Made by a program: the position numbers and the translations under genes | In this document: positions 1 through 64,000 of the stretch, in pieces | Position numbering within the stretch: position 1 is the stretch's first letter | How the letters are laid out: every line of letters starts with the position of its first letter | Assembly: GCF_003670115.1 (NCBI RefSeq) | Contig: NZ_QQTY01000001.1 | Span: 1,116,001 to 1,180,000, forward strand | Source of the DNA: Natronorubrum halophilum | GTDB taxonomy: Archaea; Halobacteriota; Halobacteria; Halobacteriales; Natrialbaceae | DNA length: 64,000 nt | Reading direction: 5' to 3' | The notes under the pieces: model-generated | Database searches by the model: none | Told to the model about the DNA's origin: nothing | What the model saw: only the letters and a program-made list of their open reading frames with translations

Positions 1-2
1 AG

Positions 3-209
3 GGGGCGATCGACGACGACCTCGCCGACGGGACGTGCCCGGACGCGACCGAGGGCGAGGAGCACGCGGTCCAGTTCGTCTTCGCTTTCGCCGAAGAGCA
101 AAACGAGGACGTCGGCGGGATCTACGCCGAGGGAGACGTCGTTCACGCCTACGCGCAGTGTACGTGTGGCACGGCGTACTCGGATCGGTGGAACGCCACG
201 AACGCGTAG
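3..209 (+). CDS. C-terminal fragment of a haloarchaeal hypothetical protein
   Basis: The frame is open from the window edge and ends at a TAG, giving the last 68 residues of a protein whose start lies upstream. The segment is acidic, with a stretch reading FAFAEEQNEDVGG and a terminal Cys-x-Cys pair (CTCGTAYSDRW), so a metal-binding end is possible. It resembles small conserved haloarchaeal proteins of the DUF5807 kind from memory, but I cannot confirm that. The next gene, on the same strand, encodes a membrane protein after a gap of about 150 bp. Function unknown. Confidence 0.6.
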   Translation, partial: GAIDDDLADGTCPDATEGEEHAVQFVFAFAEEQNEDVGGIYAEGDVVHAYAQCTCGTAYSDRWNATNA

Positions 210-361
210 GCGACCGTAAACGCGCGGACGGTCACGAGCGCGGAGAGTGCTACAAACTCGGAGGGGATTCGAATACCCGGAACGAATGCGATCGAGTCGC
301 GGTCCGATTGCTGTTCTCTGTAAGGACCACCCTTTTGCGACCGGACCGACTACGTTCGGCG

Positions 362-1060
362 ATGAGTTCCTTCGAAACGCCCCAGAACTCCGAGCGCGGA
401 TTCGGCCTCTCGAGTCGCGAGGTGCAGGTGATCAGCGGCGCGACCGGATTGATGGCGATCACCGTCGCGCTGATGTACGTCTTCGCGGCGACGCCGCTCG
501 CGGTCGTCAACGACTACCTGTTCTCGTTCCCGATCGTCGGCGTGCTCGTCTACGGGGCGGCGATCACGGGCGGAGAGATACTCGCCGAACGCGGGATCAA
601 GGGCGGTGATATGTGGATCGCCTTCGTCGGGATGGTCGTCCTCCAACTGGCCTTCGGGACCTTCGGGGCCGGAATCCTCTCGATCGTCCCGCAGGAGACC
701 CAGCTTACGGTGCTGGGAATTACGGCGATCGTCACCGCGCTGATGACGGCGCTGGTGTCGGGCTACGTCTACGCCCGCTCGACGACGTTCGAACACTGGG
801 GACGGTTTGCGAACTACGCCTTCCTCGGCGGCATCGGCGTGATCCTCGTCGGGACGTTCGTCCTGCAGACCCTGTTGCTGGTCGGATTCGTCCTCATCTT
901 CCTGGGCTTTATCCTCCGACTTGGCTACGAGATCTGGCAGGTGCGCGACAACCGCGACGCCTCGATCGGGCTGCAGACGATCGGCGTCTACGTCGCCGTC
1001 GCCGGCGTGTTCGTCCACGTCCTGCAACTCGTGATGCGGTACGTACTCTCTCGAGGGTGA
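362..1060 (+). CDS. polytopic membrane protein, about 7 TM, function unknown
   Basis: A 232-residue protein starting at MSSFETPQN. An open frame extends upstream but is Arg-rich and not protein-like, so this ATG is chosen. Hydrophobic segments lie at about residues 27-50, 57-75, 83-105, 113-133, 146-165, 168-190 and 205-228, which suggests six or seven helices. The size and the even spacing of helices recall small permease-like or Bax-inhibitor-like haloarchaeal proteins, but no diagnostic motif is visible. A membrane location is well supported; the role is not. Confidence 0.8.
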   Translation: MSSFETPQNSERGFGLSSREVQVISGATGLMAITVALMYVFAATPLAVVNDYLFSFPIVGVLVYGAAITGGEILAERGIKGGDMWIAFVGMVVLQLAFGTFGAGILSIVPQETQLTVLGITAIVTALMTALVSGYVYARSTTFEHWGRFANYAFLGGIGVILVGTFVLQTLLLVGFVLIFLGFILRLGYEIWQVRDNRDASIGLQTIGVYVAVAGVFVHVLQLVMRYVLSRG

Positions 1061-1157
1061 CCGAGCGCGTCCGAGCGGCCGTTTTCGCACCGTTCCACGC
1101 TCAAAGCGGAATTTGACCTTCCAACAGATCTTATACGGCCCCTGTCGACGAGCCTCT

Positions 1158-2054
1158 ATGAACAGGAGAGCGTACCTCGCCGGCGCTGGAATCGGGCTCT
1201 CGGGGGCTCTCGGCGGCTGCCTCGAGTCGGCGTCGATTCGGTCCTCGCCGTCCGGGGCGAGCGGCGAGTTCGAACTGACCGATCTGACGGCGTCGACGAG
1301 CGTCGATCGGCCGTCGGGCGGTTACGCTCTCGAGCGGTCGGCGTCGTACTCGGCGGACGCGGTCACGCGGGAGGAGGAGCGAACGGGCGAGGAGCGCGTC
1401 GTCGTCGATATCTCCAAGGTCGACGACGACGAGGTTCGCGAGGCGCTCGAGGTCACCATCGAGACCGGCGAGTGGCGGTCGGAGACGCTTCCCGATGGAC
1501 TCGAGGAAACCGTTGAGACGGTCGACTTCGTCACCGGCGTTACGACGGGAACGGCCACGCACGTCGGGCTCACGTTACACTACGTCGATCCGGACCGCTC
1601 GCCCGCGATCGAGTTCGGTGCGACGATCACGGACGCAGCCGTTTCGGAAGACGGTCCCGGCGCGATCGATCTCGAGTTGACGAACGTCAGTTCGACGGTT
1701 CAGGAGGTGTTTTCGGGGACGGTGCCGCCGTTCGGAATGGTACGCGCGGCGTCGGTCGACGAAGATGACGAGTTTCTGCTCTGGCGGGAGTACGAGGAGG
1801 AAGGCTGTTACGGATTCGACGGCTCCGGCTGGACCAGGTGTGATATCGGCGCAATTACGCCGATCCAACCGGACGAAACGCTCTCCCGGCAGTACGAAGT
1901 TCTTCAGGGTTCGACGGCCCACTATCCCGATCAAACGGTGCCTCCGGGACCGGGAACCTATCGGATCGCGGACATCCTCACCTACAGCGAGGGCGAAGGA
2001 GCACCAGGGGCGGAGCTCTCCTTCGAAGCCGAATTCGTCCTCGAGTCGGTGTAG
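1158..2054 (+). CDS. secreted lipoprotein, hypothetical
   Basis: A 298-residue protein. The N-terminus MNRRAYLAGAGIGLSGALGG is followed by Cys in a lipobox and begins with an Arg-Arg pair, which fits Tat export and lipid anchoring outside the cell membrane. The longer frame from a TTG upstream would bury this signal, so the internal ATG is preferred. The mature part is acidic and beta-rich, with no recognised catalytic motif. A segment with Cys near residue 219 (EEEGCYGFDG) and another Cys nearby may form a disulfide. Family unknown. Confidence 0.75.
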   Translation: MNRRAYLAGAGIGLSGALGGCLESASIRSSPSGASGEFELTDLTASTSVDRPSGGYALERSASYSADAVTREEERTGEERVVVDISKVDDDEVREALEVTIETGEWRSETLPDGLEETVETVDFVTGVTTGTATHVGLTLHYVDPDRSPAIEFGATITDAAVSEDGPGAIDLELTNVSSTVQEVFSGTVPPFGMVRAASVDEDDEFLLWREYEEEGCYGFDGSGWTRCDIGAITPIQPDETLSRQYEVLQGSTAHYPDQTVPPGPGTYRIADILTYSEGEGAPGAELSFEAEFVLESV

Positions 2055-2086
2055 TACCGACGGGACCGACGCAGTACTCGAGTCGA

Positions 2087-3343
2087 TCAGTCGTCGTCGG
2101 CCGCCGCGTCGGCGTCTTCGGCGTCGGCTTCCTCGAGAACCTCCTGAAACGCGCCGAGGATCACCTGTTTCGTCACCGCGCCGCGGGAGGTCCAGTGGGT
2201 CGCGTAGTCGAGCATATCGTCGTAGATGTCGGGTTTGCAGCCCGCGGCCTTGGGGTGACCGCCGCCGTTTACCTTTCCGGCGACCTCGTGACACAGCTGG
2301 AACTCGTCGGTGCCGCGGATCGAGGCGGAGCCGGCGGGTTTGACGATTACTGAGGCGTCGGCACCCTGTTCGCGCATCGCTTCGGCGACCTCGTTTTGCG
2401 AGCAGCGGCCGTACGTGATCCCGACCGTGTAGCCGCCGATCTCGCGAAGCTCCGACCGGCCGACCGCTCGGTCGATGAGCGCGTTCTTCTCCTTCCGGCG
2501 CTCGGCGATGTACTCCTGGACCCACTCCGGAAGATCGACGCCGTACTCGCGAACGACCTCGACGTACTCCGCCGGGTCGGTCCAGTAGGCGTAGTCGGCC
2601 AAGTCGTCGCTTCGGGGATCCTCGCGCAGCCAGAGATCGTGATCGCGCGTGACCGTCGCCAGTTCCTCGTACATCGGCCCGAACTCGTACTCGAGCGAGC
2701 GGTAGACGACGTCAGCGCTACACTCCTCATCGGAGTCGCCGACGACCAGTTCGGCGCCGGCGTCGCGGACGCCCGTGGCGACCTCGTCGCCCCACTGGTG
2801 GTGGTCGTACCACGAGACGCTCGCCGCGGTCTCGAGCGCCGCCTCGAGTTCGTCCTCGACGTACTCGAACCGGTCCGGCGCGAGGTCGCAGACGAAGATG
2901 TCGATTCCAGCATCGCCGTACTCGGCGACGCGAGCCAGGGCGTCCTCGACGTCGTGCGGGCTGGCGGGGATCAGTGCGACGTTGTGCGGCGTCGGCTCGG
3001 GTTCCTCGAGCGGGCTGTCGACGTCGCCGGCGAGAACGGTGGATTCCTCGTCAGCGTCGTCGACAGCGTCGGCCGCGTCCGATGCGTCAGTTTGCTCGTC
3101 AGCAGCGTCCGGCTCCGGCACGTTCTGGACGTCGTCGTAGGCCTCCCGAATCAGCGCCACGCAGGCCAGGCCGTCGGCGTCGGGGTCGGCGATGACGGCC
3201 ACCTCGGCCCCCTCGAGCGCCGCCGCGGTCTGTTCGTCTTCGAGATCGTCTTCGAGGTCGTCAGGCAGGAAGAAGCCGGTTCCCGGGAGAATCGACTTGC
3301 GAGAGATCGACAGATCGCCGCTGTCGATCAGTTCGTTGTACAT
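2087..3343 (-). CDS. DHH-family phosphoesterase (RecJ-like)
   Basis: A 418-residue member of the DHH/DHHA1 superfamily, which hydrolyses phosphodiester bonds in single-stranded nucleic acid or small nucleotides using Mn ions. Motif I is at D53-P-D55-A-D57 and the defining D180-H181-H182 is present. A GGGHPKAAG DHHA1 substrate-binding motif lies near the C-terminus. A strongly acidic linker of about 45 residues (roughly 76-120) sits between motifs I and II and is probably disordered. The start at MYNELIDS is chosen because the upstream extension is basic and low-complexity. Whether it acts as a RecJ-type nuclease or a nano-RNase cannot be told from sequence. Confidence 0.88.
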   Translation of the reverse strand: MYNELIDSGDLSISRKSILPGTGFFLPDDLEDDLEDEQTAAALEGAEVAVIADPDADGLACVALIREAYDDVQNVPEPDAADEQTDASDAADAVDDADEESTVLAGDVDSPLEEPEPTPHNVALIPASPHDVEDALARVAEYGDAGIDIFVCDLAPDRFEYVEDELEAALETAASVSWYDHHQWGDEVATGVRDAGAELVVGDSDEECSADVVYRSLEYEFGPMYEELATVTRDHDLWLREDPRSDDLADYAYWTDPAEYVEVVREYGVDLPEWVQEYIAERRKEKNALIDRAVGRSELREIGGYTVGITYGRCSQNEVAEAMREQGADASVIVKPAGSASIRGTDEFQLCHEVAGKVNGGGHPKAAGCKPDIYDDMLDYATHWTSRGAVTKQVILGAFQEVLEEADAEDADAAADDD

Positions 3344-3422
3344 GGCACATCCTGAACGCCGAACGGGGAAGTAATCGCCGGTCTTCGCTTTCAGGCCACC
3401 GACACGGTCGGTGTGACCGTAC

Positions 3423-3887
3423 TCAGACGTCGGCCGCCGACCCGTCCTCCGCCGCCTCGGCCGCCGGCTCGAGCTGTCGAACGGAGAGGACGGGGACCGG
3501 CGAGGTGCGGACGACGCGTTCCGCGACGCTGCCGAGCAACAACCGGTTCTCGCCGTGGCGACCGCGGGTACCGGTCGCGACCAGATCGGCGTCGACCTCC
3601 CTGGCGTAGCCACAGATTTCAGCGGCGGGTCGGCCCTCGCGAACGGCGGTCGTCACCTCACGACCAGCCCGCTGCTCGACGGTCGCCAGTGCGGCGTCGG
3701 AGGTCGTCTCGAGGGCGGTTCGCAGTTCGTCCCGAAGCTGCTGGGGTGAGGCGTCGACCTCGCTGGCGTCGACGACCGAGAGGGCGTGGACGTCGGCATC
3801 GAAGCGATCGGCGAGATCGAGTGCGATATCGACGGCTCGTTTGACGCTCTCGGAGCCGTCGGTGGCAACCACGACCGTATCGAACAT
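3423..3887 (-). CDS. universal stress protein, ATP-binding type
   Basis: A 154-residue UspA-fold cytoplasmic protein. The N-terminal strand (MFDTVVVATDGSES) carries the conserved Asp, and the nucleotide motif G-x2-G-x9-G-S is intact at G106, G109, G119 and S120. Members with this motif bind ATP and act in stress responses or as regulatory subunits. It lies just upstream of the DHH gene on the same strand and is divergent from a second Usp gene about 220 bp away. Confidence 0.92.
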   Translation of the reverse strand: MFDTVVVATDGSESVKRAVDIALDLADRFDADVHALSVVDASEVDASPQQLRDELRTALETTSDAALATVEQRAGREVTTAVREGRPAAEICGYAREVDADLVATGTRGRHGENRLLLGSVAERVVRTSPVPVLSVRQLEPAAEAAEDGSAADV

Positions 3888-4108
3888 ACGCGGTGGTTAC
3901 GGCCGAGGCGGCATAAATACCGGCGGCACGTCCCGCCGGATGGGACCGAAAGACTGGCGAACGACGCTCGGCGAACGGTGGGCCGCGTCGGCGCGCTATC
4001 ACGGTCGGTGACGGGTTCGCCATCGCGATCGCGACTGGCCCCGGTAACACATCACGCGGCCGGGAACTGGGGGGTGGCTTTTTTGCGTCGGGGGACACAC
4101 CACCCGGT

Positions 4109-4570
4109 ATGGACGATAGCGAGCCGTTTACCGTCGACACCGTTCTCGCACCGGTCGACGGAAGCGACGAGTCCGCCACCGCCCTCGAGTGCGCCGTTGC
4201 CGTTGCCGACCGCTACGACGCGTCGGTCCACGCGCTGTTCGTACTCGGTCGCGGCGTAGTGCAGGGAATGAACGCCGGTGCCGTCGACGAAGACACCATC
4301 GCAGCGGATACGCAGGGGTTCTTCGACGACCTCAGCCACGTTGCGGACGACGCGAACGTTCCGTTCGTAACAGCCGTCGACGACGGGTTCTCCCAGACGC
4401 GAAAAACGCGCCACCCCGGTAACGTCGTTCTCGATACCGCCGACGAGATCGACGCCGACTTCATCGTCCTCCCGAGAGAGCCCGTCACCGATGCGGCCTC
4501 GGCGGAAGTCCTCGAGAAAGTCGCCGAGTACGTTCTGGCCTACGCGAGCCAGCCCGTTCTGTCAGTGTAG
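4109..4570 (+). CDS. UspA-like protein lacking the ATP motif
   Basis: A 153-residue UspA-fold protein. The first strand (VDTVLAPVDGSDES) and the final strand (ASQPVLSV) match the family. The region that should hold G-x2-G-x9-G-S/T reads FIVLPREPVTDAASAEVL, so the nucleotide-binding glycines are absent and this is probably a non-ATP-binding Usp. It is divergent from the ATP-type Usp gene at 3423-3887. The promoter area before it contains a TTTTTTGCG stretch about 30 nt from the start codon. Confidence 0.85.
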   Translation: MDDSEPFTVDTVLAPVDGSDESATALECAVAVADRYDASVHALFVLGRGVVQGMNAGAVDEDTIAADTQGFFDDLSHVADDANVPFVTAVDDGFSQTRKTRHPGNVVLDTADEIDADFIVLPREPVTDAASAEVLEKVAEYVLAYASQPVLSV

Positions 4571-4609
4571 CCCGCCCTGTCAGTCGCCGGAAATCGTGTT
4601 CTCGCCCGC

Positions 4610-5173
4610 TCACCCGAGCCGAATCGCCATCTCCTGTTCGAAGCTCTCGGTTCCGGTCGACGCGAACCCGACTCGCTCGTAGAGGGCGATCGCCGGGTTG
4701 TTCCAGCGCTCGACGGTCAACCAGACGCGTTCGATCCCGATGTCGCTCGCGTGTCCCAGCAGATGCTCGAGCAGTTTCGTCCCGATCCCGGCCCGCTGGT
4801 AGTCCTGCAGGACGAAGATCGCGAGCTCCCACTCGACCTCGCTGTTGTCCTCGAGAGCGGACGGGTCATCGGTGTCGGGAACGAGCACCGCGTGACCGAT
4901 CACGTCCTGGCCGTGGCGGGTAACGACGTTGACGCTCTCGTCGGCGATCGTCTCGAGCCAGTTGCGAATGCGTTCCTCCCCGGTCGGCGGAATCCCCTGT
5001 GCCCGGTCGGTGGGATCGAACTGGACGTACATGTCGACGACGTCCTCGAACGTGTCCGCGAAATCGTCGGACGCCGTGATCTCGATCGATCGGCCCTCTC
5101 GGTCCTCGACGGTCGTCGGCGGCGAGGGGAACGGTCCGGCCGGCTCGTCTGGATACGGTCGCGTGTCAGCCAT
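4610..5173 (-). CDS. GNAT-family N-acetyltransferase
   Basis: A 187-residue protein with a GNAT domain at roughly residues 30-187. The acetyl-CoA pyrophosphate-binding loop is Q126-R-A-G129-I-G131 followed by a helix (TKLLEHLL), preceded by the strand WELAIFVLQDY. GNAT enzymes transfer an acetyl group from acetyl-CoA to amines; the acceptor here cannot be predicted. Its ATG lies 2 bp after the stop of the upstream Usp gene on the same strand, so the two are probably co-transcribed. Confidence 0.87.
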   Translation of the reverse strand: MADTRPYPDEPAGPFPSPPTTVEDREGRSIEITASDDFADTFEDVVDMYVQFDPTDRAQGIPPTGEERIRNWLETIADESVNVVTRHGQDVIGHAVLVPDTDDPSALEDNSEVEWELAIFVLQDYQRAGIGTKLLEHLLGHASDIGIERVWLTVERWNNPAIALYERVGFASTGTESFEQEMAIRLG

Positions 5174-5175
5174 CG

Positions 5176-5544
5176 TTATCGCACCAGTTTGACGGTCGTC
5201 GGAGCGTTCAACAGGACGAATTCGGTGATCGGCCCGAGTTGAATCTTCCCCATCGGGCTCAGCGTCCCGCCGCCGATCACCAGCTGGTCGAACTCCCCCT
5301 GCTCGGCGTAGTCGACCAGCGAACTGCCCGGGTCTCCCTCGAGGGTGACGACCTCGGCGTCGACGTTCGCCTCCGAGAGCTGTTCCCGCGCCTGCTGGGC
5401 CATCTCCTCCTGTGATCGTTTCGCCTCGGGTTTGTCGACGACGGCGACGGTGAGATCGTCGCCGACCTCGCTCGTTCGGTCGATCGCCTGTCGGAGCGTC
5501 TTGATCGATTCGTCGCTCCCGACGATTCCCACTAGGACGTTCAT
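5176..5544 (-). CDS. small universal stress protein
   Basis: A 122-residue UspA-fold protein starting MNVLVGIVGSDES. Another in-frame ATG two codons upstream (MYMNVL) is an alternative start. The protein ends with a family-typical segment: VIGGGTLSPMGKIQLGPITE resembles the G-x2-G-x9-G loop in position but is altered, and the terminal strand TTVKLVR is conserved. It probably forms a transcription unit with the GNAT gene that starts 2 bp downstream. Likely role: stress-related nucleotide or ligand sensing. Confidence 0.85.
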   Translation of the reverse strand: MNVLVGIVGSDESIKTLRQAIDRTSEVGDDLTVAVVDKPEAKRSQEEMAQQAREQLSEANVDAEVVTLEGDPGSSLVDYAEQGEFDQLVIGGGTLSPMGKIQLGPITEFVLLNAPTTVKLVR

Positions 5545-5738
5545 ATACATGCGTGTGTACCGATGAACGAAAACCGTTGTGCCCAGCGTCAGTCTCAGGG
5601 ATTGATCGGGGCCGGACTGGTCACCGATCGCGGGGGCGAGAGCAGGTACTCGACTCCGAGTGAGTCGAGAGTGCCCCGCTGACACATACGTTGCGCATGA
5701 CGACGACGTTAAGAGCGTGTGGTGAATACGTTGACCGA

Positions 5739-7175
5739 ATGAGTGATGCGGCGCTCGATGTCGTGGAGTTCCTGCTCACGACGAGCGTGTATTCGGACGA
5801 TAGAACGTTGGATGAGAACGATCTCCCGCCGTCGTTCCGCCGGGTATTCTGGACCGGCGGCGTCGATGACGACGGCGACGAGGGTCGGAGACACGCCGGA
5901 ATCAGCCGGCCGCTCTCAGCCACGAACAGTACTGCTCGGCAGGCGACGGGCGTCGACCAGCCGTGGGAGGCCGTCTCGGATCTGATGTTCACCGAGCGCG
6001 ACGAGTTCTCGGGAACCATCACCCTCGCTCAGGAGGAGATGGCCGAGCAGTGGTACGCCGAGCGCGTCGACGAGGAGCGACTCCTCGAGAACCCGACGCT
6101 GACGAAACACCTCACGACCCACAAGGAGTTCGGCGACGAGTTCGACGCCAGCCACGAGCAAGCCCGCGATCAGAACCGGCCGATTCAGGCCGACCGCGTC
6201 TGGATCGACGGGCTCCTCGAGGAGTACTTCGACGAGGAGGACGACGAGGAGATGCTCGATCTCGTCGAGATCCGCGCGCCCGAGGAGGTCGACATGTCCC
6301 TCGACGACCTCGTGCTCACCGAGGACCAGGAGAACGAACTCAACAAGATCTCGAAGGCGATCGAACACCGCGACTACCTCGCGAACATCGGCCTTCGCGA
6401 GATCGGAAAACTGCTGTTCGTCGGCCCGCCGGGGACCGGAAAAACGTCGACGGCGCAGGCGCTGGCCCAGGATATGGACCTGCCGTTCGTCGAGGTCAAA
6501 CTCTCGATGATCACGAGCCAGTATCTCGGCGAGACGGCGAAAAACGTCGACAAGACCTTCGAGGTCGCAAAGCGGCTCTCGCCGTGTATCCTCTTTATCG
6601 ACGAGTTCGACTTCGTCGCCAAGACCCGCCGGAGCGACGAACACGCCGCTCTCAAACGCGCCGTCAACACGCTGCTCAAGAGCATCGACAACATCTCGCT
6701 CATTGACGACGACGTGTTGCTGATCGGCGCGACCAACCACCCCGACCAGCTCGACGACGCCGCCTGGCGGCGCTTCGACGAGATCATCAACTTCCCCAAG
6801 CCCGACTACGGCATGCGCGCGGACATCCTCACCCTCATCACCCGAACGATGGACATCGAGGAGTTCGACCCGCAGCTCATCGCCGAGGTCACTCAGGGGC
6901 TGACCGGCAGCGACCTCCGGATGGTCCTCCGAGAGGCCGTCCTCGAGGCCCTGACCGAAGACCGAACGACGCTGGATCAGGCGGACCTCCTCGACGCCGT
7001 CGAGGAGTTCGAGGAGCGTGACACCCTGAAGAACATGGACATGATGGGCGGCGACCACGACGCGCTCGTCGCCGGCGGGGATCTCGGAAAGGCCAGTGAT
7101 GGCGGTGAACCGAGCGGGTCGGAGGAGGGCCACGACCACGCCCACGACGACGGCGATCACGACCACAGCCACTGA
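5739..7175 (+). CDS. AAA-family ATPase with His-rich tail
   Basis: A 478-residue protein. After an acidic N-terminal domain (1-190) comes one AAA module: Walker A GPPGTGKTS at 229-237, Walker B ILFIDEFD at 284-291, sensor 1 (LLIGATNHPD) and an arginine finger region DDAAWRRFDE. The start MSDAALDVVEF is chosen over a TTG/ATG 14-16 codons upstream because the conserved region begins here. The C-terminus after about residue 455 is Gly/Ser/Glu-rich and ends in an Asp-His-rich tail (GHDHAHDDGDHDHSH) that could bind metal. It belongs to the classical AAA group (FtsH/proteasomal-ATPase-like core), but the substrate is unknown. Confidence 0.87.
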   Translation: MSDAALDVVEFLLTTSVYSDDRTLDENDLPPSFRRVFWTGGVDDDGDEGRRHAGISRPLSATNSTARQATGVDQPWEAVSDLMFTERDEFSGTITLAQEEMAEQWYAERVDEERLLENPTLTKHLTTHKEFGDEFDASHEQARDQNRPIQADRVWIDGLLEEYFDEEDDEEMLDLVEIRAPEEVDMSLDDLVLTEDQENELNKISKAIEHRDYLANIGLREIGKLLFVGPPGTGKTSTAQALAQDMDLPFVEVKLSMITSQYLGETAKNVDKTFEVAKRLSPCILFIDEFDFVAKTRRSDEHAALKRAVNTLLKSIDNISLIDDDVLLIGATNHPDQLDDAAWRRFDEIINFPKPDYGMRADILTLITRTMDIEEFDPQLIAEVTQGLTGSDLRMVLREAVLEALTEDRTTLDQADLLDAVEEFEERDTLKNMDMMGGDHDALVAGGDLGKASDGGEPSGSEEGHDHAHDDGDHDHSH

Positions 7176-7272
7176 ATCCGACCGTCGGCAGGCGGGTCGC
7201 TACGAACCGGACACGCGAGACCACTGTTCTGACGAGCGAAACTACCAACTGGCCGCCCGGTGTCGTCGGCAT

Positions 7273-8055
7273 ATGAACGATTACCACTCGCACACGAACT
7301 ACTCCGACGGCGGGTTTCTCGAGGGGATGGTTCAAGCCGCCGACGCGGCCGGTCTCGAGGGAATCGGGCTCACGGACCACTGCATGGTGTCCTCCCGCGA
7401 GCCCCCGAAGACCACCCGTAGCGTCTACGGTTTCAATCTGGACCGGACCTACGAGCGTCGACGTCGGGCGATCGAGGAACTCCGTAACCGGGCGGACATC
7501 TCCCTCGAGATCTACGACGGCGTCGAAATGGACTACGATCTGCGCGACGAACGCGCGATCCGGGACTTTCTCGAGGAGACGGCGTTCGACTACACCATCG
7601 GGAGCGTGCACGTGGTCGACGATCTGAACGTGCAGGTGCCGAGCAACTTTGCAAACACGAGCGAGGCGGAACGCGACGCGATCGTCGACGACTACTTCGA
7701 GAACCTCGTCTCGCTGATCGACTCGGAACTGTTCGACGTCGCGGCCCACCTCGACCTGGTCGAACGAACCCCGCCGCTGCGGGGTCGGGCGACGGTGGAC
7801 CACTACGAGCGCGTCGCCCGGGCGCTCGCCGATTCGCGAACGGTCCCCGAGATCAACGCCGGGCGAGCGATCGCGGACGCGGCGATCGTCCACCCCGCCG
7901 AGACGTTTCTCGAGATCTTGCGCGAGTACGACGTCGCCGTCACCGTCGGCTCCGATTCCCACCGACCGTCCGAGATCGGCGACCGAGCCGCGTTTCTCGA
8001 GGAGTATCTCGTGAGCCGCGACCTCGAGCCGGTTGCGCCGCCGGGACTCGACTGA
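7273..8055 (+). CDS. PHP-domain phosphoesterase (histidinol-phosphatase-like)
   Basis: A 260-residue PHP-domain metal-dependent phosphoesterase. It has motif I H5-S-H7 in DYHSHTNYSDGG, a second metal motif TD35-H36, a GSVHVVDD segment, a mid-protein AHLDLVER segment and the C-terminal SDSHRP motif. Together these form the trinuclear metal site typical of HisK-type histidinol phosphatases. The ATG at MNDYHSH is chosen because upstream residues are low-complexity. It may dephosphorylate histidinol phosphate, though no his gene is adjacent and related PHP proteins act on other phosphoesters. Confidence 0.87.
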   Translation: MNDYHSHTNYSDGGFLEGMVQAADAAGLEGIGLTDHCMVSSREPPKTTRSVYGFNLDRTYERRRRAIEELRNRADISLEIYDGVEMDYDLRDERAIRDFLEETAFDYTIGSVHVVDDLNVQVPSNFANTSEAERDAIVDDYFENLVSLIDSELFDVAAHLDLVERTPPLRGRATVDHYERVARALADSRTVPEINAGRAIADAAIVHPAETFLEILREYDVAVTVGSDSHRPSEIGDRAAFLEEYLVSRDLEPVAPPGLD

Positions 8056-8136
8056 CCGGCGGTTTTCGAGAGTCGACTCGCGGATGGGCTGTCGGGTTAC
8101 ACTACGCTTTTGCCCGCGGCTGCCGACGGCAAGTTT

Positions 8137-8529
8137 ATGACTACCGACCGGAACGTCTACGGAACGAAACTCGAGCCCTGTAGTACCGATCCGACGACGG
8201 GTTTTCTGCGCGACGGCTGCTGTCGTCGCGTCGAATCGGACCGAGGCCGCCACGAGATCTGTGCCGTGATGACCGAGGAGTTCCTCCGATTCAGCGAGGC
8301 GCGGGGAAACGACCTCGTCACACCGAAACCCGAGTTCGAGTTTCCCGGCCTCGATCCTGGCGATCGGTGGTGCCTTTGCCTCGCGCGGTGGCTCGAAGCC
8401 GAGGAGGCCGACCGCGCCCCGCCGGTCGTGCTCGAGGCGACCCACGAGGCGGTCCTGCGAGACGTCGACCCGGACCTGCTGCGGGAACACGAGTACGATC
8501 GAACCGAACGCGGCGGGGCGTCCGAGTAA
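8137..8529 (+). CDS. DUF2237-family protein
   Basis: A 130-residue protein matching the DUF2237 family: an N-terminal NVYGTKLEPCSTDPTTGFLRDGCC segment, then HEICAVMTEEFLRFS and a GDRWCLCLARWLEA segment. Conserved Cys residues at the N-terminus (C15, and the pair in DGCC) and in WCLC suggest a metal or redox role, but the biochemical function of the family is not established. An in-frame start nine codons upstream is possible; MTTDRN fits homologous lengths better. Confidence 0.85.
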   Translation: MTTDRNVYGTKLEPCSTDPTTGFLRDGCCRRVESDRGRHEICAVMTEEFLRFSEARGNDLVTPKPEFEFPGLDPGDRWCLCLARWLEAEEADRAPPVVLEATHEAVLRDVDPDLLREHEYDRTERGGASE

Positions 8530-8554
8530 CCGCGACCCGCTTCGCGGGGAACAT

Positions 8555-8562
8555 CCTTATGG
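8555..8562 (+). promoter_or_regulatory. TATA element for a leaderless transcript starting near 8585
   Basis: CCTTATGG ends 22 nt before the ATG at 8585, the spacing expected for a haloarchaeal TATA box driving a transcript that begins at the start codon. It supports a small gene there. No experimental support is available. Confidence 0.45.
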
Positions 8563-8584
8563 CCGGACTGCGAACCGAACCACA

Positions 8585-8719
8585 ATGAGCGGTGGATCGC
8601 GATACGTGGAGGCCGATGCGCGCGCCGATGAGTCGATCCATCACGTCACCACAGCGAGCGTCGTCGAGCAGGTCAGTCCGTGCCGCGTGGACGGAGGTGC
8701 CGACGAACCGTGCGCGTAA
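8585..8719 (+). CDS. small ORF of 44 codons overlapping the next gene
   Basis: ATG at 8585 opens a 44-residue frame (MSGGSRYVEADARADESIHH onward, ending GGADEPCA) that stops at a TAA 10 bp inside the following metallo-hydrolase gene. It is acidic like other haloarchaeal proteins, has a TATA element at the right distance, and would bring ribosomes to the GTG of the next gene. Two Cys residues (positions 33 and 43) could bind metal. No family is recognised; it may be a real small protein or a leader peptide. Confidence 0.5.
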   Translation: MSGGSRYVEADARADESIHHVTTASVVEQVSPCRVDGGADEPCA

Positions 8720-9534
8720 CGCTGCTCGGGACCGGCGACACGACCGGGACGCCGACCGTCGGCTGCGACTGTGACACCTGCGAGACCGCCCGCGAACGCG
8801 ACGTCGAGCGCACTCGGTTTTCGGTCCACGTCGAGAACGAACGCACCGACGAATCGCTGTTGATCGATTTCAGCCCGGACTTTCGCTATCAGTTCCTGCG
8901 CGACGGCGTCTCGCTGCCCGACGCCGCCATCATCACGCACATTCACTTCGACCACCTCGACGGGCTCGGGAACGTCTTTCGCGTTTTCGACTCGCTCGAT
9001 ATCTACGCGGCGAACGAGACCGATCCGAAGACCGGCAAAAGCGTCGCCGAGACGGTCAGTGACGACTACCACTACCTCGATCAGATCGACGTTCGCCCGA
9101 CGACGCCGCACGAATCGATCCGGATCTGTGGCTTCGACGTCACGCTCGTCCCGGTCGAACACCCGCCGCTGGTCTGTTACGGCCTCGCAATCGAGGATCC
9201 CGAAACGGGCGCGAAGCTGTCGCTTTCCGGTGATACGAGCTACAACGTCCCGGCGGCCTCTCGAGAGGTCCTCGCCGACCCGGACCTGTTGCTCGCGGAC
9301 GGAATCGTTCCCGCCCATCTCTGTGAGTACCACCCCATCGGCGGCCGCCACGAGAACGAGGACGGCGTTCCGCGGACGTTCGGAACGAAACACATGACTC
9401 GAGAGGGGGCGCTCGAACTGGCCGACGACCTGAACGCCGACCGAACGCGACTGGTCCACCTCGCCCACTACTATCCGGCTACGGAGGCGTTCGAGGAGCC
9501 GCTCGCGATCGACGGCGAGACGTACGTCCTCTGA
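8710..9534 (+). CDS. PhnP-like metallo-beta-lactamase-fold phosphodiesterase
   Basis: A 274-residue MBL-fold hydrolase starting at GTG (VRVTLLGTGDTTGTP). It has the metal motif T-H77-I-H79-F-D81-H82-L-D-G and a later SLSGDTSYN segment. The N-terminal GCDCDTC (Cys 19, 21, 24) is the structural zinc site seen in PhnP-type enzymes, which cleave cyclic phosphodiesters such as phosphoribosyl cyclic phosphate. No phosphonate genes are adjacent, so the substrate is uncertain. Its start overlaps the small upstream ORF by 10 bp, suggesting translational coupling. Confidence 0.85.
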   Translation: MRVTLLGTGDTTGTPTVGCDCDTCETARERDVERTRFSVHVENERTDESLLIDFSPDFRYQFLRDGVSLPDAAIITHIHFDHLDGLGNVFRVFDSLDIYAANETDPKTGKSVAETVSDDYHYLDQIDVRPTTPHESIRICGFDVTLVPVEHPPLVCYGLAIEDPETGAKLSLSGDTSYNVPAASREVLADPDLLLADGIVPAHLCEYHPIGGRHENEDGVPRTFGTKHMTREGALELADDLNADRTRLVHLAHYYPATEAFEEPLAIDGETYVL

Positions 9535-9606
9535 CGGAACTGCGGGGCGGCGACGCGACCGGCCGAGACGTGTACACTCAAGGCCGTCGAACACTGTAGT
9601 TCACTC

Positions 9607-10161
9607 ATGAACTGGACCAGGCGGCGCGTGGTCGGCGTAACCGCAGCGGCCGCCGTCCTCGCGGGCTGTCTCGGCGAGGACGGAGGCGATACGGACGGCG
9701 ACGAGGAGCCGAGCGGAGACGGCAACGGTGACGAGGAGACGAGCGGAGACACCAACGGCGACGACAGCCGCGACGCCGAGACGGTGCTCGAGGACGCCGA
9801 TATCGAGGACCACACCGGCAAAGAGACCGTCGAAATCGCGATCGATCCCGACGGCGCTGGCTTCGAGCCCGCGGCGTTCGAGATCGATACGGACACCTTG
9901 CTCTGGTGGCACTGGGAGGGCTCGAGCACGGGACTCTATCCGATCGACATTCCCGAGGACTGTTTCTGGGGTGAGGAAGACAACGAAGACGACGAGTGGG
10001 AAGCCGGCGACGAGTACGACCGAATCTTCTGGGCGCCCGGGTCGTATCTCTACGCCAGCCGCGACGAGGACGGTGAAGAGTTCATCGGCGCGTTTCGCGT
10101 TCGCGACTCCGAGGACGGGGAGCAAGACGAGGACGAAAACGGGAGCGGAATGGGAATGTAG
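9607..10161 (+). CDS. halocyanin-like lipoprotein, divergent
   Basis: A 184-residue exported protein. The signal MNWTRRRVVGVTAAAAVLAG is followed by a lipobox Cys, so it is probably Tat-exported and lipid-anchored. A very acidic Gly/Asp/Glu linker (about 24-60) leads to a cupredoxin-like domain (FEPAAFEIDTDTLLWWHWEG, later FWAPGSYLYASRDEDGEEFIGAF). The usual type 1 copper ligands are hard to place, since the expected C-terminal Cys-x-His-Met cluster is replaced by SRDEDGEE. It may be a non-copper relative of halocyanins. Confidence 0.72.
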   Translation: MNWTRRRVVGVTAAAAVLAGCLGEDGGDTDGDEEPSGDGNGDEETSGDTNGDDSRDAETVLEDADIEDHTGKETVEIAIDPDGAGFEPAAFEIDTDTLLWWHWEGSSTGLYPIDIPEDCFWGEEDNEDDEWEAGDEYDRIFWAPGSYLYASRDEDGEEFIGAFRVRDSEDGEQDEDENGSGMGM

Positions 10162-10212
10162 AGCGGGGAACGCGCCCGACGTACCGGAGGTATCGAGACG
10201 CCGATCGTCCGC

Positions 10213-11211
10213 TCAGTCGAACTGATCCAGCCCCGACTGCCGGCGACGTTTTCCCTCCGGATCGGCGATCCAGGGGGTCCGACGGTCGCGTTCGGCCTCG
10301 AGATCGATCGCCGGACGCGAATCCGACGCGGGCTCGTAGCCGGCACACGAGGGGCCGCACTCCGACCCGGCGTCGACGACCCGCCCCTTCCACGAACAGT
10401 GGGGGAGCGTCGCCGCGCTCGAGTCGTCGGTGCGACAGGCCCCGCAGTCGGGGAACGCGTAGGTCCGCCACCCCTTGCCGTAGGCGCGTTCGGCGATACG
10501 TCGACGCGCGTCGGCTTTCGCGTCGGGTTCGACGACGGCGATCTCGGTTCGGCCGGGGCGGGTCTCGAGCGGTTCGATTCCCGGCTCGTCGACGGCGAGG
10601 GGCGACGGATCGCGAACGACCTCGATCTCGAAGGCGGACCCGGCCGCCGTCGGATCGCCGTCGCGGTGGACCCGCCAGACGCCGACCTCGTCGGGGATGC
10701 GATTCAGGTGCGCTCCGGTCACGTAGCTCTCGGTCGCGAGGACGACCTCGTCGACCAGCGCGAGGCTGACGTCCGTCCGCAACTGCGCCTCGAGATCGCC
10801 CGGTCGACCGAGGTCGGGTTTGTTCTCGATGCCGACGATGCGGTCGTACCAGTCGGGGTAGCGAGCGACCTGGCGGACGTACTCGCGGCCCTTTCGGCGT
10901 TCGCGTTCGAAAAAGCCGATCTCGCAGGCTCGCTCCGTGGCCCGCCGAGCGCGGTCGGGGTGGCAGTCGAAGGCGTCCTTCCAGTAGCGCGCCTGCCCGG
11001 TTCCGACGTCGGCGTCGATCGCCGCATCGGGAATGGACTCGCTCGTGAGGGCGAGACGGTCGTCGAACGCGGGACCGGGCTCGACGCGGATCACGTCGAG
11101 GATCCGGCCGCCGGGATCGGCGACGCTCGCGCCGAGTTGACGGGCGAGGATTCCCTCGCAACGGCTCTCGAGGTGGGCGCACAACTCGAGTTCGAAGGCG
11201 AACTCGCTCAC
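10213..11211 (-). CDS. DUF5787-type protein; PD-(D/E)XK nuclease-like with Cys cluster
   Basis: A 332-residue protein starting at GTG (VSEFAFELELCAHLES). I recognise the haloarchaeal DUF5787 family from memory; no function is recorded that I know of. Visible features fit a PD-(D/E)XK nuclease: an N-terminal helix with Glu, GGRILDVI with D39, then IVGIENKPDL giving E129-x-K131, followed by Q143 in LEAQLRTD. Five Cys near the C-terminus (256, 259, 272, 285, 289) plus N-terminal C11 and C18 recall the iron-sulfur-bound nucleases of the Cas4/AddB type. The nuclease reading is inference. It is transcribed away from the halocyanin-like gene's direction and ends 51 bp from it. Confidence 0.75.
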   Translation of the reverse strand: MSEFAFELELCAHLESRCEGILARQLGASVADPGGRILDVIRVEPGPAFDDRLALTSESIPDAAIDADVGTGQARYWKDAFDCHPDRARRATERACEIGFFERERRKGREYVRQVARYPDWYDRIVGIENKPDLGRPGDLEAQLRTDVSLALVDEVVLATESYVTGAHLNRIPDEVGVWRVHRDGDPTAAGSAFEIEVVRDPSPLAVDEPGIEPLETRPGRTEIAVVEPDAKADARRRIAERAYGKGWRTYAFPDCGACRTDDSSAATLPHCSWKGRVVDAGSECGPSCAGYEPASDSRPAIDLEAERDRRTPWIADPEGKRRRQSGLDQFD

Positions 11212-11258
11212 GGGTGTCTCGAGGGGAGCCAGCGTGAAAAAGCGCGCGAATATCGGCG

Positions 11259-11612
11259 TTACTCCTCCGGAACGGTCGCCCGGGCCGAACGTTGATCGTC
11301 GGCGGTCGGCAACCGATCGTCGGGATCCGTCGGCGCGAGTTCGTTCGAGTCGCCGCCGTCGGGTGCTCGATCGAGTCGCGTCGCGACGACACTCGCGAGG
11401 CGGCCGATCGCGGCCGGAACGACGATGGCAACCGCGAGACCGGTACCGACGGCCGATGCGGGTCCGAGAACCGGTACGGCCGCGAAGACGGGCCAGACGG
11501 CAAAGCTGGCGACGCTTCCGGCGAGCAGTCCGAGCGTCGTGAGCGCAACGAGGAACGCCGTACTCGCGAGGGTTCGATCGGGAACGTACCGCGGTTCGGT
11601 GGGGTGGATCAT
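11259..11612 (-). CDS. small two-TM membrane protein
   Basis: A 117-residue protein. The start MIHPTEPRYVPDRTLASTA is chosen because the upstream extension is basic. Two hydrophobic helices lie at about 15-43 and 47-72, followed by an acidic, proline-containing cytoplasmic tail of 40 residues. No family is recognised beyond a haloarchaeal hypothetical. It lies 47 bp before the DUF5787-type gene on the same strand and could be co-transcribed with it. Confidence 0.72.
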   Translation of the reverse strand: MIHPTEPRYVPDRTLASTAFLVALTTLGLLAGSVASFAVWPVFAAVPVLGPASAVGTGLAVAIVVPAAIGRLASVVATRLDRAPDGGDSNELAPTDPDDRLPTADDQRSARATVPEE

Positions 11613-11819
11613 ATCGGTCTTCGTTCGAACGGAGGAGCCCCAACGGAATAGTTGTAATCTGAACGATATTTTTGTACGCCACCGTACTGAAATCCAGTTC
11701 AGTCCGAACAACAATTTGTGGCGGTGCGAGCCGATACGACGGGTTCACCGAGACGCGACTCCCGTTCGATGGCGGGCTGACGATGCGGAGAGACTCCGAC
11801 GAACGGAACGAAAAGCGGC

Positions 11820-12725
11820 TCACTCGAGCGATTCGATCGTCGTCTCGAGCACCGCGAGGTCCTCGTTCAACGTGGCGCGAAGTTCGTCCCCCGCAAGCGG
11901 GAGGCGGACGCGAAGGCGGATCGGGTCGTGCTCGACGACGGCCGTGTACTCGTCGGAGACGCACCACGGCAGCGTCCAGTAGGGTCGTTCGTCGAGGGAG
12001 ACGCCGCGCTCGCGGTGGAAGCTGACGACACGGGAGTGGTCGAGCAAGCGGAGTCCGGGTGCCGAACAGAGGGTGTAGCCGCACTGGACGCACTCGTGGT
12101 CGACGCGAACCGTCGCGCCGAGACAGCACGCGCCGTCCTCCGCGATGTGCGACTCGACGCGACCGCTACACTCCGGACAGACGCCGTCGGCCGCGAGGCA
12201 GTGGAGGTGACGGACCCGTTGGTCGAAGGCGTCGGCGACCTCCTCGCGCGTCCGGTCGTTCAGCCCGCCCGGCGGGAACCCGTACTCGCCGTGGCCGTGC
12301 CCGCAGTCGGGACACGCGATCGCGAGTTGCTCGTCCCGATACCGCGCCTCGAGCGGGCCGTCGCAGGCGACGCACGAGCCCGCGACCGGGAACGGATCGA
12401 TCGTCGGGTGCTCGTTGAACGAGCCGGCGATCACCGAGCGGACGACCTTCTCGCCGGCGTGTTTGAAGTCGTAGCCCGCGTCGGTCTGGACGACGAACTG
12501 GCCGGCGAGCTTCTGGAGGTGGTAGTTGAACTGCGCCGAGTCGCGCATCCCGATCTCGCGTCGCAGCTCCGAAAACGCGACCGGACGGTCCTCGGCCGCC
12601 CACAGCGCCTCGAGGATCGACAGTCGCGTCTCGTTCCCGATCAACGCGAAGGCGTCCGCCGGGTCGAGACAGTCGGTACACTCGAGGACTCGCTCGCGGT
12701 CGCTCGAGACGTCTGATTGGCTCAT
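11820..12725 (-). CDS. winged-helix transcriptional regulator with two zinc-ribbon-like modules
   Basis: A 301-residue protein. An ArsR-like winged helix occupies about residues 15-95 (ADAFALIGNETRLSILEALW, then the recognition segment FSELRREIGMRDSAQFNYHL). It is followed by a zinc-ribbon-like module (CVACDG ... CPDCGHGHG, about 108-140) and a second Cys-rich module (CLAADGVCPECSG ... CVQCGYTLC, about 170-220), then a beta-rich C-terminal domain. This architecture is common in haloarchaeal DUF7351-type regulators. A TTG nine codons upstream is possible, but the ATG is preferred. Target genes are not evident. Confidence 0.85.
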   Translation of the reverse strand: MSQSDVSSDRERVLECTDCLDPADAFALIGNETRLSILEALWAAEDRPVAFSELRREIGMRDSAQFNYHLQKLAGQFVVQTDAGYDFKHAGEKVVRSVIAGSFNEHPTIDPFPVAGSCVACDGPLEARYRDEQLAIACPDCGHGHGEYGFPPGGLNDRTREEVADAFDQRVRHLHCLAADGVCPECSGRVESHIAEDGACCLGATVRVDHECVQCGYTLCSAPGLRLLDHSRVVSFHRERGVSLDERPYWTLPWCVSDEYTAVVEHDPIRLRVRLPLAGDELRATLNEDLAVLETTIESLE

Positions 12726-12845
12726 GAGGGTACGGACGCGGGCGGTCGACAAAATCGTTCCCTCAACGGCGTTTTTGTAAATTCTCTAATAAATATGCGA
12801 TCGTCGGAGCACGAACGGATGAGGTTGAGGCGAAGCGGGACGCTG

Positions 12846-13841
12846 TCAGGGCCGCGGTGCGGCCTTCTGGAGCGCCGTTTCTGCGATGTTCCCGCCGTAG
12901 TCGGCGCTTCGGGAGAGGGAGTCGAGAATCAGTCCGAGCGACTGTGCCTGCACGGGATCGAGGTCGCGGAGCATGTCGTCGATCGACCGGGTGTGTTCGT
13001 CGATCTCGAGGACGGACTCGAGGGCGTCGTGGCTCAGTTCGGTCGCCTCGCCGCTGTCCTCGGCGAACAGCGCGTCCATCGACTTCTCGAGGATCGCCGA
13101 GGCGTCGGCGTGGAGTTCGAGGAGCGCGCCAGCGACGTCGTCCGGAATATCTCCGAGTTTGCGGGCGAGCTGGCCGATCTTGACGGCGTGGTCGGCGACG
13201 CGCTCGAGTTGCCGGGCGCTCGAGTGGTAGTCGAAACAGTCCTCGCGGGAGACGCCGAGCGCTTCGGCGGCCCGCGGTGATCGGAGCGTCGCCCGGAAGA
13301 TGCGCGAGACGACGAGCCAGAGCCGGTCGACGTCGTCGTCGCGTTCGATCACGTCGGCGGCGATGTCGTCGTCGTTCTCGACGAGCGCGGTGAGCGCGTC
13401 CTCGAGCATCGAGGTGGCGATCAACCGCATCCGAGTGACGGCGTTGACGATCGACAGCTCAGAGGAGTCCAGGAGGTCCTGGACGACGACGCAGTCCGTC
13501 TGCTCCTCGACGACTTCGACGCCGATGAGCCCCTGAATCGCGCTGCGGATCGCCCGCCGCTGGGCCGTCGTAATGCGGCCCGCCTCGAGTTTGATGATGT
13601 CGAAGCCGCTGACGTACATCGTCAGGACGGCACGGACGAGCTGTTCGTCCTCGAGCGAGGAAACGTCGAGCGTTCCCTCCTGATGGTCGGTTTCACGCTT
13701 CGGTGTGACGAGTAGCATATCGTCTTCGGAGTAGATCTCGACGGTCGAGCCGCTACTGATGCCGTTGGTGGTCGCCCATCCTTTCGGAAGCGACACCGTA
13801 TACGTCGATCCACCGGTCACCTGGACCTTGCGTGTCTCCAT
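12846..13841 (-). CDS. SpoVT-PhoU phosphate-response regulator
   Basis: A 331-residue cytoplasmic protein with an N-terminal SpoVT/AbrB swapped-hairpin DNA-binding domain (METRKVQVTGGSTYTVSLPK onward, about 1-45) and a C-terminal helical PhoU domain (about 110-325) rich in Asp/Glu/His metal-binding positions (for example QLERVADHAVKIG). Such proteins are candidates for phosphate-dependent control of Pst transport in haloarchaea. It is transcribed divergently from pstS across a 710-bp AT-rich region. A TATA-like TTTATG about 27 nt upstream of the ATG fits a leaderless transcript. A second gene of the same architecture ends the pst operon at 19886-20908. Confidence 0.9.
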   Translation of the reverse strand: METRKVQVTGGSTYTVSLPKGWATTNGISSGSTVEIYSEDDMLLVTPKRETDHQEGTLDVSSLEDEQLVRAVLTMYVSGFDIIKLEAGRITTAQRRAIRSAIQGLIGVEVVEEQTDCVVVQDLLDSSELSIVNAVTRMRLIATSMLEDALTALVENDDDIAADVIERDDDVDRLWLVVSRIFRATLRSPRAAEALGVSREDCFDYHSSARQLERVADHAVKIGQLARKLGDIPDDVAGALLELHADASAILEKSMDALFAEDSGEATELSHDALESVLEIDEHTRSIDDMLRDLDPVQAQSLGLILDSLSRSADYGGNIAETALQKAAPRP

Positions 13842-13994
13842 ATGACACGTTTTCTATGGGGAGAACATAAACCTACCCAAATCTATAGAGTTGTTTCCAC
13901 TACTGCCGTCGATAGCGCGAGAATTGAGACGGCGTTCGCGCTGAATCGCGCCTTAAGACGCTCTAATACACCACAGACAGTATCACAATGTATC

Positions 13995-14025
13995 GATACG
14001 TACCGACATATAGGCTATATAGATA
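13995..14025. repeat. ATATAG/TACGT element cluster, phoU-proximal copy
   Basis: This stretch contains TACGTACCGACATATAG followed directly by GCTATATAGATATCC. Allowing three free bases, the first part matches TACGTGTGGATATATAG in front of pstS (common form TACGTnnnGAyATATAG). Read on the minus strand it gives GGATATCTATATAG and GGTACGT, the same words found before pstS. It is a candidate regulator-binding site; direct reading only. Confidence 0.5.
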
Positions 14026-14481
14026 TCCCGAATTTCCACCTCGATACCGAATTAGCTCGAGCGGTTGTTTTCGTCCGTACTCGAGATCGACGGTCGTTTC
14101 GGCGATTTCGACGAATCGGCCGTCACGCGGTACTCTGCCGACTGAGTCCGGATCAATCGGACCGAGTGGTCTGATCGATACCACGGGAGTTTGCGTATTC
14201 GGGGACGCGGTGACCGTCGGTCGTGAGCCGACCGAGAACGCTCCGCACCAGCAGCGTCGAAAACGCAGCCGCGACGAACGGGTACGATGTGGGAGAGACG
14301 GATCCGAACGGGCGGGTTGATTTGAACGTTATTCGGCAGGCCGGTCGGCACAATATAGTCCGTGTCGAGACAGCTGTTTTTGGAGATGAAGCACACATTC
14401 GAGAATTGTTCCGAAATTAGATTCTGTCGATTTCGTGAACTTGGGACACCTACTGCGCCAGTACTGATCTTCAACGTTCTT

Positions 14482-14509
14482 GGATATATAGGTACGTGTG
14501 GATATATAG
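14482..14509 (+). repeat. direct repeat GGATATATAG, candidate operator of pstS
   Basis: GGATATATAG occurs twice, 18 bp apart start to start, separated by GTACGTGT, and lies just upstream of the pstS TATA element. Two identical decamers at this spacing immediately before a promoter suggest a binding site for a phosphate-responsive activator or repressor. Phosphate-regulated promoters of Halobacterium carry cis elements upstream of TATA, but I cannot match a published consensus. Confidence 0.55.
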
Positions 14510-14525
14510 TAATCATAGCATCGTA

Positions 14526-14533
14526 CTTTTATC
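14526..14533 (+). promoter_or_regulatory. TATA element of the pst operon
   Basis: CTTTTATC ends 18 nt before the pstS ATG at 14552, fitting a transcript with almost no leader. It lies directly downstream of the paired GGATATATAG repeats. Confidence 0.6.
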
Positions 14534-14551
14534 ACCCGTCGTATCGTCCAC

Positions 14552-15526
14552 ATGATGACCGATAAGAAATTCGGACTGGTGGGTGGATCGGCGACAAGAC
14601 GCGGATTCCTCGCGACGACCGGGGCCGTGGGAACGCTCGCACTCGCTGGGTGTTCGGAAACCGACGCCGACGAAGATGAGGGCGGTGAAGTGGTTATCAC
14701 CGGCTCGAGTACCGTCTTCCCCGTCTCCGACGAGATGGCTCAGCGGTTCATGGACGAGAATCCGGACATCAACGTCCCGACCGACTCGACCGGCAGCGGC
14801 GGCGGCTTCGAGAACCACTTCTGCCCGGGCGATTCGGATATCAACGGCGCGTCGCGGCCGATCAAGGACGAAGAGGAGTCGAGCTGTCTGGACAACGACG
14901 TGACGCCGGTCGAGTTCGAAATCGCCGGCGACGCGCTGACGATGGCCGTCAGCCCCGACAACGACTGGGTCGATTGCATGTCCTTCGACGAGATGGCCCA
15001 GATTTGGCAGGAAGACGGCGCGGAGACGTGGGCCGACGTCAACGACGACTGGCCCGACGAGGAGTTCGAACTGTTCGGACCCGACACGACCTCCGGAACC
15101 TTCGACTGGTTCACCGAGAACGTCGTCGGCGAGGCCGGTAACCATCGCGACGACTACGAGCCGACCGAGGACGACAACCTCATCATCCAGGGACTGCAGG
15201 ACAGCCCTTACGCGATCGGCTACTTCGGCTACGCGTACTATCAGGAGAACCAGGACGCGATCAAAGCCCTCGAGGTCAAAGAGTCCGAGGACGACGAGTG
15301 TGGAGAGCCGAGTCTCGAGGCCGCACAGGCCGGCGAGTATCCGATGGCTCGCCCGCTGTTCATCTACGCGAGCGAGGAATCGATCCAGCGCGAACCGGTC
15401 TACGACTTCCTCGAGTTCTACCTCGAAAACTCGAGCGAGAGCTTCATCGCCGACGACATCGGCTACGTCCCGTCGGGCGACGACGTCCGCGAGGAGAACC
15501 TCTCGACGCTCGAGGATCTCGCGTAA
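14552..15526 (+). CDS. pstS: PstS phosphate-binding lipoprotein
   Basis: A 324-residue solute-binding protein of the Pst ABC transporter. A Tat-type signal (ATRRGFLATTGAVGTLALAG) precedes lipobox C34, so it is anchored outside the membrane. The phosphate-binding signature follows: ITGSSTVFPVSDEMAQRF, then TDSTGSGGGF, and later PDTTSGTFDWFTENV. The mature protein is highly acidic, as expected for a halophile. An ATG-ATG pair marks the start, and the TATA element sits close upstream. First gene of pstSCAB-phoU, 63 bp before pstC. Confidence 0.95.
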   Translation: MMTDKKFGLVGGSATRRGFLATTGAVGTLALAGCSETDADEDEGGEVVITGSSTVFPVSDEMAQRFMDENPDINVPTDSTGSGGGFENHFCPGDSDINGASRPIKDEEESSCLDNDVTPVEFEIAGDALTMAVSPDNDWVDCMSFDEMAQIWQEDGAETWADVNDDWPDEEFELFGPDTTSGTFDWFTENVVGEAGNHRDDYEPTEDDNLIIQGLQDSPYAIGYFGYAYYQENQDAIKALEVKESEDDECGEPSLEAAQAGEYPMARPLFIYASEESIQREPVYDFLEFYLENSSESFIADDIGYVPSGDDVREENLSTLEDLA

Positions 15527-15589
15527 GACATTGTCGTGGCCGTGAGCGGACGACCAATCACCACGAACGGACGCTAATTTATCAACAAT

Positions 15590-16531
15590 ATGAGTAATGA
15601 TTCGGTAACTACCTCGCTAACACGAGTACAGACCGGCCGTGATGCCAAGGAGCGGTTGTATCGCTGGCTGTTGTTTTCGTGTACGGCGCTGACAGTACTG
15701 GTGACGTTGAGTATCCTCGGGACGCTCGCCTACGACACGATTACGTTCTTCGACTTCGACCACGTCGAGGTCGTCTCCTTTCTAACCGGAACGGAGTGGA
15801 ACTCGAGAACGGGAACGTTCGGGATCCTCCCGCTCGTGAGTTCGACCCTGATCGTAACTGTCGTCTCTGCCGCGATCGCCATCCCGATCGGAACCGCCGC
15901 CGCGGTCTACCTCTCGGAGTACGCCAGTCCGCGAATGCGCTCGGTATTGAAGCCAGCGCTCGAAATTCTCGCCGGGATTCCGACGGTCGTCTACGGCTTC
16001 CTGGCGCTGGTGTATCTCTCCCCGTGGCTTCGAGCGGCCGGCGTGCCGGTCGGGACGTTCAATCTATTGAGCGCGTCGATCATGGTCGGCATTCTGATCG
16101 TGCCGATGGTCTCGTCGCTCTCTGAAGACGCGATGAGCGCCGTTCCGGAGGAGCTTCGTGAGGCGGGGTACGGCCTCGGCGCGACGAAGTTCGAAGTCTC
16201 GACGAAAGTCGTCATTCCCGCCGCGGTGTCGGGGATTTTCTCGTCGTACATTCTGGCCATCTCTCGGGCGATCGGCGAGACGATGATCGTCGTGATGGCC
16301 GGCGGGATGATGGCGCGACTGCTGAACGTGACGAACCCGTTCGAGAACCTCTTCAACTCCGGACAGACGATGACCGCGGCGATGGTTCACGCGGTGACGA
16401 GCGACGCGACCGGCGCGTCGGCGGAGTTCTACAGCATGTTCGCGATCGGCCTGACGCTGTTCGCGATCACGTTCCTGATGAACCTGCTGAGCAACCGTAT
16501 CGCGGCGCGGTACCGCGAGGAGTACCAGTGA
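15590..16531 (+). CDS. pstC: PstC phosphate ABC transporter permease
   Basis: A 313-residue inner-membrane permease. After one N-terminal helix (about 30-55) comes a BPD-type permease domain with five further helices. The cytoplasmic EAA-type coupling loop is visible in EELREAGYGLGATKFEVS, followed by VVIPAAVSGI and AISRAIGETMIVVM, the last being a Pst-permease signature. It pairs with PstA to form the channel energised by PstB. It lies 63 bp after pstS and 48 bp before pstA. Confidence 0.94.
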   Translation: MSNDSVTTSLTRVQTGRDAKERLYRWLLFSCTALTVLVTLSILGTLAYDTITFFDFDHVEVVSFLTGTEWNSRTGTFGILPLVSSTLIVTVVSAAIAIPIGTAAAVYLSEYASPRMRSVLKPALEILAGIPTVVYGFLALVYLSPWLRAAGVPVGTFNLLSASIMVGILIVPMVSSLSEDAMSAVPEELREAGYGLGATKFEVSTKVVIPAAVSGIFSSYILAISRAIGETMIVVMAGGMMARLLNVTNPFENLFNSGQTMTAAMVHAVTSDATGASAEFYSMFAIGLTLFAITFLMNLLSNRIAARYREEYQ

Positions 16532-16579
16532 GATGACCGAGATATCGATACGTGCGATTCGATCGGAGGTGGACAGCTA

Positions 16580-18304
16580 ATGGCGGGACGGACCGACCGA
16601 TCGACCGCCGACGACTGGTTCGATACCGGCGAAGAGATCGGCCGAACACGGGGGATACTGTTCAAGTGGTTCTGTCTGGGTGCGACGATGCTCGCACTCG
16701 GCTTGATGCTGGTATTCCTTCTGTACGTCGCTAACGACGCGTTCCAGCCACTAACGGCCGACCCGATGTGGCTGGGCCTGTTCGGACTGGTTGTGATCGC
16801 GCCGGCGTTCGTGTTCGCCGCGTACGTATACCGAAACGAATCCCAGGCAGGACGGGTCGCCTACACGGCACTCGGCCTTCCACTCGTCGCGACGCTGGCG
16901 GCCGGCGGCATCTGGATCGTCTTCGCCCACATCGTCACGCCCCACGAGTGGTTCGCGTTATTCCTCTCACTGCTCGCCGCAGCCGCCGTCATCGAGGGAC
17001 ACACTCGAGTCCGGCCGGACGTCGTTCTCGAGCGGTTGGGCGTCGTCGTTCTCGTCCCGTTGCTCGCGCTCGTCGGGATTCCGGCGATCAGCATCGACGT
17101 TCTGGTTCGGACACCCCTTCTCGGACAGGAACTGTTTCGAGTCGACCTCTCGACGCCGGAACTCCTGCCGAGCGTTCGGGCGGTGATTCTCTCGTTGCCG
17201 GTACTCCCGGCACCGGGTCTCGTCCTGCTTGGAACGGTCGCTGTCCCGATTGCAGCCGCGATCGGGTGGCACATTCGTCGCGTCCGCGAGAGCGAGCGCG
17301 ACGGGGCGGTCGCGTTCGGAGCGACGGCTGCCCTCGCCGGAGTCGGCCTCGCTACCGCGCCAGCGGTCGGTATAACGACGACAACGTGGATCCTCTTTGC
17401 GACCATCGTCGGCGGGGCCTGCGGGCTGTACACCGAACACGTCCTCCGACGCCGCGAGGGGACGATTGGACTCGCGTTTCCGATCGTCGTCGCAGTCGGG
17501 TTCGCGCTCCTGTGGGCACTCGCGGGAACGCTCGGCGTCGCCGGGCCGGACTCCTGGCTCAACTGGTCGTTCCTGACCAGTCCACACAACACGACTGCAA
17601 CCGAGGCCGGAATCTATCCCGCCCTCGTCGGCAGTATTTTGATCCTCGTCGTGATCGTTATCTCGGCGTTCCCCATCGGCGTCGGTGCGGCGATCTACCT
17701 CGAAGAGTACGCGCCGACGCAGGGACGCATGAGCCAGATCGTCGAGCTCATCGAGGTCAACATCGCGAACCTCGCCGGCGTTCCCTCGGTCGTGTACGGC
17801 GTCCTCGGCCTCGCAGTCTTCATCAGGGTGATCGGCATGGAAAACGGGACGGCCCTCGTCGGCGGCCTCACCATCGGACTGTTGATCCTCCCGATCGTGA
17901 TCATTTCGGCCCAGGAGGCGATCCGTTCGGTGCCGGATTCCCGGCGTAATGCTGCCTACGGTATGGGCGCAACGAAGTGGCAAACCGTTCGAGGTGTCGT
18001 CCTCCCCGAAGCGATTCCGGGCATCCTCACCGGAACGATTCTCGCGCTGGGGCGTGCGATCGGCGAAACGGCGCCGCTGTTGATGATCGGCGTCCCCGCC
18101 GTCGTTCGAACCTCGCCCAACTCCTTTACGAGTCGAACCGGAGCGATGTCGCGACAGATCTACACCTGGTCGACGCAGATCGGGGTCGACTTCCGGTACG
18201 GCGTGCTCGCGGCGGGCGTCATCACGCTGCTCGTCGTCCTGCTCACGATGAACGCGACCGCGATCGTCCTCAGAAACCGCTATCAGCGAACCCAGAACGG
18301 GTAA
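16580..18304 (+). CDS. pstA: PstA phosphate permease with long membrane insertion
   Basis: A 574-residue permease, about twice the usual PstA length of roughly 280-300. The canonical domain is in the C-terminal half (about 325-565), with the coupling loop [20 protein letters not shown] and the signature [14 protein letters not shown]. The N-terminal half carries TM1 (about 25-48) plus roughly seven additional helices before the extracytoplasmic loop [16 protein letters not shown]. Enlarged PstA proteins occur in haloarchaea; the role of the extra helices is unknown. The stop is 2 bp before pstB. Confidence 0.92.
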
Positions 18305-18306
18305 CG

Positions 18307-19209
18307 ATGACTCAAAACGATCCATCCGCGTCCGATCCAACCGGACGTCAGACAGCGAACGAGACGGCTGGTATCGAGCTCTCCACGGGAGACAACACCG
18401 CCTCGAGCGTGGAGACGGGACCCGAATCGACCGTCCGCCACCAGACCTCGACGGTGTCCGATCCGATCGTCGAAGCGAGGGACCTCGACGTGTACTACGG
18501 GGACGACCGCGCGTTACAGCAGGTCGACCTGGCGATTCCCGAGCGCAACGTGACGGCACTGATCGGTCCGTCGGGCTGTGGAAAATCGACGTTCTTGCGC
18601 TGTATCAATCGGATGAACGACCGCATCGAGAGCTGCCGCATCGACGGCAAGGTCCAGTTCGACGGAAAGAACGTCTACGACACTGACGTCGACCCCGTCG
18701 CCCTGCGCCGGAAAATCGGCATGGTGTTCCAGCAACCGAACCCCTTCCCGAAGTCGATCTACGACAACGTCGCATTCGGCCTCGAGGTCCAGGGCATCGA
18801 TGACGACGTCGACGAGCGAGTTCACACGGCACTCGAGCGTGCCGCGCTCCTGGAAGAAGTCGAAGACCAACTCGAGTCGTCGGGCCTCGACCTCTCGGGC
18901 GGCCAGCAACAACGCCTCTGTATCGCCCGCGCCATCGCTACCGATCCCGACGTGATCCTGATGGACGAGCCCGCGTCGGCGCTCGACCCCGTGGCGACCT
19001 CGAAGGTCGAAGACCTCATCGCCGACCTCGCTCGCGATTACACCGTCGTTATCGTCACCCACAACATGCAACAAGCGGCCCGCATCTCGGACAAGACGGC
19101 CGTCTTCCTCACCGGCGGCGAACTCGTCGAGTTCGACGAGACGGAGAAAATCTTCGAGAACCCCGAGCACGACCGCGTCGAGGACTACATCACCGGCAAA
19201 TTCGGCTAA
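18307..19209 (+). CDS. pstB: PstB phosphate ABC transporter ATPase
   Basis: A 300-residue ATPase energising phosphate import. Walker A is GPSGCGKST at 87-95, the signature LSGGQ at 196-200, Walker B VILMDEP at 216-222, and the switch His is in [10 protein letters not shown]. The first 55 residues are a polar, Ser/Thr/Glu-rich extension ahead of the ABC domain, probably disordered. [13 protein letters not shown] segment is typical of PstB. The ATG is 2 bp after the pstA stop. Confidence 0.95.
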
Positions 19210-19211
19210 TC

Positions 19212-19886
19212 ATGGCACGAAACGAGTATCAACAGCAGCTCGCGGACCTGCGCGAACGCGTCCTCGAGATGAGCGACCTCGTCTGTCGGCAACTCGAGCG
19301 AGCCCTCGAGGCTCTCGAAGCGAAAGACGACGAGCTGGCCGACCAGATCATCGCGGGCGACCACGAGATCAACGAGCTGTATCTCGACCTCGAGCAGACC
19401 TGTATCGAGTTGCTCGCGCTCCAACAGCCCGTTGCTGGCGATCTGCGATTCATCGCCGCGTCATTCAAGATCAGCACCGACCTCGAGCGAATCGGCGACC
19501 TCGCGGTCAATCTCGGGGAGTACACCAAGCAGGCCGAACGCGAGCGCTACTCCGAGATCGATATCGCCTATATCGGTGAGCAGACGATCGAGATGGTCGA
19601 GGCGGCGATGGCGGCCTACGAAGCCGACGATGCGACGACGACGCGAGATATCGCGGCGATGGACGACGAGATCGACGCGCTCTGTGAGGGTGCGAGCGAG
19701 ATCGTCGTTCGAGACCTGCTCGAACTCGAGACCGCGGTCGAGAAGTTCGGTGACGAAGCGCTCCTCGAGGACGTCTCGCGGATGCTGTTGACGGTCCGCG
19801 ATCTCGAGCGCGTCGGCGATCACGCGGTGAACATCGCCGCGCGAACGCTGTACATGGTCGAAAACGACGACGAACTGATCTACTGA
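19212..19886 (+). CDS. phoU: PhoU phosphate signalling protein
   Basis: A 224-residue all-helical PhoU protein with two three-helix repeats. It carries metal-site motifs of the family: FKISTDLERIGDLAVNLGEY and MLLTVRDLERVGDHAVNIAA, each with the D-x3-R-x2-D and E/H positions. PhoU proteins connect Pst transport with phosphate gene regulation. No two-component PhoR/PhoB genes are visible here, as is usual for haloarchaea. It starts 2 bp after pstB, and its stop codon shares one base with the start of the next gene. Confidence 0.94.
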   Translation: MARNEYQQQLADLRERVLEMSDLVCRQLERALEALEAKDDELADQIIAGDHEINELYLDLEQTCIELLALQQPVAGDLRFIAASFKISTDLERIGDLAVNLGEYTKQAERERYSEIDIAYIGEQTIEMVEAAMAAYEADDATTTRDIAAMDDEIDALCEGASEIVVRDLLELETAVEKFGDEALLEDVSRMLLTVRDLERVGDHAVNIAARTLYMVENDDELIY

Positions 19887-20908
19887 TGAGTCACCACTCG
19901 CTGTCCGACGGCGCGGCCGATCCCATCGAACGGAAGGTCCAGTTGACCGGCAACTCCACGTTCGTCGTCTCGTTGCCGAAAGCGTGGGCGCTCGATCAGG
20001 GCCTCGAGTCCGGGATGTCGATGTACCTGTATCCGCACGACGACCGGGTCGTGGCCGCCCCGGAGCACGTCTCGGGTCGCGATCGGTCGGTGACGATCGA
20101 GGCGACGGCGGTCGAGGGACGAACGGTGGTACAGCGGGTTCGCGCGGCATACACGACGGGATACGATCGAATTACGGTCACCGGAACGGACCGCCTCGAG
20201 GCGGACACGCGACGGGAGCTCGAGCGAACCGTCAGTCGGCTGATCGGCATCGAAATCCAGGACGTGACCGACGATCAACTTTCGATAGCGAACCTGCTCG
20301 ATGCCAGTGAGGTCTCGCTTCCACAGACGGTCGCGCAGGCGCGACAACTCGCGCTCGAGTTACACGGTGACGCGGTCGACGCCCTCCTGTCGAACGACGA
20401 CGAACTCGCACGACAGGTCCAGAACCGGAACGGCGACGTCGACCGACTGTTCGCGTTCGTCAGTCGGGGGTTCCACCGCGGGCTCGAGGACGTGCGGGAG
20501 GTCGGTCAGTTGGAAACCGATCGGACGGTCGCGTTTCGCGAGTACCGGATCGCGCGCCAACTCACGCGAATCGCGGACCGCGCGGATCGGATCGCGGCCG
20601 TCGCGCTGCGCCAGTCCGATCCGCCGGACGACGCGCTCCGCGAGCGGATCGAACCCGTCACGACCGATACCCGGACGGTCGTCGACGCGGCGCTGGCGGG
20701 TGAGTTCCGGTCCGCGACCGAGACGCATTCGGCCGTTCGTGCGTCTCTCACGTCGCTCAACCGGCAACTGCACGGTCGATCCGACGCTGACGCGCGGTTG
20801 TACAGGTCGGTGTTCGACGCCCTCCGGCAAACGGCCGATATCGGCGTCGAAATCGCCGAGACGACGCTCGAGGCGAGCGTCGCGGAGCGAGAAACGAGAG
20901 TACCGTGA
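19886..20908 (+). CDS. second SpoVT-PhoU regulator
   Basis: A 340-residue protein with an N-terminal SpoVT/AbrB domain (RKVQLTGNSTFVVSLPKAWA, about 10-55) and a C-terminal PhoU-type helical domain (about 120-330). It has the same architecture as the gene at 12846-13841 but is clearly divergent from it. It begins with an ATGA overlap on the phoU stop, so it is translated with the pst operon. Likely a DNA-binding phosphate regulator; which promoters each paralogue controls is unknown. Confidence 0.88.
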   Translation: MSHHSLSDGAADPIERKVQLTGNSTFVVSLPKAWALDQGLESGMSMYLYPHDDRVVAAPEHVSGRDRSVTIEATAVEGRTVVQRVRAAYTTGYDRITVTGTDRLEADTRRELERTVSRLIGIEIQDVTDDQLSIANLLDASEVSLPQTVAQARQLALELHGDAVDALLSNDDELARQVQNRNGDVDRLFAFVSRGFHRGLEDVREVGQLETDRTVAFREYRIARQLTRIADRADRIAAVALRQSDPPDDALRERIEPVTTDTRTVVDAALAGEFRSATETHSAVRASLTSLNRQLHGRSDADARLYRSVFDALRQTADIGVEIAETTLEASVAERETRVP

Positions 20909-21185
20909 CGAGCGAGCGATCACTGCCGTCCGACGGGATACTCGTCCGGACGGGAGCCGAACGTAGTGCTACAGTCGCTCCGAGAGCGATCCGTACGGCT
21001 CCTAGAAATAGCCTTGTGTTGACGAGTGGACGGAACAGTTGCGTGGTGTTTCACCACCCGCTCGAGAGACGGTGACCGACGATGCTCCGCCCCCAGCGGA
21101 ACGGTGCCGACCGATCGACGACGGCTGCTCTCGATGCGCGCCCCCAACCGAGACGACCACGACAGCCTCACCCGTCCGATTCACA

Positions 21186-21404
21186 ATGTCCGATCACTCC
21201 ACGACGGCCGACCGGTCGACGGCAGTCGACCCGTCCACGACAGCCAGCCGGTCCACACCGGTCGAGCAATCGACAGCCTGTCCGCTGTGTTCGTACACCG
21301 GCGAAACCCGGAACGCCACCTACACGCACCTGTTGACCAGCCACCGAAAGAGTTCGATTAGCGAACTGCTACTCGAGTGCCAGCCGGCGGACGCGCCACA
21401 CTGA
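21186..21404 (+). CDS. small zinc-finger protein
   Basis: A 72-residue protein. A Ser/Thr-rich N-terminal half (MSDHSTTADRSTAVDPSTTA) is followed by a single C2H2-like finger: C-P-L-C-SYTGETRNATYT-H-LLTS-H. Single-finger proteins of this size are frequent in haloarchaea, and some affect stress, biofilm or regulatory functions. The upstream frame extension is low-complexity, so MSDHS is taken as start. It lies downstream of the phosphate island on the same strand but with its own 277-bp spacer. Confidence 0.7.
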   Translation: MSDHSTTADRSTAVDPSTTASRSTPVEQSTACPLCSYTGETRNATYTHLLTSHRKSSISELLLECQPADAPH

Positions 21405-21698
21405 ACCGCCGGATACCGAACGTGATCGCGGTTCCAGTTTCGGGTATCGCTTCCCGAGAACCGGTGTTGATCGGAAGCCGCTCGAGCACTGACTTCATTC
21501 GACGCTGCAAAACTCGTCGCCGCCGTGCGGACGTTTTTCGGACCCGACCGGTCGAAGCGGCTCGCCTCGAAGTGCCGATAGCGTACCGGTCGATACGGCA
21601 CTCCCTACATCGATACGGAGTACTCAATACGACAACTAGCAGCGGTTTTGTGTAGTTTCTCCGTTCCCCTAGATAGTCGTTCGAGGTTACACGCCCCT

Positions 21699-21926
21699 AT
21701 GAGCAAATCATCACACGACTCCGACGGCCACGCGGTACGACGGCGACTCGAGGCGGCTGCAACCGACGCGGATCCCTCGTCCGCGCTCGAGTGCGTCGTC
21801 GTCCACTACCGAAACCAGTCGGATCGGTGTACGATCGCACCGCGCGAGTGCCCCGAGGAAGAACGGACCACCACCTGGTTGTCGGCGGATCTGTCGGCCG
21901 TCGTCGACCTCGCGGCAGTCCGGTAG
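21699..21926 (+). CDS. DUF7511-type small protein
   Basis: A 75-residue protein. The C-terminal 45 residues (LECVVVHYRNQSDRCTIAPR, then TTTWLSADLSAVVDLAAVR) match a haloarchaeal small-protein family I know as DUF7511: an N-terminal beta pair, a conserved RCTI, and a terminal TTWLSAD motif. Function unknown. The start at MSKSSHDSDG is chosen over an upstream in-frame codon. Confidence 0.75.
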   Translation: MSKSSHDSDGHAVRRRLEAAATDADPSSALECVVVHYRNQSDRCTIAPRECPEEERTTTWLSADLSAVVDLAAVR

Positions 21927-22203
21927 CGATCGATTCGCCGTCGGGTGTTCGCGGCCGGGTTCGCCCTACGAAACGGACGTGGACGATCCGTCCCCGGATC
22001 GATTCACCGACACAAGCGTGTTCGGCGGTGACTGTACTGTCGGGGACGGAGCTGTCCGGAGTGGTGTTAGACACTACGTATCCGTACGATGTCGTCCGTA
22101 CTGTACAATATGCCAACTAGAATACTTAATGCGGGTTCGCCGGTCTGTTGCTAGTGTCGTGAGCGAACTCCCGCCGGCGTACGCCCGAAAGAAGGTGCGA
22201 TAG

Positions 22204-23190
22204 ATGGTGCCGATCGACGCGGACGGAATCGTTCTCGCACGGCTCGCACGACCGACGACCGAGCGCCCAGTTCGGCTCGCGGTGCTCTCCGACCTCCACG
22301 TCGCCACCAGGGCGCGCGGTACTGACAGGCTGTTCCACCGAACCGAGGACCGAGCGGCCGCCGCGATCGAATCGATAAACGCCGCCGATCCCGACCTCGT
22401 CTGTTTCGACGGGGATCTCACGAAAGACGGCGAGCCGTGGAACTTCGATCGATTCGACGAACTCGTCGCCGAACTCGAGGCTCCGTTCGTCGCGACGCCC
22501 GGAAACCATGACGTTTCGAAAACCAGCGACGAGCACGACACGCCGCCCGTTTCGTCGTTCGAAGACCGGTACGCGCCGGAGTCGTTGCCCCTGGTCAGAT
22601 CGGTCGGCGGGATCGATCTCGTGGTTTGCAACAGCGCGACGGTCCCCGACGGCTCGCTCGAGGGCGAACACCGCGGTGCGCTCTCTCGAGCGCAACTCGA
22701 GTGGCTCGAGACGACGCTACAGGTTGTGTCGAACCCGGTCGTCGCGTTCCACCACAACCTGTTACCGATTCTCGGAAGCGATCTCGTCGAGAACTCGCCG
22801 TGGCAGACGTTCTCGCTTCAAAACGGTGAGACAGTCTTCGAGGTACTCGACCGCTACGACGTTCCGCTCGTGATCTCCGGCCACCACCACGTGCCGGCGA
22901 CGGTGAGCGCCGGGTCGCTCACGCAGCTCATTGCGCCGGCGACCTGTGCCTACCCGCTGGCACACCTCCTGATCGATATTGACGCTCAGGGAACGACGGT
23001 CACGCTCGTTCCTCACGCGACGGCCGCCGACCGGCGAGAATCACACGACGCGATGTGCGCCGGGCCGCCACTTCGTCACACGTTCGTTCGACTCATCGAC
23101 GAAACGCTCACCGCGGCACCGCTGGTCGATGCGACTGCCGATCGAACGGAGTCGTTACCGACCGTTCGGAGACGGCAGTTCCAGTCGTAG
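22204..23190 (+). CDS. calcineurin-like metallophosphoesterase
   Basis: A 328-residue dinuclear-metal phosphoesterase. The five family blocks are present: D30-L-H32, F-D-G-D71, G-N-H-D103, a single His in VVAFHHNLLP and the SGHHHVP block near 221-227. This fold covers phosphodiesterases such as cyclic-nucleotide or glycerophosphodiester hydrolases and phosphatases. No signal peptide is visible, so it acts in the cytoplasm. Position between the pst operon and a glycerophosphodiester phosphodiesterase suggests a phosphorus-scavenging role, which is inference. Confidence 0.88.
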   Translation: MVPIDADGIVLARLARPTTERPVRLAVLSDLHVATRARGTDRLFHRTEDRAAAAIESINAADPDLVCFDGDLTKDGEPWNFDRFDELVAELEAPFVATPGNHDVSKTSDEHDTPPVSSFEDRYAPESLPLVRSVGGIDLVVCNSATVPDGSLEGEHRGALSRAQLEWLETTLQVVSNPVVAFHHNLLPILGSDLVENSPWQTFSLQNGETVFEVLDRYDVPLVISGHHHVPATVSAGSLTQLIAPATCAYPLAHLLIDIDAQGTTVTLVPHATAADRRESHDAMCAGPPLRHTFVRLIDETLTAAPLVDATADRTESLPTVRRRQFQS

Positions 23191-23356
23191 CTAAGACCGC
23201 GAGTACCATCTCCTTCGATGCAGATCGCGTTGTTCTCGAGGGTCACGAGACGATCGTGACCATCTCCCGTACGGAGTCGATGAAGGGGGAGGAGCCGCCG
23301 TAAGCGATCGTATTTCACAGAGAAGCGTTCCGTAGATATTTCTTCAATATAGTACT

Positions 23357-23366
23357 ATTATAAATT
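23357..23366 (+). promoter_or_regulatory. TATA element of the glycerophosphodiester phosphodiesterase gene
   Basis: ATTATAAATT lies in a distinctly AT-rich stretch (about 23335-23370) 32 nt before the ATG at 23399. The surroundings (AATATAGTACTATTATAA) contain ATATAG, a word shared with the pst control region, although the longer pst motif is not conserved here. Confidence 0.55.
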
Positions 23367-23398
23367 ACTATCGTGCGATCCGATAGATTCAGGGTTGC

Positions 23399-24424
23399 AT
23401 GCCAGAAACCGACAGCGAAACGGATCAGCCCGATGGAAACGGTGCGGGTTCGACCGACCGGCGGAACGCGAGCATCCTCAATCGGCGGCAGTTCGTCGCC
23501 GGAGCGGGCGCAGCAACCGCCGGCAGTGCGGTCGTGGGAACCGTCGGTGCGAGCGACGGGAACGGCGAGACGAAACGCGGCGGCAACGCTCGTAGGGGGC
23601 GCGGTCCGCACGAGGACCGTGCGACCGTCATCGCCCACCGCGGGTTCGCCGATACGTATCCGGAGAACACCGTCGCGGCGTTCGCGCTCGCCGCTCGAGG
23701 CGGATCGCACGACGCCGCTCCACGACGGGGTGCGGACTGGATCGAACTGGACGTCTACCCCACCGCCGACGGTGATATCGCCGTCTTCCACGACGCGGAC
23801 ATGAGCGGGCTGACCGACACCGACGGCCTGATCTACGAGACGCCCTCGGCGGACGTCTTCTCGGCCGAAGTGCTCGAGAGCGGCCAGACCATCCCGACGC
23901 TCGCCGAATCGATGGACGCCATTCCGCCCAACGTCGGCGTCAACATCGATATCAAAGCCGGTGCTCCCGACGTGCAGTTCGGTCGGGTCGCCGATCCCGA
24001 CGCCGAACGCGACGCGTGGCAGTGGCTCGAGACGGTGGTCGACATCGCCACCGATCACCGAAACGAACTCCTGCTTTCGACGTTCTGGGAGGGCGCACTC
24101 GCGACGGTTCGGGATATCGCCCCCGACGTCCCGGCGGCGTACCTCCTGTCGGGGTCCATCCAGGAGGGACTCGACGTCACCGACGAGTACGAGACGGCGG
24201 GGATCAACCCGTCGATGGACATGATCTACGGCACGCCGTTTTTCGACGAGGAGTCCTACGAGCCGATCGATCTCGTGGCCGAAGCCCACGCTCGAGACCT
24301 GCCGGTCAACGTTTGGACGGTCGACACCTGGTACGAGGCCGAGCAGCTTATCGACGCCGGCGTCGACGGGCTGTTCCTCGACTACCCCGGAATCGTGCGG
24401 TGGGGGGCGCTCGAGCGATACTGA
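23399..24424 (+). CDS. exported glycerophosphodiester phosphodiesterase
   Basis: A 341-residue GDPD-family enzyme that cleaves glycerophosphodiesters to glycerol-3-phosphate and an alcohol. The N-terminus contains NRRQFVAGAGAATAGSA, a Tat signal without a lipobox Cys, so the enzyme is probably secreted. Catalytic residues are visible: H80-R81 with E89-N90 (AHRGFADTYPEN), the Ca/Mg ligands E116 and D118 (WIELDV), and H131. It has a strong AT-rich promoter region and probably helps harvest phosphate from lipid head groups, matching the neighbouring phosphate genes. Confidence 0.92.
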   Translation: MPETDSETDQPDGNGAGSTDRRNASILNRRQFVAGAGAATAGSAVVGTVGASDGNGETKRGGNARRGRGPHEDRATVIAHRGFADTYPENTVAAFALAARGGSHDAAPRRGADWIELDVYPTADGDIAVFHDADMSGLTDTDGLIYETPSADVFSAEVLESGQTIPTLAESMDAIPPNVGVNIDIKAGAPDVQFGRVADPDAERDAWQWLETVVDIATDHRNELLLSTFWEGALATVRDIAPDVPAAYLLSGSIQEGLDVTDEYETAGINPSMDMIYGTPFFDEESYEPIDLVAEAHARDLPVNVWTVDTWYEAEQLIDAGVDGLFLDYPGIVRWGALERY

Positions 24425-24799
24425 TACCGTTGGACGGCGGCCGATAGGAGCGATCGCGACAGAGCGGCCGCCTCGACGACGTCCGCAGAACGCACAGCGC
24501 TCCGCCGGGCACCGCGACGCTCGAGACGCGTGCGTTTCGACGCAGAGCTGCTCGATTCTCTCCGGTGGTATAGTAACAACTGAAATGATTTACACACTGA
24601 TCGCACAACTGTCGTGCGATCAGGTGTGCAGTGACGTTCAGTGGCTACTATAGTTCGCTCGACGACGATCCGATTCGAGGCGTTCGACCGCGACTGGAGA
24701 GGTGATTCTGGCGCGTATCACGCGCCCCAGAGACGGGTATAGCTCGCAACCTTTATCAAGCGCACGACGGAACTTCTATCTAAGATTACTCACCGTCTT
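24425..24799. other. intergenic region with palindromic element and aIF2-gamma promoter
   Basis: A 375-bp gap. The first 140 bp show no gene. An 84-bp palindromic, MITE-like element follows at 24569-24652. The rest holds the promoter of the translation/transcription operon, with a CTTTAT box at 24751-24757, about 43 nt before the aIF2-gamma start. Confidence 0.65.
24569..24652. mobile_element. 84-bp palindromic MITE-like element
   Basis: The ends are TATAGTA and its exact reverse complement TACTATA. Between them the two arms pair along most of their length: ACTGAA near one end against TTCAGT near the other, and ACACTGATCGCAC against GTGCGATCAGGTGT around a 7-base centre. No coding frame is present. 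The structure fits a miniature inverted-repeat transposable element, and similar palindromes with TATAGTA ends are familiar to me from other haloarchaeal genomes. No clear target-site duplication is visible. A transcription-terminator role between the convergently spaced units is an alternative. Confidence 0.6.
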
Positions 24800-26029
24800 A
24801 TGGCAGGAAATCAACAACCGGAGGTGAACATCGGGCTCGTCGGTCACGTCGACCACGGCAAGACGACGCTGGTCCAGGCTCTCAGTGGGTCGTGGACTGA
24901 CCAGCACTCGGAGGAGATGAAACGCGGTATCTCCATCCGTCTTGGCTACGCAGACGCGACGTTCCGCTACTGCGAGGGAGCGGACGAACCCGAGTGTTAC
25001 ACCGTCGAGGAGGAGTGTCCGGACGGCTCGGAAAGCGAGCCGCTACGGACCGTTTCGTTCGTCGACGCCCCGGGTCACGAGACCCTGATGGCGACGATGC
25101 TCTCTGGTGCATCGCTGATGGACGGGGCCGTGTTGGTGGTTAGCGCCAACGAGCCCGTTCCACAGCCCCAGACCGAAGAACACCTGATGGCGCTCGACAT
25201 CATCGGGATCGACAACATCGTCATCGCCCAGAACAAGGTCGACCTCGTCAGCGGCGAGCAGGCACAGGACAACTACGAGGAGATTCAGGAGTTCGTCGAG
25301 GGAACCGTCGCCGAAGGCGCTCCCGTCGTTCCGATCTCCGCGGGCCAGGAAGTCAACATCGACCTGCTGATCCAGGCGATCGAGGCGGAGATCCCGACGC
25401 CGGACCGAGATCCCGACGCCGATCCTCGGATGCACGTCGCCCGTAGTTTCGACATCAACAAACCGGGAACGACGGCCAAAGACCTCTCCGGCGGCGTTCT
25501 CGGCGGGAGCCTGATCCGCGGCGAACTCGAGGTCGACGACGAGATCGAGATCCGGCCCGGCCGCGAAGTCGAAGAGGGCGGCCAAACCGAGTACGTCCCG
25601 ATTCAAACGTCGATTCGATCGCTGCAAGCCGGCGGCAACAACGTCGACACCGTCACGCCGGGCGGCCTCCTCGGCGTCGGAACCGGACTCGATCCCGCCC
25701 TGACGAAGGGCGATGCCCTCGCCGGTCGGCTGGCCGGTCCGCCGGGGTCGCTGCCGCCGACGTGGCAGGAGTTCACGATGGACGTCGACCTCCTCGAGCG
25801 GGTCGTCGGAACCGACGGCGGCGAAGTCGACGAGATCAGCACCGGCGAACCGCTGATGATGACCGTCGGCACGGCGACGACCGTCGGAGCCGTGACCAGC
25901 GCCCGCGAGGGCGAATGCGAGGTCAACCTCAAGCGTCCCGTCGCCGCCGAACCGGGCGCGAAGATCGCGATCAACCGCCGCATCGGTGCGCGCTGGCGGC
26001 TGATCGGGCTCGGGACGCTCAAAGAATAG
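24800..26029 (+). CDS. eif2g: translation initiation factor aIF2 subunit gamma
   Basis: A 409-residue GTPase that delivers initiator tRNA to the small ribosomal subunit as part of the aIF2 heterotrimer. G1 is GHVDHGKT at 15-22, G3 DAPGHE, G4 NKVD, followed by two beta-barrel domains. The knuckle insert between switch I and G3 contains Cys residues in [17 protein letters not shown] rather than a clean pair of C-x2-C motifs. It heads an operon with a PIN protein, Rpo7, Spt4 and a dephospho-CoA kinase. Confidence 0.96.
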
Positions 26030-26054
26030 CGATCGACGAGGACACGACAGACGA

Positions 26055-26447
26055 ATGCACACGCCGACGCAGGTGGCCCTCGATACGAGCGCGCTCATGA
26101 TGCCGGTCGAACTCGACGTCCGACTGTTCGACGAACTCGATCGGATCCTGAACTCGTTCGAACCCACGGCGCCACAGGCCGTTATCGAAGAACTCCGCCG
26201 CCTCTCGGAGAAAGGCGGGACGGAGGGAACAGCCGCAACCGTCGGTCACGACCTGGCAACCGAACGCTGCCTCGTCGTCGATACGGAGGCATCGTACGCC
26301 GACGATGCCCTGGTCGAACTCGCCCGCGAGGGCGTCGTCGACTACGTCGTTACGAACGATCGCCCGCTTTGCGACCGAGTACTCGAGGAGCGTGTACCGG
26401 TAATTGCATTACGCGGGAGAAACAAGTTAGCGATCACTCAACCATAG
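26055..26447 (+). CDS. PIN-domain protein (Fcf1/VapC9-like)
   Basis: A 130-residue PIN-domain protein. The first acidic residue is in VALDTSALMMPVELD, a middle Glu in AVIEELRRLSEK, and the terminal acidic cluster in YVVTNDRPLCDRV. PIN domains are Mg-dependent RNases. This conserved archaeal subgroup, always near aIF2-gamma and Rpo7 in my recollection, is thought to act in RNA maturation rather than as a toxin; no antitoxin gene is adjacent. It ends exactly at the base before the rpo7 ATG. Confidence 0.88.
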   Translation: MHTPTQVALDTSALMMPVELDVRLFDELDRILNSFEPTAPQAVIEELRRLSEKGGTEGTAATVGHDLATERCLVVDTEASYADDALVELAREGVVDYVVTNDRPLCDRVLEERVPVIALRGRNKLAITQP

Positions 26448-27017
26448 ATGTACAAACGGGTCAGACTAAAAGACACGGTAGAAGTACCACCGGAGGAACT
26501 CGGCGACGTCTCGCCGGACCTCGTGAAGCGACTGCTGCAGGACAAACTCGAAGGGCGGATGGACGAGGAGGTTGGCAGTGTCGTCTCCGTCACCGAGGTC
26601 CACGACATCGGTGAGGGGACGGTGCTACCGAACCGCCCGGGCGTCTACTACGAAGCCGATTTCGACGCCGTGACCTTCGATCCGCAGATGCAGGAAGTCG
26701 TCGACGGGACGGTCGTCGAAGTCGTCGAGTTCGGTGCCTTCGTCGGCATCGGCCCCGTCGACGGCCTGTTGCACGTCTCGCAGATCAGCGACGAGTACCT
26801 CGCCTTCGACGGCGAAAACCAGCAACTCGCATCGAACGAGTCCAGCCAGACGCTGGGGGTCGACGACGCCGTCCGGACGCGCATCGTCACCAAGAGCATC
26901 GACGAGCGCAACCCGCGCGACTCGAAGATCGGCCTGACGGCGAAACAGCCCGGTCTCGGCAAGCACGGGTGGCTCGAGGACGAACACGAGAGGCAGGAAG
27001 CGGCTGCGGGTGAATAA
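26448..27017 (+). CDS. rpo7: RNA polymerase subunit Rpo7 (E')
   Basis: A 189-residue subunit of the archaeal RNA polymerase stalk, paired with Rpo4. The N-terminal tip domain begins MYKRVRLKDTVEVPPEELG, and the S1 RNA-binding domain begins around residue 80 (DGTVVEVVEFGAFVGIGPVD, then GLLHVSQISDEYL). The stalk binds emerging RNA and helps open the promoter. It immediately follows the PIN gene and is 2 bp before spt4. Confidence 0.96.
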   Translation: MYKRVRLKDTVEVPPEELGDVSPDLVKRLLQDKLEGRMDEEVGSVVSVTEVHDIGEGTVLPNRPGVYYEADFDAVTFDPQMQEVVDGTVVEVVEFGAFVGIGPVDGLLHVSQISDEYLAFDGENQQLASNESSQTLGVDDAVRTRIVTKSIDERNPRDSKIGLTAKQPGLGKHGWLEDEHERQEAAAGE

Positions 27018-27019
27018 CG

Positions 27020-27217
27020 ATGGCCTCGGATCGACTCGTCTGTCGTGAGTGCCACCGGGTCAACGATCCGGACAACGAAACCTGCGACTCCTGTAACTCC
27101 TCGTCGCTGACCGAGGACTGGGCCGGCTACGTCGTCATCGCCCATCCCGAGGAGAGCGAAATCGCCACCGAGATGCAGGTAACCGAACCCGGCGCGTACG
27201 CGCTGAAAGTCCGGTAA
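27020..27217 (+). CDS. spt4: transcription elongation factor Spt4 (E'')
   Basis: A 65-residue zinc protein with C8-x2-C11 and C22-x2-C25 forming the zinc site, and the Spt5-binding strand near the end (EIATEMQVTEPGAYALKVR). Spt4 pairs with Spt5 to keep RNA polymerase processive. Its ATG is 2 bp after rpo7 and its stop 2 bp before the next GTG start, as in other archaeal operons. Confidence 0.95.
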   Translation: MASDRLVCRECHRVNDPDNETCDSCNSSSLTEDWAGYVVIAHPEESEIATEMQVTEPGAYALKVR

Positions 27218-27219
27218 CT

Positions 27220-27810
27220 GTGGCTCGCGACGACGAGCGGTCGTCGGAATCGGATCCCGCCGATCCCGACGAACAACTGCTGGTTCTCCCCGACGACCTC
27301 CGCCACGAACTCAAGGAGCCGATGGGGCCGATCGAAACCGACGCCGAGACGCTCCTCGAGGACGTCGACGGGCCACTGATCGCGGTCGGCGACGTCGTCA
27401 CCTACCATTTCCTGCAGGCGGGTCGCCCGCCGGACGTCGCGCTCGTCGACGAGCGAACCAAACGACAGGAGGTGGACGAAGAGATCCGCGAGACCGTCAC
27501 CGAAGCGACGCACCTCGAGGCCATGAACCCGCCCGCCGAGATTTCGGCGGCGGTGATCGAGGCGCTGCTCGAGGGACTCGCCCGCGAGGAACCGACCACG
27601 GTCCTCGTCGAGGGCGAGGAGGATCTGGTCGCGCTGCCCGCCATCGTCGCCGCACCAGAGGGTGCGAGCGTCGTCTACGGCCAACCCGACGAGGGGATGG
27701 TCCACGTGAAGGTGAGCGACGAGCACCGAGCCGAGATGCGTGCGCTGCTCGATCGGTTCGAGGGGGACACGGAGCGGTTTTGGAAACTGCTCGACCGGGA
27801 CGACGGGTAG
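27220..27810 (+). CDS. GTP-dependent dephospho-CoA kinase (DUF359)
   Basis: A 196-residue protein starting at GTG. It matches the archaeal DUF359 family, now known to phosphorylate dephospho-CoA with GTP in the last step of coenzyme A synthesis. Visible segments are AVGDVVTYHFLQAGRPPDVALVD, the TEATHLEAMNPPAEIS region, TTVLVEGEEDLVALPAIVAA and YGQPDEGMVHVKV. It is the last tightly spaced gene of the aIF2-gamma operon. Genes for S24e and S27ae, often nearby in archaea, do not follow here. Confidence 0.9.
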   Translation: MARDDERSSESDPADPDEQLLVLPDDLRHELKEPMGPIETDAETLLEDVDGPLIAVGDVVTYHFLQAGRPPDVALVDERTKRQEVDEEIRETVTEATHLEAMNPPAEISAAVIEALLEGLAREEPTTVLVEGEEDLVALPAIVAAPEGASVVYGQPDEGMVHVKVSDEHRAEMRALLDRFEGDTERFWKLLDRDDG

Positions 27811-27864
27811 TCGATGCCGTCGATTCGATCGTAATTATGTTTCTCGACCGCCTACTCGAGTTCG

Positions 27865-28632
27865 ATGAGAGACGACTCCGAGGCGAAACGGGCGGCCGCG
27901 TCGTCGTTCGACGTCGCCGCTGTCGACTACTTCGACAGCGACGTCCACAGGCAGGGAACCGATCTCGAACGGCTCGCGGACTGGTGTCGGGACGCGGACG
28001 AGGTGCTCGACGTCGCCACGGGCGCGGGACACGTCGCCGGTGCCGTAGCCGAGCGCGGCGTCTCGACCGTCGTCGCCGTCGACGCCTCGCGAGCGATGGT
28101 CGCGACCGCCGAACGGGAGTTCGACGGGGTTGCGGGCGCGATGGCCGACGCCGAGCGGTTACCGTTCGCCGCGAACTCGTTCGACGCCGTCTCGTGTCGA
28201 ATCGCGGCCCACCACTTTCCCGACCCGGAGGCGTTCGTCGCGGAGGTCGCCCGCGTGCTTCGTCCGGGCGGGACGTTCGCGTTCGAGGACAGCGTCGCGC
28301 CCGACGACGACGCGCTCGAGTCGTTTCTCGACCGCGTCGAACGGCTCCGAGATCCGACGCACGTCCGCTCGTACCGCACGGATCGGTGGTGCGAGTGGCT
28401 CGAGGAACGGGGATTCGTCGTCGAGGGGGTCCACCGTCTGAGGAAGACCCTCGAGTTCGATAGCTGGACGGCCGCGCAGTCGGTCGACGCCGACCGCCGG
28501 GCGGAACTCGAGTCGGTGCTGCTCGACGCCTCGCCGGCGGCGGCGTCGTTCTTCGAGATCGAGGCCGAAGACGGGACCGTCCGGTCGTTCGCGAACCTCA
28601 AGGCGCTCGTTCGCGCGACGCGAGTCGAGTGA
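27865..28632 (+). CDS. class I SAM-dependent methyltransferase
   Basis: A 255-residue Rossmann-fold methyltransferase of the UbiE/BioC-like methyltransf_11 type. Motif I is VLDVATGAGHVAGAVAERG, the acidic residue after strand 2 is in VVAVDAS, motif II-like RLPFAANSFDAVSCRIAAHH, and motif III VLRPGGTFAFED. The acceptor cannot be told; enzymes of this type methylate quinones or other small molecules. It lies 54 bp after the kinase gene. Confidence 0.87.
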   Translation: MRDDSEAKRAAASSFDVAAVDYFDSDVHRQGTDLERLADWCRDADEVLDVATGAGHVAGAVAERGVSTVVAVDASRAMVATAEREFDGVAGAMADAERLPFAANSFDAVSCRIAAHHFPDPEAFVAEVARVLRPGGTFAFEDSVAPDDDALESFLDRVERLRDPTHVRSYRTDRWCEWLEERGFVVEGVHRLRKTLEFDSWTAAQSVDADRRAELESVLLDASPAAASFFEIEAEDGTVRSFANLKALVRATRVE

Positions 28633-28681
28633 CGCGCCGAAGCGGAGCGGAGGTGGCGGGAAGGGGGTCGGGTCGGCGTTC

Positions 28682-29673
28682 TCACTCGAGGACGGTGTGC
28701 TCGAGGGTGCCGATCCCTTCGACCTTGAGTGCGACCGTATCGCCGTCCTCGAGCCACGTACCCAACTCGAGTCCACAGCCCCCACCCACGGTCCCGCTGC
28801 CAATGACGTCGCCGGGATGGAGCGTCTCGGACTGGGAGACGTGCGCGATGATATCGGAGAAGGAGTGGTACATCTCGTCGACAGTACCCTCGGACCAGAC
28901 CTCGCCGTCGATGCGGGCGGTCATGGAGGCCTCGAGGACGTCGATATCGCTCGCGGGAACGACGTACGGCCCGAGCCCGTTCGCGAAGTCCTTGCCCTTC
29001 GCCGGGCCGAGTCGCCCCTTCATCTCCGTTCCCTGGATATCGCGGGCGCTGAAGTCGTTGAACACGGTGTAGCCGGCGATGTAGTCTTCTGCGTTTTCAA
29101 CCGCGATATCCCGGCCTCGTTTGCCGATCACGGCCGCGATCTCGAGTTCGTAGTCCATGATCGACGAATACGCGGGCCACCGGATCGTTTCGCCCGGCGC
29201 GACGACGCTGTCGGCGTTGCCCTTGTAGTACACTGGCAACTCGTACCAGACGTCGTCGATCTCGCCGTCCGTGCTGTTTTGCACGTGCTCCTCGATGGCC
29301 ATGAAATCGCGCAGCGAGTTGGGGCGCGGAAGCGGCGCGAGCAGATCGTACTCGCCCGGTTCGTAGCGGATCTTCGCCCCGTCAGGGCAGCGCTCGGCGT
29401 CGGTCTCGGCCGCGTACTCGAGCGCTTCCCTCGCGTCGTCGATCGCCCGGTCGCCGCGCTCGAGGAAGGCGATCATCTCCGACGGGACGTGGGCGCGAGC
29501 GAGGTCGGTTCGGGTTCGCCCTCGGCCTCGAGTGTCGCGGCGTAAGCCGCGGTGAGATCAACGAGTGTGGCCTCCCCGGCAGCCACACCCTCGCTCTCGG
29601 CCGCCTCGGCCACGGCACCGATGCGTTCGACCGGGCCGACGGGGGTTCGCACCTCGAAGGTTGCGAGTTTCAT
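28682..29673 (-). pseudogene. fumarylacetoacetate hydrolase family gene, frameshifted
   Basis: Two adjacent frames make one FAH-family protein. The N-terminal part starts at 29673 (MKLATFEVRTPVGPVERIG) and runs to a stop near 29474. The catalytic part is open in another frame and includes ARAHVPSEMIAFLERGDRAI, then DYELEIAAVIGKRGRDIAVE, YTVFNDFSARDIQG and GDVIGSGTVGGGCGLELG, with the Mg-binding acidic residues. The frames meet near 29485-29500, around CTCGCGCCCAC on the coding strand, where one base (or four) seems lost. FAH enzymes hydrolyse or hydrate acylpyruvate-type compounds. The residual 264-residue frame could still be translated from its own ATG. It shares an ATGA overlap with the upstream cyclase gene. 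A sequencing error is the main alternative. Confidence 0.8.
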
Positions 29674-30494
29674 ACATCCGCACCTCTCCCGGCGCTCTCG
29701 ATAAAAGCGACAGGACGTACCCAGCCCGCACTCCCGTTCTCGATCTTGATGGGGAACGCAACGATCGGAATATCGGTCTTGCGCGGCAGTGCATCGAGGT
29801 TTGCCATCTTCTCGATCTGGCAGTACTCGACCTCGCGACCGGCGACGTGGGCCGGCCACAGCTCCGCCTCGTCACCGCTTTCGACGTAGCGCTCGCCCAT
29901 CGCGGTGAAGGGTTTGTCGAAGCCGTAGGCGTCCGTACCGATCACGTTCACGCCCCGTTCGACGAGGTATTTCGTTCCCTCGCCGCCCATGCCGGGGAAC
30001 TGCGTGAGGTAGTCGGGCGTGCCCCACAGCTCGTCGGCACCGGTCTGGATCAGGACGATCTCGCCGGGTGAGAGGTCGTGGCCGAGTTCGTCGAGCGCCG
30101 CCTCGAGGTCGGCCACCGAAATCTCCGCACCGGGCTCCATCCACCGGAAGTCGAGCACGACCGCGTTCCCGCGACACCACTCGAGGGGAATCTCCTCGAT
30201 CGTCTTCGCCGGTTCGCCGTCGACTTCGGGACCGTAGTGCCACGGCGCGTCGAGGTGGGTCCCCGCGTGGGGGATCACCTCGAGATCTTCCCAGGCCAAT
30301 CCCATCCCCTCGGGGAAGTCGCTCGCGTCGATATCGTGGCCGAGCGCCCGGAGATTCTGGGCGAGTCGCTCGGCCCCCACCTCGTGGTCGAACGCGTCGA
30401 TAGACGGCGGCATTGGTTCGCTCGGTGGACCGTCCTCGAGGCCGATGCTCAGGTCGATCAACGCGGTATCGTCGGCTGTCAACAGATCGCACAT
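29670..30494 (-). CDS. cyclase-family protein (kynurenine formamidase-like)
   Basis: A 274-residue metal-dependent hydrolase of the cyclase/KynB family. The signature H76-A-G-T-H80-L-D82-A-P-W-H86 provides the metal ligands, and DAYGFDKPF and GADELWGTPDY follow. Members hydrolyse formylkynurenine or related amides and esters. ATG 30494 is chosen; a GTG three codons upstream is possible. Its stop overlaps the start of the FAH-family gene by 4 bp (ATGA), so the two act together, probably in breakdown of an aromatic or cyclic compound; the pathway is inference. Confidence 0.87.
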   Translation of the reverse strand: MCDLLTADDTALIDLSIGLEDGPPSEPMPPSIDAFDHEVGAERLAQNLRALGHDIDASDFPEGMGLAWEDLEVIPHAGTHLDAPWHYGPEVDGEPAKTIEEIPLEWCRGNAVVLDFRWMEPGAEISVADLEAALDELGHDLSPGEIVLIQTGADELWGTPDYLTQFPGMGGEGTKYLVERGVNVIGTDAYGFDKPFTAMGERYVESGDEAELWPAHVAGREVEYCQIEKMANLDALPRKTDIPIVAFPIKIENGSAGWVRPVAFIESAGRGADV

Positions 30495-30582
30495 AGGAGT
30501 CACGATTCGGGGAACCCCATTTGAAAGTGTTTGCAGTGATGAGCGCTCGAGCAGCCGAGTCCGTCGGGGAAACGGAAAACCG

Positions 30583-32565
30583 TCACAACCCCCAGATGAG
30601 GACGATTCCGGCCGTCGTGACGAACGCCAGCAGGAACTGGAGCGGGCCGCCGACCTTGAGGAAGTCGGTGAACTCGTAGCCCCCGGGGCCGTACACCATC
30701 AGGTTCGTCTGGTACCCCACCGGCGTCATAAACGAGGTCGCCGAGGCGAACATCACCGCGAGCAGGAACGAGAACTCCGACGCGCCCAGACTCACCGCCG
30801 CATCGACGGCGACAGGGATCATCAACACGACCGTCGCGACGGGCGTGATGACGTTCGCGAGCAGCCCCGTGACGATGTAAAACAGTAACAATACGAGGAC
30901 GAGCGGAAGGACGTCCGCAGTCGAAACCAGGGCGCTCGCGATGATCTGCGAACCGCCGGTGGCCTCGAGGGCGATACCGAGCGGAATCACGCCCGCGAGG
31001 AGGAAAACGATGTTCCAGGAGACGGCGTCGTAGGCGTCGTTGATCGAGAGACAGCCGGTGACGACCATGAGGAACACGCCGGCGAACGCGGTGATCACGA
31101 TCGGCGCGACGTTCAACGCGGCCGCGCCGATGACCCCGGCCATGATCGCGATCGCGACCGGCGTTTTCGGCGACAGCGGGGCGACCTCCTCGAGATCGGC
31201 GTCCGTCAGTCGCTCGAAGGCGTCCTCGTCGACGAAGACCAAGTCGTTCGACGCGGAGAAGTGCTCGATCGCGTCGGGATCGGTCTGGAGCAAGAGGACG
31301 TCCCCGGCGGCGAATCGAACGTCTCCGAGGTCGGTCCGGAGCAGATCGCCCTCGCGGCGGATCGCCAGCACGGTCGTTCCGTAGAACTTCCGGACGTTCA
31401 TCTCGGCGAGTACTTCGCCGACGAACTCCGAGTCATCGGGGACGACCGCCTTGGCGAGAACGTCATCGCTGGGCGCGTTATCGAACGTCTCTTCGGTCAC
31501 TCGTTTCCGGACGAGCTGGCTCAGGTCCTGGTCCTCGACGAAGCGGTTGACCGCCTGGAGGCTGCCGTGGACCGTGAGAACGTCGCCCTCGCGGATGCGC
31601 TGATCGGACCTGACCGCGACGAACGACTCGGCCGCGGCATCGACCGGTTCCGCGGTCGTTTCGGTCCGGATCTCGCCGCCACGGCGGAGTCGCTGGTCGC
31701 CGGTCGCCTCGAGGTCTTCGTCGACGTCCCCACTGTCGTACTCGAGGACCTGCCGCTTCCGTTCCGTCTCGCCGTCCCGACGGAGCTGGAGGACGCGAAC
31801 GTTCGCGTCTGTTTGCGCCTCGAGGTCGCCGACGGTGAGCCCGACCGGTTTCGAATCGGAACGAACGCGGACCGCGGTGAGGTGGTCCTCGAGATCGAAC
31901 TCATCGACGGGGTCGGCGTCGACAGGGATCCGCGCGGGCGTCAGCCAGCGGCCGACGGTCCCGAGGTACGTGAGTCCGACCACGAGGATGACGAACCCGA
32001 GCAGCGTGAACTCGAACATGCCCAGCGACTCGCGGCCGAGGAGTTCGACGGCGAACTCGCTGGCGAGGAGGTTCGTCGAGGTCCCGATGAGGGTGAGGGT
32101 GCCACCGAGGATCGCCGCGTAGGAAAGCGGCAGGAGGAGTTTCGACGGCGAGATGCCGGTTTTCTCGGCGAGTTCGGAGATCATCGGGATGAAGACCGCC
32201 ACGACGGGCGTGTTGTTGATAACGCCCGCGAGCGGTCCGGTCGTACAGATCGTCGCCGCCAGCGCTCGCTTCTCACTGCCGTTCGTCACCGTTGCGAGGG
32301 AGAGTCCGAGTCGCTGGACCAGGCCCGTCCGCTGGATCGCCGCGCTGAGCATGTACATCGCGACGATCGTTATCGTCGCGGTGCTCGCAAAGCCCGAGAT
32401 CGCCGCCTGCGGGCCGACGCCCGTCAGCGGCTCGAGTGCGGCCAGCGAGACGATGATCCCGATCGCCGTCACGTCGTTCGGAAGCGCTTCGGTGACGAAC
32501 AACACGAGAGCGGCGAAAATTAGTCCGAAGACGACCAGCGCCCCGGTAGAAATCCCACCGATCAT
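30583..32565 (-). CDS. SLC13/DASS-type permease with two RCK-C domains
   Basis: A 660-residue membrane protein. Hydrophobic helices occur at both ends (about 1-205 and 465-660), flanking a soluble cytoplasmic middle with two RCK_C/TrkA-C-like domains (for example LTAVRVRSDSKPVGLTVGDL and EFVGEVLAEMNVRKFYGT ... RFAAGDVLLLQTDPD). The motifs NNTPVVAVFIPM and FASATSFMTPVGYQTNLMV are the paired substrate and sodium sites of the family. Likely an anion importer (sulfate or dicarboxylate), with the RCK domains sensing a ligand. Divergent from the next gene. Confidence 0.9.
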   Translation of the reverse strand: MIGGISTGALVVFGLIFAALVLFVTEALPNDVTAIGIIVSLAALEPLTGVGPQAAISGFASTATITIVAMYMLSAAIQRTGLVQRLGLSLATVTNGSEKRALAATICTTGPLAGVINNTPVVAVFIPMISELAEKTGISPSKLLLPLSYAAILGGTLTLIGTSTNLLASEFAVELLGRESLGMFEFTLLGFVILVVGLTYLGTVGRWLTPARIPVDADPVDEFDLEDHLTAVRVRSDSKPVGLTVGDLEAQTDANVRVLQLRRDGETERKRQVLEYDSGDVDEDLEATGDQRLRRGGEIRTETTAEPVDAAAESFVAVRSDQRIREGDVLTVHGSLQAVNRFVEDQDLSQLVRKRVTEETFDNAPSDDVLAKAVVPDDSEFVGEVLAEMNVRKFYGTTVLAIRREGDLLRTDLGDVRFAAGDVLLLQTDPDAIEHFSASNDLVFVDEDAFERLTDADLEEVAPLSPKTPVAIAIMAGVIGAAALNVAPIVITAFAGVFLMVVTGCLSINDAYDAVSWNIVFLLAGVIPLGIALEATGGSQIIASALVSTADVLPLVLVLLLFYIVTGLLANVITPVATVVLMIPVAVDAAVSLGASEFSFLLAVMFASATSFMTPVGYQTNLMVYGPGGYEFTDFLKVGGPLQFLLAFVTTAGIVLIWGL

Positions 32566-32793
32566 CGGCCGATCAGTCGGCGAGGATCGCCGAAAACTGG
32601 TCGCAACTGGGTCGGCGAGCGTTCGACGACGAACGCTACTGGCGTCGCGTTCACACTAACTCGAGTACGGACAACTCATAAAACAATATCTGTTCACCGG
32701 TCGGCGGACGCGTCCAGCGACGGACGATTCGAGGCCGTCCCGTGCGCGTCGTCTTCCGCGGATCGCCGGAACCCATCGGCGGCGTCTCGAGAA

Positions 32794-32802
32794 GGTATTT
32801 AC
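32794..32802 (+). promoter_or_regulatory. TATA element of the geranylgeranyl-reductase-type gene
   Basis: GGTATTTAC ends 23 nt before the ATG at 32826, consistent with a leaderless transcript, and supports that start over the longer frame beginning at 32742. Confidence 0.5.
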
Positions 32803-32825
32803 TCTCCGACGGAGTCCTACCGTAC

Positions 32826-33917
32826 ATGTACGATTTCGTCGTCGTGGGCGTCGGCCCGGCCGGGGCGCGCTTTTCGCGACGAGCCGCCGAAAACGGCTAT
32901 GACGTGCTCGCACTCGAGCAGGGAACGGTGGGGACGCCGCTCGCCTGTTCGGGGCACGTGAGTACGGACATCTGGGCGTTCACCGGCGAGGGCGCACGCG
33001 AGGAACTGTTCCAGAACGAGGTCTACGGCGCGCGCTTTCACGTCGGCGGGCCACACAGCGAGTCCTACCCGTTCTACAAGGACGAGGTCGCGTCGAACGT
33101 CATCGACCGCGTCGGACTGGACCGCCACCTCGCCGAGCTCGCGCGCGAGGCGGGCGCGGACGTCCGCGAGGAACACACCGTCACGGCGGTGACCGAGCGC
33201 CGCGATCGGGTCGAGGTCGTCGCCAACGGCCCCGACGGCACCGTCAGCTTCGAGGCGAAGATGCTCGCCGGCTGCGACGGCGCACGGTCCCGGGTTCGGG
33301 ACGAGCTTTCGCTCCCTCAGCCCGGCGAACTCCTCCACGGCGTGTTGGCGTTCTCCGAGGAGGACGACCACGAGAACTTCGTCGACGTCCACCTCACCGC
33401 GCCGACGTTCTTCGCGTGGCGCATTCCGCGCGGCGAGGCGGGCGTCGAGTACGGGCTGGCCGCGCCCCCGGGCGTCCAGGTCAACAAGCACTTCCGGGAA
33501 CTGATCGACGGCTACGAGATCGACGTCTCCCATCGCTGCTCGGGCGCGATTCCGATCGACCCGCCGGATCGCGTGACCAGCCGGCGGGCGTTTCTCATCG
33601 GCGACGCGGCAGCCCAGACCAAGCCCTTCACCGGTGGCGGCATCCTCTACGGCATGACCTGCGCCGACCACGCCGCTCGAGAGATCGACCCGGAACGTCC
33701 CGTGACGCTCGCGGCCTACGAACACGCCTGGCGCGACGACCTGGCGCGCGAGCAGGAACTCGGGCGCTACCTCCGCCGGGCCTACTCCTTCCCGGAACCG
33801 CTCCAGCACGTCGGCCTCGGCGCGCTCTCCGGCGAGATCGGTGTCCACATGGACCGCCCCACATCGCTCGTCTCGCCGACGCATCTCAAGGCGATGCTCT
33901 CGAGGCTTCGGTCGTGA
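32826..33917 (+). CDS. geranylgeranyl reductase family flavoprotein
   Basis: A 363-residue FAD-dependent oxidoreductase. The dinucleotide-binding G8-V-G10-P-A-G13 starts the protein, a second FAD motif reads LAGCDGARSRVRDEL, and FLIGDAAAQTKPFTGGGILYG is the family's third FAD motif. Archaeal members reduce isoprenoid double bonds of membrane lipids or precursors; others act on menaquinone. The start MYDFVVVGVG is supported by the TATA position. It is followed after 115 bp by a MATE exporter gene on the same strand. Confidence 0.88.
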   Translation: MYDFVVVGVGPAGARFSRRAAENGYDVLALEQGTVGTPLACSGHVSTDIWAFTGEGAREELFQNEVYGARFHVGGPHSESYPFYKDEVASNVIDRVGLDRHLAELAREAGADVREEHTVTAVTERRDRVEVVANGPDGTVSFEAKMLAGCDGARSRVRDELSLPQPGELLHGVLAFSEEDDHENFVDVHLTAPTFFAWRIPRGEAGVEYGLAAPPGVQVNKHFRELIDGYEIDVSHRCSGAIPIDPPDRVTSRRAFLIGDAAAQTKPFTGGGILYGMTCADHAAREIDPERPVTLAAYEHAWRDDLAREQELGRYLRRAYSFPEPLQHVGLGALSGEIGVHMDRPTSLVSPTHLKAMLSRLRS

Positions 33918-34032
33918 CGTCCCGCATTGGGACCGGGTAGTTGCGTTTTCGAGAGACGACCGCGCGGGACGCGTCCGATCGGCCGCGGCGCAGTCGACAG
34001 ACGGAAGACACCCGTCCCGAAACAGTCAGGGA

Positions 34033-35460
34033 ATGACGGGCCGGCAGGCGGCAGTCGAGTTGCTCGCGACGGCGCTCGAGCGCCTCGGAATTATCGACGC
34101 CGAGCGGTTCCGCCCGACTGTGGATCTGGCGTGGCCCCGGATCGTGACCGGCTTCGCGATCATGTCCAAGCAGACGGCGGACCTCGCGATGGTCGGGATC
34201 GCCGTCGGGATAGCGGGGACCGCGGGGCTGGCGTACGCGCTCGCGTTCTGGGAGATCGTGACGATGCTGGGGCTGGGACTCGCGGGCGGCACCGTGAGCC
34301 TCGTCTCGCAAAATTACGGCGGGGAGGAGACCGAACGCGCCTCGCTCGTCGTGAAACAGAGCATCCTGCTCGTGGTAGTACTCGCAGTGCCGGTCGTCGC
34401 CGTATTTCTCTGCTTCGCCGACTCGCTGATCGGCCTCTTGGGGGCCGAGGATGCGTCGCTCGAGCACGGGGCCACCTACCTCACGTTCGTCGCGCCGGCC
34501 GTCCTGTTCGAGATGCTGAACCTGATCGCCAGTCGAACCTACACGGGTGTCGGCGACACGTTCACGGAGATGATCGCCCGCGCGGGAGGTGCCGCGCTCA
34601 ACATCGTCCTCAGCGGCCTCCTCATCTTCGGCCTCGAGATGGGCGTCGCCGGAGCGGCGATCGGTACGACCGTTTCGACGGGGTTCGTGACGGTCGTCCT
34701 CGCCTGGGGAATGATCGGCCGATCCTACGGCGCGCTCGGCATGGAACCCAGCCCGGTTCCCGTGACCGCATCGGGGTCGTGGCTCGAGCCGTCGCTAATG
34801 AGGCAGGTGATCGAGATCTCCGCGCCGGAGATCGGCCGGCGGCTCGCGCAGGGAATCGTCGTCTTCCCGCTGCTGTGGATCGCCGCCACGTTCGGCCCGG
34901 TGGTCGTCACGGCGCTCGAGGTCGGCCGTCGGGTGCGGGGCTTGATCAACAGCATCAACTGGGGGCTCTCGCTGGCCTCGAGTTCGCTCGTCGGCCAGCA
35001 CCTCGGGTCGAACGACGAGGCGGAGGCGGGCGCCTACGGTGCGGCGATTATTCGGCTCTCGATCGTGTTGTACGCCGGACTGGCCGTGGTGGTCGTCGTC
35101 TTCGCGGAACCGATCGCGAGCCTGTTCGTCACGGGTCCCGAGGAGGCCGCACAGGCGGCGACGTTCGTCGCCGTCGGCGCGATCAGTTCGATCAGCTACG
35201 GTATCGACGGGGCCGCAGCGGGCGCGCTTTTGGGTGCCGGCGACACCCGGTTACCGTTCGTCGCCTCCCTGGTCGGCCGGTACGGCTTCGCGCTCCCGGC
35301 GGCCGCGCTCGGATTAGTCACGCCGCTCGGGATCGGAGCGCTCTACCTCGCCTTGTTGCTCGAGACGACCGTGCCGGCCGGAGTTAACTACTGGCTGTTC
35401 CGACGCGGCCGCTGGAAGGCCGTGAGTCGTCGGTATCGGCCGTCGTCAGAGGCGAGTTGA
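34033..35460 (+). CDS. MATE-family efflux transporter
   Basis: A 475-residue protein with about 12 membrane helices in two homologous halves. Family features include the N-terminal RIVTGFAIMSKQTADLAMVG, QNYGGEETERA at the end of a helix, and ASRTYTGVGDTFTEM, with the second-half counterpart GALLGAGDTRLPF. MATE proteins export cations, drugs or lipid-linked compounds using a Na or proton gradient. MTGRQAAVELL is taken as start; the upstream frame is Arg-rich. Confidence 0.9.
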   Translation: MTGRQAAVELLATALERLGIIDAERFRPTVDLAWPRIVTGFAIMSKQTADLAMVGIAVGIAGTAGLAYALAFWEIVTMLGLGLAGGTVSLVSQNYGGEETERASLVVKQSILLVVVLAVPVVAVFLCFADSLIGLLGAEDASLEHGATYLTFVAPAVLFEMLNLIASRTYTGVGDTFTEMIARAGGAALNIVLSGLLIFGLEMGVAGAAIGTTVSTGFVTVVLAWGMIGRSYGALGMEPSPVPVTASGSWLEPSLMRQVIEISAPEIGRRLAQGIVVFPLLWIAATFGPVVVTALEVGRRVRGLINSINWGLSLASSSLVGQHLGSNDEAEAGAYGAAIIRLSIVLYAGLAVVVVVFAEPIASLFVTGPEEAAQAATFVAVGAISSISYGIDGAAAGALLGAGDTRLPFVASLVGRYGFALPAAALGLVTPLGIGALYLALLLETTVPAGVNYWLFRRGRWKAVSRRYRPSSEAS

Positions 35461-35511
35461 GGTCAGCAGTCGGGTCGCATCGCAGACGACGTACGACCGA
35501 GCGGGCGCGGC

Positions 35512-36942
35512 TCACTCACCACCCGTTCGCGGAGCGTCGGCCCCGTTCGCGCTGAACAGGTGCTCCGGATCGTACGTCGTCTGTAGTTCGATTACTCGCT
35601 CGTAGTTGTCGCCGAAGCGCAGTTTCTCGGGGTCCTCGTTCAGCCCCGGAAAGTTGCCGTAACGGCCCGACGCGACCGGCAGAGGTTGTATTTCGGCGAT
35701 TACCTCGCGGGCCCAGGCCACGTTCGCGTCGTCGTCGTCAGGGTCCTCCCAGTTGGCCTCGACGGTGAGCATGTACGGCTTGTCGCGGTGCCAGAACGCG
35801 GTCGCGTCCCGGGCTACGTCGGCGACCGCATCCCCGAGGTGCCAGAGATCGACGGTCGAGAGCGGCGACGGAGCCGACTCGTTGTACCGGACCATGAGCT
35901 CGACGACGTCGTCGGTGATCTCGGTGAGGTAGACCGACTTCCAGTAGTACCGGAGCCCGTCGGGGTAGTCCTCGTCGAGCATCGACTGCAGATCGACGTA
36001 GTCCATCGGTCCGCTGAAGTCGGCGACGGGCGTCGCACTCTCCCGGATCGACCGGAAACCGTCGGCGGCGCCCTCGAGGTCGCCGTGCCCGGAACCGAGC
36101 ATGGCGACGGCGGGTTCGCCCCACAGTTCTTCGGGGAACTCCTCGGTATCGGGGACGTGCGCGGTGAACGCGAGGATGCTCGCCTCCCGCGGCGCATCCG
36201 CCGTCCACTCGAGGTATCGTTCCATCACCGCGTGCGCATCGTCGGCGTAGAACCACGCGAAGAACGCGTACACCTCGGGGCCGACCTCGTGGAGGTCGAA
36301 CTCGAAGGACGTGACGACGCCGAGGGAGCCGCCGCCGCGGAGTCCCCAGAACAGGTCCTCGTTCCGCTCGGCGCTTGCGGTGTGAACCGTTCCGTCCGCG
36401 GTCACGACGTCGACGCTCCGTAGATTGTCCAGCGACAGTCCGTACTGGCGGCTCAGGTGGCCGTAACCGCCGTTGAGCGTCAGCCCCGCGACCCCGGTCT
36501 CCGAGACCACCCCGAGGGCGGTCGCGAGGCCGAACAGTTGCGTTTCGCGATCGACGTCGCCGAGCGTCGCGCCGCCCTCGACGCGGACCGTTCGCGCTTC
36601 GGAATCGACGCGCACGCTATGCATCGGCGTCAGGTCGACGACGAGTCCGCCGTCGCAGATCGCCGTCCCGGCGACGTTGTGGCCGCCGCCCCGAATCGCG
36701 AGCGGAAGCCGCTGCTCGCGGGCGAAGGAGACCGCCGCGACGACGTCGGCGACGCCGTCACAGCGGGCGATGATCGCCGGATATCGGTCTATCATTCCGT
36801 TCCAGATCTGTCGGTCCCGTTCGTACTCCGGGTCGGCCGGGAGCACGGCGTCACCGGAGAAGCCCGCCTCGAACGACCGAACGGCGTCGCCTGGAAGATC
36901 GGCAAACGCCTTCTCGCCGGGAGTGTTACCCGTCGTTGCCAT
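35512..36942 (-). CDS. FAD-linked oxidoreductase, BBE type
   Basis: A 476-residue flavoenzyme. The FAD_binding_4 domain contains LAIRGGGHNVAGTAICDGG, in which H88 is the usual site of covalent flavin attachment. Next come GGATLGDVDRETQLFGLATALG and GVAGLTLNGGYGHLSRQYG, and the C-terminal BBE segment reads GNFPGLNEDPEKLRFGDNYE. Such enzymes oxidise sugars, alcohols or alkaloid-like substrates with oxygen. The start MATTGNTPGE is chosen over one nine codons upstream. Confidence 0.9.
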   Translation of the reverse strand: MATTGNTPGEKAFADLPGDAVRSFEAGFSGDAVLPADPEYERDRQIWNGMIDRYPAIIARCDGVADVVAAVSFAREQRLPLAIRGGGHNVAGTAICDGGLVVDLTPMHSVRVDSEARTVRVEGGATLGDVDRETQLFGLATALGVVSETGVAGLTLNGGYGHLSRQYGLSLDNLRSVDVVTADGTVHTASAERNEDLFWGLRGGGSLGVVTSFEFDLHEVGPEVYAFFAWFYADDAHAVMERYLEWTADAPREASILAFTAHVPDTEEFPEELWGEPAVAMLGSGHGDLEGAADGFRSIRESATPVADFSGPMDYVDLQSMLDEDYPDGLRYYWKSVYLTEITDDVVELMVRYNESAPSPLSTVDLWHLGDAVADVARDATAFWHRDKPYMLTVEANWEDPDDDDANVAWAREVIAEIQPLPVASGRYGNFPGLNEDPEKLRFGDNYERVIELQTTYDPEHLFSANGADAPRTGGE

Positions 36943-37291
36943 GGGCCGAACTACACCGTCAACGACCATAAACCAGTTTGGCCGTTTATACGACGATCAA
37001 TCGTGCAGATATGACGGGCCGGCAGGCTACGGTCCGAAGCCGGCCAGCGAGTTACAGCCGCGGGCATTCGCATTTGGATCCGTCGAGGCGGGCGTCGCCT
37101 CTGGTGGTAGCCGTTCGAGAATCCCCAATGGGGCCTACCGCACTCCGTAGGCACCGACTACCTCGGCGACGTACTCCCAATTGAGTATTATTCTGAAAAC
37201 GAGGTGCAATCGAAACGATCACTCGAAACAGGGTGTGGTTTCGTAGATACAGATTGTGATTTACAATGTACTGATTCGCTGATTCTCAGGT
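36943..37291. other. intergenic region before the DUF3494 lipoprotein gene
   Basis: A 349-bp gap with no convincing gene. A TATA-like TTTATA at 36985-36990 precedes an ATG at 37011 whose first 16 bases (to 37026) are identical to the start of the MATE gene at 34033. The frame that follows is Arg-rich and not protein-like. From about 37180 the DNA becomes AT-rich (TTGAGTATTATTCTGAAAAC, GATTTACAATGTACTG) and probably holds the promoter of the next gene. Confidence 0.6.
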
Positions 37292-40018
37292 ATGGATTAC
37301 AGTCCAACCAGACGGACGGTCCTCGCATCGAGTGGATTACTCACAGCCGGTCTCGCCGGTTGTATGGGCGCCGCGCAAGAAGATGGCGATCCCCCGGTCC
37401 AGATCCAGCAAGACGGTCCAGCACCGGTCGATCTCGGGACGGCCTGTGACTTTTCGATCCTGGCAAAATCCGGGATCTCGAGCGTTCCCAATTCCGACGT
37501 GACAGGGGACATTGGCGTGAGTCCGATCGCGTCGACCGCCATAACCGGGTTCGATCTGACGCTGGATGCATCCGGCGTCTATTCGACATCGACGCAGGTG
37601 GGCGGACGGGTGTACGCGGCCGATTATTCGGAGCCAACACCGTCCAGATTGACCACGGCCGTGAGCGATATGGAAACCGCGTTCACCGATGCGTACGGCC
37701 GCGTCCCGCCAGATGAAACGAATTTAGGCGGCGGCAACCTCGCCGGGCAAACACTGACTCCGGGAGTGTACAATTGGGATACCGGCCTCTCGATCGACGA
37801 CGATATCACCATCGACGGCGGCCCGGACGACACCTGGATCTTCCAGGTCGCGGGCGGTCTCAGCGTGGCGAGCGGGGTGACCGTCAATCTTGAAGGGGGC
37901 GCGCAGGCCGAAAACATCGTCTGGGTGGTCGCCGGCGGTCCCGGCGTCGAGATCGGAACGGACGCGAACTTTGCGGGGGTCGTGCTGGCCCAGACGGGGA
38001 TCAACGTGCTCACCAACGCAACGGTGGACGGCTGTCTGTACGCCCAAACCGACGTCAATCTTCAGATGGCGACGGTTACCGGGTGCGATTGCGATCTCGT
38101 CGACCTGCAAGTGGACTCGGCGTGTGTAGATGAGGAAGGGGAGATCACGGTAACGAATCCCAACGACGTCTCGGTGATGGTAACCGTCACCGGTCCCGAT
38201 GGGTACGAGGAGACGATGGAGGTTCCCGCCGGTGGTTCGGCGACGTGGGGGAATCTCGCGGATGGAACGTACTCGCTCGAGACCGACAACATCGCGATCG
38301 GTCTCGATATTACGACGCTCAATGTCAGTTGCGATTCGGCCGTCCCCGACGTCGTCACGACGCCCGCGACGGACGTCAACGGCTCGACGGCCACGCTCAA
38401 CGGTGAGTTAACCGACCTCGGTGACTACGACACCGTCGACGTCTTCTTCGAGTGGCGCGAGCTCGGTACGGACGAGTGGATCGCCACCCCACCCCAGACG
38501 CTTGACGCGCCCGGCGACTTCAGCGACGGGATCGAGGGTCTCGAGCCCGGCACCACGTACGAATTCCGGGCGGTCGGGCTGGCGAACGGCGAACGAGTCG
38601 AAGGAGCCACGCTTCGCATCATCAAGGAGGTGCCAGGTGTACCGCAGGTCATCACGTCGCCGGCGACGGAGGTCAACGGATCGACGGCCACGCTCAACGG
38701 CGAACTGCTCGATCTCGGGGACTACGACGCGGTCGACGTCTTCTTCGAGTGGCGTGAAGTCGGCACGGACGAGTGGACTGCCACCGCGCCGCAAACGCTC
38801 GACGCGCCCGGCGACTTCAGCGCCGGGATCGCGGGCCTCGAGCCCGGCGGCACGTACGAGTTCCGGGCGGTCGCAGTGACCGATGACACGCGCGACGAAG
38901 GGGCCACTCTCTCGTTCACCAAAGACGAACCCGGCGCACCCATCGTCGAAACCCAGACGGCGACGGAGATCAACGGATCGACGGCGACGCTCAACGGTGA
39001 ATTGATCGAGATTGGGGACTTCGATTCCGTCGACGTCTTCTTCGAATGGCGTGAGCTCGGCGAGGACGAGTGGACCGCCACCGAGCCCCAGACGCTCGAA
39101 GAGACCGGCTCCTTCAGCGACGGGATCGAGGGCCTCGAGCCCGGTAGCACGTACGAATTCCGGGCGGTCGTAGTGGCCAATGGCACGCGTGAGGAAGGAA
39201 CCATCGTCTCGTTCACCAAAGCTGAGGCCGGCGTCCCCAGCGTCGAGACGGAGCCGGCGACAGAGATCAACGGCTCGACCGCGACGCTCAACGGTGAAGC
39301 GCTCGATCTCGGCGACTTCGACACCGTCGACGTCTTCTTCGAGTGGCGTGAACTCGGCGCGGACGAGTGGATCGCCACCGATTCCCAGACGCTCGACGAA
39401 CCCGGCGACTTCAGCGCCGGGATCGAAGGCCTCGAACTCGGTTCCACGTACGAATTCCGGGCGGTCATGGTCGCGAACGGCGAACGGTTCCTCGGAGTCA
39501 CGCTCTCGTTCACCAAATTCGGGCCGGATGAGTTGGAGGTCGAGACGAGGCCAGCGACGAAGGTCAACGGCTCGACGGCCACGCTCAACGGCGAACTGCT
39601 CGAACTCGAGGGTGCAGCGGAGGTTACCGTTTACTTCCTGTACCGCGTCAAGGGAACGACGGTGTGGACGTTCACCGACGAAGCGGTCCTCACCGAACCC
39701 GGGCCGTTCAGTGCGACGGCGACGAACCTCGAGACTGGCACAACCTACGAGTTCCAGGCGGTCGCCCAGGTGGGCAGCACAGTGGTGTACGGCGAGATTC
39801 TGGAGTTTACGAAGGAACCCGCTAATGGGGGCAACGGGAAGAAAAAGAAGAAGAAAAAGCGCAAATACAAGCGCGCAAAACGCGAGTACGAGAAGTACAA
39901 AAAGAAATACGAGAAAGGGAAGGTGAACAAGAAGCAACTGAAAAAGAAGCGCCACGCCTACGAGCGCGCAAAACGCGAGTACGAGAAGTACAAAAAGAAC
40001 TGTAAGAACGCGTCCTGA
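37292..40018 (+). CDS. DUF3494 (ice-binding-like) lipoprotein with five repeats and Lys-rich tail
   Basis: A 908-residue surface protein. A signal with Arg-Arg (TRRTVLASSGLLTAGLAG) leads to lipobox C24. A DUF3494 beta-solenoid follows (about 48-270): DFSILAKSGISSVPNSDVTG, GDIGVSP, LTPGVYNWDTG, WIFQVAGGLSVASG and FAGVVLAQTGINV. This domain occurs in ice-binding proteins and in surface proteins of organisms that never meet ice. A linker (271-353) precedes five fibronectin-like repeats of exactly 99 residues (354-848). Each has INGSTATLNGE or a variant, VDVFFEWRELG and GTTYEFRAV. The last 60 residues are Lys/Arg/Tyr-rich (KKKKKKKRKYKRAKREYEKY), strikingly unlike the acidic remainder. A remnant of a transposase follows. 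Probable role: adhesion or surface interaction. Confidence 0.87.
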   Translation: MDYSPTRRTVLASSGLLTAGLAGCMGAAQEDGDPPVQIQQDGPAPVDLGTACDFSILAKSGISSVPNSDVTGDIGVSPIASTAITGFDLTLDASGVYSTSTQVGGRVYAADYSEPTPSRLTTAVSDMETAFTDAYGRVPPDETNLGGGNLAGQTLTPGVYNWDTGLSIDDDITIDGGPDDTWIFQVAGGLSVASGVTVNLEGGAQAENIVWVVAGGPGVEIGTDANFAGVVLAQTGINVLTNATVDGCLYAQTDVNLQMATVTGCDCDLVDLQVDSACVDEEGEITVTNPNDVSVMVTVTGPDGYEETMEVPAGGSATWGNLADGTYSLETDNIAIGLDITTLNVSCDSAVPDVVTTPATDVNGSTATLNGELTDLGDYDTVDVFFEWRELGTDEWIATPPQTLDAPGDFSDGIEGLEPGTTYEFRAVGLANGERVEGATLRIIKEVPGVPQVITSPATEVNGSTATLNGELLDLGDYDAVDVFFEWREVGTDEWTATAPQTLDAPGDFSAGIAGLEPGGTYEFRAVAVTDDTRDEGATLSFTKDEPGAPIVETQTATEINGSTATLNGELIEIGDFDSVDVFFEWRELGEDEWTATEPQTLEETGSFSDGIEGLEPGSTYEFRAVVVANGTREEGTIVSFTKAEAGVPSVETEPATEINGSTATLNGEALDLGDFDTVDVFFEWRELGADEWIATDSQTLDEPGDFSAGIEGLELGSTYEFRAVMVANGERFLGVTLSFTKFGPDELEVETRPATKVNGSTATLNGELLELEGAAEVTVYFLYRVKGTTVWTFTDEAVLTEPGPFSATATNLETGTTYEFQAVAQVGSTVVYGEILEFTKEPANGGNGKKKKKKKRKYKRAKREYEKYKKKYEKGKVNKKQLKKKRHAYERAKREYEKYKKNCKNAS
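38351..39835 (+). repeat. five tandem 297-bp repeats inside the DUF3494 gene
   Basis: The codons for the Val/Ile-Asn pair at the start of the INGSTATLNG-type segment begin at 38375, 38672, 38969, 39266 and 39563, an exact 297-bp period. Each unit encodes one 99-residue fibronectin-like domain. Copies 1 to 4 are very similar at the DNA level (GTCGACGTCTTCTTCGA recurs); copy 5 is the most divergent (AEVTVYFLYRVKG). The array can expand or contract by recombination. Confidence 0.9.
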
Positions 40019-40457
40019 TCCGGTCGAACAACCGGCCCGGTCGCGTTCGACCGCGCCGACCGTGGCGTCGCCTCGAGCGGTTCGTTATTTTGCGCTGTTG
40101 AACTCCGCTACAGTGAGAATTTTTGAGGCAGTCGAGACGATCGTGCAACCGTAGCCACAGTAGTACTCTTCAGCGGGTAGATCGGCGCATTTCGACGCAT
40201 CCGGATCGGCAGGCATCGCTCTCACGTCGGTTGAATCGATGCGAGAGGTCAAATCGAGCAGGCCGCAGACGGTTGCCTGCTCGAGAGGTGGTCGAAGACC
40301 TCGTCGACGTGTCGATGTCGGTGAGAAAGCGATCGACCGATCCCAGGTAAATCGCCGACCGCTCGCTTTCGAGACAGTTCGTGAAGGCGAGCGCGCTGTG
40401 GCTCGAAGTAGCACTATCGGAAAATGCGTTCGAATCGCACGGAAAACGGTCTCCGAG
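40019..40457. other. gap holding a transposase remnant
   Basis: A 439-bp stretch between the repeat protein and a small membrane-protein gene. The first 65 bp are plain intergenic DNA. From 40085 to about 40330 lies a minus-strand transposase fragment, described separately. The remaining 130 bp show no gene. Confidence 0.65.
40085..40330 (-). mobile_element. remnant of a transposase gene
   Basis: On the minus strand the frame ending at a TAA at 40085 reads LLDLTSRIDSTDVRAMPADP, then DASKCADLPAEEYYCGYGCT and IVSTASKILTVAEFNSAK. From memory this matches the central catalytic region of a common haloarchaeal IS transposase (its D-S-T-D-V-R-A-M segment and the YYYGYGCTIVSTGQKIPIAAEFTE-like region). 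The N-terminal and C-terminal parts and terminal repeats are absent, and changes such as C for Y suggest decay. Not functional. Confidence 0.65.
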
Positions 40458-40715
40458 TTACCGACGCGACTCGAGGAGCGGAACGCCGTTGTGTCGGCAG
40501 TATTCGAACGCGTGAACCGCGGCCAGACCGAGGGCGACGACCGCGAACATCGTCCCGGCAATCGGGACGCTCAACTCGGGTGCGCCGGCCGAGAAGAGCA
40601 CCGCCGACGTCGTTGCAGCGAGGAGGGCGGCGAGGGTCACCGCGTAGATGGTCGCGCTACTCATGCGGAACCACGTCGATGCGGGGACGTACCGTTGTCG
40701 TGTCGGATTACCCAT
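40458..40715 (-). CDS. small two-TM membrane protein
   Basis: An 85-residue protein with two hydrophobic helices (about 22-43 and 49-70) and a short charged tail containing EYCRHNGVPLLESRR. A TATA-like CCATAATAAAA (40737-40747, read on the minus strand as TTTTATTATGG) lies about 25 nt before the ATG, supporting this start over an internal Met at residue 18. No family recognised. Confidence 0.7.
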   Translation of the reverse strand: MGNPTRQRYVPASTWFRMSSATIYAVTLAALLAATTSAVLFSAGAPELSVPIAGTMFAVVALGLAAVHAFEYCRHNGVPLLESRR

Positions 40716-40858
40716 ACATAGGTGTTAGTAATCCACCATAATAAAACCAGTGGAGATGTCACCCAGGGTGAACGATGGCCGCGGAAGGGCTGACTCGAGA
40801 CACCGGCGACCCGGCTCAGAGAGATATCGCTATCAGGTCTGCACCCGACTCAACCGGT

Positions 40859-41041
40859 ATGGCAGACGAAACGAAGCCGACGGCAGAAGGCGACGGAGAC
40901 GATTCCGACGGGACCGGAATGGCGATCGGGATGGGGACCGGCGTCGCGATCGGCGTCGCGATCGGCGTCGCGATGGATAATCTGGCGATCGGGATCGCCA
41001 TCGGCGTCGCGATCGGGGCGGGAATGGGGACGGCGATGTGA
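40859..41041 (+). CDS. glycine-zipper small membrane protein
   Basis: A 60-residue protein. An acidic N-terminus (MADETKPTAEGDGDDSDGTG) leads to two hydrophobic segments built of a Gly-x3-Gly pattern (IGMGTGVAIGVAIGVAMDN and LAIGIAIGVAIGAGMGTAM). Glycine zippers pack helices closely and occur in small membrane proteins of unknown role. The DNA shows a 12-bp tandem repeat (GTCGCGATCGGC) at 40941-40976. A longer frame starts 28 codons upstream, but this ATG gives the compact form. Confidence 0.65.
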   Translation: MADETKPTAEGDGDDSDGTGMAIGMGTGVAIGVAIGVAMDNLAIGIAIGVAIGAGMGTAM

Positions 41042-41060
41042 CTCACGGCTCGCTCGAGGG

Positions 41061-42383
41061 CTAACTCGCCGTCCGTTGGGTCTCGTCTCCGCCGCGTTGT
41101 TCGGCGACGACGTACTGAACCTCGACGACGACGGACTCGTCGCCGTGGGGTTCGATCGCCTCGTAGAGTCGATCAGCCAGTCCCGGCTCCGGGCCGGGGT
41201 CCTCCCCGCTGACCGTAACGGTGACCCCCTCGACGGACTGGACCGGATAGTTGCCGTCGAGTTCGACCGTGACGGCGTCGGCCTCGAGATGATCGTACCG
41301 CGGCTCCGCGAGCACCGCTTCGACCTCGTCTTCGGCCGACGACTCGAGTTCCGTCGTGTGGAAATCGAGCAGGGTGACGCCGGCTAGCGGGGCGGCGAGA
41401 ACCAGCAGTCCGATCCCGAAGAGAGCCGCGTAGGTGTAGGTCGGCCTCCGAGTCGGCGACACCTCGAACAACCCCTGCGGGCGGTAGCCGGCGACCCACA
41501 GCGTCGCCAGCGCGGCGAGGTTGATCGACAGGAGGTTCACGATCACGAGGGCGGCAGCGCCGATCGCCGCGCCGTGCATTCCCCAGGCGACCGTGATCCC
41601 GACCGCGGCCGACGGCGGGATGAGCGCCGCGGCGATCATGACGCCGACGATGGCCTCCGAAAAGCCCCGCGTGAGGCTCAGGATGCCGGCGATCCCGGCA
41701 CCGAGCGCCACCGCCAACGAAAAGAGGTTGGGAGAGACGCGCTCCTCGAGTTCCGTCGCGACGACGATATCGACTCCCGCCGGCTCGAGGCCGGCCATGC
41801 GGGCGAGGAAGGCGAGGGCGATCGAGGCGACGACGACCATCGCCACGCCGACGAGTTGGTAGCGGAAGCCGGTCGCTTTGAGTCGGTCGTCGCCGGTGAC
41901 GATCCCGACGTTGGCGGCGAGTGCGGGACCGAGCAGCGGCGCGATGACCATCGCGCCGATGACGACCGCCGGCGAGTCCGCAAGCAACCCGGCGGTCGCG
42001 ACGACGGCGCTGATGAGCAACATGACGGCGTAGATCGTAAACGGCGGCGTGAGTTCGTCCGCCTTCGTCCGGAGTACCTGTCTCGAGGTGCGTGACCCCT
42101 TCTGGCCGCCGTGGCTGTATCGGTCCTCCAACGTCGAGAACTCCGTCGAGATGACCGTTTCGGCGTTGATAACGACGGTGCTGGCGTCGTCGTCGATTCC
42201 GGCCCGTTTCAGTCGATCGAGAACCGGTTCGACGGCCCGCGTCGGCAGCGGAAACCTGACGACGGCGGCGTATCCTCGACCGCTGGTTTCGTCGCTGACG
42301 ACGTAGTCTACTCCCTCCTCCTCGAGGATGTCGAGGACGGGCCGTCGCTTCCCCTTCGGGATGGTGATCTCGAGATAGCGCAT
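41061..42383 (-). CDS. DUF389 / TIGR00341 family membrane protein
   Basis: A 440-residue protein. An N-terminal ferredoxin-like soluble domain (MRYLEITIPKGKRRPVLDIL onward, about 1-85) precedes a six-helix membrane domain (about 130-345) with the family segments SPAVVIGAMVIAPLLGPALA, LTRGFSEAIVGVMIAAALIP and PSAAVGITVAWG. A C-terminal soluble domain follows. DUF389 proteins are widespread, and their transport or signalling role is not established. Adjacent genes give no further clue. Confidence 0.88.
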   Translation of the reverse strand: MRYLEITIPKGKRRPVLDILEEEGVDYVVSDETSGRGYAAVVRFPLPTRAVEPVLDRLKRAGIDDDASTVVINAETVISTEFSTLEDRYSHGGQKGSRTSRQVLRTKADELTPPFTIYAVMLLISAVVATAGLLADSPAVVIGAMVIAPLLGPALAANVGIVTGDDRLKATGFRYQLVGVAMVVVASIALAFLARMAGLEPAGVDIVVATELEERVSPNLFSLAVALGAGIAGILSLTRGFSEAIVGVMIAAALIPPSAAVGITVAWGMHGAAIGAAALVIVNLLSINLAALATLWVAGYRPQGLFEVSPTRRPTYTYAALFGIGLLVLAAPLAGVTLLDFHTTELESSAEDEVEAVLAEPRYDHLEADAVTVELDGNYPVQSVEGVTVTVSGEDPGPEPGLADRLYEAIEPHGDESVVVEVQYVVAEQRGGDETQRTAS

Positions 42384-42466
42384 ACTGGGGCCACAGCCGA
42401 CCCGCGGATAGACCTACGGGCGGCAGTGGACGGGGCGAGGCGAGCGGCCGGATCGCGCGGACCGAC

Positions 42467-42886
42467 TCAGCCGCCGGTGCCGACGATGCCGCAGGCGATG
42501 GCGTCGGGATCGCGGATCTCCTCGCCGTCGACCGCGTCGGGAGCCAGCAGAAGGATCGTATCGTCGGGCATCCCGTCTTCGACCTGTACTGTGCGCCCAA
42601 GAACGTCCTCGAGTTCGTCGACGTCGTCGATGTCGAACTCCCGTTTCGTGAGGAGTTCGGCGTTGGTCCGCGAGAGCACGAAAACGAGGTCGGACGGGTC
42701 GGACGCGTCGTTTTCGCCCGCCTCGAGCAACTCGGACAGCGAGTCGGCGTTGATCTCCTCGAGCGAGCGGATCGTGACGCGCGCGGTGTCGGAGCCGGGT
42801 GCCTTTTCCGACTGCGTGCGCAGGCGGGCGGACAGTTCCTCGAAGTCGGTGCTCGCGTCGATCGGGGTGTCGTGACTCGAGCCCAT
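42467..42886 (-). CDS. conserved haloarchaeal hypothetical protein
   Basis: A 139-residue acidic protein, starting MGSSHDTPIDAS (a Met three codons upstream is equally possible). It contains segments such as RVTIRSLEEINADSLSELLE and DLVFVLSRTNAELLTKREFD and ends CGIVGTGG. No membrane segments or catalytic motifs are visible. Third codon positions are strongly G/C, supporting a real gene. Family unknown. Confidence 0.7.
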   Translation of the reverse strand: MGSSHDTPIDASTDFEELSARLRTQSEKAPGSDTARVTIRSLEEINADSLSELLEAGENDASDPSDLVFVLSRTNAELLTKREFDIDDVDELEDVLGRTVQVEDGMPDDTILLLAPDAVDGEEIRDPDAIACGIVGTGG

Positions 42887-43005
42887 ATCCGCCACACCGC
42901 TCGCGTCGTCCTTGAGAGTGTGGCTGGCCAGTTCCGGCGGCGGAAGCCGTCACGGAGTGAAGCACGCGGAGGTCCGGTTCCCGAGACCTGTACCGAACCA
43001 GCCGT

Positions 43006-44097
43006 TCACTGATACTCGGGCAGCCGATCCGACCGATCGGAGCCCTCGAGGAACGGCAATTCCGTTATCGTCGCGGCCGCTTCCTCGCCGCCGACCCGAA
43101 CCGTCAGCTCGTCGCGCTCGAGGCCGTAGTCGACCAGCGCGAGCGCGATAACGTCCTCGAGCAGCGGGCTCTCGCCCGCGCGGGTGACCTCGCCGACCGA
43201 GCTATCACCGTCGAAAATCGCGGCCCCGGGCTCCGGAACGGATTCGCCCTCGAGCGTCAGCCCCACCAGCTTTCGACTCGGCTGGCCGCGGTTCTCGACG
43301 CGAGAGACGACCTCCTGGCCGACGTAACAGCCCTTCTCGAAGTCCAGGGCGTTTCGCAGGCCGAGCACGTTCGGGAGGGTGCCCTCGAGTTCGGTCTCGA
43401 ACAGGGGCGAGCCGGCCTCGAGCGCGAGGCTCTCGAACGTTCGGTAGCCGAAGGGCGCGGCGTTGAGCCCCTGCGTCTCGAGGGTGCTGTAGACGGCTTC
43501 GGCGTTGTCGGCCCCGCATATGACCTCGTAGCTCTCCTCGCCAGTGAGCGCGTCGGTGCGGATGACGGTCACGCCCTCGTCGCCCATCGTCCCGCGGATG
43601 AACGAGTAACGCCGGTCGGGGGACGCCGCGCCATTGAGGACGCTGGCGATCTTCTCGGTGGCGTGGGGCCCGTGGACGCCGAAGATCGCGTAGTCGTCGG
43701 TCGCGACCCTGATGTCGACGTCCTGGATGAACACCTTCTCGGACCAGTCCTCTGCCAGCGGTTCGGCTTCGGACGGCGGCGTGAAGAGCAACAGCCGCTC
43801 GCCCGCGTTGTAGACGTAGAGTTCGACCTCGATCCCGCCCTGCGGACCGAGCACGAGCGCGTAACAGCCCTGCCCGTCTTCGTCGGGCACCCGATTCGAA
43901 ACGACGTTGTCAACGTACTCGAGGCGGTCGTCGCCCTCGACGACGATCACGCCGTAGGCCATCTCGAGTAAGCCGACGCCGTTGCGGACCGCGCGGTGGG
44001 TTCGCTCGGGGCGGCCGAAGTGTTCGACGATCGTTCGACCGTCCCGCTCGCCGAACGTCGCCCCGTGATCCGTATGAATAGACTCGATGACGCTCAT
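43006..44097 (-). CDS. GcvT/YgfZ-family folate-binding protein
   Basis: A 363-residue protein of the aminomethyltransferase family. The diagnostic YgfZ motif K-G-C-Y-V-G-Q-E lies near residue 240 (ALDFEKGCYVGQEVVSRVEN), so it is probably a folate-dependent factor for iron-sulfur enzymes or tRNA modification rather than the glycine-cleavage T protein. A barrel domain fills the C-terminal 90 residues. No glycine cleavage genes are nearby. The gene lies 40 bp downstream of the DUF6432-like gene on the same strand. Confidence 0.85.
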   Translation of the reverse strand: MSVIESIHTDHGATFGERDGRTIVEHFGRPERTHRAVRNGVGLLEMAYGVIVVEGDDRLEYVDNVVSNRVPDEDGQGCYALVLGPQGGIEVELYVYNAGERLLLFTPPSEAEPLAEDWSEKVFIQDVDIRVATDDYAIFGVHGPHATEKIASVLNGAASPDRRYSFIRGTMGDEGVTVIRTDALTGEESYEVICGADNAEAVYSTLETQGLNAAPFGYRTFESLALEAGSPLFETELEGTLPNVLGLRNALDFEKGCYVGQEVVSRVENRGQPSRKLVGLTLEGESVPEPGAAIFDGDSSVGEVTRAGESPLLEDVIALALVDYGLERDELTVRVGGEEAAATITELPFLEGSDRSDRLPEYQ

Positions 44098-44136
44098 AGC
44101 TATCCGGACGGGCCTGAGCCTATCAGGCGTTTCGAT

Positions 44137-44439
44137 TCAAAAGGGGAGTCGCTCGCGGAGCCACTCGCCGATCGACTGTGCGTCGTCATCCTCGTCGGTC
44201 GGTATGTCGGGGACCACCCGCTCGTCCGGTTTGATCACGGTCTCGTTGGCTCCGGACTCGACGACAATCAGCCCGTCTTGTTTCAGCATCGAGAGCGCTT
44301 GCTCGAGTTCGTCGATGTCGACCTCGACGGCAGCACGGAGTTCGAAGACGCTCATTCCGTCGTTAGCGCGGTCAACGAGCGCGTCGAGCACCGCCACCTC
44401 CGTCGATCCCCGGTCCCGAAACTCCCGCTTTGCTCTCAT
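44137..44439 (-). CDS. DUF6432-like winged-helix protein
   Basis: A 100-residue protein with a winged-helix-like fold: EVAVLDALVDRANDGMSVFE, LRAAVEVDIDELEQALSMLK and DGLIVVESGANETVI. The C-terminus is acidic and ends WLRERLPF. I associate this with the haloarchaeal DUF6432 family from memory. It may be a small DNA-binding regulator. It lies upstream of the YgfZ-type gene on the same strand and is divergent from the zinc-ribbon protein gene. Confidence 0.75.
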   Translation of the reverse strand: MRAKREFRDRGSTEVAVLDALVDRANDGMSVFELRAAVEVDIDELEQALSMLKQDGLIVVESGANETVIKPDERVVPDIPTDEDDDAQSIGEWLRERLPF

Positions 44440-44594
44440 CCGTATCGGTATTCAACGACCGGGGATTTGACGTTTGCCGTTCGACCGGTGGGCAGACGGC
44501 CGATCCGAGTCCACGAACGACGGTCGACGGCCGCCGACCTTCACGGCCAACTCGTCGACTCGTCGCCACGACCGCGGCTCCGAGAGGCAGCACG

Positions 44595-44604
44595 TTTTTT
44601 ATGG
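44595..44604 (+). promoter_or_regulatory. TATA element for the zinc-ribbon protein gene
   Basis: TTTTTTATGG ends 22 nt before the ATG at 44627, the usual spacing for a leaderless haloarchaeal transcript, and fixes that start against a longer upstream frame. Confidence 0.55.
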
Positions 44605-44626
44605 TGTGACTGGGTACGGTGGGACA

Positions 44627-45622
44627 ATGGTCCTGCGATGTTCGCTGCTCGGGCACGACTACGGTGACGCCGAAGTCGATCGCGAGCGCGAAGAACGGGG
44701 CAGTGAGGTCGTCGTAACCGTCCAGGAGTACGAAGAGTGTGTCCGCTGTGGCGAGCGAAACGTCATCAGCGAGAACACCGAGGTAACGAGTATCTCCGTC
44801 GCGGCGGACGCCGACTCGCTCCCCGATGAGTCCGAACTCGAGTCCGACACGACCGCATCGGTCGATACTGAACCCGCCGAACCGCCGGCCGACGCGCCCG
44901 TCGAAACCGGTACCGAGATCGAATTCACCGACGAAGCGGGCGGTGCCGAACTCGTCGATGCCGATTCCGCCGGCGACGAGAGCGCTCCGGACGACCCGGT
45001 TTCCGCCGACGCTCAATCGCCGGATTCCGATGACGGCATCGACGTGCCGACCGACGAAAACGGCGAGCCGATAACCGACGACGCCGAGATTCTCGAGGAC
45101 GACGACGACGAGACGCCCCGCGATCGCGAGCACGGCGAATGGCCCGACTCCGAGGACGTCGGTCCGCCGGTCGGTACGGAGAACGACCCGTCCGAATGGC
45201 CGGACGACGAGCAAAGCGACATCGATGAGGCGGCCACGGCCATCGACGCTGAGCCCCCCGCGGATACCGAAGTGGTGGACGACGGCGAGATTCTCGAGGA
45301 CGACACCACGCTCGGCAGCGCAGCGAGCGAATCGACCGCGGCGGCCGACGCCAGATCGGTGACCACGGAGGCACCGACTCCCCCGAACGCAGGAAGCGAA
45401 GCCGACGCGGAGCGAGAAGCCGACGCTGGAAGCGGTATCGAGCGAGCGGCGGCGGCACCGGCACCCGGTGAAAGCGGCGACGCGTCGCGCGAAGACGTTC
45501 CGACCGAGTTCTACTGTCCGCGGTGTGACTACGTCGCATCCAGCGACCGGGCCTCGCTTCGGGCCGGCGACATCTGTCCCGAGTGTCGGAAGGGGTACCT
45601 CGGCGAGCGAGAATACCGCTAG
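44627..45622 (+). CDS. acidic protein with terminal zinc ribbons
   Basis: A 331-residue protein. The N-terminal segment (MVLRCSLLGHDYGDAEVDRE ... EECVRCGERNVIS) and the C-terminal segment (FYCPRCDYVASSDRASLRAG then DICPECRKGYLGE) hold Cys pairs able to bind zinc. Between them lies about 240 residues of highly acidic, disordered-looking sequence with repeated GEILEDD-type words (AEILEDDDDE, GEILEDDTT). The arrangement matches a haloarchaeal family I know as DUF7093. Function unknown; a protein- or nucleic-acid-binding scaffold is plausible. Confidence 0.8.
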   Translation: MVLRCSLLGHDYGDAEVDREREERGSEVVVTVQEYEECVRCGERNVISENTEVTSISVAADADSLPDESELESDTTASVDTEPAEPPADAPVETGTEIEFTDEAGGAELVDADSAGDESAPDDPVSADAQSPDSDDGIDVPTDENGEPITDDAEILEDDDDETPRDREHGEWPDSEDVGPPVGTENDPSEWPDDEQSDIDEAATAIDAEPPADTEVVDDGEILEDDTTLGSAASESTAAADARSVTTEAPTPPNAGSEADAEREADAGSGIERAAAAPAPGESGDASREDVPTEFYCPRCDYVASSDRASLRAGDICPECRKGYLGEREYR

Positions 45623-45849
45623 CACAGCGCCGCCAGCGCCCGGTCGCGATCACCGAAAACGTACAGGTGTCGTGCGATCGGATTCGTACTACCGTTCGGT
45701 GACCCGAGAGTTCCACGTCGCGAGTCGTCAACCCGTCCTTCGGATGAGGCGTCCACCAGCCGTTCCCAACCGTCACTCGAGCCGTCTGTCAGCCGGCTGC
45801 GACGGTGACTATGAAAAGAGGTAAACAGTCCGCCGTGTATCTCCAATCC

Positions 45850-46239
45850 ATGAAGGAGTACAAGATGCGCCGCGGTGAGTATCTCGAAGAGCGGATCCCC
45901 GACATGGAAGCGACAGTCGTGGACTATTTCGGACCGATCACGGGTACCGAGGAGTACAAGGGGAGCGACCTGTACGTGGTCGGCGAGCCCGACAACCCCG
46001 TCTTCGAGAAAATCGTCGTTGGAGCCGTCGACTACTCCGGCAAGAAGGACAAACTCGCCGTCGAATTCTACGAGCGAGATCCCACCGAACTCGGCCCCGA
46101 CGAACTCGAGGCCGCAGCCGACGCCGTCGACGCCAAAAACGACTTCCTGCTCGAGGCGACCGCTCGAGACGCGAAAGCTCGCCGCGATTCGCTGAAACGC
46201 TCCGTCGAGGACGACCCAGATCACGATATCGACGCCTGA
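45850..46239 (+). CDS. DUF5611-type protein
   Basis: A 129-residue cytoplasmic protein starting MKEYKMRRGEYLEERIPDME. Segments VVDYFGPITGTEEYKGSDLY and VVGAVDYSGKKDKLAVEFYE fit a compact alpha/beta fold. I recognise it as the haloarchaeal DUF5611 family. In-frame starts 13-15 codons upstream exist, but the conserved region begins here. Function unknown. Confidence 0.8.
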   Translation: MKEYKMRRGEYLEERIPDMEATVVDYFGPITGTEEYKGSDLYVVGEPDNPVFEKIVVGAVDYSGKKDKLAVEFYERDPTELGPDELEAAADAVDAKNDFLLEATARDAKARRDSLKRSVEDDPDHDIDA

Positions 46240-46352
46240 TCGGCTATCGGCGGACCGTTCTGTACGACTGCTCCCGCGCTCGGTTAGCAGCGGCGTCACT
46301 CGAGAGACCGCCAGGCACGGTCATCGGAGCGAAGGAACGGACGACGATCCGG

Positions 46353-46817
46353 TCAGTCGCGGCTCCCGTACGGGTCGTGAACGGCGACCAGTCCCGCACC
46401 GGAGCTTCGATAGATGACGTCGACGATATCACCGGTTTCGATCTGATTGAAATCCGCTCGGACGAGCGCCGTGTATCGACAGTCCTCGCCGTCGGTGTCA
46501 CAGCCGCGGAATCTGAACTCGACGGTCTCGAACTGGGCTCTGAGACGATTCACGAGGGACTCGGAGATCGTGATCGGTGCGCCCTCCTCGATATCGCCGG
46601 CGAGCGCTTCGTGGATCTCGCCGTGATAGTACGGGCCCTCCTCGTCTCCCGTGGGATCGTAGCGCCTCACGGCCGCGTAAACCGGTTCACCGCCACCTCG
46701 AGGGTGGAGTCGAACCGACTTCTGCGTGATCGTGACGCGCTCGACGAGTCCGAGCCGAGTCGCACAGCCGACGAGGGTGATCCCTGGAACGACCGCCAAG
46801 AGCGCACGTCGTTTCAC
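46353..46817 (-). CDS. small lipoprotein, hypothetical
   Basis: A 154-residue protein. GTG start giving VKRRALLAVVPGITLVG followed by Cys in a lipobox, so it is probably exported and lipid-anchored. The mature part is beta-rich and contains two Cys (CDTDGEDC) that may form a disulfide. The start is chosen to place the Lys-Arg-Arg signal at the N-terminus; the longer frame upstream is basic and unlikely. No family recognised. Confidence 0.68.
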   Translation of the reverse strand: MKRRALLAVVPGITLVGCATRLGLVERVTITQKSVRLHPRGGGEPVYAAVRRYDPTGDEEGPYYHGEIHEALAGDIEEGAPITISESLVNRLRAQFETVEFRFRGCDTDGEDCRYTALVRADFNQIETGDIVDVIYRSSGAGLVAVHDPYGSRD

Positions 46818-46874
46818 TACTGTCGGTGTACGTGGACTAACATGGAGTAGCTTTCCCCCGGGATGGTCCGAAAC

Positions 46875-46883
46875 GGCTATTGG
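46875..46883 (+). promoter_or_regulatory. TATA-like element before the 56-aa membrane protein
   Basis: GGCTATTGG ends 24 nt before the ATG at 46908, a spacing that fits leaderless transcription. Confidence 0.4.
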
Positions 46884-46907
46884 TACACCGTGAATCCACC
46901 GAGGTGA

Positions 46908-47078
46908 ATGGATATCGCTACGTTCCTCGCTGCGACGCTGGTCGCACACGTCGGCCTCGCGGTTTTCGTCACCGGTCACGCCGTGGTGACCGACCACGAC
47001 GCCGGAAACTGGCCGTATCTCACGCTCGTGCTCGGTCTCGCGGGCGTCGCCGGCTACTTCTTCTACGACGGGACGTGA
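46908..47078 (+). CDS. 56-residue two-TM membrane protein
   Basis: ATG at 46908 to TGA at 47078. The protein MDIATFLAATLVAHVGLAVF continues through a His/Asp-rich loop (TGHAVVTDHDAG) to a second helix (WPYLTLVLGLAGVAGYFFY) and ends YDGT. Two hydrophobic helices with a short polar loop, strong G/C third positions and a TATA-like element at the right distance support a real gene. No family recognised, but small proteins of this layout are common in haloarchaea. Confidence 0.68.
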   Translation: MDIATFLAATLVAHVGLAVFVTGHAVVTDHDAGNWPYLTLVLGLAGVAGYFFYDGT

Positions 47079-47165
47079 GCGGAGACGCCGCGTCCGAAAC
47101 CAACGACCAGTGCCGGCCCGAGAACGGCGGCCGAACGCGAAAACGGCGACTCGAGGAGGAGTCGG

Positions 47166-48713
47166 TCAGGCGAGGAAGACGTGTCGCGGTCGATCCACGA
47201 GGATATCGCGACCGAACTCGACGGTCTCCGAAAAGGCGTCGCTCCGGAAGAACGCCATGGCGTCCTCGCGGGAGTCCCAGCGGCTGGCGATGAACATGTC
47301 GTTTTCGTCCTCGAGGTTCGCCAGCAGATCGGTCTTCCGGTGGCCGTCCATGTCCGCGAGCAGGCCGGCGACGTCGCCGAAGGTGTCGACGAAGTCCTCG
47401 CGATGGTCGGGTTCGACGGTGTAGAACATTCCCATCGTGCCCCACGAACCGTCGGCGGCGGACGCCCCGTCGTCGCCCGCCTGGCGGACGATGTCGGGGA
47501 GATCCGCGAGGAAACCGGCCGCCGTGTTCGCGGCGCGTTCGGTCTCCCAGAGGCTGACGATCGCGGCCTCCGCGTCGTCAGCCCGTGAGTCGTAGACGGC
47601 CGTCTTCACGTGCGTATCGTAGTGATCGAAGTTCGTCCGCAGCCCGTCGACCTCGTCGAACAGGTCGCCGGCGTCCGCCGCGGAATAGAGCACGACCGCG
47701 TGGACGTCCTCGCCGTGCGGCTGGCCCGCGTAGACCCCGATCTCCTCAAGTTCGCTACGGACGCCTGTCTCTCCCTCGTCCGCATCGCCGTGTGCGTGCT
47801 CGCTCGAATCGTCACCGTGGTGGCCGCTCGAGTCACTGCCGTGATGACCGCCGCGCGAGTCGCCGGCGTGATGCCCGCCGTGTTCGCCGTCGGCGTGTGG
47901 GTGGCCTCGTGCGTCCGCACCGCCTTCCTGCGGGACGGGGTCGCCCGCGAGGTACGCACCGAGGTGCTCCGGCGGGAACCGACGGGCCGAGAGGAATCGA
48001 TCGAACTCGGCGAAACGGGAACTCGAGGGATCGAATCGCATCTCGTAGAGCAGTTCCTTGACGTCGGTCGGGTCGTCGCCGAACAGGGTCACGCCCCACT
48101 CGAAGTCGTCGAGTCCGATGCTGCCGGAGATGATCTGCGTGACGCGGCCGGCGTACCCCTTGCCGATCTCGCCGTGACTCGAGAGGTGGTCCGCGCGCTC
48201 CTCGAAGGACAGGTCGTACCAGTTGTGGTCGGGACCGCGACGTTTGCTCATCGGGTAGAAACTCACGAACTCGGCGTCCGGAATCTCGGGTTCGAGCCGC
48301 GACTCGATGTAGCGTTTCATCCCGGTGTCTTCGACCTCCGCGTCGTCGTCGAAGAACTCCTGGGACATGTAGCCCGAGACCTCGGTCACCGAGAGGTAGG
48401 AGTCGGCGCGTTCGGTAAACGCCGCGAGCGCCGTGTGCTCGAACCGTCGCTCGAGCGTGTCGAGGTCCTCGAGCGTCGGACGCAGATGGAGGATCAACAG
48501 GTCGGCTTTGTGACCGAGCACCGAGAACGTGGCCGAGTCGCCGTCGTCGGCGTCCGCCACGTCCTCGGCGGCGGCGAGGTAGTCGATACCCTCGTCGATG
48601 GCCTGCGAGCGGCGACGCTCGGGGGCGTCGCGCCAGGCGTCCCAGTCGATCGACCGGAAATCGTGCAGGACGTACCAGCCCTCTTCGGTCTGTGGCGGCT
48701 GCCGTCGTTCCAT
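47166..48713 (-). CDS. pitA: HemQ-ABM fusion protein (PitA type)
   Basis: A 515-residue protein. The N-terminal two-thirds is a chlorite-dismutase-family domain of the HemQ type (coproheme decarboxylase of haem synthesis): SFYPMSKRRGPDHNWYDLSF, HGEIGKGYAGRVTQIISGSI and DDFEWGVTLFGDDP. The C-terminal part is an antibiotic-biosynthesis-monooxygenase-like domain (from about 400, EPDHREDFVDTFGDVAGLLA). They are joined by a His-rich linker (about 262-310, HADGEHGGHHAGDSRGGHHG). The same domain pair is described as PitA of Haloferax volcanii. The His linker could bind iron or another metal. Confidence 0.9.
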   Translation of the reverse strand: MERRQPPQTEEGWYVLHDFRSIDWDAWRDAPERRRSQAIDEGIDYLAAAEDVADADDGDSATFSVLGHKADLLILHLRPTLEDLDTLERRFEHTALAAFTERADSYLSVTEVSGYMSQEFFDDDAEVEDTGMKRYIESRLEPEIPDAEFVSFYPMSKRRGPDHNWYDLSFEERADHLSSHGEIGKGYAGRVTQIISGSIGLDDFEWGVTLFGDDPTDVKELLYEMRFDPSSSRFAEFDRFLSARRFPPEHLGAYLAGDPVPQEGGADARGHPHADGEHGGHHAGDSRGGHHGSDSSGHHGDDSSEHAHGDADEGETGVRSELEEIGVYAGQPHGEDVHAVVLYSAADAGDLFDEVDGLRTNFDHYDTHVKTAVYDSRADDAEAAIVSLWETERAANTAAGFLADLPDIVRQAGDDGASAADGSWGTMGMFYTVEPDHREDFVDTFGDVAGLLADMDGHRKTDLLANLEDENDMFIASRWDSREDAMAFFRSDAFSETVEFGRDILVDRPRHVFLA

Positions 48714-48889
48714 GATCGCGGGTTGGGTCGGCGAGGCTAAGAAGGACGGGGTTTCGAGCCGACACGTCGGCCCGTGTTGGCCAGTCGGGCCGATTCACCG
48801 GCCACCGGATAGCGTGCCTCAGACACTCGCTCGCCGGTATTGGGGGTGACCGAAACCCTTTAGCGATGCCAGTTTAAAGCACGGCGTAC

Positions 48890-49450
48890 ATGCGGAAAAG
48901 TGGGCCACCGAAAGGACTCATCGCCTATCTCGTTCTCGAACTTCTCGAGGAGAAACCACGGTACGGTTACGAAATCCTCAAGGAAATCCGCGAGATCAGC
49001 GGTGGACACTGGGAGCCCTCCTACGGCTCCGTTTACCCCATTCTCTACAAATTTGAGGAGCAGGGCTGGACCGAACGCATCGAGCGCGAGGACGAACCCG
49101 ACCGGAAGTACTTCGAACTCACCGCCGACGGCGACGACGAACTCACACAGCGCCGATCGAGGTGTACCGAGAACGCGCGAGAGTTCGCCGACATTATTCT
49201 GGGCTTCTCCCACGTCTACGCGGCCTTTTCGACCGACGATCGGTTCGAGATTCCCGAAAAAGACGGCGAGTGGCGGTTCGACGAGACGTTCAGCGCGTGG
49301 ATCGTCGAACAGGTCGTTCGCCACCACGAACACCACTTCGAGACCGAGTTCGAACGGATCGAGGCGACGCCGGCGGAGTTCTACGACCGTCACGGCATCG
49401 ACGAGGACGGAGCCGACGAGACGGATGCGGGCGACGGATCCGACCGGTAA
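48890..49450 (+). CDS. PadR-family transcriptional regulator
   Basis: A 186-residue winged-helix regulator: LIAYLVLELLEEKPRYGYEI, then HWEPSYGSVYPILYKFEEQG in the recognition and wing region, followed by WTERIEREDEPDRKYFELT. An acidic C-terminal domain follows. PadR proteins usually repress small operons in response to ligands. The gene faces the site-2 protease gene convergently, and it is divergent from the HemQ-ABM gene, which is a possible target. Confidence 0.88.
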   Translation: MRKSGPPKGLIAYLVLELLEEKPRYGYEILKEIREISGGHWEPSYGSVYPILYKFEEQGWTERIEREDEPDRKYFELTADGDDELTQRRSRCTENAREFADIILGFSHVYAAFSTDDRFEIPEKDGEWRFDETFSAWIVEQVVRHHEHHFETEFERIEATPAEFYDRHGIDEDGADETDAGDGSDR

Positions 49451-49525
49451 CGAACCGTCGACACGAGGCCTCGAGAACGCGGAACGGCGAGCCGAATCGA
49501 CCGAAGCCGGCCGAACGGCGCCAGC

Positions 49526-51349
49526 CTACGTCAGGAACGGCAGAAACAGCATCAGGAGGAAGCTGGCGAGCATCGTCAGCCCGATCGTCGTCGTCACGGT
49601 TCGAACGTGTCCGCGCGTCGTCTCGAACGGCAGGCGCGAGACGATCGCCTCGGTGCTCGTTCGAAGGATGTGCCCGCCGTCGAGCGGGAACGCCGGAATA
49701 CAGTTGAAAAAGCCCAACTGGATGTTGATCCAGCCGGTCCAGAACAGCAGGTTTGCGATGACGAAGACCGTGCTATCCCCGAGTGCCGCGAGCGATCCCT
49801 GGACCTCGTAGAAGTTCTCGATGCCCCCGGTAAAGCCGGCGAAGTTGAACGGCAAGAGCCCGACGACGCCGATTACCGGAAGCAGTATCGAGAGACCGAT
49901 CTTCCCGAAGAAGGAGTCGGTTATCGGCCCGTAGCTTCCCCCGTCGCCGCCGAGGACGGCGAGGTACTCCTCGGCGGGGTAGAGCTGAACGCCGATATCG
50001 CTGACTTCGAAGCCGGATACGCCGGGGTTGCCGAGGATTCCGAGGAACCCGGTATCCTGCCTCGGATGGTCGTCCAGCGTCACCTCGTACTCAGCGCGCT
50101 CGTCGCCGAAGTAGCCCACGACGGTAACTTCGTCGCCCGCCTCGCTCTCCTCGAGCAGCGACTCGAGATCGTCGTAGGTGTGCGTTCGCTCGCCGTCGAC
50201 GGACGTGATCACGAACGGCTCGTCGGTCGCTCCGGTCGCGCCCTCGAGCGGCCCGTCGTCGGTGACGTCGACGGCCGCACCGATCGGAACCTCTCGCTCG
50301 ATGCGTTCGCCGTCGCGATCGATCGTCAGCGTGACGCGCTCGTCGTCGCCGACCGCTTCGTAGAGGGCGTCCTCGGTCGCGACCGTCTGTCCGTTTACCG
50401 CGACGATCGTATCACCGACTTCCACCCCTGTCGGACCGTTCTCCATCGCTGCGGTGACGAGCAACGACCGATTCACCTGGACGGTTCGCTTGCCGTTGAG
50501 CTCGAGTTCGACCTGTTCGCCGTCGGCAGCCTCGAGGCGGTCCGCGAGGTCGTCGTTGGTCTCGACGGGCTCGTCATCGACGGCAGTGATGCGATCGTTG
50601 GGTTCGATCCCGGCCGATGCCGCAGGCGAACCGGGCGCAACGCCGCCGACCGCAGCACCCGAAGCGACGCCGATCGAGCCGACGATCGGCCCGAAAAGGA
50701 GCGCGAAGACGAGTATCGTGACCGCGAAGTTGTTCGTCACTCCGGCGGCGAACATCCGCGTCTGACCGCCTCTCGAGGCGTTTTTGCTGCTCTCCTGATC
50801 GGGTTCGACGAACGCGCCAAACGGGATGATCGCGAGCATGGCGACGCCCATCGAGTCGATGCCGATGTCCTCGACGCGACAGAGGAGTCCGTGGCCGCCC
50901 TCGTGGACGACTAATCCGACGAGAAGTCCGACGACGATACCGGGTGTCGCGGAGACCGGGAGGAAGTCGTTGACGCCGGGGAAGGGGACCACGTTGCGCG
51001 GCTGCTGGACGCTTCCGGCCGGCTGTGGCGACGTGATCGCGGAGATCGCGGCGGCGAGAAGGACGACGAACATGGTCGCCATGACGACGATGGCGATACC
51101 GACGCCGATGTTCGCCCAGGCGCGCCAGAAGCGTTTGGGCTTCGAGAGCCGATCGAGAAACGCTCGGCCGCGTTTGGTATGAAACGTGAGAATCGGTCCC
51201 TGAGTCCCGACGTACTCCGGCAGGAGATCGGCTCGCTTGAGCGCGATAATAGCGAACCAGTAGACGAGGAGGCCGATGACGACCCACGTCAGCGTCTCCG
51301 AGCCGTAGAGTTCGGGAACCGAAACGACAGCGGGGGAGCCGTAATCCAT
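49526..51349 (-). CDS. site-2-type M50 protease with PDZ-like domains
   Basis: A 607-residue intramembrane zinc protease. The zinc motif is HEGGH in LLVGLVVHEGGHGLLCRVED, and the second ligand motif is FPLDGGHIL near the C-terminus. Between the membrane helices lie two PDZ-like domains (GGVAPGSPAASAGIEPNDRI and GVEVGDTIVAVNGQTVATED) plus a further copy-like segment. Such proteases release membrane-anchored regulators. It is separated from the PadR gene by 75 bp, in convergent orientation. Confidence 0.9.
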   Translation of the reverse strand: MDYGSPAVVSVPELYGSETLTWVVIGLLVYWFAIIALKRADLLPEYVGTQGPILTFHTKRGRAFLDRLSKPKRFWRAWANIGVGIAIVVMATMFVVLLAAAISAITSPQPAGSVQQPRNVVPFPGVNDFLPVSATPGIVVGLLVGLVVHEGGHGLLCRVEDIGIDSMGVAMLAIIPFGAFVEPDQESSKNASRGGQTRMFAAGVTNNFAVTILVFALLFGPIVGSIGVASGAAVGGVAPGSPAASAGIEPNDRITAVDDEPVETNDDLADRLEAADGEQVELELNGKRTVQVNRSLLVTAAMENGPTGVEVGDTIVAVNGQTVATEDALYEAVGDDERVTLTIDRDGERIEREVPIGAAVDVTDDGPLEGATGATDEPFVITSVDGERTHTYDDLESLLEESEAGDEVTVVGYFGDERAEYEVTLDDHPRQDTGFLGILGNPGVSGFEVSDIGVQLYPAEEYLAVLGGDGGSYGPITDSFFGKIGLSILLPVIGVVGLLPFNFAGFTGGIENFYEVQGSLAALGDSTVFVIANLLFWTGWINIQLGFFNCIPAFPLDGGHILRTSTEAIVSRLPFETTRGHVRTVTTTIGLTMLASFLLMLFLPFLT

Positions 51350-51434
51350 CTACCGTATTTCCGGGGGGCGTTCTCAAAGGGCTTTTGTCTATCCGGTCAC
51401 TCTCGTACCGATTCGAGGAGGGGGTCTGTCAGGT

Positions 51435-53219
51435 TCACCGTTCCCGGCGTAATCGGCCGACGACGAACTCGCGGTCGACTTTCGCGAGGAACGACCCGAG
51501 CTTCGGTCCCTGCTGTTCGTCGAAGAAGAGCCGGTAGCCCGCGCCGAAGAAGTCGCCGACGTCGACGTCGTGACGGCGCGCCGTCTCGTAGATCTCGCTC
51601 TGGATCTCGTCGGGTTCGTGGCCCGCCTCGATGAAGTCGGCGAGCTCCTCGAGCGCGGCCTCGGTGTTCTCGTCGAAGTCGTGGTCGGGGATCTCGGAGC
51701 GCTTGAGTTCGTAATCGAACTCGTTTTCGGTGCGTCGCGCCCAGTTTCGGGCCCGTTCGACTCGCTCGAGTGCGCCCTCGATCGCCCACTCGGGGGCGTC
51801 TTCGGGGATGTGCCCCTCGCGTCGGGCGATCTCCTCGCGCAGGTCGGGGTCGTCGGTCATTCCGAGCACGGCGGCGAAGGTGTAGGGGAGCCGAATGCGC
51901 TCCTCGCGCGGCCCGTCCGCGCGCTCTGAACTGGCGGCAGTAGCCGCCCCCTCGACCACGAGCGGGTACACTCGCTTCGCGAATGCCGTCTCGTCCTCGC
52001 TCGCGTCGATCTCGTCGAAGTAGATCGCCTCGAGACGGTCGAACTCGTCGACCAATTGATCGAGGCGTTCGATGCTGAAGTCCCGGGCCTTCGAGGGGTC
52101 TTTCGCGAAGAAGTAGCGCAGGACTTCGGGCTCTAAGAGTTCGAGGACGTCCGAGACGAGGATGACGTTGCCCGCCGACGAGGAGAAGGGCTCGCCCTCG
52201 AGGGTGAACCACTCGTAGACCATCGGAACGGGCGGTTCGATCCCGAGGACGTTGCGCGCGATGTCCTGTCCGCTGGGCCAGGAGCCCTCGGCGTGGTCCT
52301 TGCCGAAGGGCTCGAAGTCGACGCCGAGTACCTGCCACTGCGCGGGCCACTCGAAGCGCCACGGCAGCTTGCCCTCGCGCAGGGTCGCGGTGCCCTCGTG
52401 TCCGCAGCCCGAAATCGTCTGCTCGCCGGCGTCCATGTCGGTACAGCGGTAGTCGACGGTCGGCGGCTCGCCTGTCTCGCGGGTCGCTTCGCTCCCCGCT
52501 CGACTATCCGAGGCGCTTCGCGCCTCGCCATCCAAATTGACGCTTGTCACCGTTTCCGTGACCTTCCCGCAGTCCTCGCAGATCGGATTGAAGGGGATGT
52601 AGTCCGCGTCGACCTTATCCTGGTACTGCGAGAGCACGTCGCGGGCGCGCTCTCGGTTCTCGAGGACGTACCGCGTCACGTCCTCGAGGTCGCCGGACTC
52701 GTACAGCTCCGTGTTCGAAATCAGTTCGATCGGGACGTCGACGGCGTCGGCGCTGTCCTGAATGATGGTCGAGAAGTGTTCGCCGTAGGAGTCACAGCAG
52801 CCGAAGGGGTCCGGAACGTCCGTGTACGGCGCGCCGAGGTTTCGTCCGAGCGCGCCCGCGTCGACCTCGCCGAGATCGACGAGATTCCCCTCGAGATCAC
52901 AGAGCGTCCGCGGCAGCTTTCGGAGCGGGTCCCGGTCGTCGGCGGTGAAGACCTGGCGGACCTCGTGACCGCGCTCGCGCAGGACTTCGGCGACGTAGTA
53001 GCCCCGCATGAGCTCGTTGACGTTGCCGAGATGGGGGACGCCCGACGGCGAGATGCCGCCCTTGACGACGATCGGGTCGTCCGGGTCCCGGTTTTCGATC
53101 CGATCCGCAACGGTGTCCGCCCAGAAGGCGTGGCGCGCGTCGTCGCCGTCCTCGCGCTGAAGGGTGTAGGGACTCTCGGCGTCCGGGGTCTCCTCCCCGC
53201 CGTCGTGTTCGGTGCTCAT
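51435..53219 (-). CDS. lysS: class I lysyl-tRNA synthetase
   Basis: A 594-residue class I LysRS, the archaeal type, charging tRNA-Lys. The HIGH-like signature is PHLGN at 62-66 (ISPSGVPHLGNVNEL), and the KMSKS position reads PFSSSAGN. A Cys-rich zinc region follows PICEDCGKVTETV. An extra block of about 20 residues (232-251, GEARSASDSRAGSEATRETG without the flanks) interrupts this region. The GCGHEGTATLREGKLPWRFE segment is conserved. The start overlaps the stop of pyrH by 4 bp. Confidence 0.94.
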   Translation of the reverse strand: MSTEHDGGEETPDAESPYTLQREDGDDARHAFWADTVADRIENRDPDDPIVVKGGISPSGVPHLGNVNELMRGYYVAEVLRERGHEVRQVFTADDRDPLRKLPRTLCDLEGNLVDLGEVDAGALGRNLGAPYTDVPDPFGCCDSYGEHFSTIIQDSADAVDVPIELISNTELYESGDLEDVTRYVLENRERARDVLSQYQDKVDADYIPFNPICEDCGKVTETVTSVNLDGEARSASDSRAGSEATRETGEPPTVDYRCTDMDAGEQTISGCGHEGTATLREGKLPWRFEWPAQWQVLGVDFEPFGKDHAEGSWPSGQDIARNVLGIEPPVPMVYEWFTLEGEPFSSSAGNVILVSDVLELLEPEVLRYFFAKDPSKARDFSIERLDQLVDEFDRLEAIYFDEIDASEDETAFAKRVYPLVVEGAATAASSERADGPREERIRLPYTFAAVLGMTDDPDLREEIARREGHIPEDAPEWAIEGALERVERARNWARRTENEFDYELKRSEIPDHDFDENTEAALEELADFIEAGHEPDEIQSEIYETARRHDVDVGDFFGAGYRLFFDEQQGPKLGSFLAKVDREFVVGRLRRER

Positions 53220-53941
53220 CGTTCGTCCTGCGCCCAGTAGGTCGGTTCCTCGCCCGCGCCCTCGGGGATGATGTTGGTCCCGTCGTGTTCCCCGTATCGG
53301 ACGGCACGCGAGATTCGGTCCGGGTCGGTGCCGTCGAGGACGATCGTGCGCATGCCCGAACGCTCGATGATCTTCGCCGCCAGCAGGTCGACGGGTGCCG
53401 AGGCTCCGGCGTTCATCTCGAGGCCGGCGATCACGTCGACGAGTTCCGTCGCGGTGAGGCTGTCGTACTTCGTCGCCTCGGCGTTTTCGTTGGGATCGTC
53501 GCTGTAGACGCCGGGGACACTCGTCGCGTAGACGAGCAGATCGGCGTCGACGTACTCCGCGAGGGCGGCACCGACGGCGTCAGTCGTCTGGGCCGGTGCG
53601 ACGCCACCCATAATGGATATTCCCGCGCGTTGAAGCGATTCGCCGGCTTCCTCGTAGTTTTTGGCCGGCGCGATGACTGAGCCGCTGCTCAGTGCGGCGA
53701 TCAGTAGACGCGCGTTGAGCCGGGTGACGTCGATCCCCAGCTGATCGAGTTCGATCTCGTTGGCCCCCAGATCGCGAGCGGCGCTGATGTACTCGCGGGC
53801 GACGCCGCCGCCCCCGACGACGGCACCGACGCGACAGCCGTCCGCGACGAGGTCTTCGACGACGGCCGCGTGTTCGGCTACCCGATCCGTCCCGAGTTCG
53901 GGCACGAGCACGCTTCCGCCAATAGAGACGACCACTTTCAT
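53216..53941 (-). CDS. pyrH: uridylate kinase
   Basis: A 241-residue UMP kinase of the amino-acid kinase fold, making UDP from UMP in pyrimidine synthesis. It has the archaeal-type N-terminus MKVVVSIGGSVLVPELG, GAVVGGGGVAREY and the acceptor region GGVAPAQTTDAVGAALAEYV, then TSVPGVYSDDPN. The ATG at MKVVVSIGG replaces a longer frame. Its stop overlaps the lysS start (ATGA), so they form one unit. Confidence 0.94.
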   Translation of the reverse strand: MKVVVSIGGSVLVPELGTDRVAEHAAVVEDLVADGCRVGAVVGGGGVAREYISAARDLGANEIELDQLGIDVTRLNARLLIAALSSGSVIAPAKNYEEAGESLQRAGISIMGGVAPAQTTDAVGAALAEYVDADLLVYATSVPGVYSDDPNENAEATKYDSLTATELVDVIAGLEMNAGASAPVDLLAAKIIERSGMRTIVLDGTDPDRISRAVRYGEHDGTNIIPEGAGEEPTYWAQDER

Positions 53942-54100
53942 GCTAATCCGGTGTAACCGGGTTGCTATCTTAAGAGTTGCCAACTGGCTGGCTGCGCGCG
54001 TGTCTCACTCGAACACGGGATCGGTTCTCGAACGGGATCGAGTCCGGTGACGTGCGTCGGCGTCGACAGCTACAAAGTCCGACGCCACCATCTCTCAGAC

Positions 54101-54925
54101 ATGCACGTACTCGGGATCATCGATCGCGGTGCCGACGGCGACGCACTCGAGCGGGTCGTCAACCGAACCGTCGATCGACTCGCACAGGAGGGGCGCGTCG
54201 GCGTCATCAGGTACGACGCGACGATCGCGGACGGAATGCACACCCACGAACCGACGGCGGTCGGCGGCGACGTCATCTACGATCTGGGCGCCGACGGCGA
54301 CTGGACCGCGACCGGAACGGGAATGACCGTCGGCGGCGCGCTCGATCAGTTAGCGATCGACTGCGACTACGCGATCGTCGTCGGCGTCGACGGTCTCCGA
54401 TACCCGACAGTCGTCGTCGGCTCGAGCGACGTCGACGGCGACACCATCGCGGCCGTCGAGAACGACGGCGACCTCGACGTCGAGGCGGTCGCGACCGCGC
54501 TGGCGGAGACGGAAGCCTACGAGACCCTCGAGTCGCTGGTCGACCGCGTCAAACGGTCACCGAAGGCGGATCGCGCGGGCGCGATCGCGACGTTCACCGG
54601 ACGGGTGCGCGCGAAAGACGACGCGGACGACTCGCGGACACAGTTCCTCGAGTTCGAGAAGTACGAGGGCGTCGCGGACGAACGCATGGCCGCCCTCGAA
54701 ACGGATCTCGAGGCGCGGGACGGCGTCCTCGAAGTCGAACTCCACCACCGGACCGGCGTCGTCGAGGACGGCGAGGACATCGTCTTCGTCGTCGTCCTCG
54801 CCGGCCACCGCGGAGAGGCCTTTCGAACCGTCGAAGACGGAATCAACCGGCTGAAAGACGAAGTTCCGCTGTTTAAGAAGGAAGTGACGGTCGAGGACGA
54901 GTTCTGGGTCCACGAGCGATCGTGA
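54101..54925 (+). CDS. moaE: molybdopterin synthase MoaE with MobB-like N-terminal domain
   Basis: A 274-residue fusion. The C-terminal 125 residues form MoaE, the large subunit of molybdopterin synthase: IATFTGRVRAKDDADDSRTQ, FEKYEGVADERMAALE, FVVVLAGHRGEAF and the catalytic Lys pair in PLFKKEVTVEDEFWVHE. The N-terminal 130 residues resemble MobB (VGVIRYDATIADGMHTHEPT, then GGDVIYDLG) but lack the GxxxxGKS phosphate loop, reading IIDRGADGDALER instead. It therefore probably joins sulfur transfer in cofactor synthesis with a non-GTP-binding module. Confidence 0.85.
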   Translation: MHVLGIIDRGADGDALERVVNRTVDRLAQEGRVGVIRYDATIADGMHTHEPTAVGGDVIYDLGADGDWTATGTGMTVGGALDQLAIDCDYAIVVGVDGLRYPTVVVGSSDVDGDTIAAVENDGDLDVEAVATALAETEAYETLESLVDRVKRSPKADRAGAIATFTGRVRAKDDADDSRTQFLEFEKYEGVADERMAALETDLEARDGVLEVELHHRTGVVEDGEDIVFVVVLAGHRGEAFRTVEDGINRLKDEVPLFKKEVTVEDEFWVHERS

Positions 54926-55143
54926 GCATTATATTCATGCCATCGTCGTTCGAAATACTCCACAGGCACTGAAACGTGACTCTCTATCGATCACGAAGTT
55001 TTTTGATGGAGATAACGCGTTAGAGAGAGTTTTAAAACGTCTAGACTCCTCTAAAACGCTCGTAAAGATTATCATAAATGGGAATGAAACGTCTGTTACC
55101 CCCCAGATCGTTGAACACAATCGAAATCTCGCTAACCATCCAC

Positions 55144-55153
55144 CCTTTATAAC
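55144..55153 (+). promoter_or_regulatory. TATA element upstream of the DUF7123 gene
   Basis: CCTTTATAAC ends 28 nt before the chosen ATG at 55182. A Shine-Dalgarno sequence AAGGAG at 55167-55172 lies 9 nt before the start, so this gene, unlike most neighbours, has a short leader with a ribosome binding site. Confidence 0.6.
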
Positions 55154-55181
55154 ATATCTTCCCTACAAGGAGTTGATGTCG

Positions 55182-55421
55182 ATGAGCACGACAGCCCAAT
55201 CCTCCACGGAAAGCAAGGAACGCCGCCTCAAACGCTACCTGCGTGAACGTGCAGCAGAAGGAGAGCTGTACTTCAAAGGAAAATTCATCGCCGACGACGT
55301 CGGAATGTCCCCCAAAGAGATCGGCGCACTGATGGTCAAACTCTCCGATTCGGTCAGCGACCTCGAGATCGAGAAGTGGTCGTACACGAGTGCGACGACG
55401 TGGCGCGTCGAGCCAGTCTGA
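55182..55421 (+). CDS. DUF7123-type small protein
   Basis: A 79-residue protein (MSTTAQSSTESKERRLKRYL onward). The body LYFKGKFIADDVGMSPKEIG followed by ALMVKLSDSVSDLEIEKWSY looks like a winged-helix-type small DNA-binding protein, and I recognise it as the haloarchaeal DUF7123 family. The AAGGAG site 9 nt upstream decides this start over two Met codons a few residues earlier. Highly conserved in related genomes from memory; function unknown. Confidence 0.82.
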   Translation: MSTTAQSSTESKERRLKRYLRERAAEGELYFKGKFIADDVGMSPKEIGALMVKLSDSVSDLEIEKWSYTSATTWRVEPV

Positions 55422-55684
55422 TCCCGAATCCCGTACGACGCGACGGATCCCGCGATCCGCGAATCACGCCCCGCGTGCCGGCGCGTTCTCCAGCGCCACC
55501 GGTAACGTCCTCTGAACAGGTCTCCACCCCTTCGTCGGGCCGAACGGTGACTCCGTTCGGTCCGTCAATTTTGCCGACTCCCCGGCGACGATCGGTACCC
55601 GTCGAGCAGTTCTCCCCGTTTCGAAGACGGTCGGCCCTGCCGACGGCAGTCGATTTATACGACGTGGGCCCCGAGTCACGGACG

Positions 55685-56842
55685 ATGGACGACGTCGAAT
55701 CGTCCGGGTTCGGATCGTCGCCGAGGGACGGCCCGTCGTTTGAGCGCGGGCCGCCACTCGAGCGGATCGAGTCGGTATTCACGATCCACGAGCTCCGAAC
55801 CGAGGACGAGCGACTACTGTACTACGGGGATCCCCGGATGCATCCCGAGCGAGCGATGCGTGAGCTGTGGCCGGTCTTTCGCGAGGCGGGATACGAGCCG
55901 CAGCTGACGACGCGACACGGGGAGTACGTCCTCGTCGCCGAGCCCATCGACATCGGGATCGACGGGATTCCGTGGACGAACATCGTTCTCCTGCTCGCGA
56001 CGGTGCTCTCGACGTTGTTCGCCGGATCGATGTGGTACCACAACGATCCGCTCGCCAGTCCGACGGCGATGTTGGAGGCCTGGCCGTTCACCGTCGCGAT
56101 CCTCGGCGTGCTCGGGATCCACGAGATGGGACACTACGCGATGAGTCGGTACCACGAGGTCGACGCCTCCTTACCGTATTTCCTCCCGATTCCGACGCTC
56201 ATCGGGACGATGGGCGCGGTGATCAGGTTAAAGGGGCGGATGCCGAACCGAAAGGCCCTGTTCGACATCGGCGTCGCCGGCCCATTAGCCGGGCTGGTCG
56301 CGACGGTCGTCGTCACGATTATCGGGCTTCACCTTCCGCCCGTGGTCGCATCGCCGGAGCTCGTACAGGATCCCAGCTCGATCCAGATTCGGCTCGGTTA
56401 TCCCCCGTTGCTCGAGTTCCTGGCGTCGGTGCTCGATCGGCCGCTGTACCGAAACGATCCGACGACGAGCGTGAACCCGGTCGTTATCGGCGCGTGGGTC
56501 GGCATGTTCGTCACCTTCCTCAACCTGATCCCGGTCGGTCAGCTCGACGGCGGCCACATCCTCCGCGCAATAACCGGCGAGTTCCACGAAACGATCAGCG
56601 CGCTCGTTCCGGGTGCGCTGTTCGCCCTCGCCGCGTACCTCTACTACGTCGGCGGCTACAGTCTGCAAACGGTGTTCATCTGGATCTTCTGGGGCGTTCT
56701 GACCGCCGTCTTCGCACGGGCGGGCGCGGCTCACCCGGTCGACGACAGCCGACTGGGAACCGGACGGGTCATCATCGGTCTCGTCACCTTCGGTTTCGGA
56801 CTGCTCTGTTTCATGCCGGTCCCGCTCGAGATCGTTCAGTGA
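55685..56842 (+). CDS. M50-family membrane metalloprotease
   Basis: A 385-residue zinc metalloprotease with about six to seven helices. HEMGH in VLGIHEMGHYAMSRYH and the second site in VGQLDGGHIL define the M50 family. An N-terminal cytoplasmic domain (about 1-100, YYGDPRMHPERAMRELWPVF) resembles the leader of archaeal M50 proteins related to plant EGY1. The gene starts at MDDVESSGFG; the frame upstream is low-complexity. Substrates are unknown. Confidence 0.89.
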   Translation: MDDVESSGFGSSPRDGPSFERGPPLERIESVFTIHELRTEDERLLYYGDPRMHPERAMRELWPVFREAGYEPQLTTRHGEYVLVAEPIDIGIDGIPWTNIVLLLATVLSTLFAGSMWYHNDPLASPTAMLEAWPFTVAILGVLGIHEMGHYAMSRYHEVDASLPYFLPIPTLIGTMGAVIRLKGRMPNRKALFDIGVAGPLAGLVATVVVTIIGLHLPPVVASPELVQDPSSIQIRLGYPPLLEFLASVLDRPLYRNDPTTSVNPVVIGAWVGMFVTFLNLIPVGQLDGGHILRAITGEFHETISALVPGALFALAAYLYYVGGYSLQTVFIWIFWGVLTAVFARAGAAHPVDDSRLGTGRVIIGLVTFGFGLLCFMPVPLEIVQ

Positions 56843-56926
56843 CTGGCAGCATCGCACCACGACGGCGGACACGTCCGCGTTTCGGGTCACTACCGACGCG
56901 TCCCCGCAGCAGCGGCCGGATTCGCC

Positions 56927-57895
56927 TCACCCGCCGTGCGTGTAACCGCGGTCCTCGAGCGCGTCCCCGTCCAGCGTGATCCCGCGCCCGGCCTCCGTGA
57001 CCGACCCGATCACCGAGCACTCGAGATCCGTCGCCGATCGGACGGTCTCGAGCGCCGCCTCTGGAACCGTCGCGACGAGTTCGAAGTCCTCGCCGAAGGT
57101 CGTCGCGCGCTCGAGCGCGTCCTCGTCGTCCGTCGCGACCTCGAGCAGCGCGTCGGCGACCGGAATCCGGTCGGATTCGATCTCGAAGCCGCAGCCGCTG
57201 GCTTCGGCGAGCTGGTGGAGCGACCGCGCGAGTCCGTCGCTCGAGTCCATCATCGCCGTCGCCCGCGGTGCGAGCGCTCGGCCGGCCGCGACCCGCGGCT
57301 CGAATCGAAAGAGGTCGTTCGCGCGCTCGATCGCGTCCGCATCGGCCGCGTCATCTGCACCGTCCGCGTCGTCCGCGTCGACGGTGTGGCCGGTTCCGGC
57401 GCTCCGCTCGCCGTCTCGAGCCCCGCGTTCGAACAACTCGAGGGCGGCTGCGCTCCGGCCCAGCGTGCCGGTAACGCAGACGAGATCGCCGGTTCGAGCG
57501 CCGCTTCGGTGGACGGGGTCGTCGGCTCGGCCGATAGCCGTCGTCGTTACGGTAAACTCCGTGTGCCCGTCGAGGTCGCCGCCGACGTACTCGGCGTCGA
57601 CGCGCTCGCAGACGTCGCTCGCGCCGCGAACGAACGCGAGCAGTTCCTCGCGATCGAACTCGGGGGCCGCGTAGGCCGCGACGGCGGCGGTCGCGTCGGC
57701 ACCCATGGCCGCCACGTCGGAGAGCGATGCAGCGACCGCTCGCCAGCCCGCCGTGTACCGGGTCGTCCCCGCCGGAAAGTCCGTCCGCTCGTGGAGCATG
57801 TCCGTCGTGATCACGAGTTCGTCGACGACGGCGGCGTCGTCGCCGGCCCCCTCGAGTTCGCGTTCCAAGAGCGCCAGGGCGGCGCGTTCGTCCAT
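56927..57895 (-). CDS. thiL: thiamine-monophosphate kinase
   Basis: A 322-residue AIR-synthase-fold kinase making thiamine diphosphate. Family blocks: DDAAVVDELVITTDMLHERTDF, YTAGWRAVAASLSDVAAMGA, YVGGDLDGHTEFTVTTTAIG, MMDSSDGLARSLHQLAEASG and FGEDFELVATVPE. An acidic insertion (about 210-235, DDADGADDAADADAIERAND) is typical of halophile adaptation. Divergent from the S19e gene. Confidence 0.92.
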   Translation of the reverse strand: MDERAALALLERELEGAGDDAAVVDELVITTDMLHERTDFPAGTTRYTAGWRAVAASLSDVAAMGADATAAVAAYAAPEFDREELLAFVRGASDVCERVDAEYVGGDLDGHTEFTVTTTAIGRADDPVHRSGARTGDLVCVTGTLGRSAAALELFERGARDGERSAGTGHTVDADDADGADDAADADAIERANDLFRFEPRVAAGRALAPRATAMMDSSDGLARSLHQLAEASGCGFEIESDRIPVADALLEVATDDEDALERATTFGEDFELVATVPEAALETVRSATDLECSVIGSVTEAGRGITLDGDALEDRGYTHGG

Positions 57896-58017
57896 ACCGA
57901 TCGTTTCGATTCCAGCACGAAAAACGATCCGGGCTAGCGCCGCAGCGGTCGATGCAGCTACGGCGCGGGAATCCGTGTGCACGGCCGGCACACACCCGAT
58001 GCGCGGGGACAACGATG

Positions 58018-58027
58018 GTCTTAAATG
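58018..58027 (+). promoter_or_regulatory. TATA element of the S19e operon
   Basis: GTCTTAAATG ends 23 nt before the rps19e ATG at 58051, supporting a leaderless transcript and this start over a longer upstream frame. Confidence 0.55.
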
Positions 58028-58050
58028 CGACGGACGGAAACCACACGCCA

Positions 58051-58506
58051 ATGGCTACAATGTACGACGTTCCGGCGGACGACCTCATCGAGGCGCTCGC
58101 CGACGATCTCGAGGAACGGCTCGACGAACCCGACTGGGGCAAGTTCGCAAAGTCCGGTGTCGACCGCGATCTACCACCGGAACAGGAGGACTTCTGGGCG
58201 ACCCGCGCCGCGAGCCTCCTGCGCAAGGTCGCAGACCGCGGACCGGTCGGCGTCGAGCGACTCTCGACGGAGTACGGCGGTGCGAAGGGTGGCTCGAACC
58301 GCTATCAGGTCGCCCCCGACAAGCGCACCGACGGCTCGAAGAACCTGATCCGCACCATCCTCCAGCAACTCGAGGACGAAGACCTCGTCGAGACCGCCGA
58401 GGGCGAAGGTCGCCGCATCACGCCCGCGGGCCAGAGCCTGCTCGACGACACCGCCGGTGCCGTCCTTGAAGACCTCGACCGTCCGGAACTCGAGCGCTAC
58501 GCGTAA
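58051..58506 (+). CDS. rps19e: 30S ribosomal protein S19e
   Basis: A 151-residue ribosomal protein of the archaeal/eukaryotic S19e family, with [20 protein letters not shown], the conserved [19 protein letters not shown] block, [15 protein letters not shown] and the C-terminal [14 protein letters not shown]. It acts in small-subunit maturation and structure. First gene of the S19e-PDCD5-PP-loop cluster. Confidence 0.96.
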
Positions 58507-58601
58507 CGACGGAGCGCAGTTTTCGCGTCGAAACGACCCTCGAGCGCCCGCCGTACCTGTCGTCCGAAATCATTTTCCGCGGTGCAAACGAATGCGCGAC
58601 T

Positions 58602-58955
58602 ATGAGTGGTTCACCCGACGACGAGAGACTCGAGGAACTCCGACAGAAGAAAATGGAGCAGCTACAGGAACAACAGGCCGGGTCCCAGCAGGGCGACGCC
58701 TCTCAGGAAGCGGCCCAGCAACAGGCCGAAGCCCAGAAGAAGGCGGTCCTGCGCCAGCACCTGACCGACGACGCGCGCAAGCGGCTCAACACGGTCAAGA
58801 TGAGCAAGCCCCAGTTCGGCGAACAGGTCGAACGACAGGTCGTCACGCTCGCCCGCAGCGGGCGCATTCAGGGGAAAATCGACGACGAAAAGATGAAACA
58901 GCTCCTGCAGGAGCTCAAGCCCGACGAGAAGAGCTTCGATATCAAGCGCCGCTAA
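58602..58955 (+). CDS. PDCD5-family DNA-binding protein
   Basis: A 117-residue helical protein of the PDCD5/TFAR19 family, found next to S19e in many archaea. A Gln/Glu-rich coiled helix at the N-terminus ([16 protein letters not shown]) is followed by the core helices [20 protein letters not shown] and [20 protein letters not shown], ending [10 protein letters not shown]. It is thought to bind nucleic acid or ribosomal partners. Its stop shares one base with the next start. Confidence 0.93.
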
Positions 58956-59575
58956 TGGAACTCGGCGTGCTCTACAGCGGCGGCAAGGATTCGACGCTCG
59001 CGGCCCTTCTCCTCGAGCGGTTTTACGACGTCACCCTCGTTACGGCTCACTTCGGCATCAGCGACGACTGGAAACACGCCCGCGAGACCGCAACGGCCAA
59101 CGGATTCGCGTTCGAGCGCCTCGAGTTGGACCCCGGCGTCGCCCGCGAGGCCATCGAACGAATTCGTGCGGACGGGTTCCCCCGAAACGGTATCCAGCGG
59201 ATCCACCAGCACGCCCTCGAGCGACTGGCCGATCAGGAGTTCGACGCGATCGCCGACGGCACCCGGCGCGACGACCGCGTCCCGACGGTGTCGCGAGCCC
59301 AGGCCCAGAGCCTCGAGGACCGCCACGACGTCGATTACATCGCACCCCTGTCCGGGTTTGGCCGCACCGCCGTCGACCGACTGGTCGAGGCGCGACTCGA
59401 GGTGACCGTCGGGCCGAGCGAGGAGATCGATCGAGCCGATTACGAGGCGGAACTGCGGGCCGTTATCGCCGCGGAGGACGGCCCCGAAGCCGTTCTCGAG
59501 CTGTTTCCGAATCACGAGCAGACGTACGTGACGGACGTTCACCGAAATGGAACCGAGCCGACGGAAGTGGAATAG
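58955..59575 (+). CDS. PP-loop ATPase of the DUF7411 type
   Basis: A 206-residue ATP-pyrophosphatase. The PP-loop is SGGKDS at the N-terminus ([20 protein letters not shown]), followed by VTAHFGISDDWKHARETATA and IADGTRRDDRVPTVSRAQAQ. PP-loop enzymes adenylate a carbonyl or tRNA base in modification reactions; the specific reaction here is unknown. It starts with an A of the PDCD5 stop codon (TAATG), so the two are translationally coupled. Confidence 0.87.
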   Translation: MELGVLYSGGKDSTLAALLLERFYDVTLVTAHFGISDDWKHARETATANGFAFERLELDPGVAREAIERIRADGFPRNGIQRIHQHALERLADQEFDAIADGTRRDDRVPTVSRAQAQSLEDRHDVDYIAPLSGFGRTAVDRLVEARLEVTVGPSEEIDRADYEAELRAVIAAEDGPEAVLELFPNHEQTYVTDVHRNGTEPTEVE

Positions 59576-59840
59576 ACCGGCACGAGTTAGCGGGCGAACT
59601 CGAATCTCGCGCCGTCCGTATCGCTTTCGACGACGATAGCTGATCAGCCGTGGGTGTCGGCGACGCGTTGCACAGGAGTCCCCGTCACTCCGGGTTGTCT
59701 CATGGTCTGGCCAGTCTCGAGGAAGATCGGTCGCGGTAATCGAGACTGGGAAGCTGAACGAACCGGTTCCGATCAGCGACGAACGCGGCGGCCGTCGCCA
59801 AACAACAGGATAGAAGTTCGCCGTCCCCGAACCGGTGGAC

Positions 59841-61139
59841 ATGTACGACCGGATCAAGGGCTTTCGTGACTTCTATCCCGGCGAGATGGCCGCCAGGCGG
59901 GCGACCATCGATATCGTGGAGGAAACCGCTCGCGAATACGGCTTTCGCGAGATCGGGACGCCGGCCCTAGAGCGAGCCGAACTGTGGACCGACAAGAGCG
60001 GCGACGACATCGTCGACGAACTGTACGCCTTCGAGGACCAGGGGGGCCGTCACGTCGCGCTGACGCCGGAGCTGACGCCGACCGTGGCGCGGATGGTCGT
60101 CGCCAAACAGCAGGCGCTCTCGAAGCCGATCAAGTGGTTCTCGACGCGGCCGTTCTGGCGCTACGAGCAGGTCCAGCAGGGCCGCCAGCGGGAGTTCTAC
60201 CAGACCAACGTCGACATCTTCGGCTCCGACGCGCCCGAAGCCGACGCCGAAATCCTCGCGTGGGCGGCCGACACCCTGACCGGGCTCGGACTCACCGGCG
60301 AGCACTTCGAGTTCCGGATCTCCCACCGGGACATCCTCGGGGGGCTCCTCGAGAGCTACGACGCCGACGTCGACACCGAAGCGGCGATCCGCGCGGTCGA
60401 CAAGAGCGACAAGATTTCGCGGGTCGAGTATCACGACCTGTTGATCGGTGCCGGACTGACGGCCGACCAGGCCGCCGAGTTCGACGACCTCGTGGCCGCC
60501 GGCGACCTCGAGGACGTCAAGGAGTTCGCCGACACCGAGCGGGTGACCGAGGCGGTCGAGAACCTCCAGAACGTCCTCGCCGCGGCCGATGACTTCGGGG
60601 CTCGCGAGTACTGTACGATCTCCCTCGAGACCGCGCGCGGACTCGACTACTACACCGGCGTCGTCTTCGAGTGCTTCGACTCGACCGGCGAGGTCTCGCG
60701 GTCGATCTTCGGCGGGGGACGCTACGACGACCTCATCGAAGGCTTCGGCGGCCAGCCGACGCCCGCGGTCGGCGTCGCGCCGGGTCACGCGACGCTGCCG
60801 CTCCTGATGCAGCGTGCCGGCGTCTGGCCCGAGGAGGAAGTGACGACGGACTACTACGTGCTCCAGATCGGCGACACGCGGTCGGAGGCGGCCCGGATCT
60901 CCCGCGACCTGCGCGAGCGCGGACACGTCGTCGAAACCGACGTCGCCGGCCGATCCTTCGGCGCGCAGTTGAACTACGCCGACTCGATCAACGCCGAAAC
61001 GGTCGTCATCGTCGGCGAACAGGACCTCGAGAACGACGAAGTAACGATCAAGGACATGGAATCCGGCGACCAGACGCAGGTGCCGGTCGACTCGTTCCCC
61101 GGCGACCTCGAGCGACCGACGTTCGACGACCTCGAATAG
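59841..61139 (+). CDS. hisS: histidyl-tRNA synthetase
   Basis: A 432-residue class II synthetase. Motif 2 is in STRPFWRYEQVQQGRQREFY, the histidine-binding motifs are LETARGLDYYTGVVFE and FGGGRYDDLIEGFGG, and an anticodon-binding domain fills about 335-430 (YYVLQIGDTRSEAARISRDL). It charges tRNA-His. The start MYDRIKGFRDFYP is chosen over a GTG two codons upstream. The preceding 265-bp gap shows no gene. Confidence 0.95.
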   Translation: MYDRIKGFRDFYPGEMAARRATIDIVEETAREYGFREIGTPALERAELWTDKSGDDIVDELYAFEDQGGRHVALTPELTPTVARMVVAKQQALSKPIKWFSTRPFWRYEQVQQGRQREFYQTNVDIFGSDAPEADAEILAWAADTLTGLGLTGEHFEFRISHRDILGGLLESYDADVDTEAAIRAVDKSDKISRVEYHDLLIGAGLTADQAAEFDDLVAAGDLEDVKEFADTERVTEAVENLQNVLAAADDFGAREYCTISLETARGLDYYTGVVFECFDSTGEVSRSIFGGGRYDDLIEGFGGQPTPAVGVAPGHATLPLLMQRAGVWPEEEVTTDYYVLQIGDTRSEAARISRDLRERGHVVETDVAGRSFGAQLNYADSINAETVVIVGEQDLENDEVTIKDMESGDQTQVPVDSFPGDLERPTFDDLE

Positions 61140-61413
61140 GGGCGCTCGCCGGATCTGCGTTCGGACCGTGATAGCGTAGTCACCGAAGACGCGCGCGGCG
61201 GGCTTGATGGGCGACTCGAGGGCGGCGACGGATCGTTATTCGTCGCTCTCAAGTCGATTATCACTGGCGATACCGCGACATCAACGCTCTCGGGTCGATC
61301 TCGATCGGCGCCGCAAAAATCATCCAGCGAGTCGAACTCGAGGGCCGACGCCGTTGCCGTCCTCGACGTCGAGTCGGATCAGTTCGTTCCGATCGTCAAC
61401 AGAGAACTCGAGT

Positions 61414-62805
61414 TCACGCGAGCGGAAGGATCGTCGAGCAAACGAGCGTGATGAGCAGTCCACCGACACCGATCACGATCGTCGCTACGGTCCACGTCTT
61501 GAGCGTTTCCGCCTGCGTAAGCCCTCCGATTTCCTTGACGATCCAGAAACCGCTGTCGTTGTACCACGAACAGAACGTAGCCCCCGCGCCGATCACCATG
61601 ACGAGGTAGGCGGTGTTGACCGTCAGTTCGCCCGTAAACGGCGCCATGATTCCGGCCGTGGTGACGATCGCGACGGTCGCCGACCCCTGGACGACGCGCA
61701 CCCCGGCGGCGATTACCCACGCCGTCACGAGGAGACCCAGTCCGATGTTTTCCAGTCCACCCGCGATGTATTCGCCCGCACCCGCCGCAGCGAGCATCGC
61801 GCCGAACGCACCGCCGGCGGCGGTAATCGCGGCGATGTTGCCGCCACTTTTGAGCGCTTCTGTGAGTTCATCCGAAAACGTCTCGCTGGTGAACTCGCTC
61901 ACGCGGTAAAACGTGAAAGCCGCCGCGAGCGCGGCGATCGTCAGCGCGAAGTTCGGATCGCCGATATAGTTGGTGAACGAAGCTGCCGTCGTGTCCTCAC
62001 CGAGAAACGTCTCGACGCCAGTGTTCGCGCCCACGAGGAGGACTGCGAGAAGGATCGGAAGTGCGGATTCGAATAACCCGGGGAGGGCGCTGGTCGGTGT
62101 GTCGACTTTCTCCTCTAGTTCGTCGACCGTGGTACCCATCGCATCGCGTAGCGGAATGTCCAGACGCCGATTGATCCAGTACCCGTATCCGAGACCGGCA
62201 ATGATCGCCGTCGGAAGCCCGGTAAGGAGACCGATAAGGATCGTGGACCCGAGGTTGGCATCGAGTTCGTTCGCCGCGAGTAGCGGACCGGGTGTCGGCG
62301 GGACGAAACCGTGTGTGACAGCCCCGGCAGCGCCGACGGCAACGATGAACAGCGCGTAATTCTTGCCCGTCCGGGAGCGGGCCGCCCGTGCGAGGGGAGC
62401 GAGCAGATAAAAGACGTTGTCGAAGAACACCGGGATCGCGATTACGAAGCTACTACCGAACAGCGACAGTTCGGTCCGGTCCTCCCCGAAGAGCGCGGTA
62501 AACCCGCGTACGATCCGATCCGCGGCCCCGCTCTCCACCATCGACTTCCCGATAACCGCCGCCATCAGGATCGGGATACCGATGCCGGCCATGCCGTCAC
62601 CGAACGCGGTAGCGTACTCGCCGGGGACATCGCCAAAGGCAATCGCGGGGGTAACGGTGCCAACGGCGAACCCCGAGAGAACGAGCGCGATAAACGGTGG
62701 CAGATCGAGAACGACCAGGAGAAGCACGATCACAATGATTCCCACTGCAAGCGAGATGAGCGGCGCCTCTCCTCCCAGTTGCATCGGGACAGTTGTGAAT
62801 GTCAT
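61414..62805 (-). CDS. GntP-family permease
   Basis: A 463-residue transporter with about 13 helices, of the gluconate:proton symporter family (IALVLSGFAVGTVTPAIAFG, then GFVPPTPGPLLAANELDANL and the final TFCSWYNDSGFWIVKE). Likely imports gluconate or a similar hydroxy acid. ATG 62805 (MTFTTVPMQ) is preferred: a strong TATA-like ATTTATAATTAA lies 24-36 nt upstream on the minus strand. No sugar-acid catabolic gene is next to it in this window. Confidence 0.9.
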   Translation of the reverse strand: MTFTTVPMQLGGEAPLISLAVGIIVIVLLLVVLDLPPFIALVLSGFAVGTVTPAIAFGDVPGEYATAFGDGMAGIGIPILMAAVIGKSMVESGAADRIVRGFTALFGEDRTELSLFGSSFVIAIPVFFDNVFYLLAPLARAARSRTGKNYALFIVAVGAAGAVTHGFVPPTPGPLLAANELDANLGSTILIGLLTGLPTAIIAGLGYGYWINRRLDIPLRDAMGTTVDELEEKVDTPTSALPGLFESALPILLAVLLVGANTGVETFLGEDTTAASFTNYIGDPNFALTIAALAAAFTFYRVSEFTSETFSDELTEALKSGGNIAAITAAGGAFGAMLAAAGAGEYIAGGLENIGLGLLVTAWVIAAGVRVVQGSATVAIVTTAGIMAPFTGELTVNTAYLVMVIGAGATFCSWYNDSGFWIVKEIGGLTQAETLKTWTVATIVIGVGGLLITLVCSTILPLA

Positions 62806-63327
62806 ACTCCAACATGTGCAATACACTATTTATAATTAATCACTTAGCAAGTTTAAGATCGTTGACGATATTTATCAACATACGAACATTCAATTATCCA
62901 CGGCGTATTACCGGGATAACGTCCGTCTGAAAGACGGAAATAAAGGGCGATCACGTTCTGCTGGTCGCCTTCTGGTTGCCCACGTAACGCATCTGAGGTC
63001 AGTGAGATCAGGCCCGTCACGAGATCGATCAAGACGACGATCGGTGGCTGTGCGCGACGGCGAGCACCGACGTCGACGCTGCGGGGGTCGGGATGAACAC
63101 AAACCGATCGTTTCGGGTGAGTTGGTGAAAACGCCCAACTCCATAGAGGCGTCCAGTATCCGGAGAGGTAACGGCTACGGAGACCAGCGCGGCGCGCCGA
63201 CGGAGAACCGGCGAAGCGGTCGTCGGCAATATCGGCCTCGAGACGTAGTCATCGAGAGACTGCCAACCGTCGCGTCGAATCCCCGGCAGGCCTCACCATT
63301 AACTTCGACGTCGGCGTACGCCCTCCG
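62806..63327. other. long divergent intergenic region
   Basis: A 522-bp gap between the GntP permease and the sulfatase gene. The first 140 bp are AT-rich and contain the GntP promoter (TATA-like at 62828-62841) and a small hairpin, TCCGTC / GACGGA, with loop TGAAA at 62922-62938. The remainder has normal composition; short frames are open but none is convincing. Confidence 0.65.
62828..62841 (-). promoter_or_regulatory. TATA-like element of the GntP gene
   Basis: The plus strand reads ATTTATAATTAATC here, giving a TATA element on the minus strand about 23-36 nt before the ATG at 62805. Confidence 0.55.
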
Positions 63328-64000
63328 ATGGCCGACGCCGACACTCGTCCGAACGTCCTCTTCGTCCTCACCGACCAGGAGCGATACGACTGCACGGCTC
63401 CCGACGGGCCGCCGGTCGAGACGCCGGCGATGGACCGCCTCTCGAGCGAGGGAACGCGCTTCTCGCGGGCGTGCACGCCGATCAGCATCTGCACGAGCGC
63501 TCGCGCCTCGCTGATGACCGGCCGGTTCCCCCACGGCCACGGGATGCTCAACAACAGCCACGAGGCCGACGCGATCCGGCCGAACCTGCCGCCCGGGATA
63601 CCGACGTTCTCGGAGCGACTGGCCGACAGCGGGTACGAATGTAGTTACACGGGCAAGTGGCACGTCGGCCGCGGAAAAACGCCCGAGGACTTCGGCTTCT
63701 CCTATCTCGGCGGCAGCGACAAACACCACGACGACATCGACGACGCCTTTCGCGAGTACCGCGAGGAGCGCGGCGTGCCGCTGGGCGAGGTCGATCTCGA
63801 GGAGGAACTCTACACCGGCGACGACCCCCGCGACGGCAGCGAGGGAACGTTCGTCGCCGCGAAGACGCCGGTCGACGTCGAGGAGACCCGCGCCTGGTTT
63901 CTCGCCGAGCGGACGATCGACGCGATCGAGGCGCACGCGGACGGTGACGGCGACAGCGACGACGGCGCGCCGTTCTTCCACCGGGCCGACTTCTACGGTC
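63328..64000 (+). CDS. sulfatase family protein, C-terminus beyond window
   Basis: The first 224 residues of an alkaline-phosphatase-fold sulfatase. Metal-site Asp and Gln are in PNVLFVLTDQERYD (D16, Q17). The formylglycine site reads C55-T-S-A-R59 in ISICTSARASLMTGRFPHGH, and YTGKWHVG is the conserved Lys/His block. The canonical signature is C/S-x-P-x-R; here the Pro is Ser. The Cys could still be converted to formylglycine, or the enzyme could act on other phospho- or sulfo-esters. The open frame continues past 64000. Confidence 0.9.
   Translation, partial: MADADTRPNVLFVLTDQERYDCTAPDGPPVETPAMDRLSSEGTRFSRACTPISICTSARASLMTGRFPHGHGMLNNSHEADAIRPNLPPGIPTFSERLADSGYECSYTGKWHVGRGKTPEDFGFSYLGGSDKHHDDIDDAFREYREERGVPLGEVDLEEELYTGDDPRDGSEGTFVAAKTPVDVEETRAWFLAERTIDAIEAHADGDGDSDDGAPFFHRADFYG

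Follow-up and report, generated by a model that had tools for sequence, protein, structure and literature searches.

Archaeal phosphate control is little worked out, and haloarchaea possess PhoU proteins. Bacterial PhoU has no DNA-binding domain fused to it and works through PhoR/PhoB, and the Pho box is built of CTGTCAT-type direct repeats. In H. salinarum, both pst promoters carry pho-boxes, described as PhoU-regulator binding motifs that are essential for upregulation (Furtwangler et al. 2010, cited in the accessible part of PMC6560208). The same partial source reports the pst operon of Haloferax volcanii, HVO_2375-2378, as leaderless, and the accessible part of PMC6267482 names no operator for HVO_2374 (PhoU2) of this species. 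In Halobacterium, PhoU and Prp1 were grouped with phosphate transporters, and SirR was favoured as this group's more general regulator (accessible part of PMC1502140).

The element described here was found in a 64,000-nt stretch of the Natronorubrum halophilum genome, hereafter termed the window, between a pst operon and a divergent gene for a fused AbrB-PhoU protein. Compared by description and position with the partial account of the pst1 and pst2 pho-boxes of H. salinarum R1, it is likewise a pst-operon promoter element, in the same class. As with the bacterial PhoB Pho box, short direct modules recur with a period of roughly one helical turn immediately 5' of the pst core promoter, but the sequence is different, and inspection by eye of 14482-14533 found no CTGTCAT-type repeat. 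A search of the literature outside most subscription journals returned no recognised account of the box sequence or of an AbrB-PhoU operator. As far as the searched literature shows, this kind of element was already known from one species, and what is new is its class-wide form and consensus, its tight association with pst genes and its copies in the AbrB-PhoU promoter, including one near -160.

Organisation of the divergent locus

The start codons of AbrB-PhoU and pstS are separated by 710 bp (13842-14551), as previously annotated. On the minus strand, positions 12846-13841 encode the 331-residue AbrB/SpoVT(MazE-like)-PhoU protein (PF04014 and PF01895, with a PhoU fold), which is the candidate regulator; just beyond it, on the same strand, lies the gene of an HTH protein containing DUF7347 and DUF7351 (11820-12752). 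The plus strand carries pstS, encoding a phosphate-binding lipoprotein (14552-15526, PF12849), two PF00528 permease genes assigned by order to pstC (15590-16531) and pstA (16580-18304), the ATPase gene pstB (18313-19209, PF00005, scanned from 18313 with a provisional start codon), phoU (19212-19886, PF01895 in two stretches, 145.8 bits) and a gene for a second PhoU protein with an AbrB-like N-terminus (19886-20908, PF01895), which aligns with the 331-residue protein at 35% identity. With the product of 19886-20908, the locus encodes three PhoU proteins; the N-terminal portion of this product can be aligned with the AbrB portion of the 331-residue protein, but Pfam recognises PhoU only. A second pst locus of the host genome (L268; G000:C1:172500-184500) also contains pstS, pstB and a divergent AbrB-PhoU gene.

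In the intergenic region, the first-pass annotation had pointed to a 17-mer, TACGTnnnGAyATATAG, occurring near 14000 and again before the pstS TATA box, and to a direct repeat at the latter site. Both copies of the 17-mer were confirmed on the plus strand, at 13997-14013 and 14493-14509, as was the direct repeat of GGATATATAG at 14482-14491 and 14500-14509, with a spacing of 18 bp. Allowing one mismatch, the window contains two matches to the 17-mer where shuffles predict 0.01, and the 4.67-Mb host genome contains only these two copies; since the motif was derived from its two sites, this rarity is no independent test and comparison with relatives was relied on. With no further host-genome copy, the 17-mer was dropped as a conserved unit. 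A relaxed half-box, TAYNTANNNNTATATAG, fared no better with one mismatch, giving 11 matches in the host genome versus 20 for a reversed control; its sole zero-mismatch match is at pst2. Two of the one-mismatch matches outside the pst/AbrB-PhoU loci were inspected (C1:181747 and C1:639880), and none of the five query proteins gave a BLAST match at or adjoining either of them; the nearest such match to C1:181747, ~3.7 kb away, is the second AbrB-PhoU. Two elements had previously been overlooked, CATAGCA at 14514-14520 and ATCTATAGAG at 13881-13890.

Structure, conservation and specificity of the pst box

The pst box extends over 14482-14533 of the plus strand, as delimited by alignment and by a model match of 45.6 bits, and comprises TATATAG modules, TACGTG, CATAGCA and the pstS TATA box. 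The first GGATATATAG of the direct repeat (14482-14491) is followed by TACGTG (14493-14498), an upstream TA(C/T)nTA-type module whose window copy ends in TG, by the second GGATATATAG, which constitutes the central TATATA module (14500-14509), and by CATAGCA (14514-14520), which abuts the TATA box 38 nt 5' of the pstS start codon. The probable TATA box, TACTTTTAT (14524-14532), was identified by its position, and its spacing to the ATG is compatible with a leaderless pstS transcript. Among relatives, the pst-side box takes the approximate form TA(C/T)nTA-n4-TATATAg-n4/5-CATAG(C/T)A before a TATA box, ~38 nt from the pstS start; in the alignment, the TACGT of the earlier 17-mer is the TAYnTA module, and CATAGCA is the better conserved half of the element.

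Conservation was assessed in 106 regions chosen from the listed pstS matches in the genus and family. A regular expression, written after the first sequences had been viewed, required a TATA box preceded by CATAG(C/T)A or a near variant, and TATA or ATAC immediately 5' of the latter; it recognised the box in 100 of the 106 pstS upstream regions. Both pst operons of the host carry it, so that, like the pho-box, it lies in the pst-operon promoter; a motif search upstream of orthologous pst genes, which had been proposed with the 17-mer, thus reveals a conserved element. A stricter first expression recognised fewer boxes (77/106) because it excluded TACTTA. The six regions without a match are L021, L030, L065, L069, L070 and L072; in the last three, CATAGTAG precedes the TATA box but no TATA occurs within 16 bp upstream. 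From CATAG to the start codon the distance is 38 nt in 64, 37-42 nt in 93 and 24 nt in two of the 100 boxes, five of which have no determined start. In a minority the internal gap is shorter, the nearest TATA standing 7 nt before CATAG (14/100).

Aligned columns of the 87 long-spacing boxes display, in order, TA(C/T)nTA, TATATA, (T/A)CATAG(C/T)A and TAyTT. Part of the invariance of TATA and CATAG comes from their use in the selection; the TAYnTA module stands outside the selection, and its columns carry 0.4-1.6 bits, with the strict form TAYNTA in 45 of the 87 boxes. The 18-bp repeat of ATATA, although present in the window, is generally rare (10/87, the window's box included). Among 24 named loci, a box-like pattern was observed in three Halobacterium sp. 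(L233-L235) and in one Haloferax elongans, while matches at L239, L241, L242 and L243 are unconvincing boxes and 11 loci have no listed match to the expression (L237, L240, L244-L247, L249, L251, L252, L254 and L255); in 8 of the 24, the protein match begins 44-61 residues into the query and the true start was not located.

Specificity was evaluated with a sequence-only model (R1) of 29 pst boxes, all from the window's family and including the window's own. In the host genome, at E-values up to 10, the model has two matches only, which correspond to pst1, the window's box and a model sequence (2.1e-11), and to pst2, which is outside the model (2.1e-6). Across a sample of the class, matches at E up to 0.1 were found in 238 of 292 genomes and 69 of 77 genera, which is a lower bound because the filters were strict; 54 genomes had no match under them. 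Forty further matches, at none of the pstS places already known and 26 of them outside the family, were fetched from those listed. The downstream protein is PstS in 30 and PstB in 8 of these by blastp and PstB at L155 by tblastn, such that 39 of 40 precede pstS or pstB by BLAST; at L169 it is a lipoprotein without a blastp match that resembles PstS by eye only. This tie to pst genes marks a pst element, unlike a general strong promoter, and the box provides a signature for locating pst promoters class-wide.

In several genomes the pst box also precedes a pstB gene, so that the ATPase gene has its own copy; examples are L146, L147, L148, L150, L151, L153, L155, L156 and L173. At the second pst locus of the host, pstB may also own a box (CATAGTACGCTATTTAT upstream).

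Proximal and distal elements of the AbrB-PhoU promoter

The main element of the AbrB-PhoU promoter is the CTATAG-type site at 13881-13890, which reads CTCTATAGAT in the sense of the gene (minus strand) and lies ~47 nt before the start codon. It is followed by GTTTATG (13866-13872, minus strand), which position and alignment identify as the probable TATA box at leaderless spacing. Most of the 49 AbrB-PhoU/pst divergent regions contain CTCTATAGAT or a close form and then an ATTTATA-type TATA box. A regular expression located a CTATAG/TATATAG proximal site 40-62 nt from the start, with a mode of 47, in 61 of 69 family promoters (9/9 in compact loci, 35/40 in expanded loci and 17/20 in other AbrB-PhoU promoters of the family, whose genes were picked from the matches listed). 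In other families, a TATATAG/TATATAT-like site occurs at ~47 nt in 17 of 20 AbrB-PhoU promoters and is absent from L277, L280 and L286. A second model (R2), of 31 proximal promoters including the window's, matches the host genome at 13853-13892, spanning the proximal element, with 31 bits, plus one weak extra match (13.7 bits, E 0.24). In the host genome the pst box is missed by R2 and the AbrB-PhoU proximal site by R1, which indicates that the two sites are related but not identical. At the second AbrB-PhoU of the host, the proximal site is degenerate and was missed by R2.

The site near 14000 comprises TACGTACCGACATATAG and then CTATATAG (13997-14022, no strand assigned), at distances of 172 and 181 nt to the start of AbrB-PhoU. 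Alone it is a weak half match to R1 (8.2 bits, E 0.16 for the window). In 38 family divergent regions, the best match to the upstream half-box was scored relative to dinucleotide shuffles; it reached p ≤ 0.05 in 24 regions, in 22 of which it is situated 143-157 bp from the start of AbrB-PhoU. Counts of TATATA, CTATAT and ATATAG over 65 non-redundant AbrB-PhoU promoters display a single clear peak at 150-169 nt and are near-empty at 190-400. Within 150-169 nt, a range chosen after the distal-site positions were seen, a site is present in 22 of the 36 expanded regions left after removal of redundancy, compared with a mean of 1.1 and a maximum of 4 in 500 shuffles, and in all 14 AbrB-PhoU promoters whose nearest 500 nt are free of a pst box, compared with a mean of 0.62 and a maximum of 3 in 500 shuffles; the latter are L213-L226, 12 of the 14 coming from one genus (g16). 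Adding the second AbrB-PhoU of the host, which has CTATATAG 161 nt upstream, and two more expanded regions gives 37 of 53 (shuffle mean 1.9, maximum 7). By regular expression, 15 of 40 expanded regions lack the site. The window's copy is displaced by 10-20 bp, about one to two helical turns beyond the mode.

In compact loci, the pst box itself is 148-160 nt from the AbrB-PhoU start (9/9), and at L229-L232 a full pst-type box occupies the distal position in the same manner (21-27.5 bits). The distal site of L219 is a half match to R1 of 14.5 bits, while in L227 and L228 a pst-like box lies ~400 nt off and the distal site is absent. In other families no separate -160 copy was observed in 20 AbrB-PhoU promoters, 13 of which have a recognised pst box with CATAG 157-312 nt from the aligned start. 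Distal-to-proximal spacings cluster at 110-116 bp with a mode of 114; a strict helical-phase rule is not claimed, given outliers at 89-109 and 134 and the different arrangement in other families. Weaker conserved GTA/TAC columns ~15-40 bp to the gene side of the distal site are possibly more half-sites.

The copies held at 150-169 nt, those of unlinked promoters included, assign the site near 14000, on sequence grounds, to the AbrB-PhoU promoter and not to pst. The site is less likely to be what remains of an older pst box, since all 14 unlinked promoters keep one and the CATAG/TATA part is unconserved at the expanded sites. The first-pass annotation had viewed the two 17-mer sites as operators for a regulator common to both sides. 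Related elements do occur at pst and at AbrB-PhoU, and the site near 14000 agrees with a position-conserved AbrB-PhoU element of the family; conservation does not extend to the 17-mer as such, and the main AbrB-PhoU element is the proximal one. A shared operator on both sides of the divergent region is, by these comparisons, well supported.

Two explanations that dispense with operators were considered. That AT-rich repeats arose by chance in a long intergenic stretch might be suspected from the low complexity of the sequence, from the excess of relaxed half-boxes in the reversed control and from the weak model match of the site near 14000; positional conservation of the pst box in the pstS regions, the class-wide R1 matches and the distal peak contradict this explanation, whose probability we regard as negligible. 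Alternatively, the TATATA modules could be extra TATA boxes yielding leadered transcripts, as TATATA is itself TATA-like and H. salinarum pst1 reportedly uses two promoters. A separate TATA box stands at leaderless distance in both the pst and the AbrB-PhoU promoters, R1 has no other match in the host genome, the -160 copy holds its distance to the gene with weakly conserved neighbouring columns, and the Haloferax operon is reported as leaderless (accessible part of PMC6560208), all of which make extra TATA boxes very improbable. The comparisons thus suggest that the TATATAG elements are a real and widely conserved control site before the phosphate-uptake genes and before the gene of their likely regulator. 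As the site precedes both gene sets, one switch probably controls both.

The candidate regulator and its proposed action

AbrB-PhoU shares the PF04014 domain of AbrB/SpoVT/MazE-type proteins, at residues 7-50 (44.2 bits versus a cut-off of 24.7), and differs from them in the fusion of this domain to a middle segment (~55-122) and a PhoU domain (PF01895, 75.1 bits versus a cut-off of 23.5). The predicted structure (mean pLDDT 83.9) displays strands and helices in the middle segment, followed by the helical PhoU domain. Ten fold matches had E ≤ 0.001, nine described as PhoU or PhoU-like and one, 1sum, as a hypothetical protein, in agreement with membership of the PhoU family. No AbrB structure was named among the 50 fold matches listed or in a PDB sequence search. 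The N-terminus is poorly modelled, with residues 1-13 below 50; blocks of residues 1-50 in the monomer model have pLDDT values of 35-73, a low confidence for the question of a swapped-hairpin dimer. In sequence, the N-terminus is almost invariant among orthologues and well kept in the 35%-identical paralogue at 19886-20908. Orthologues were identified in 125 of 125 family genomes (E up to 1e-90) and in 291 of 292 class genomes (E up to 1e-70); the exception, G286, a single case, is also outside the listed R1-positive genomes. These properties make the SpoVT/AbrB-PhoU protein the best candidate for binding the boxes.

It is moderately probable, in our judgement, that the elements are several copies of a haloarchaeal pho-box, bound by AbrB-PhoU, which would control both pst and its own gene. 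Its N-terminus, of AbrB/MazE type, would contact the modules in dimeric or higher multimeric form, the PhoU part would report phosphate status, and the protein would control pst transcription and regulate itself. At pstS, the TAYnTA, TATATAg and CATAGyA modules would present binding sites ~10 bp apart; because they end at the TATA box, a bound protein would contact the same surface as TFB and TBP. At the AbrB-PhoU gene, a like half-site (CTATAG/TATATAG) at about -47 by the TATA box would serve, to which the family often adds a copy at about -160. Binding may be cooperative, and a loop or bridge may join -160 and -47.

It is rather unlikely that another factor, such as a winged-helix or another PhoU protein, binds the operators and that AbrB-PhoU is merely a target or co-regulator. 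The assignment to AbrB-PhoU does come from comparison of sequences, and the HTH gene (DUF7347/DUF7351) adjoins AbrB-PhoU in the window and is conserved there in some relatives. This gene was found within the 1.5-kb flanks at 9 of 30 AbrB-PhoU loci only, the window's included, against AbrB-PhoU in almost every class genome, and it was rejected as the regulator; within the set of genes examined, the regulator gene with the element is that of AbrB-PhoU.

For regulation by AbrB-PhoU, activation under low phosphate is the preferred sign, because upregulation in H. salinarum is reported to require the pho-boxes. AbrB-type proteins are frequently repressors, and CATAG abuts the TATA box, so that a protein positioned there could obstruct TFB or TBP. 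On the same boxes, AbrB-PhoU might therefore act as a repressor that, in phosphate excess, covers CATAG/TATA at pst and bridges -160 and -47, and that starvation releases. We hold this somewhat doubtful, and the essential role of the pho-boxes in upregulation speaks against it (Furtwangler et al. 2010, cited in the accessible part of PMC6560208).

In a further proposal, offered tentatively, the class Halobacteria would possess a one-component phosphate switch in AbrB-PhoU. Its PhoU module, fused to a DNA-binding hairpin, would read phosphate status; the protein would bind TATATAG/CATAG arrays in helical phase, both at pst and at the promoter of its own gene, where it would bridge -160 and -47 at the modal spacing. 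In compact loci, the two divergent genes would share a single array; in the window's family, with its expanded intergenic regions or unlinked genes, the regulator gene would have retained a copy of its own. The boxes at about -38 (pst), about -47 (AbrB-PhoU) and -160 at unlinked regulator genes offer a short list of testable mutations. In L004 and L005 (G008 and G001), the two top-scoring pstS relatives, a PstB-PhoU pair lies directly 5' of pstS and splits it from AbrB-PhoU.

Follow-up and report, generated by a model that had tools for sequence, protein, structure and literature searches.

A horizontally spread DUF3494 protein of Natrialbaceae with an altered ice-binding face and a reused cationic tail module

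Results

Overview of the gene and its features

The stretch of DNA analysed here, referred to as the window, comprises 64,000 nucleotides of contig NZ_QQTY01000001.1 of Natronorubrum halophilum. It contains a gene, gained by horizontal transfer, that encodes an exported 908-residue protein made of a DUF3494 domain with an altered ice-binding face, a series of fibronectin-like (FN3) repeats and a cationic tail that is reused by other proteins of the family. The best explanation, to which we give about an even chance of being right, is that the protein, horizontally spread among Natrialbaceae and exported by the Tat route, is displayed on the cell surface, usually with a lipid anchor, and acts like a modular adhesin. 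The features of the region are as follows.

37292-40018, plus strand: exported DUF3494-FN3x5-cationic tail protein, 908 residues (open reading frame, Pfam, AF2 model)
37292-37363, plus strand: Tat signal peptide with lipobox (sequence pattern: RR at residues 7-8, GLAGC, Cys24)
37421-38086, plus strand: DUF3494/Ice_binding beta-solenoid domain, residues 44-265 (PF11999, PDB sequence match, AF2, Foldseek)
38093-38332, plus strand: small all-beta domain, unnamed, residues about 268-347 (AF2 strands)
38336-38632, plus strand: FN3-like repeat 1, residues 349-447 (Pfam, AF2 and repeat comparison, as for repeats 2 to 5)
38633-38929, plus strand: FN3-like repeat 2, residues 448-546
38930-39226, plus strand: FN3-like repeat 3, residues 547-645
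39227-39523, plus strand: FN3-like repeat 4, residues 646-744
39524-39820, plus strand: FN3-like repeat 5, residues 745-843, the most divergent
39833-40009, plus strand: cationic helical-hairpin tail module with Tyr/Ala in heptad positions (AF2, recurrence)
37018-40859, no strand: segment lacking from two congeners, G107 and G109, at the orthologous (empty) site (flank comparison)
40088-40340, minus strand: decayed IS transposase remnant in two blocks (also found behind the gene in other genomes)

Domain architecture of the protein

The N-terminus (SPTRRTVLASSGLLTAGLAGC) shows an RR motif, a hydrophobic stretch and a lipobox Cys, which as a pattern corresponds to a haloarchaeal Tat lipoprotein. 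The lipobox Cys is present in 16 of 21 homologs and missing in the other five, and is therefore not universal. The C-terminus, being a charged hairpin without a hydrophobic segment, does not resemble that of archaeosortase (PGF-CTERM) substrates. Residues 1-842 carry a net charge of -119, as compared to +26 for the tail (residues 843-908).

Residues 56-263 matched the whole Pfam profile of PF11999 (Ice_binding, positions 1-208 of 208; E=2.7e-67, 227 bits with a cut-off of 28.7), and the best PDB match by sequence (phmmer) was 4nu3 (E=3.7e-69). The AF2 model of the domain, built with 21 homologs of the locus, had a pLDDT of 93.2 and a pTM of 0.91; Foldseek aligned it with 9lhn, 4nu3, 3uyv and 5b5h at TM values of 0.95-0.96 and about 0.8-1.1 Å. 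The full-length AF2 model gave a pTM of 0.33, and domain-domain geometry was not read from it.

The small beta domain, which separates the DUF3494 domain from the repeats, gave no Pfam match above the cut-off. The motif NGSTATLNG recurs at residues 363, 462, 561, 660 and 759, giving five repeats with a period of 99 residues. Repeats 1-4 are 66-74% identical to each other and share 46-52% identity with repeat 5. The region matches Pfam fn3 (PF00041, E=8.7e-14), and the model places about seven to eight strands in each 99-residue unit. Most homologs have five repeats and that of Halohasta has one; for two copies of 1201-1202 residues, eight repeats are deduced from their length (294 additional residues). 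The same FN3 type is found in haloarchaeal pectate lyases and in DUF1349 proteins encoded on plasmids. A preliminary description made from the sequence had proposed a lipoprotein signal, a DUF3494 domain, five 99-residue fibronectin-like repeats and a Lys-rich C-terminus in one 908-residue protein; all of these hold, with exact strand, coordinates and length, while the small beta domain had been missed.

Distribution among haloarchaea

PF11999 was matched in 20 of 125 Natrialbaceae genomes, 17 of which (that of the window included) have the full domain, and in none of the nine other Natronorubrum congeners. About 15 other Natrialbaceae genomes encode the same architecture, and the full-length identity among tail-bearing homologs across genera is mostly 78-91%. 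Carriers include Natrinema zhouii, N. mahii, Halovivax asiaticus, Natrarchaeobius chitinivorans, Natronobiforma cellulositropha and Natronoglomus mannanivorans, together with Natribaculum breve and Halomicrococcus gelatinilyticus (both on plasmids) and Halohasta litorea. The homolog on the Halomicrococcus plasmid (L183, NZ_CP100466.1) has aglM, aglF and glycosyltransferases as neighbours, and it ends in another domain that replaces the tail. On another haloarchaeal plasmid (L184, CP095393.1, 13363-13485) we observed a 123-bp aphA15 fragment with 100% identity in PLSDB, possibly an artefact.

Elsewhere in the class Halobacteria PF11999 is rare. Other haloarchaeal proteins (L018, L019, L021, L025-L028) gave weak matches of about 20-25 bits and are perhaps distant solenoid relatives. 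The domain reappears in other archaea of the wider phylum, here called methanogens on the basis of their position outside the Halobacteria and of the DUF3494 proteins reported for Methanomicrobiales (PMC9957290). The public record of one haloarchaeal copy already reads "ice-binding family protein"; a literature search for DUF3494 or ice-binding proteins together with haloarchaea retrieved nothing on these proteins.

Horizontal acquisition of the gene

The flanks of the segment (up to 37017-37021 and from 40914 of the window) lie about 200 bp apart in G107 and G109, as compared to 3.9 kb in the window, which makes a clean empty site. In 17 carriers, the synonymous divergence (dS) from the window copy ranged from 0.23 to 0.65; two control genes from each of these genomes gave 0.53-1.09. 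The gene lay below both controls in all 17 carriers, at about half their divergence. In a phylogeny built from the DUF3494 region, six Natrinema copies did not group into one clade, and their monophyly was rejected (AU p=7.5e-5). No conserved gene neighbourhood was found between genera, synteny being confined to Halovivax, Halohasta and partly Natrinema, and DNA similarity usually stops near the open reading frame (at 37280-37327 on the left in most copies, at about 40010-40340 on the right). Relatives are also located on haloarchaeal plasmids. The empty site, the patchy presence, the low dS, the conflict of the gene tree, the plasmid copies and the lack of an inter-genus neighbourhood give good support to a gain by horizontal transfer.

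This agrees with the recent gain suggested in the preliminary description, which had pointed to the nearby transposase remnant. The remnant is real, and is weaker evidence than supposed there: the same one follows the gene in genomes of other genera (G075, G061, G062, G040), so that it marks a shared history rather than a demonstrated vehicle. For the same reason, the adjacent IS was rejected as the origin of the insertion in the window. A viral origin was likewise discarded, no relative being found among IMG/VR contigs or phage records.

Two further features were noted in this region. A 33-bp stretch at 37080-37112 is 94% identical to sites in contigs of G106 and G108 and may be either a dispersed repeat or the end of an element. 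At 40860-41041 (plus strand) a small Gly/Ala/Ile repeat protein (GIAIGVAIGAGMG...) is encoded, whose orthologue begins at the right edge of the congeners' empty site.

A conserved cationic tail shared with other kinds of protein

The 66-residue tail contains 26 Lys, whereas the maximum in any 60-residue stretch of 213 neighbouring proteins is 8. Two helices are predicted (848-874 and 880-906); for residues 851-900, the AF2 pLDDT of successive 10-residue blocks is 77-91. Tyr859, Ala862, Tyr866, Tyr869 and Tyr873 in the first helix, and Leu883, Tyr890, Ala893, Tyr897 and Tyr900 in the second, are mostly spaced by 3-4 residues, as would be expected of a two-helix coiled hairpin with the charges outside.

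A search with 59 residues of the tail found it in 27 of 125 Natrialbaceae and, among 391 Halobacteria genomes, in no other family. The tail gave no match in a PDB search and none above the cut-off in Pfam. Besides DUF3494 proteins, it terminates at least three other kinds of protein in Natrialbaceae, singly or in tandem. One is a lipobox protein of the IQWGGQGSENATQ...-FN3x3 kind, which carries two tail units; another is a Tat-exported FCGTF...-Ig-like protein, and a third is a PQQ/DUF7282 protein. The FN3x3 proteins of Natronorubrum halalkaliphilum and N. bangense share with the window protein the FN3 type and the tail module; they differ in their two tandem tail units and in having the IQWGGQGSENATQ... 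N-terminal domain instead of DUF3494. The Lys-rich C-terminus is thus a conserved, reused and undescribed module, probably for envelope retention or adhesion. Homologs without the tail occur in Halohasta, Halomicrococcus, G093 and G334. The G093 protein (L044, 1420-3261), a diverged DUF3494 protein, carries tandem copies of a 15-residue Cys repeat (SDEDCPEEKEKKEKK) at its end. On the Natribaculum breve plasmid the gene is split: the open reading frame ends just ahead of the tail, and the tail sequence follows after a gap of about 1.6 kb. Inside this interruption, which sets the tail apart from the last FN3 repeat (L035, CP095393, 5748-7495), there is a 485-residue open reading frame on the opposite strand.

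A positively charged hairpin attached to a protein that is strongly acidic elsewhere, together with the lipobox of most homologs, is also what a structural envelope linker would show. Such a protein would hold its N-terminal lipid in the membrane, cross the space under the S-layer with the FN3 stalk and bind the acidic S-layer glycoprotein with the hairpin, without being adhesive. A stalk of about five FN3 domains would come close to the haloarchaeal pseudo-periplasm in length, which speaks for this arrangement. However, the number of repeats in the stalk is variable (1 to about 8), several homologs have no lipobox Cys or no tail, and the patchy presence would be odd for a structural part. We consider a linker unlikely, while still giving it some weight.

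The ice-binding face is altered in haloarchaeal copies

The window domain shares the full PF11999 domain and the fold (TM 0.87-0.96) with the ice-binding proteins FfIBP, LeIBP, TisAFP and that of Candidatus Cryosericum, and is 46-54% identical to its best structural matches among DUF3494 ice-binding proteins. It differs from them in its acidic halophilic surface, in a 2-residue insertion and a Thr-to-Glu change in the middle of the ice face, and in a Thr-to-Asn change in the last coil. The DUF3494 proteins of methanogens (G464, G469, G580, G689), archaeal members of the family that share about 50-57% identity with the window domain, retain the Thr ice face, and some have several domains in tandem.

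The ice-binding site of TisAFP7 consists of six parallel strands, with Val126, Leu150, Val177, Val195 and Val213 pointing inward (PMC7966756). The equivalent strands in the window are 166-168, 190-192, 219-221, 237-239 and 254-257, outward side chains being assigned by the TisAFP7 pattern and not from coordinates. The central position 220 is Glu in 20 of 20 haloarchaeal copies, preceded by the 2-residue insertion, whereas it is Thr in 10 of 11 methanogen copies and in 4nu3, 3uyv and 9li0. Position 256 is Asn in 19 of 20 haloarchaeal copies and Thr in all 11 methanogen copies; Asp254 is present in 12 of 20 haloarchaeal copies. Overall, the haloarchaeal face bears 1-4 acidic residues, as compared to 0-1, and varies more than the domain as a whole (mean entropy 0.74 vs. 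0.35). By these residues, it does not match the flat, largely uncharged b-face with small or Thr residues that is expected of functional DUF3494 ice-binding proteins. Part of this acidity may be a general halophilic surface adaptation.

Judged from these residues, the altered and variable face argues against selection for a match to ice, and ice binding by the haloarchaeal copies is unlikely. The preliminary description had approached the protein through ice binding: the domain stands, and the ice role is weakened by a face altered in all haloarchaeal copies. That the protein genuinely binds ice, protecting or anchoring cells in freezing brines, would be in keeping with the full-length PF11999 match and with the TM of 0.96 to active ice-binding proteins. 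The ice face of the family, moreover, follows no strict motif and varies between active members (PMC7966756), and the moderately active LeIBP likewise has a Glu on it; for this reason the face lowers the claim without closing it. On the other hand, besides the changes at the face, the named hosts are not obviously a cold set and the domain is predicted to be membrane-proximal. Altogether, we consider an ice-binding role improbable.

Discussion

That the protein may be a surface adhesin or a cell-cell contact protein, as the preliminary description suggested, is plausible. In the modular adhesin that we prefer, the DUF3494 beta-solenoid would offer a flat binding face retuned from ice to another ligand (a polymer, a glycan or a mineral surface), the FN3 repeats would form a stalk of variable length, and the Tyr/Lys hairpin at the far end would dock on the acidic envelope or matrix of the same cell or of a neighbour. 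DUF3494 is commonly partnered by Ig-like and adhesion domains (PMC9957290). Ice adhesins of the Shewanella frigidimarina SfIBP_1 type, cited in the same paper, combine, like the window protein, DUF3494 with tandem beta-sandwich domains; here, by comparison, the domain is predicted to sit beside an N-terminal lipid anchor and is followed by haloarchaeal FN3 repeats and then by the cationic hairpin.

In ice adhesins of the SfIBP_1/MpAFP type the ice domain is at the far end of the stalk. If Cys24 is lipidated, the order would be reversed with respect to such a classical tip adhesin, with DUF3494 close to the membrane, the stalk directed outward and the tail distal. Docking of the tail on the S-layer or on a neighbouring cell would then be as likely as the tip-adhesin model. 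Against an adhesin speak the homologs without the lipobox Cys or the tail and the lack of recurrent adhesion-related neighbours, the aglM/aglF glycan genes beside the Halomicrococcus copy being the only case. As for the ligand, the names of some carriers refer to growth on chitin, cellulose or mannan, which are insoluble polysaccharides, and the FN3 type is present in haloarchaeal pectate lyases, so that polymer binding is no more than a lead.

The least probable of the readings considered is a matrix cross-linker, whose tail would bind extracellular DNA or acidic exopolysaccharide within a biofilm: a Lys/Arg-rich hairpin, sometimes in tandem, does occur on several exported proteins, some without lipobox, but molar salt screens simple charge attraction.

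Returning to the modular adhesin, we tentatively suggest, with somewhat less than even confidence, that the hairpin is a reusable Natrialbaceae docking domain to acidic envelopes or surfaces at molar salt, and that haloarchaeal DUF3494 was re-purposed from ice to another surface ligand. If the tail is a docking module, it would represent a new route by which exported haloarchaeal proteins are held at the surface, in addition to lipid anchors and archaeosortase. The usual label for DUF3494 is "ice-binding"; a mobile haloarchaeal branch with a consistently altered ice face is a natural test of other ligands of this family.
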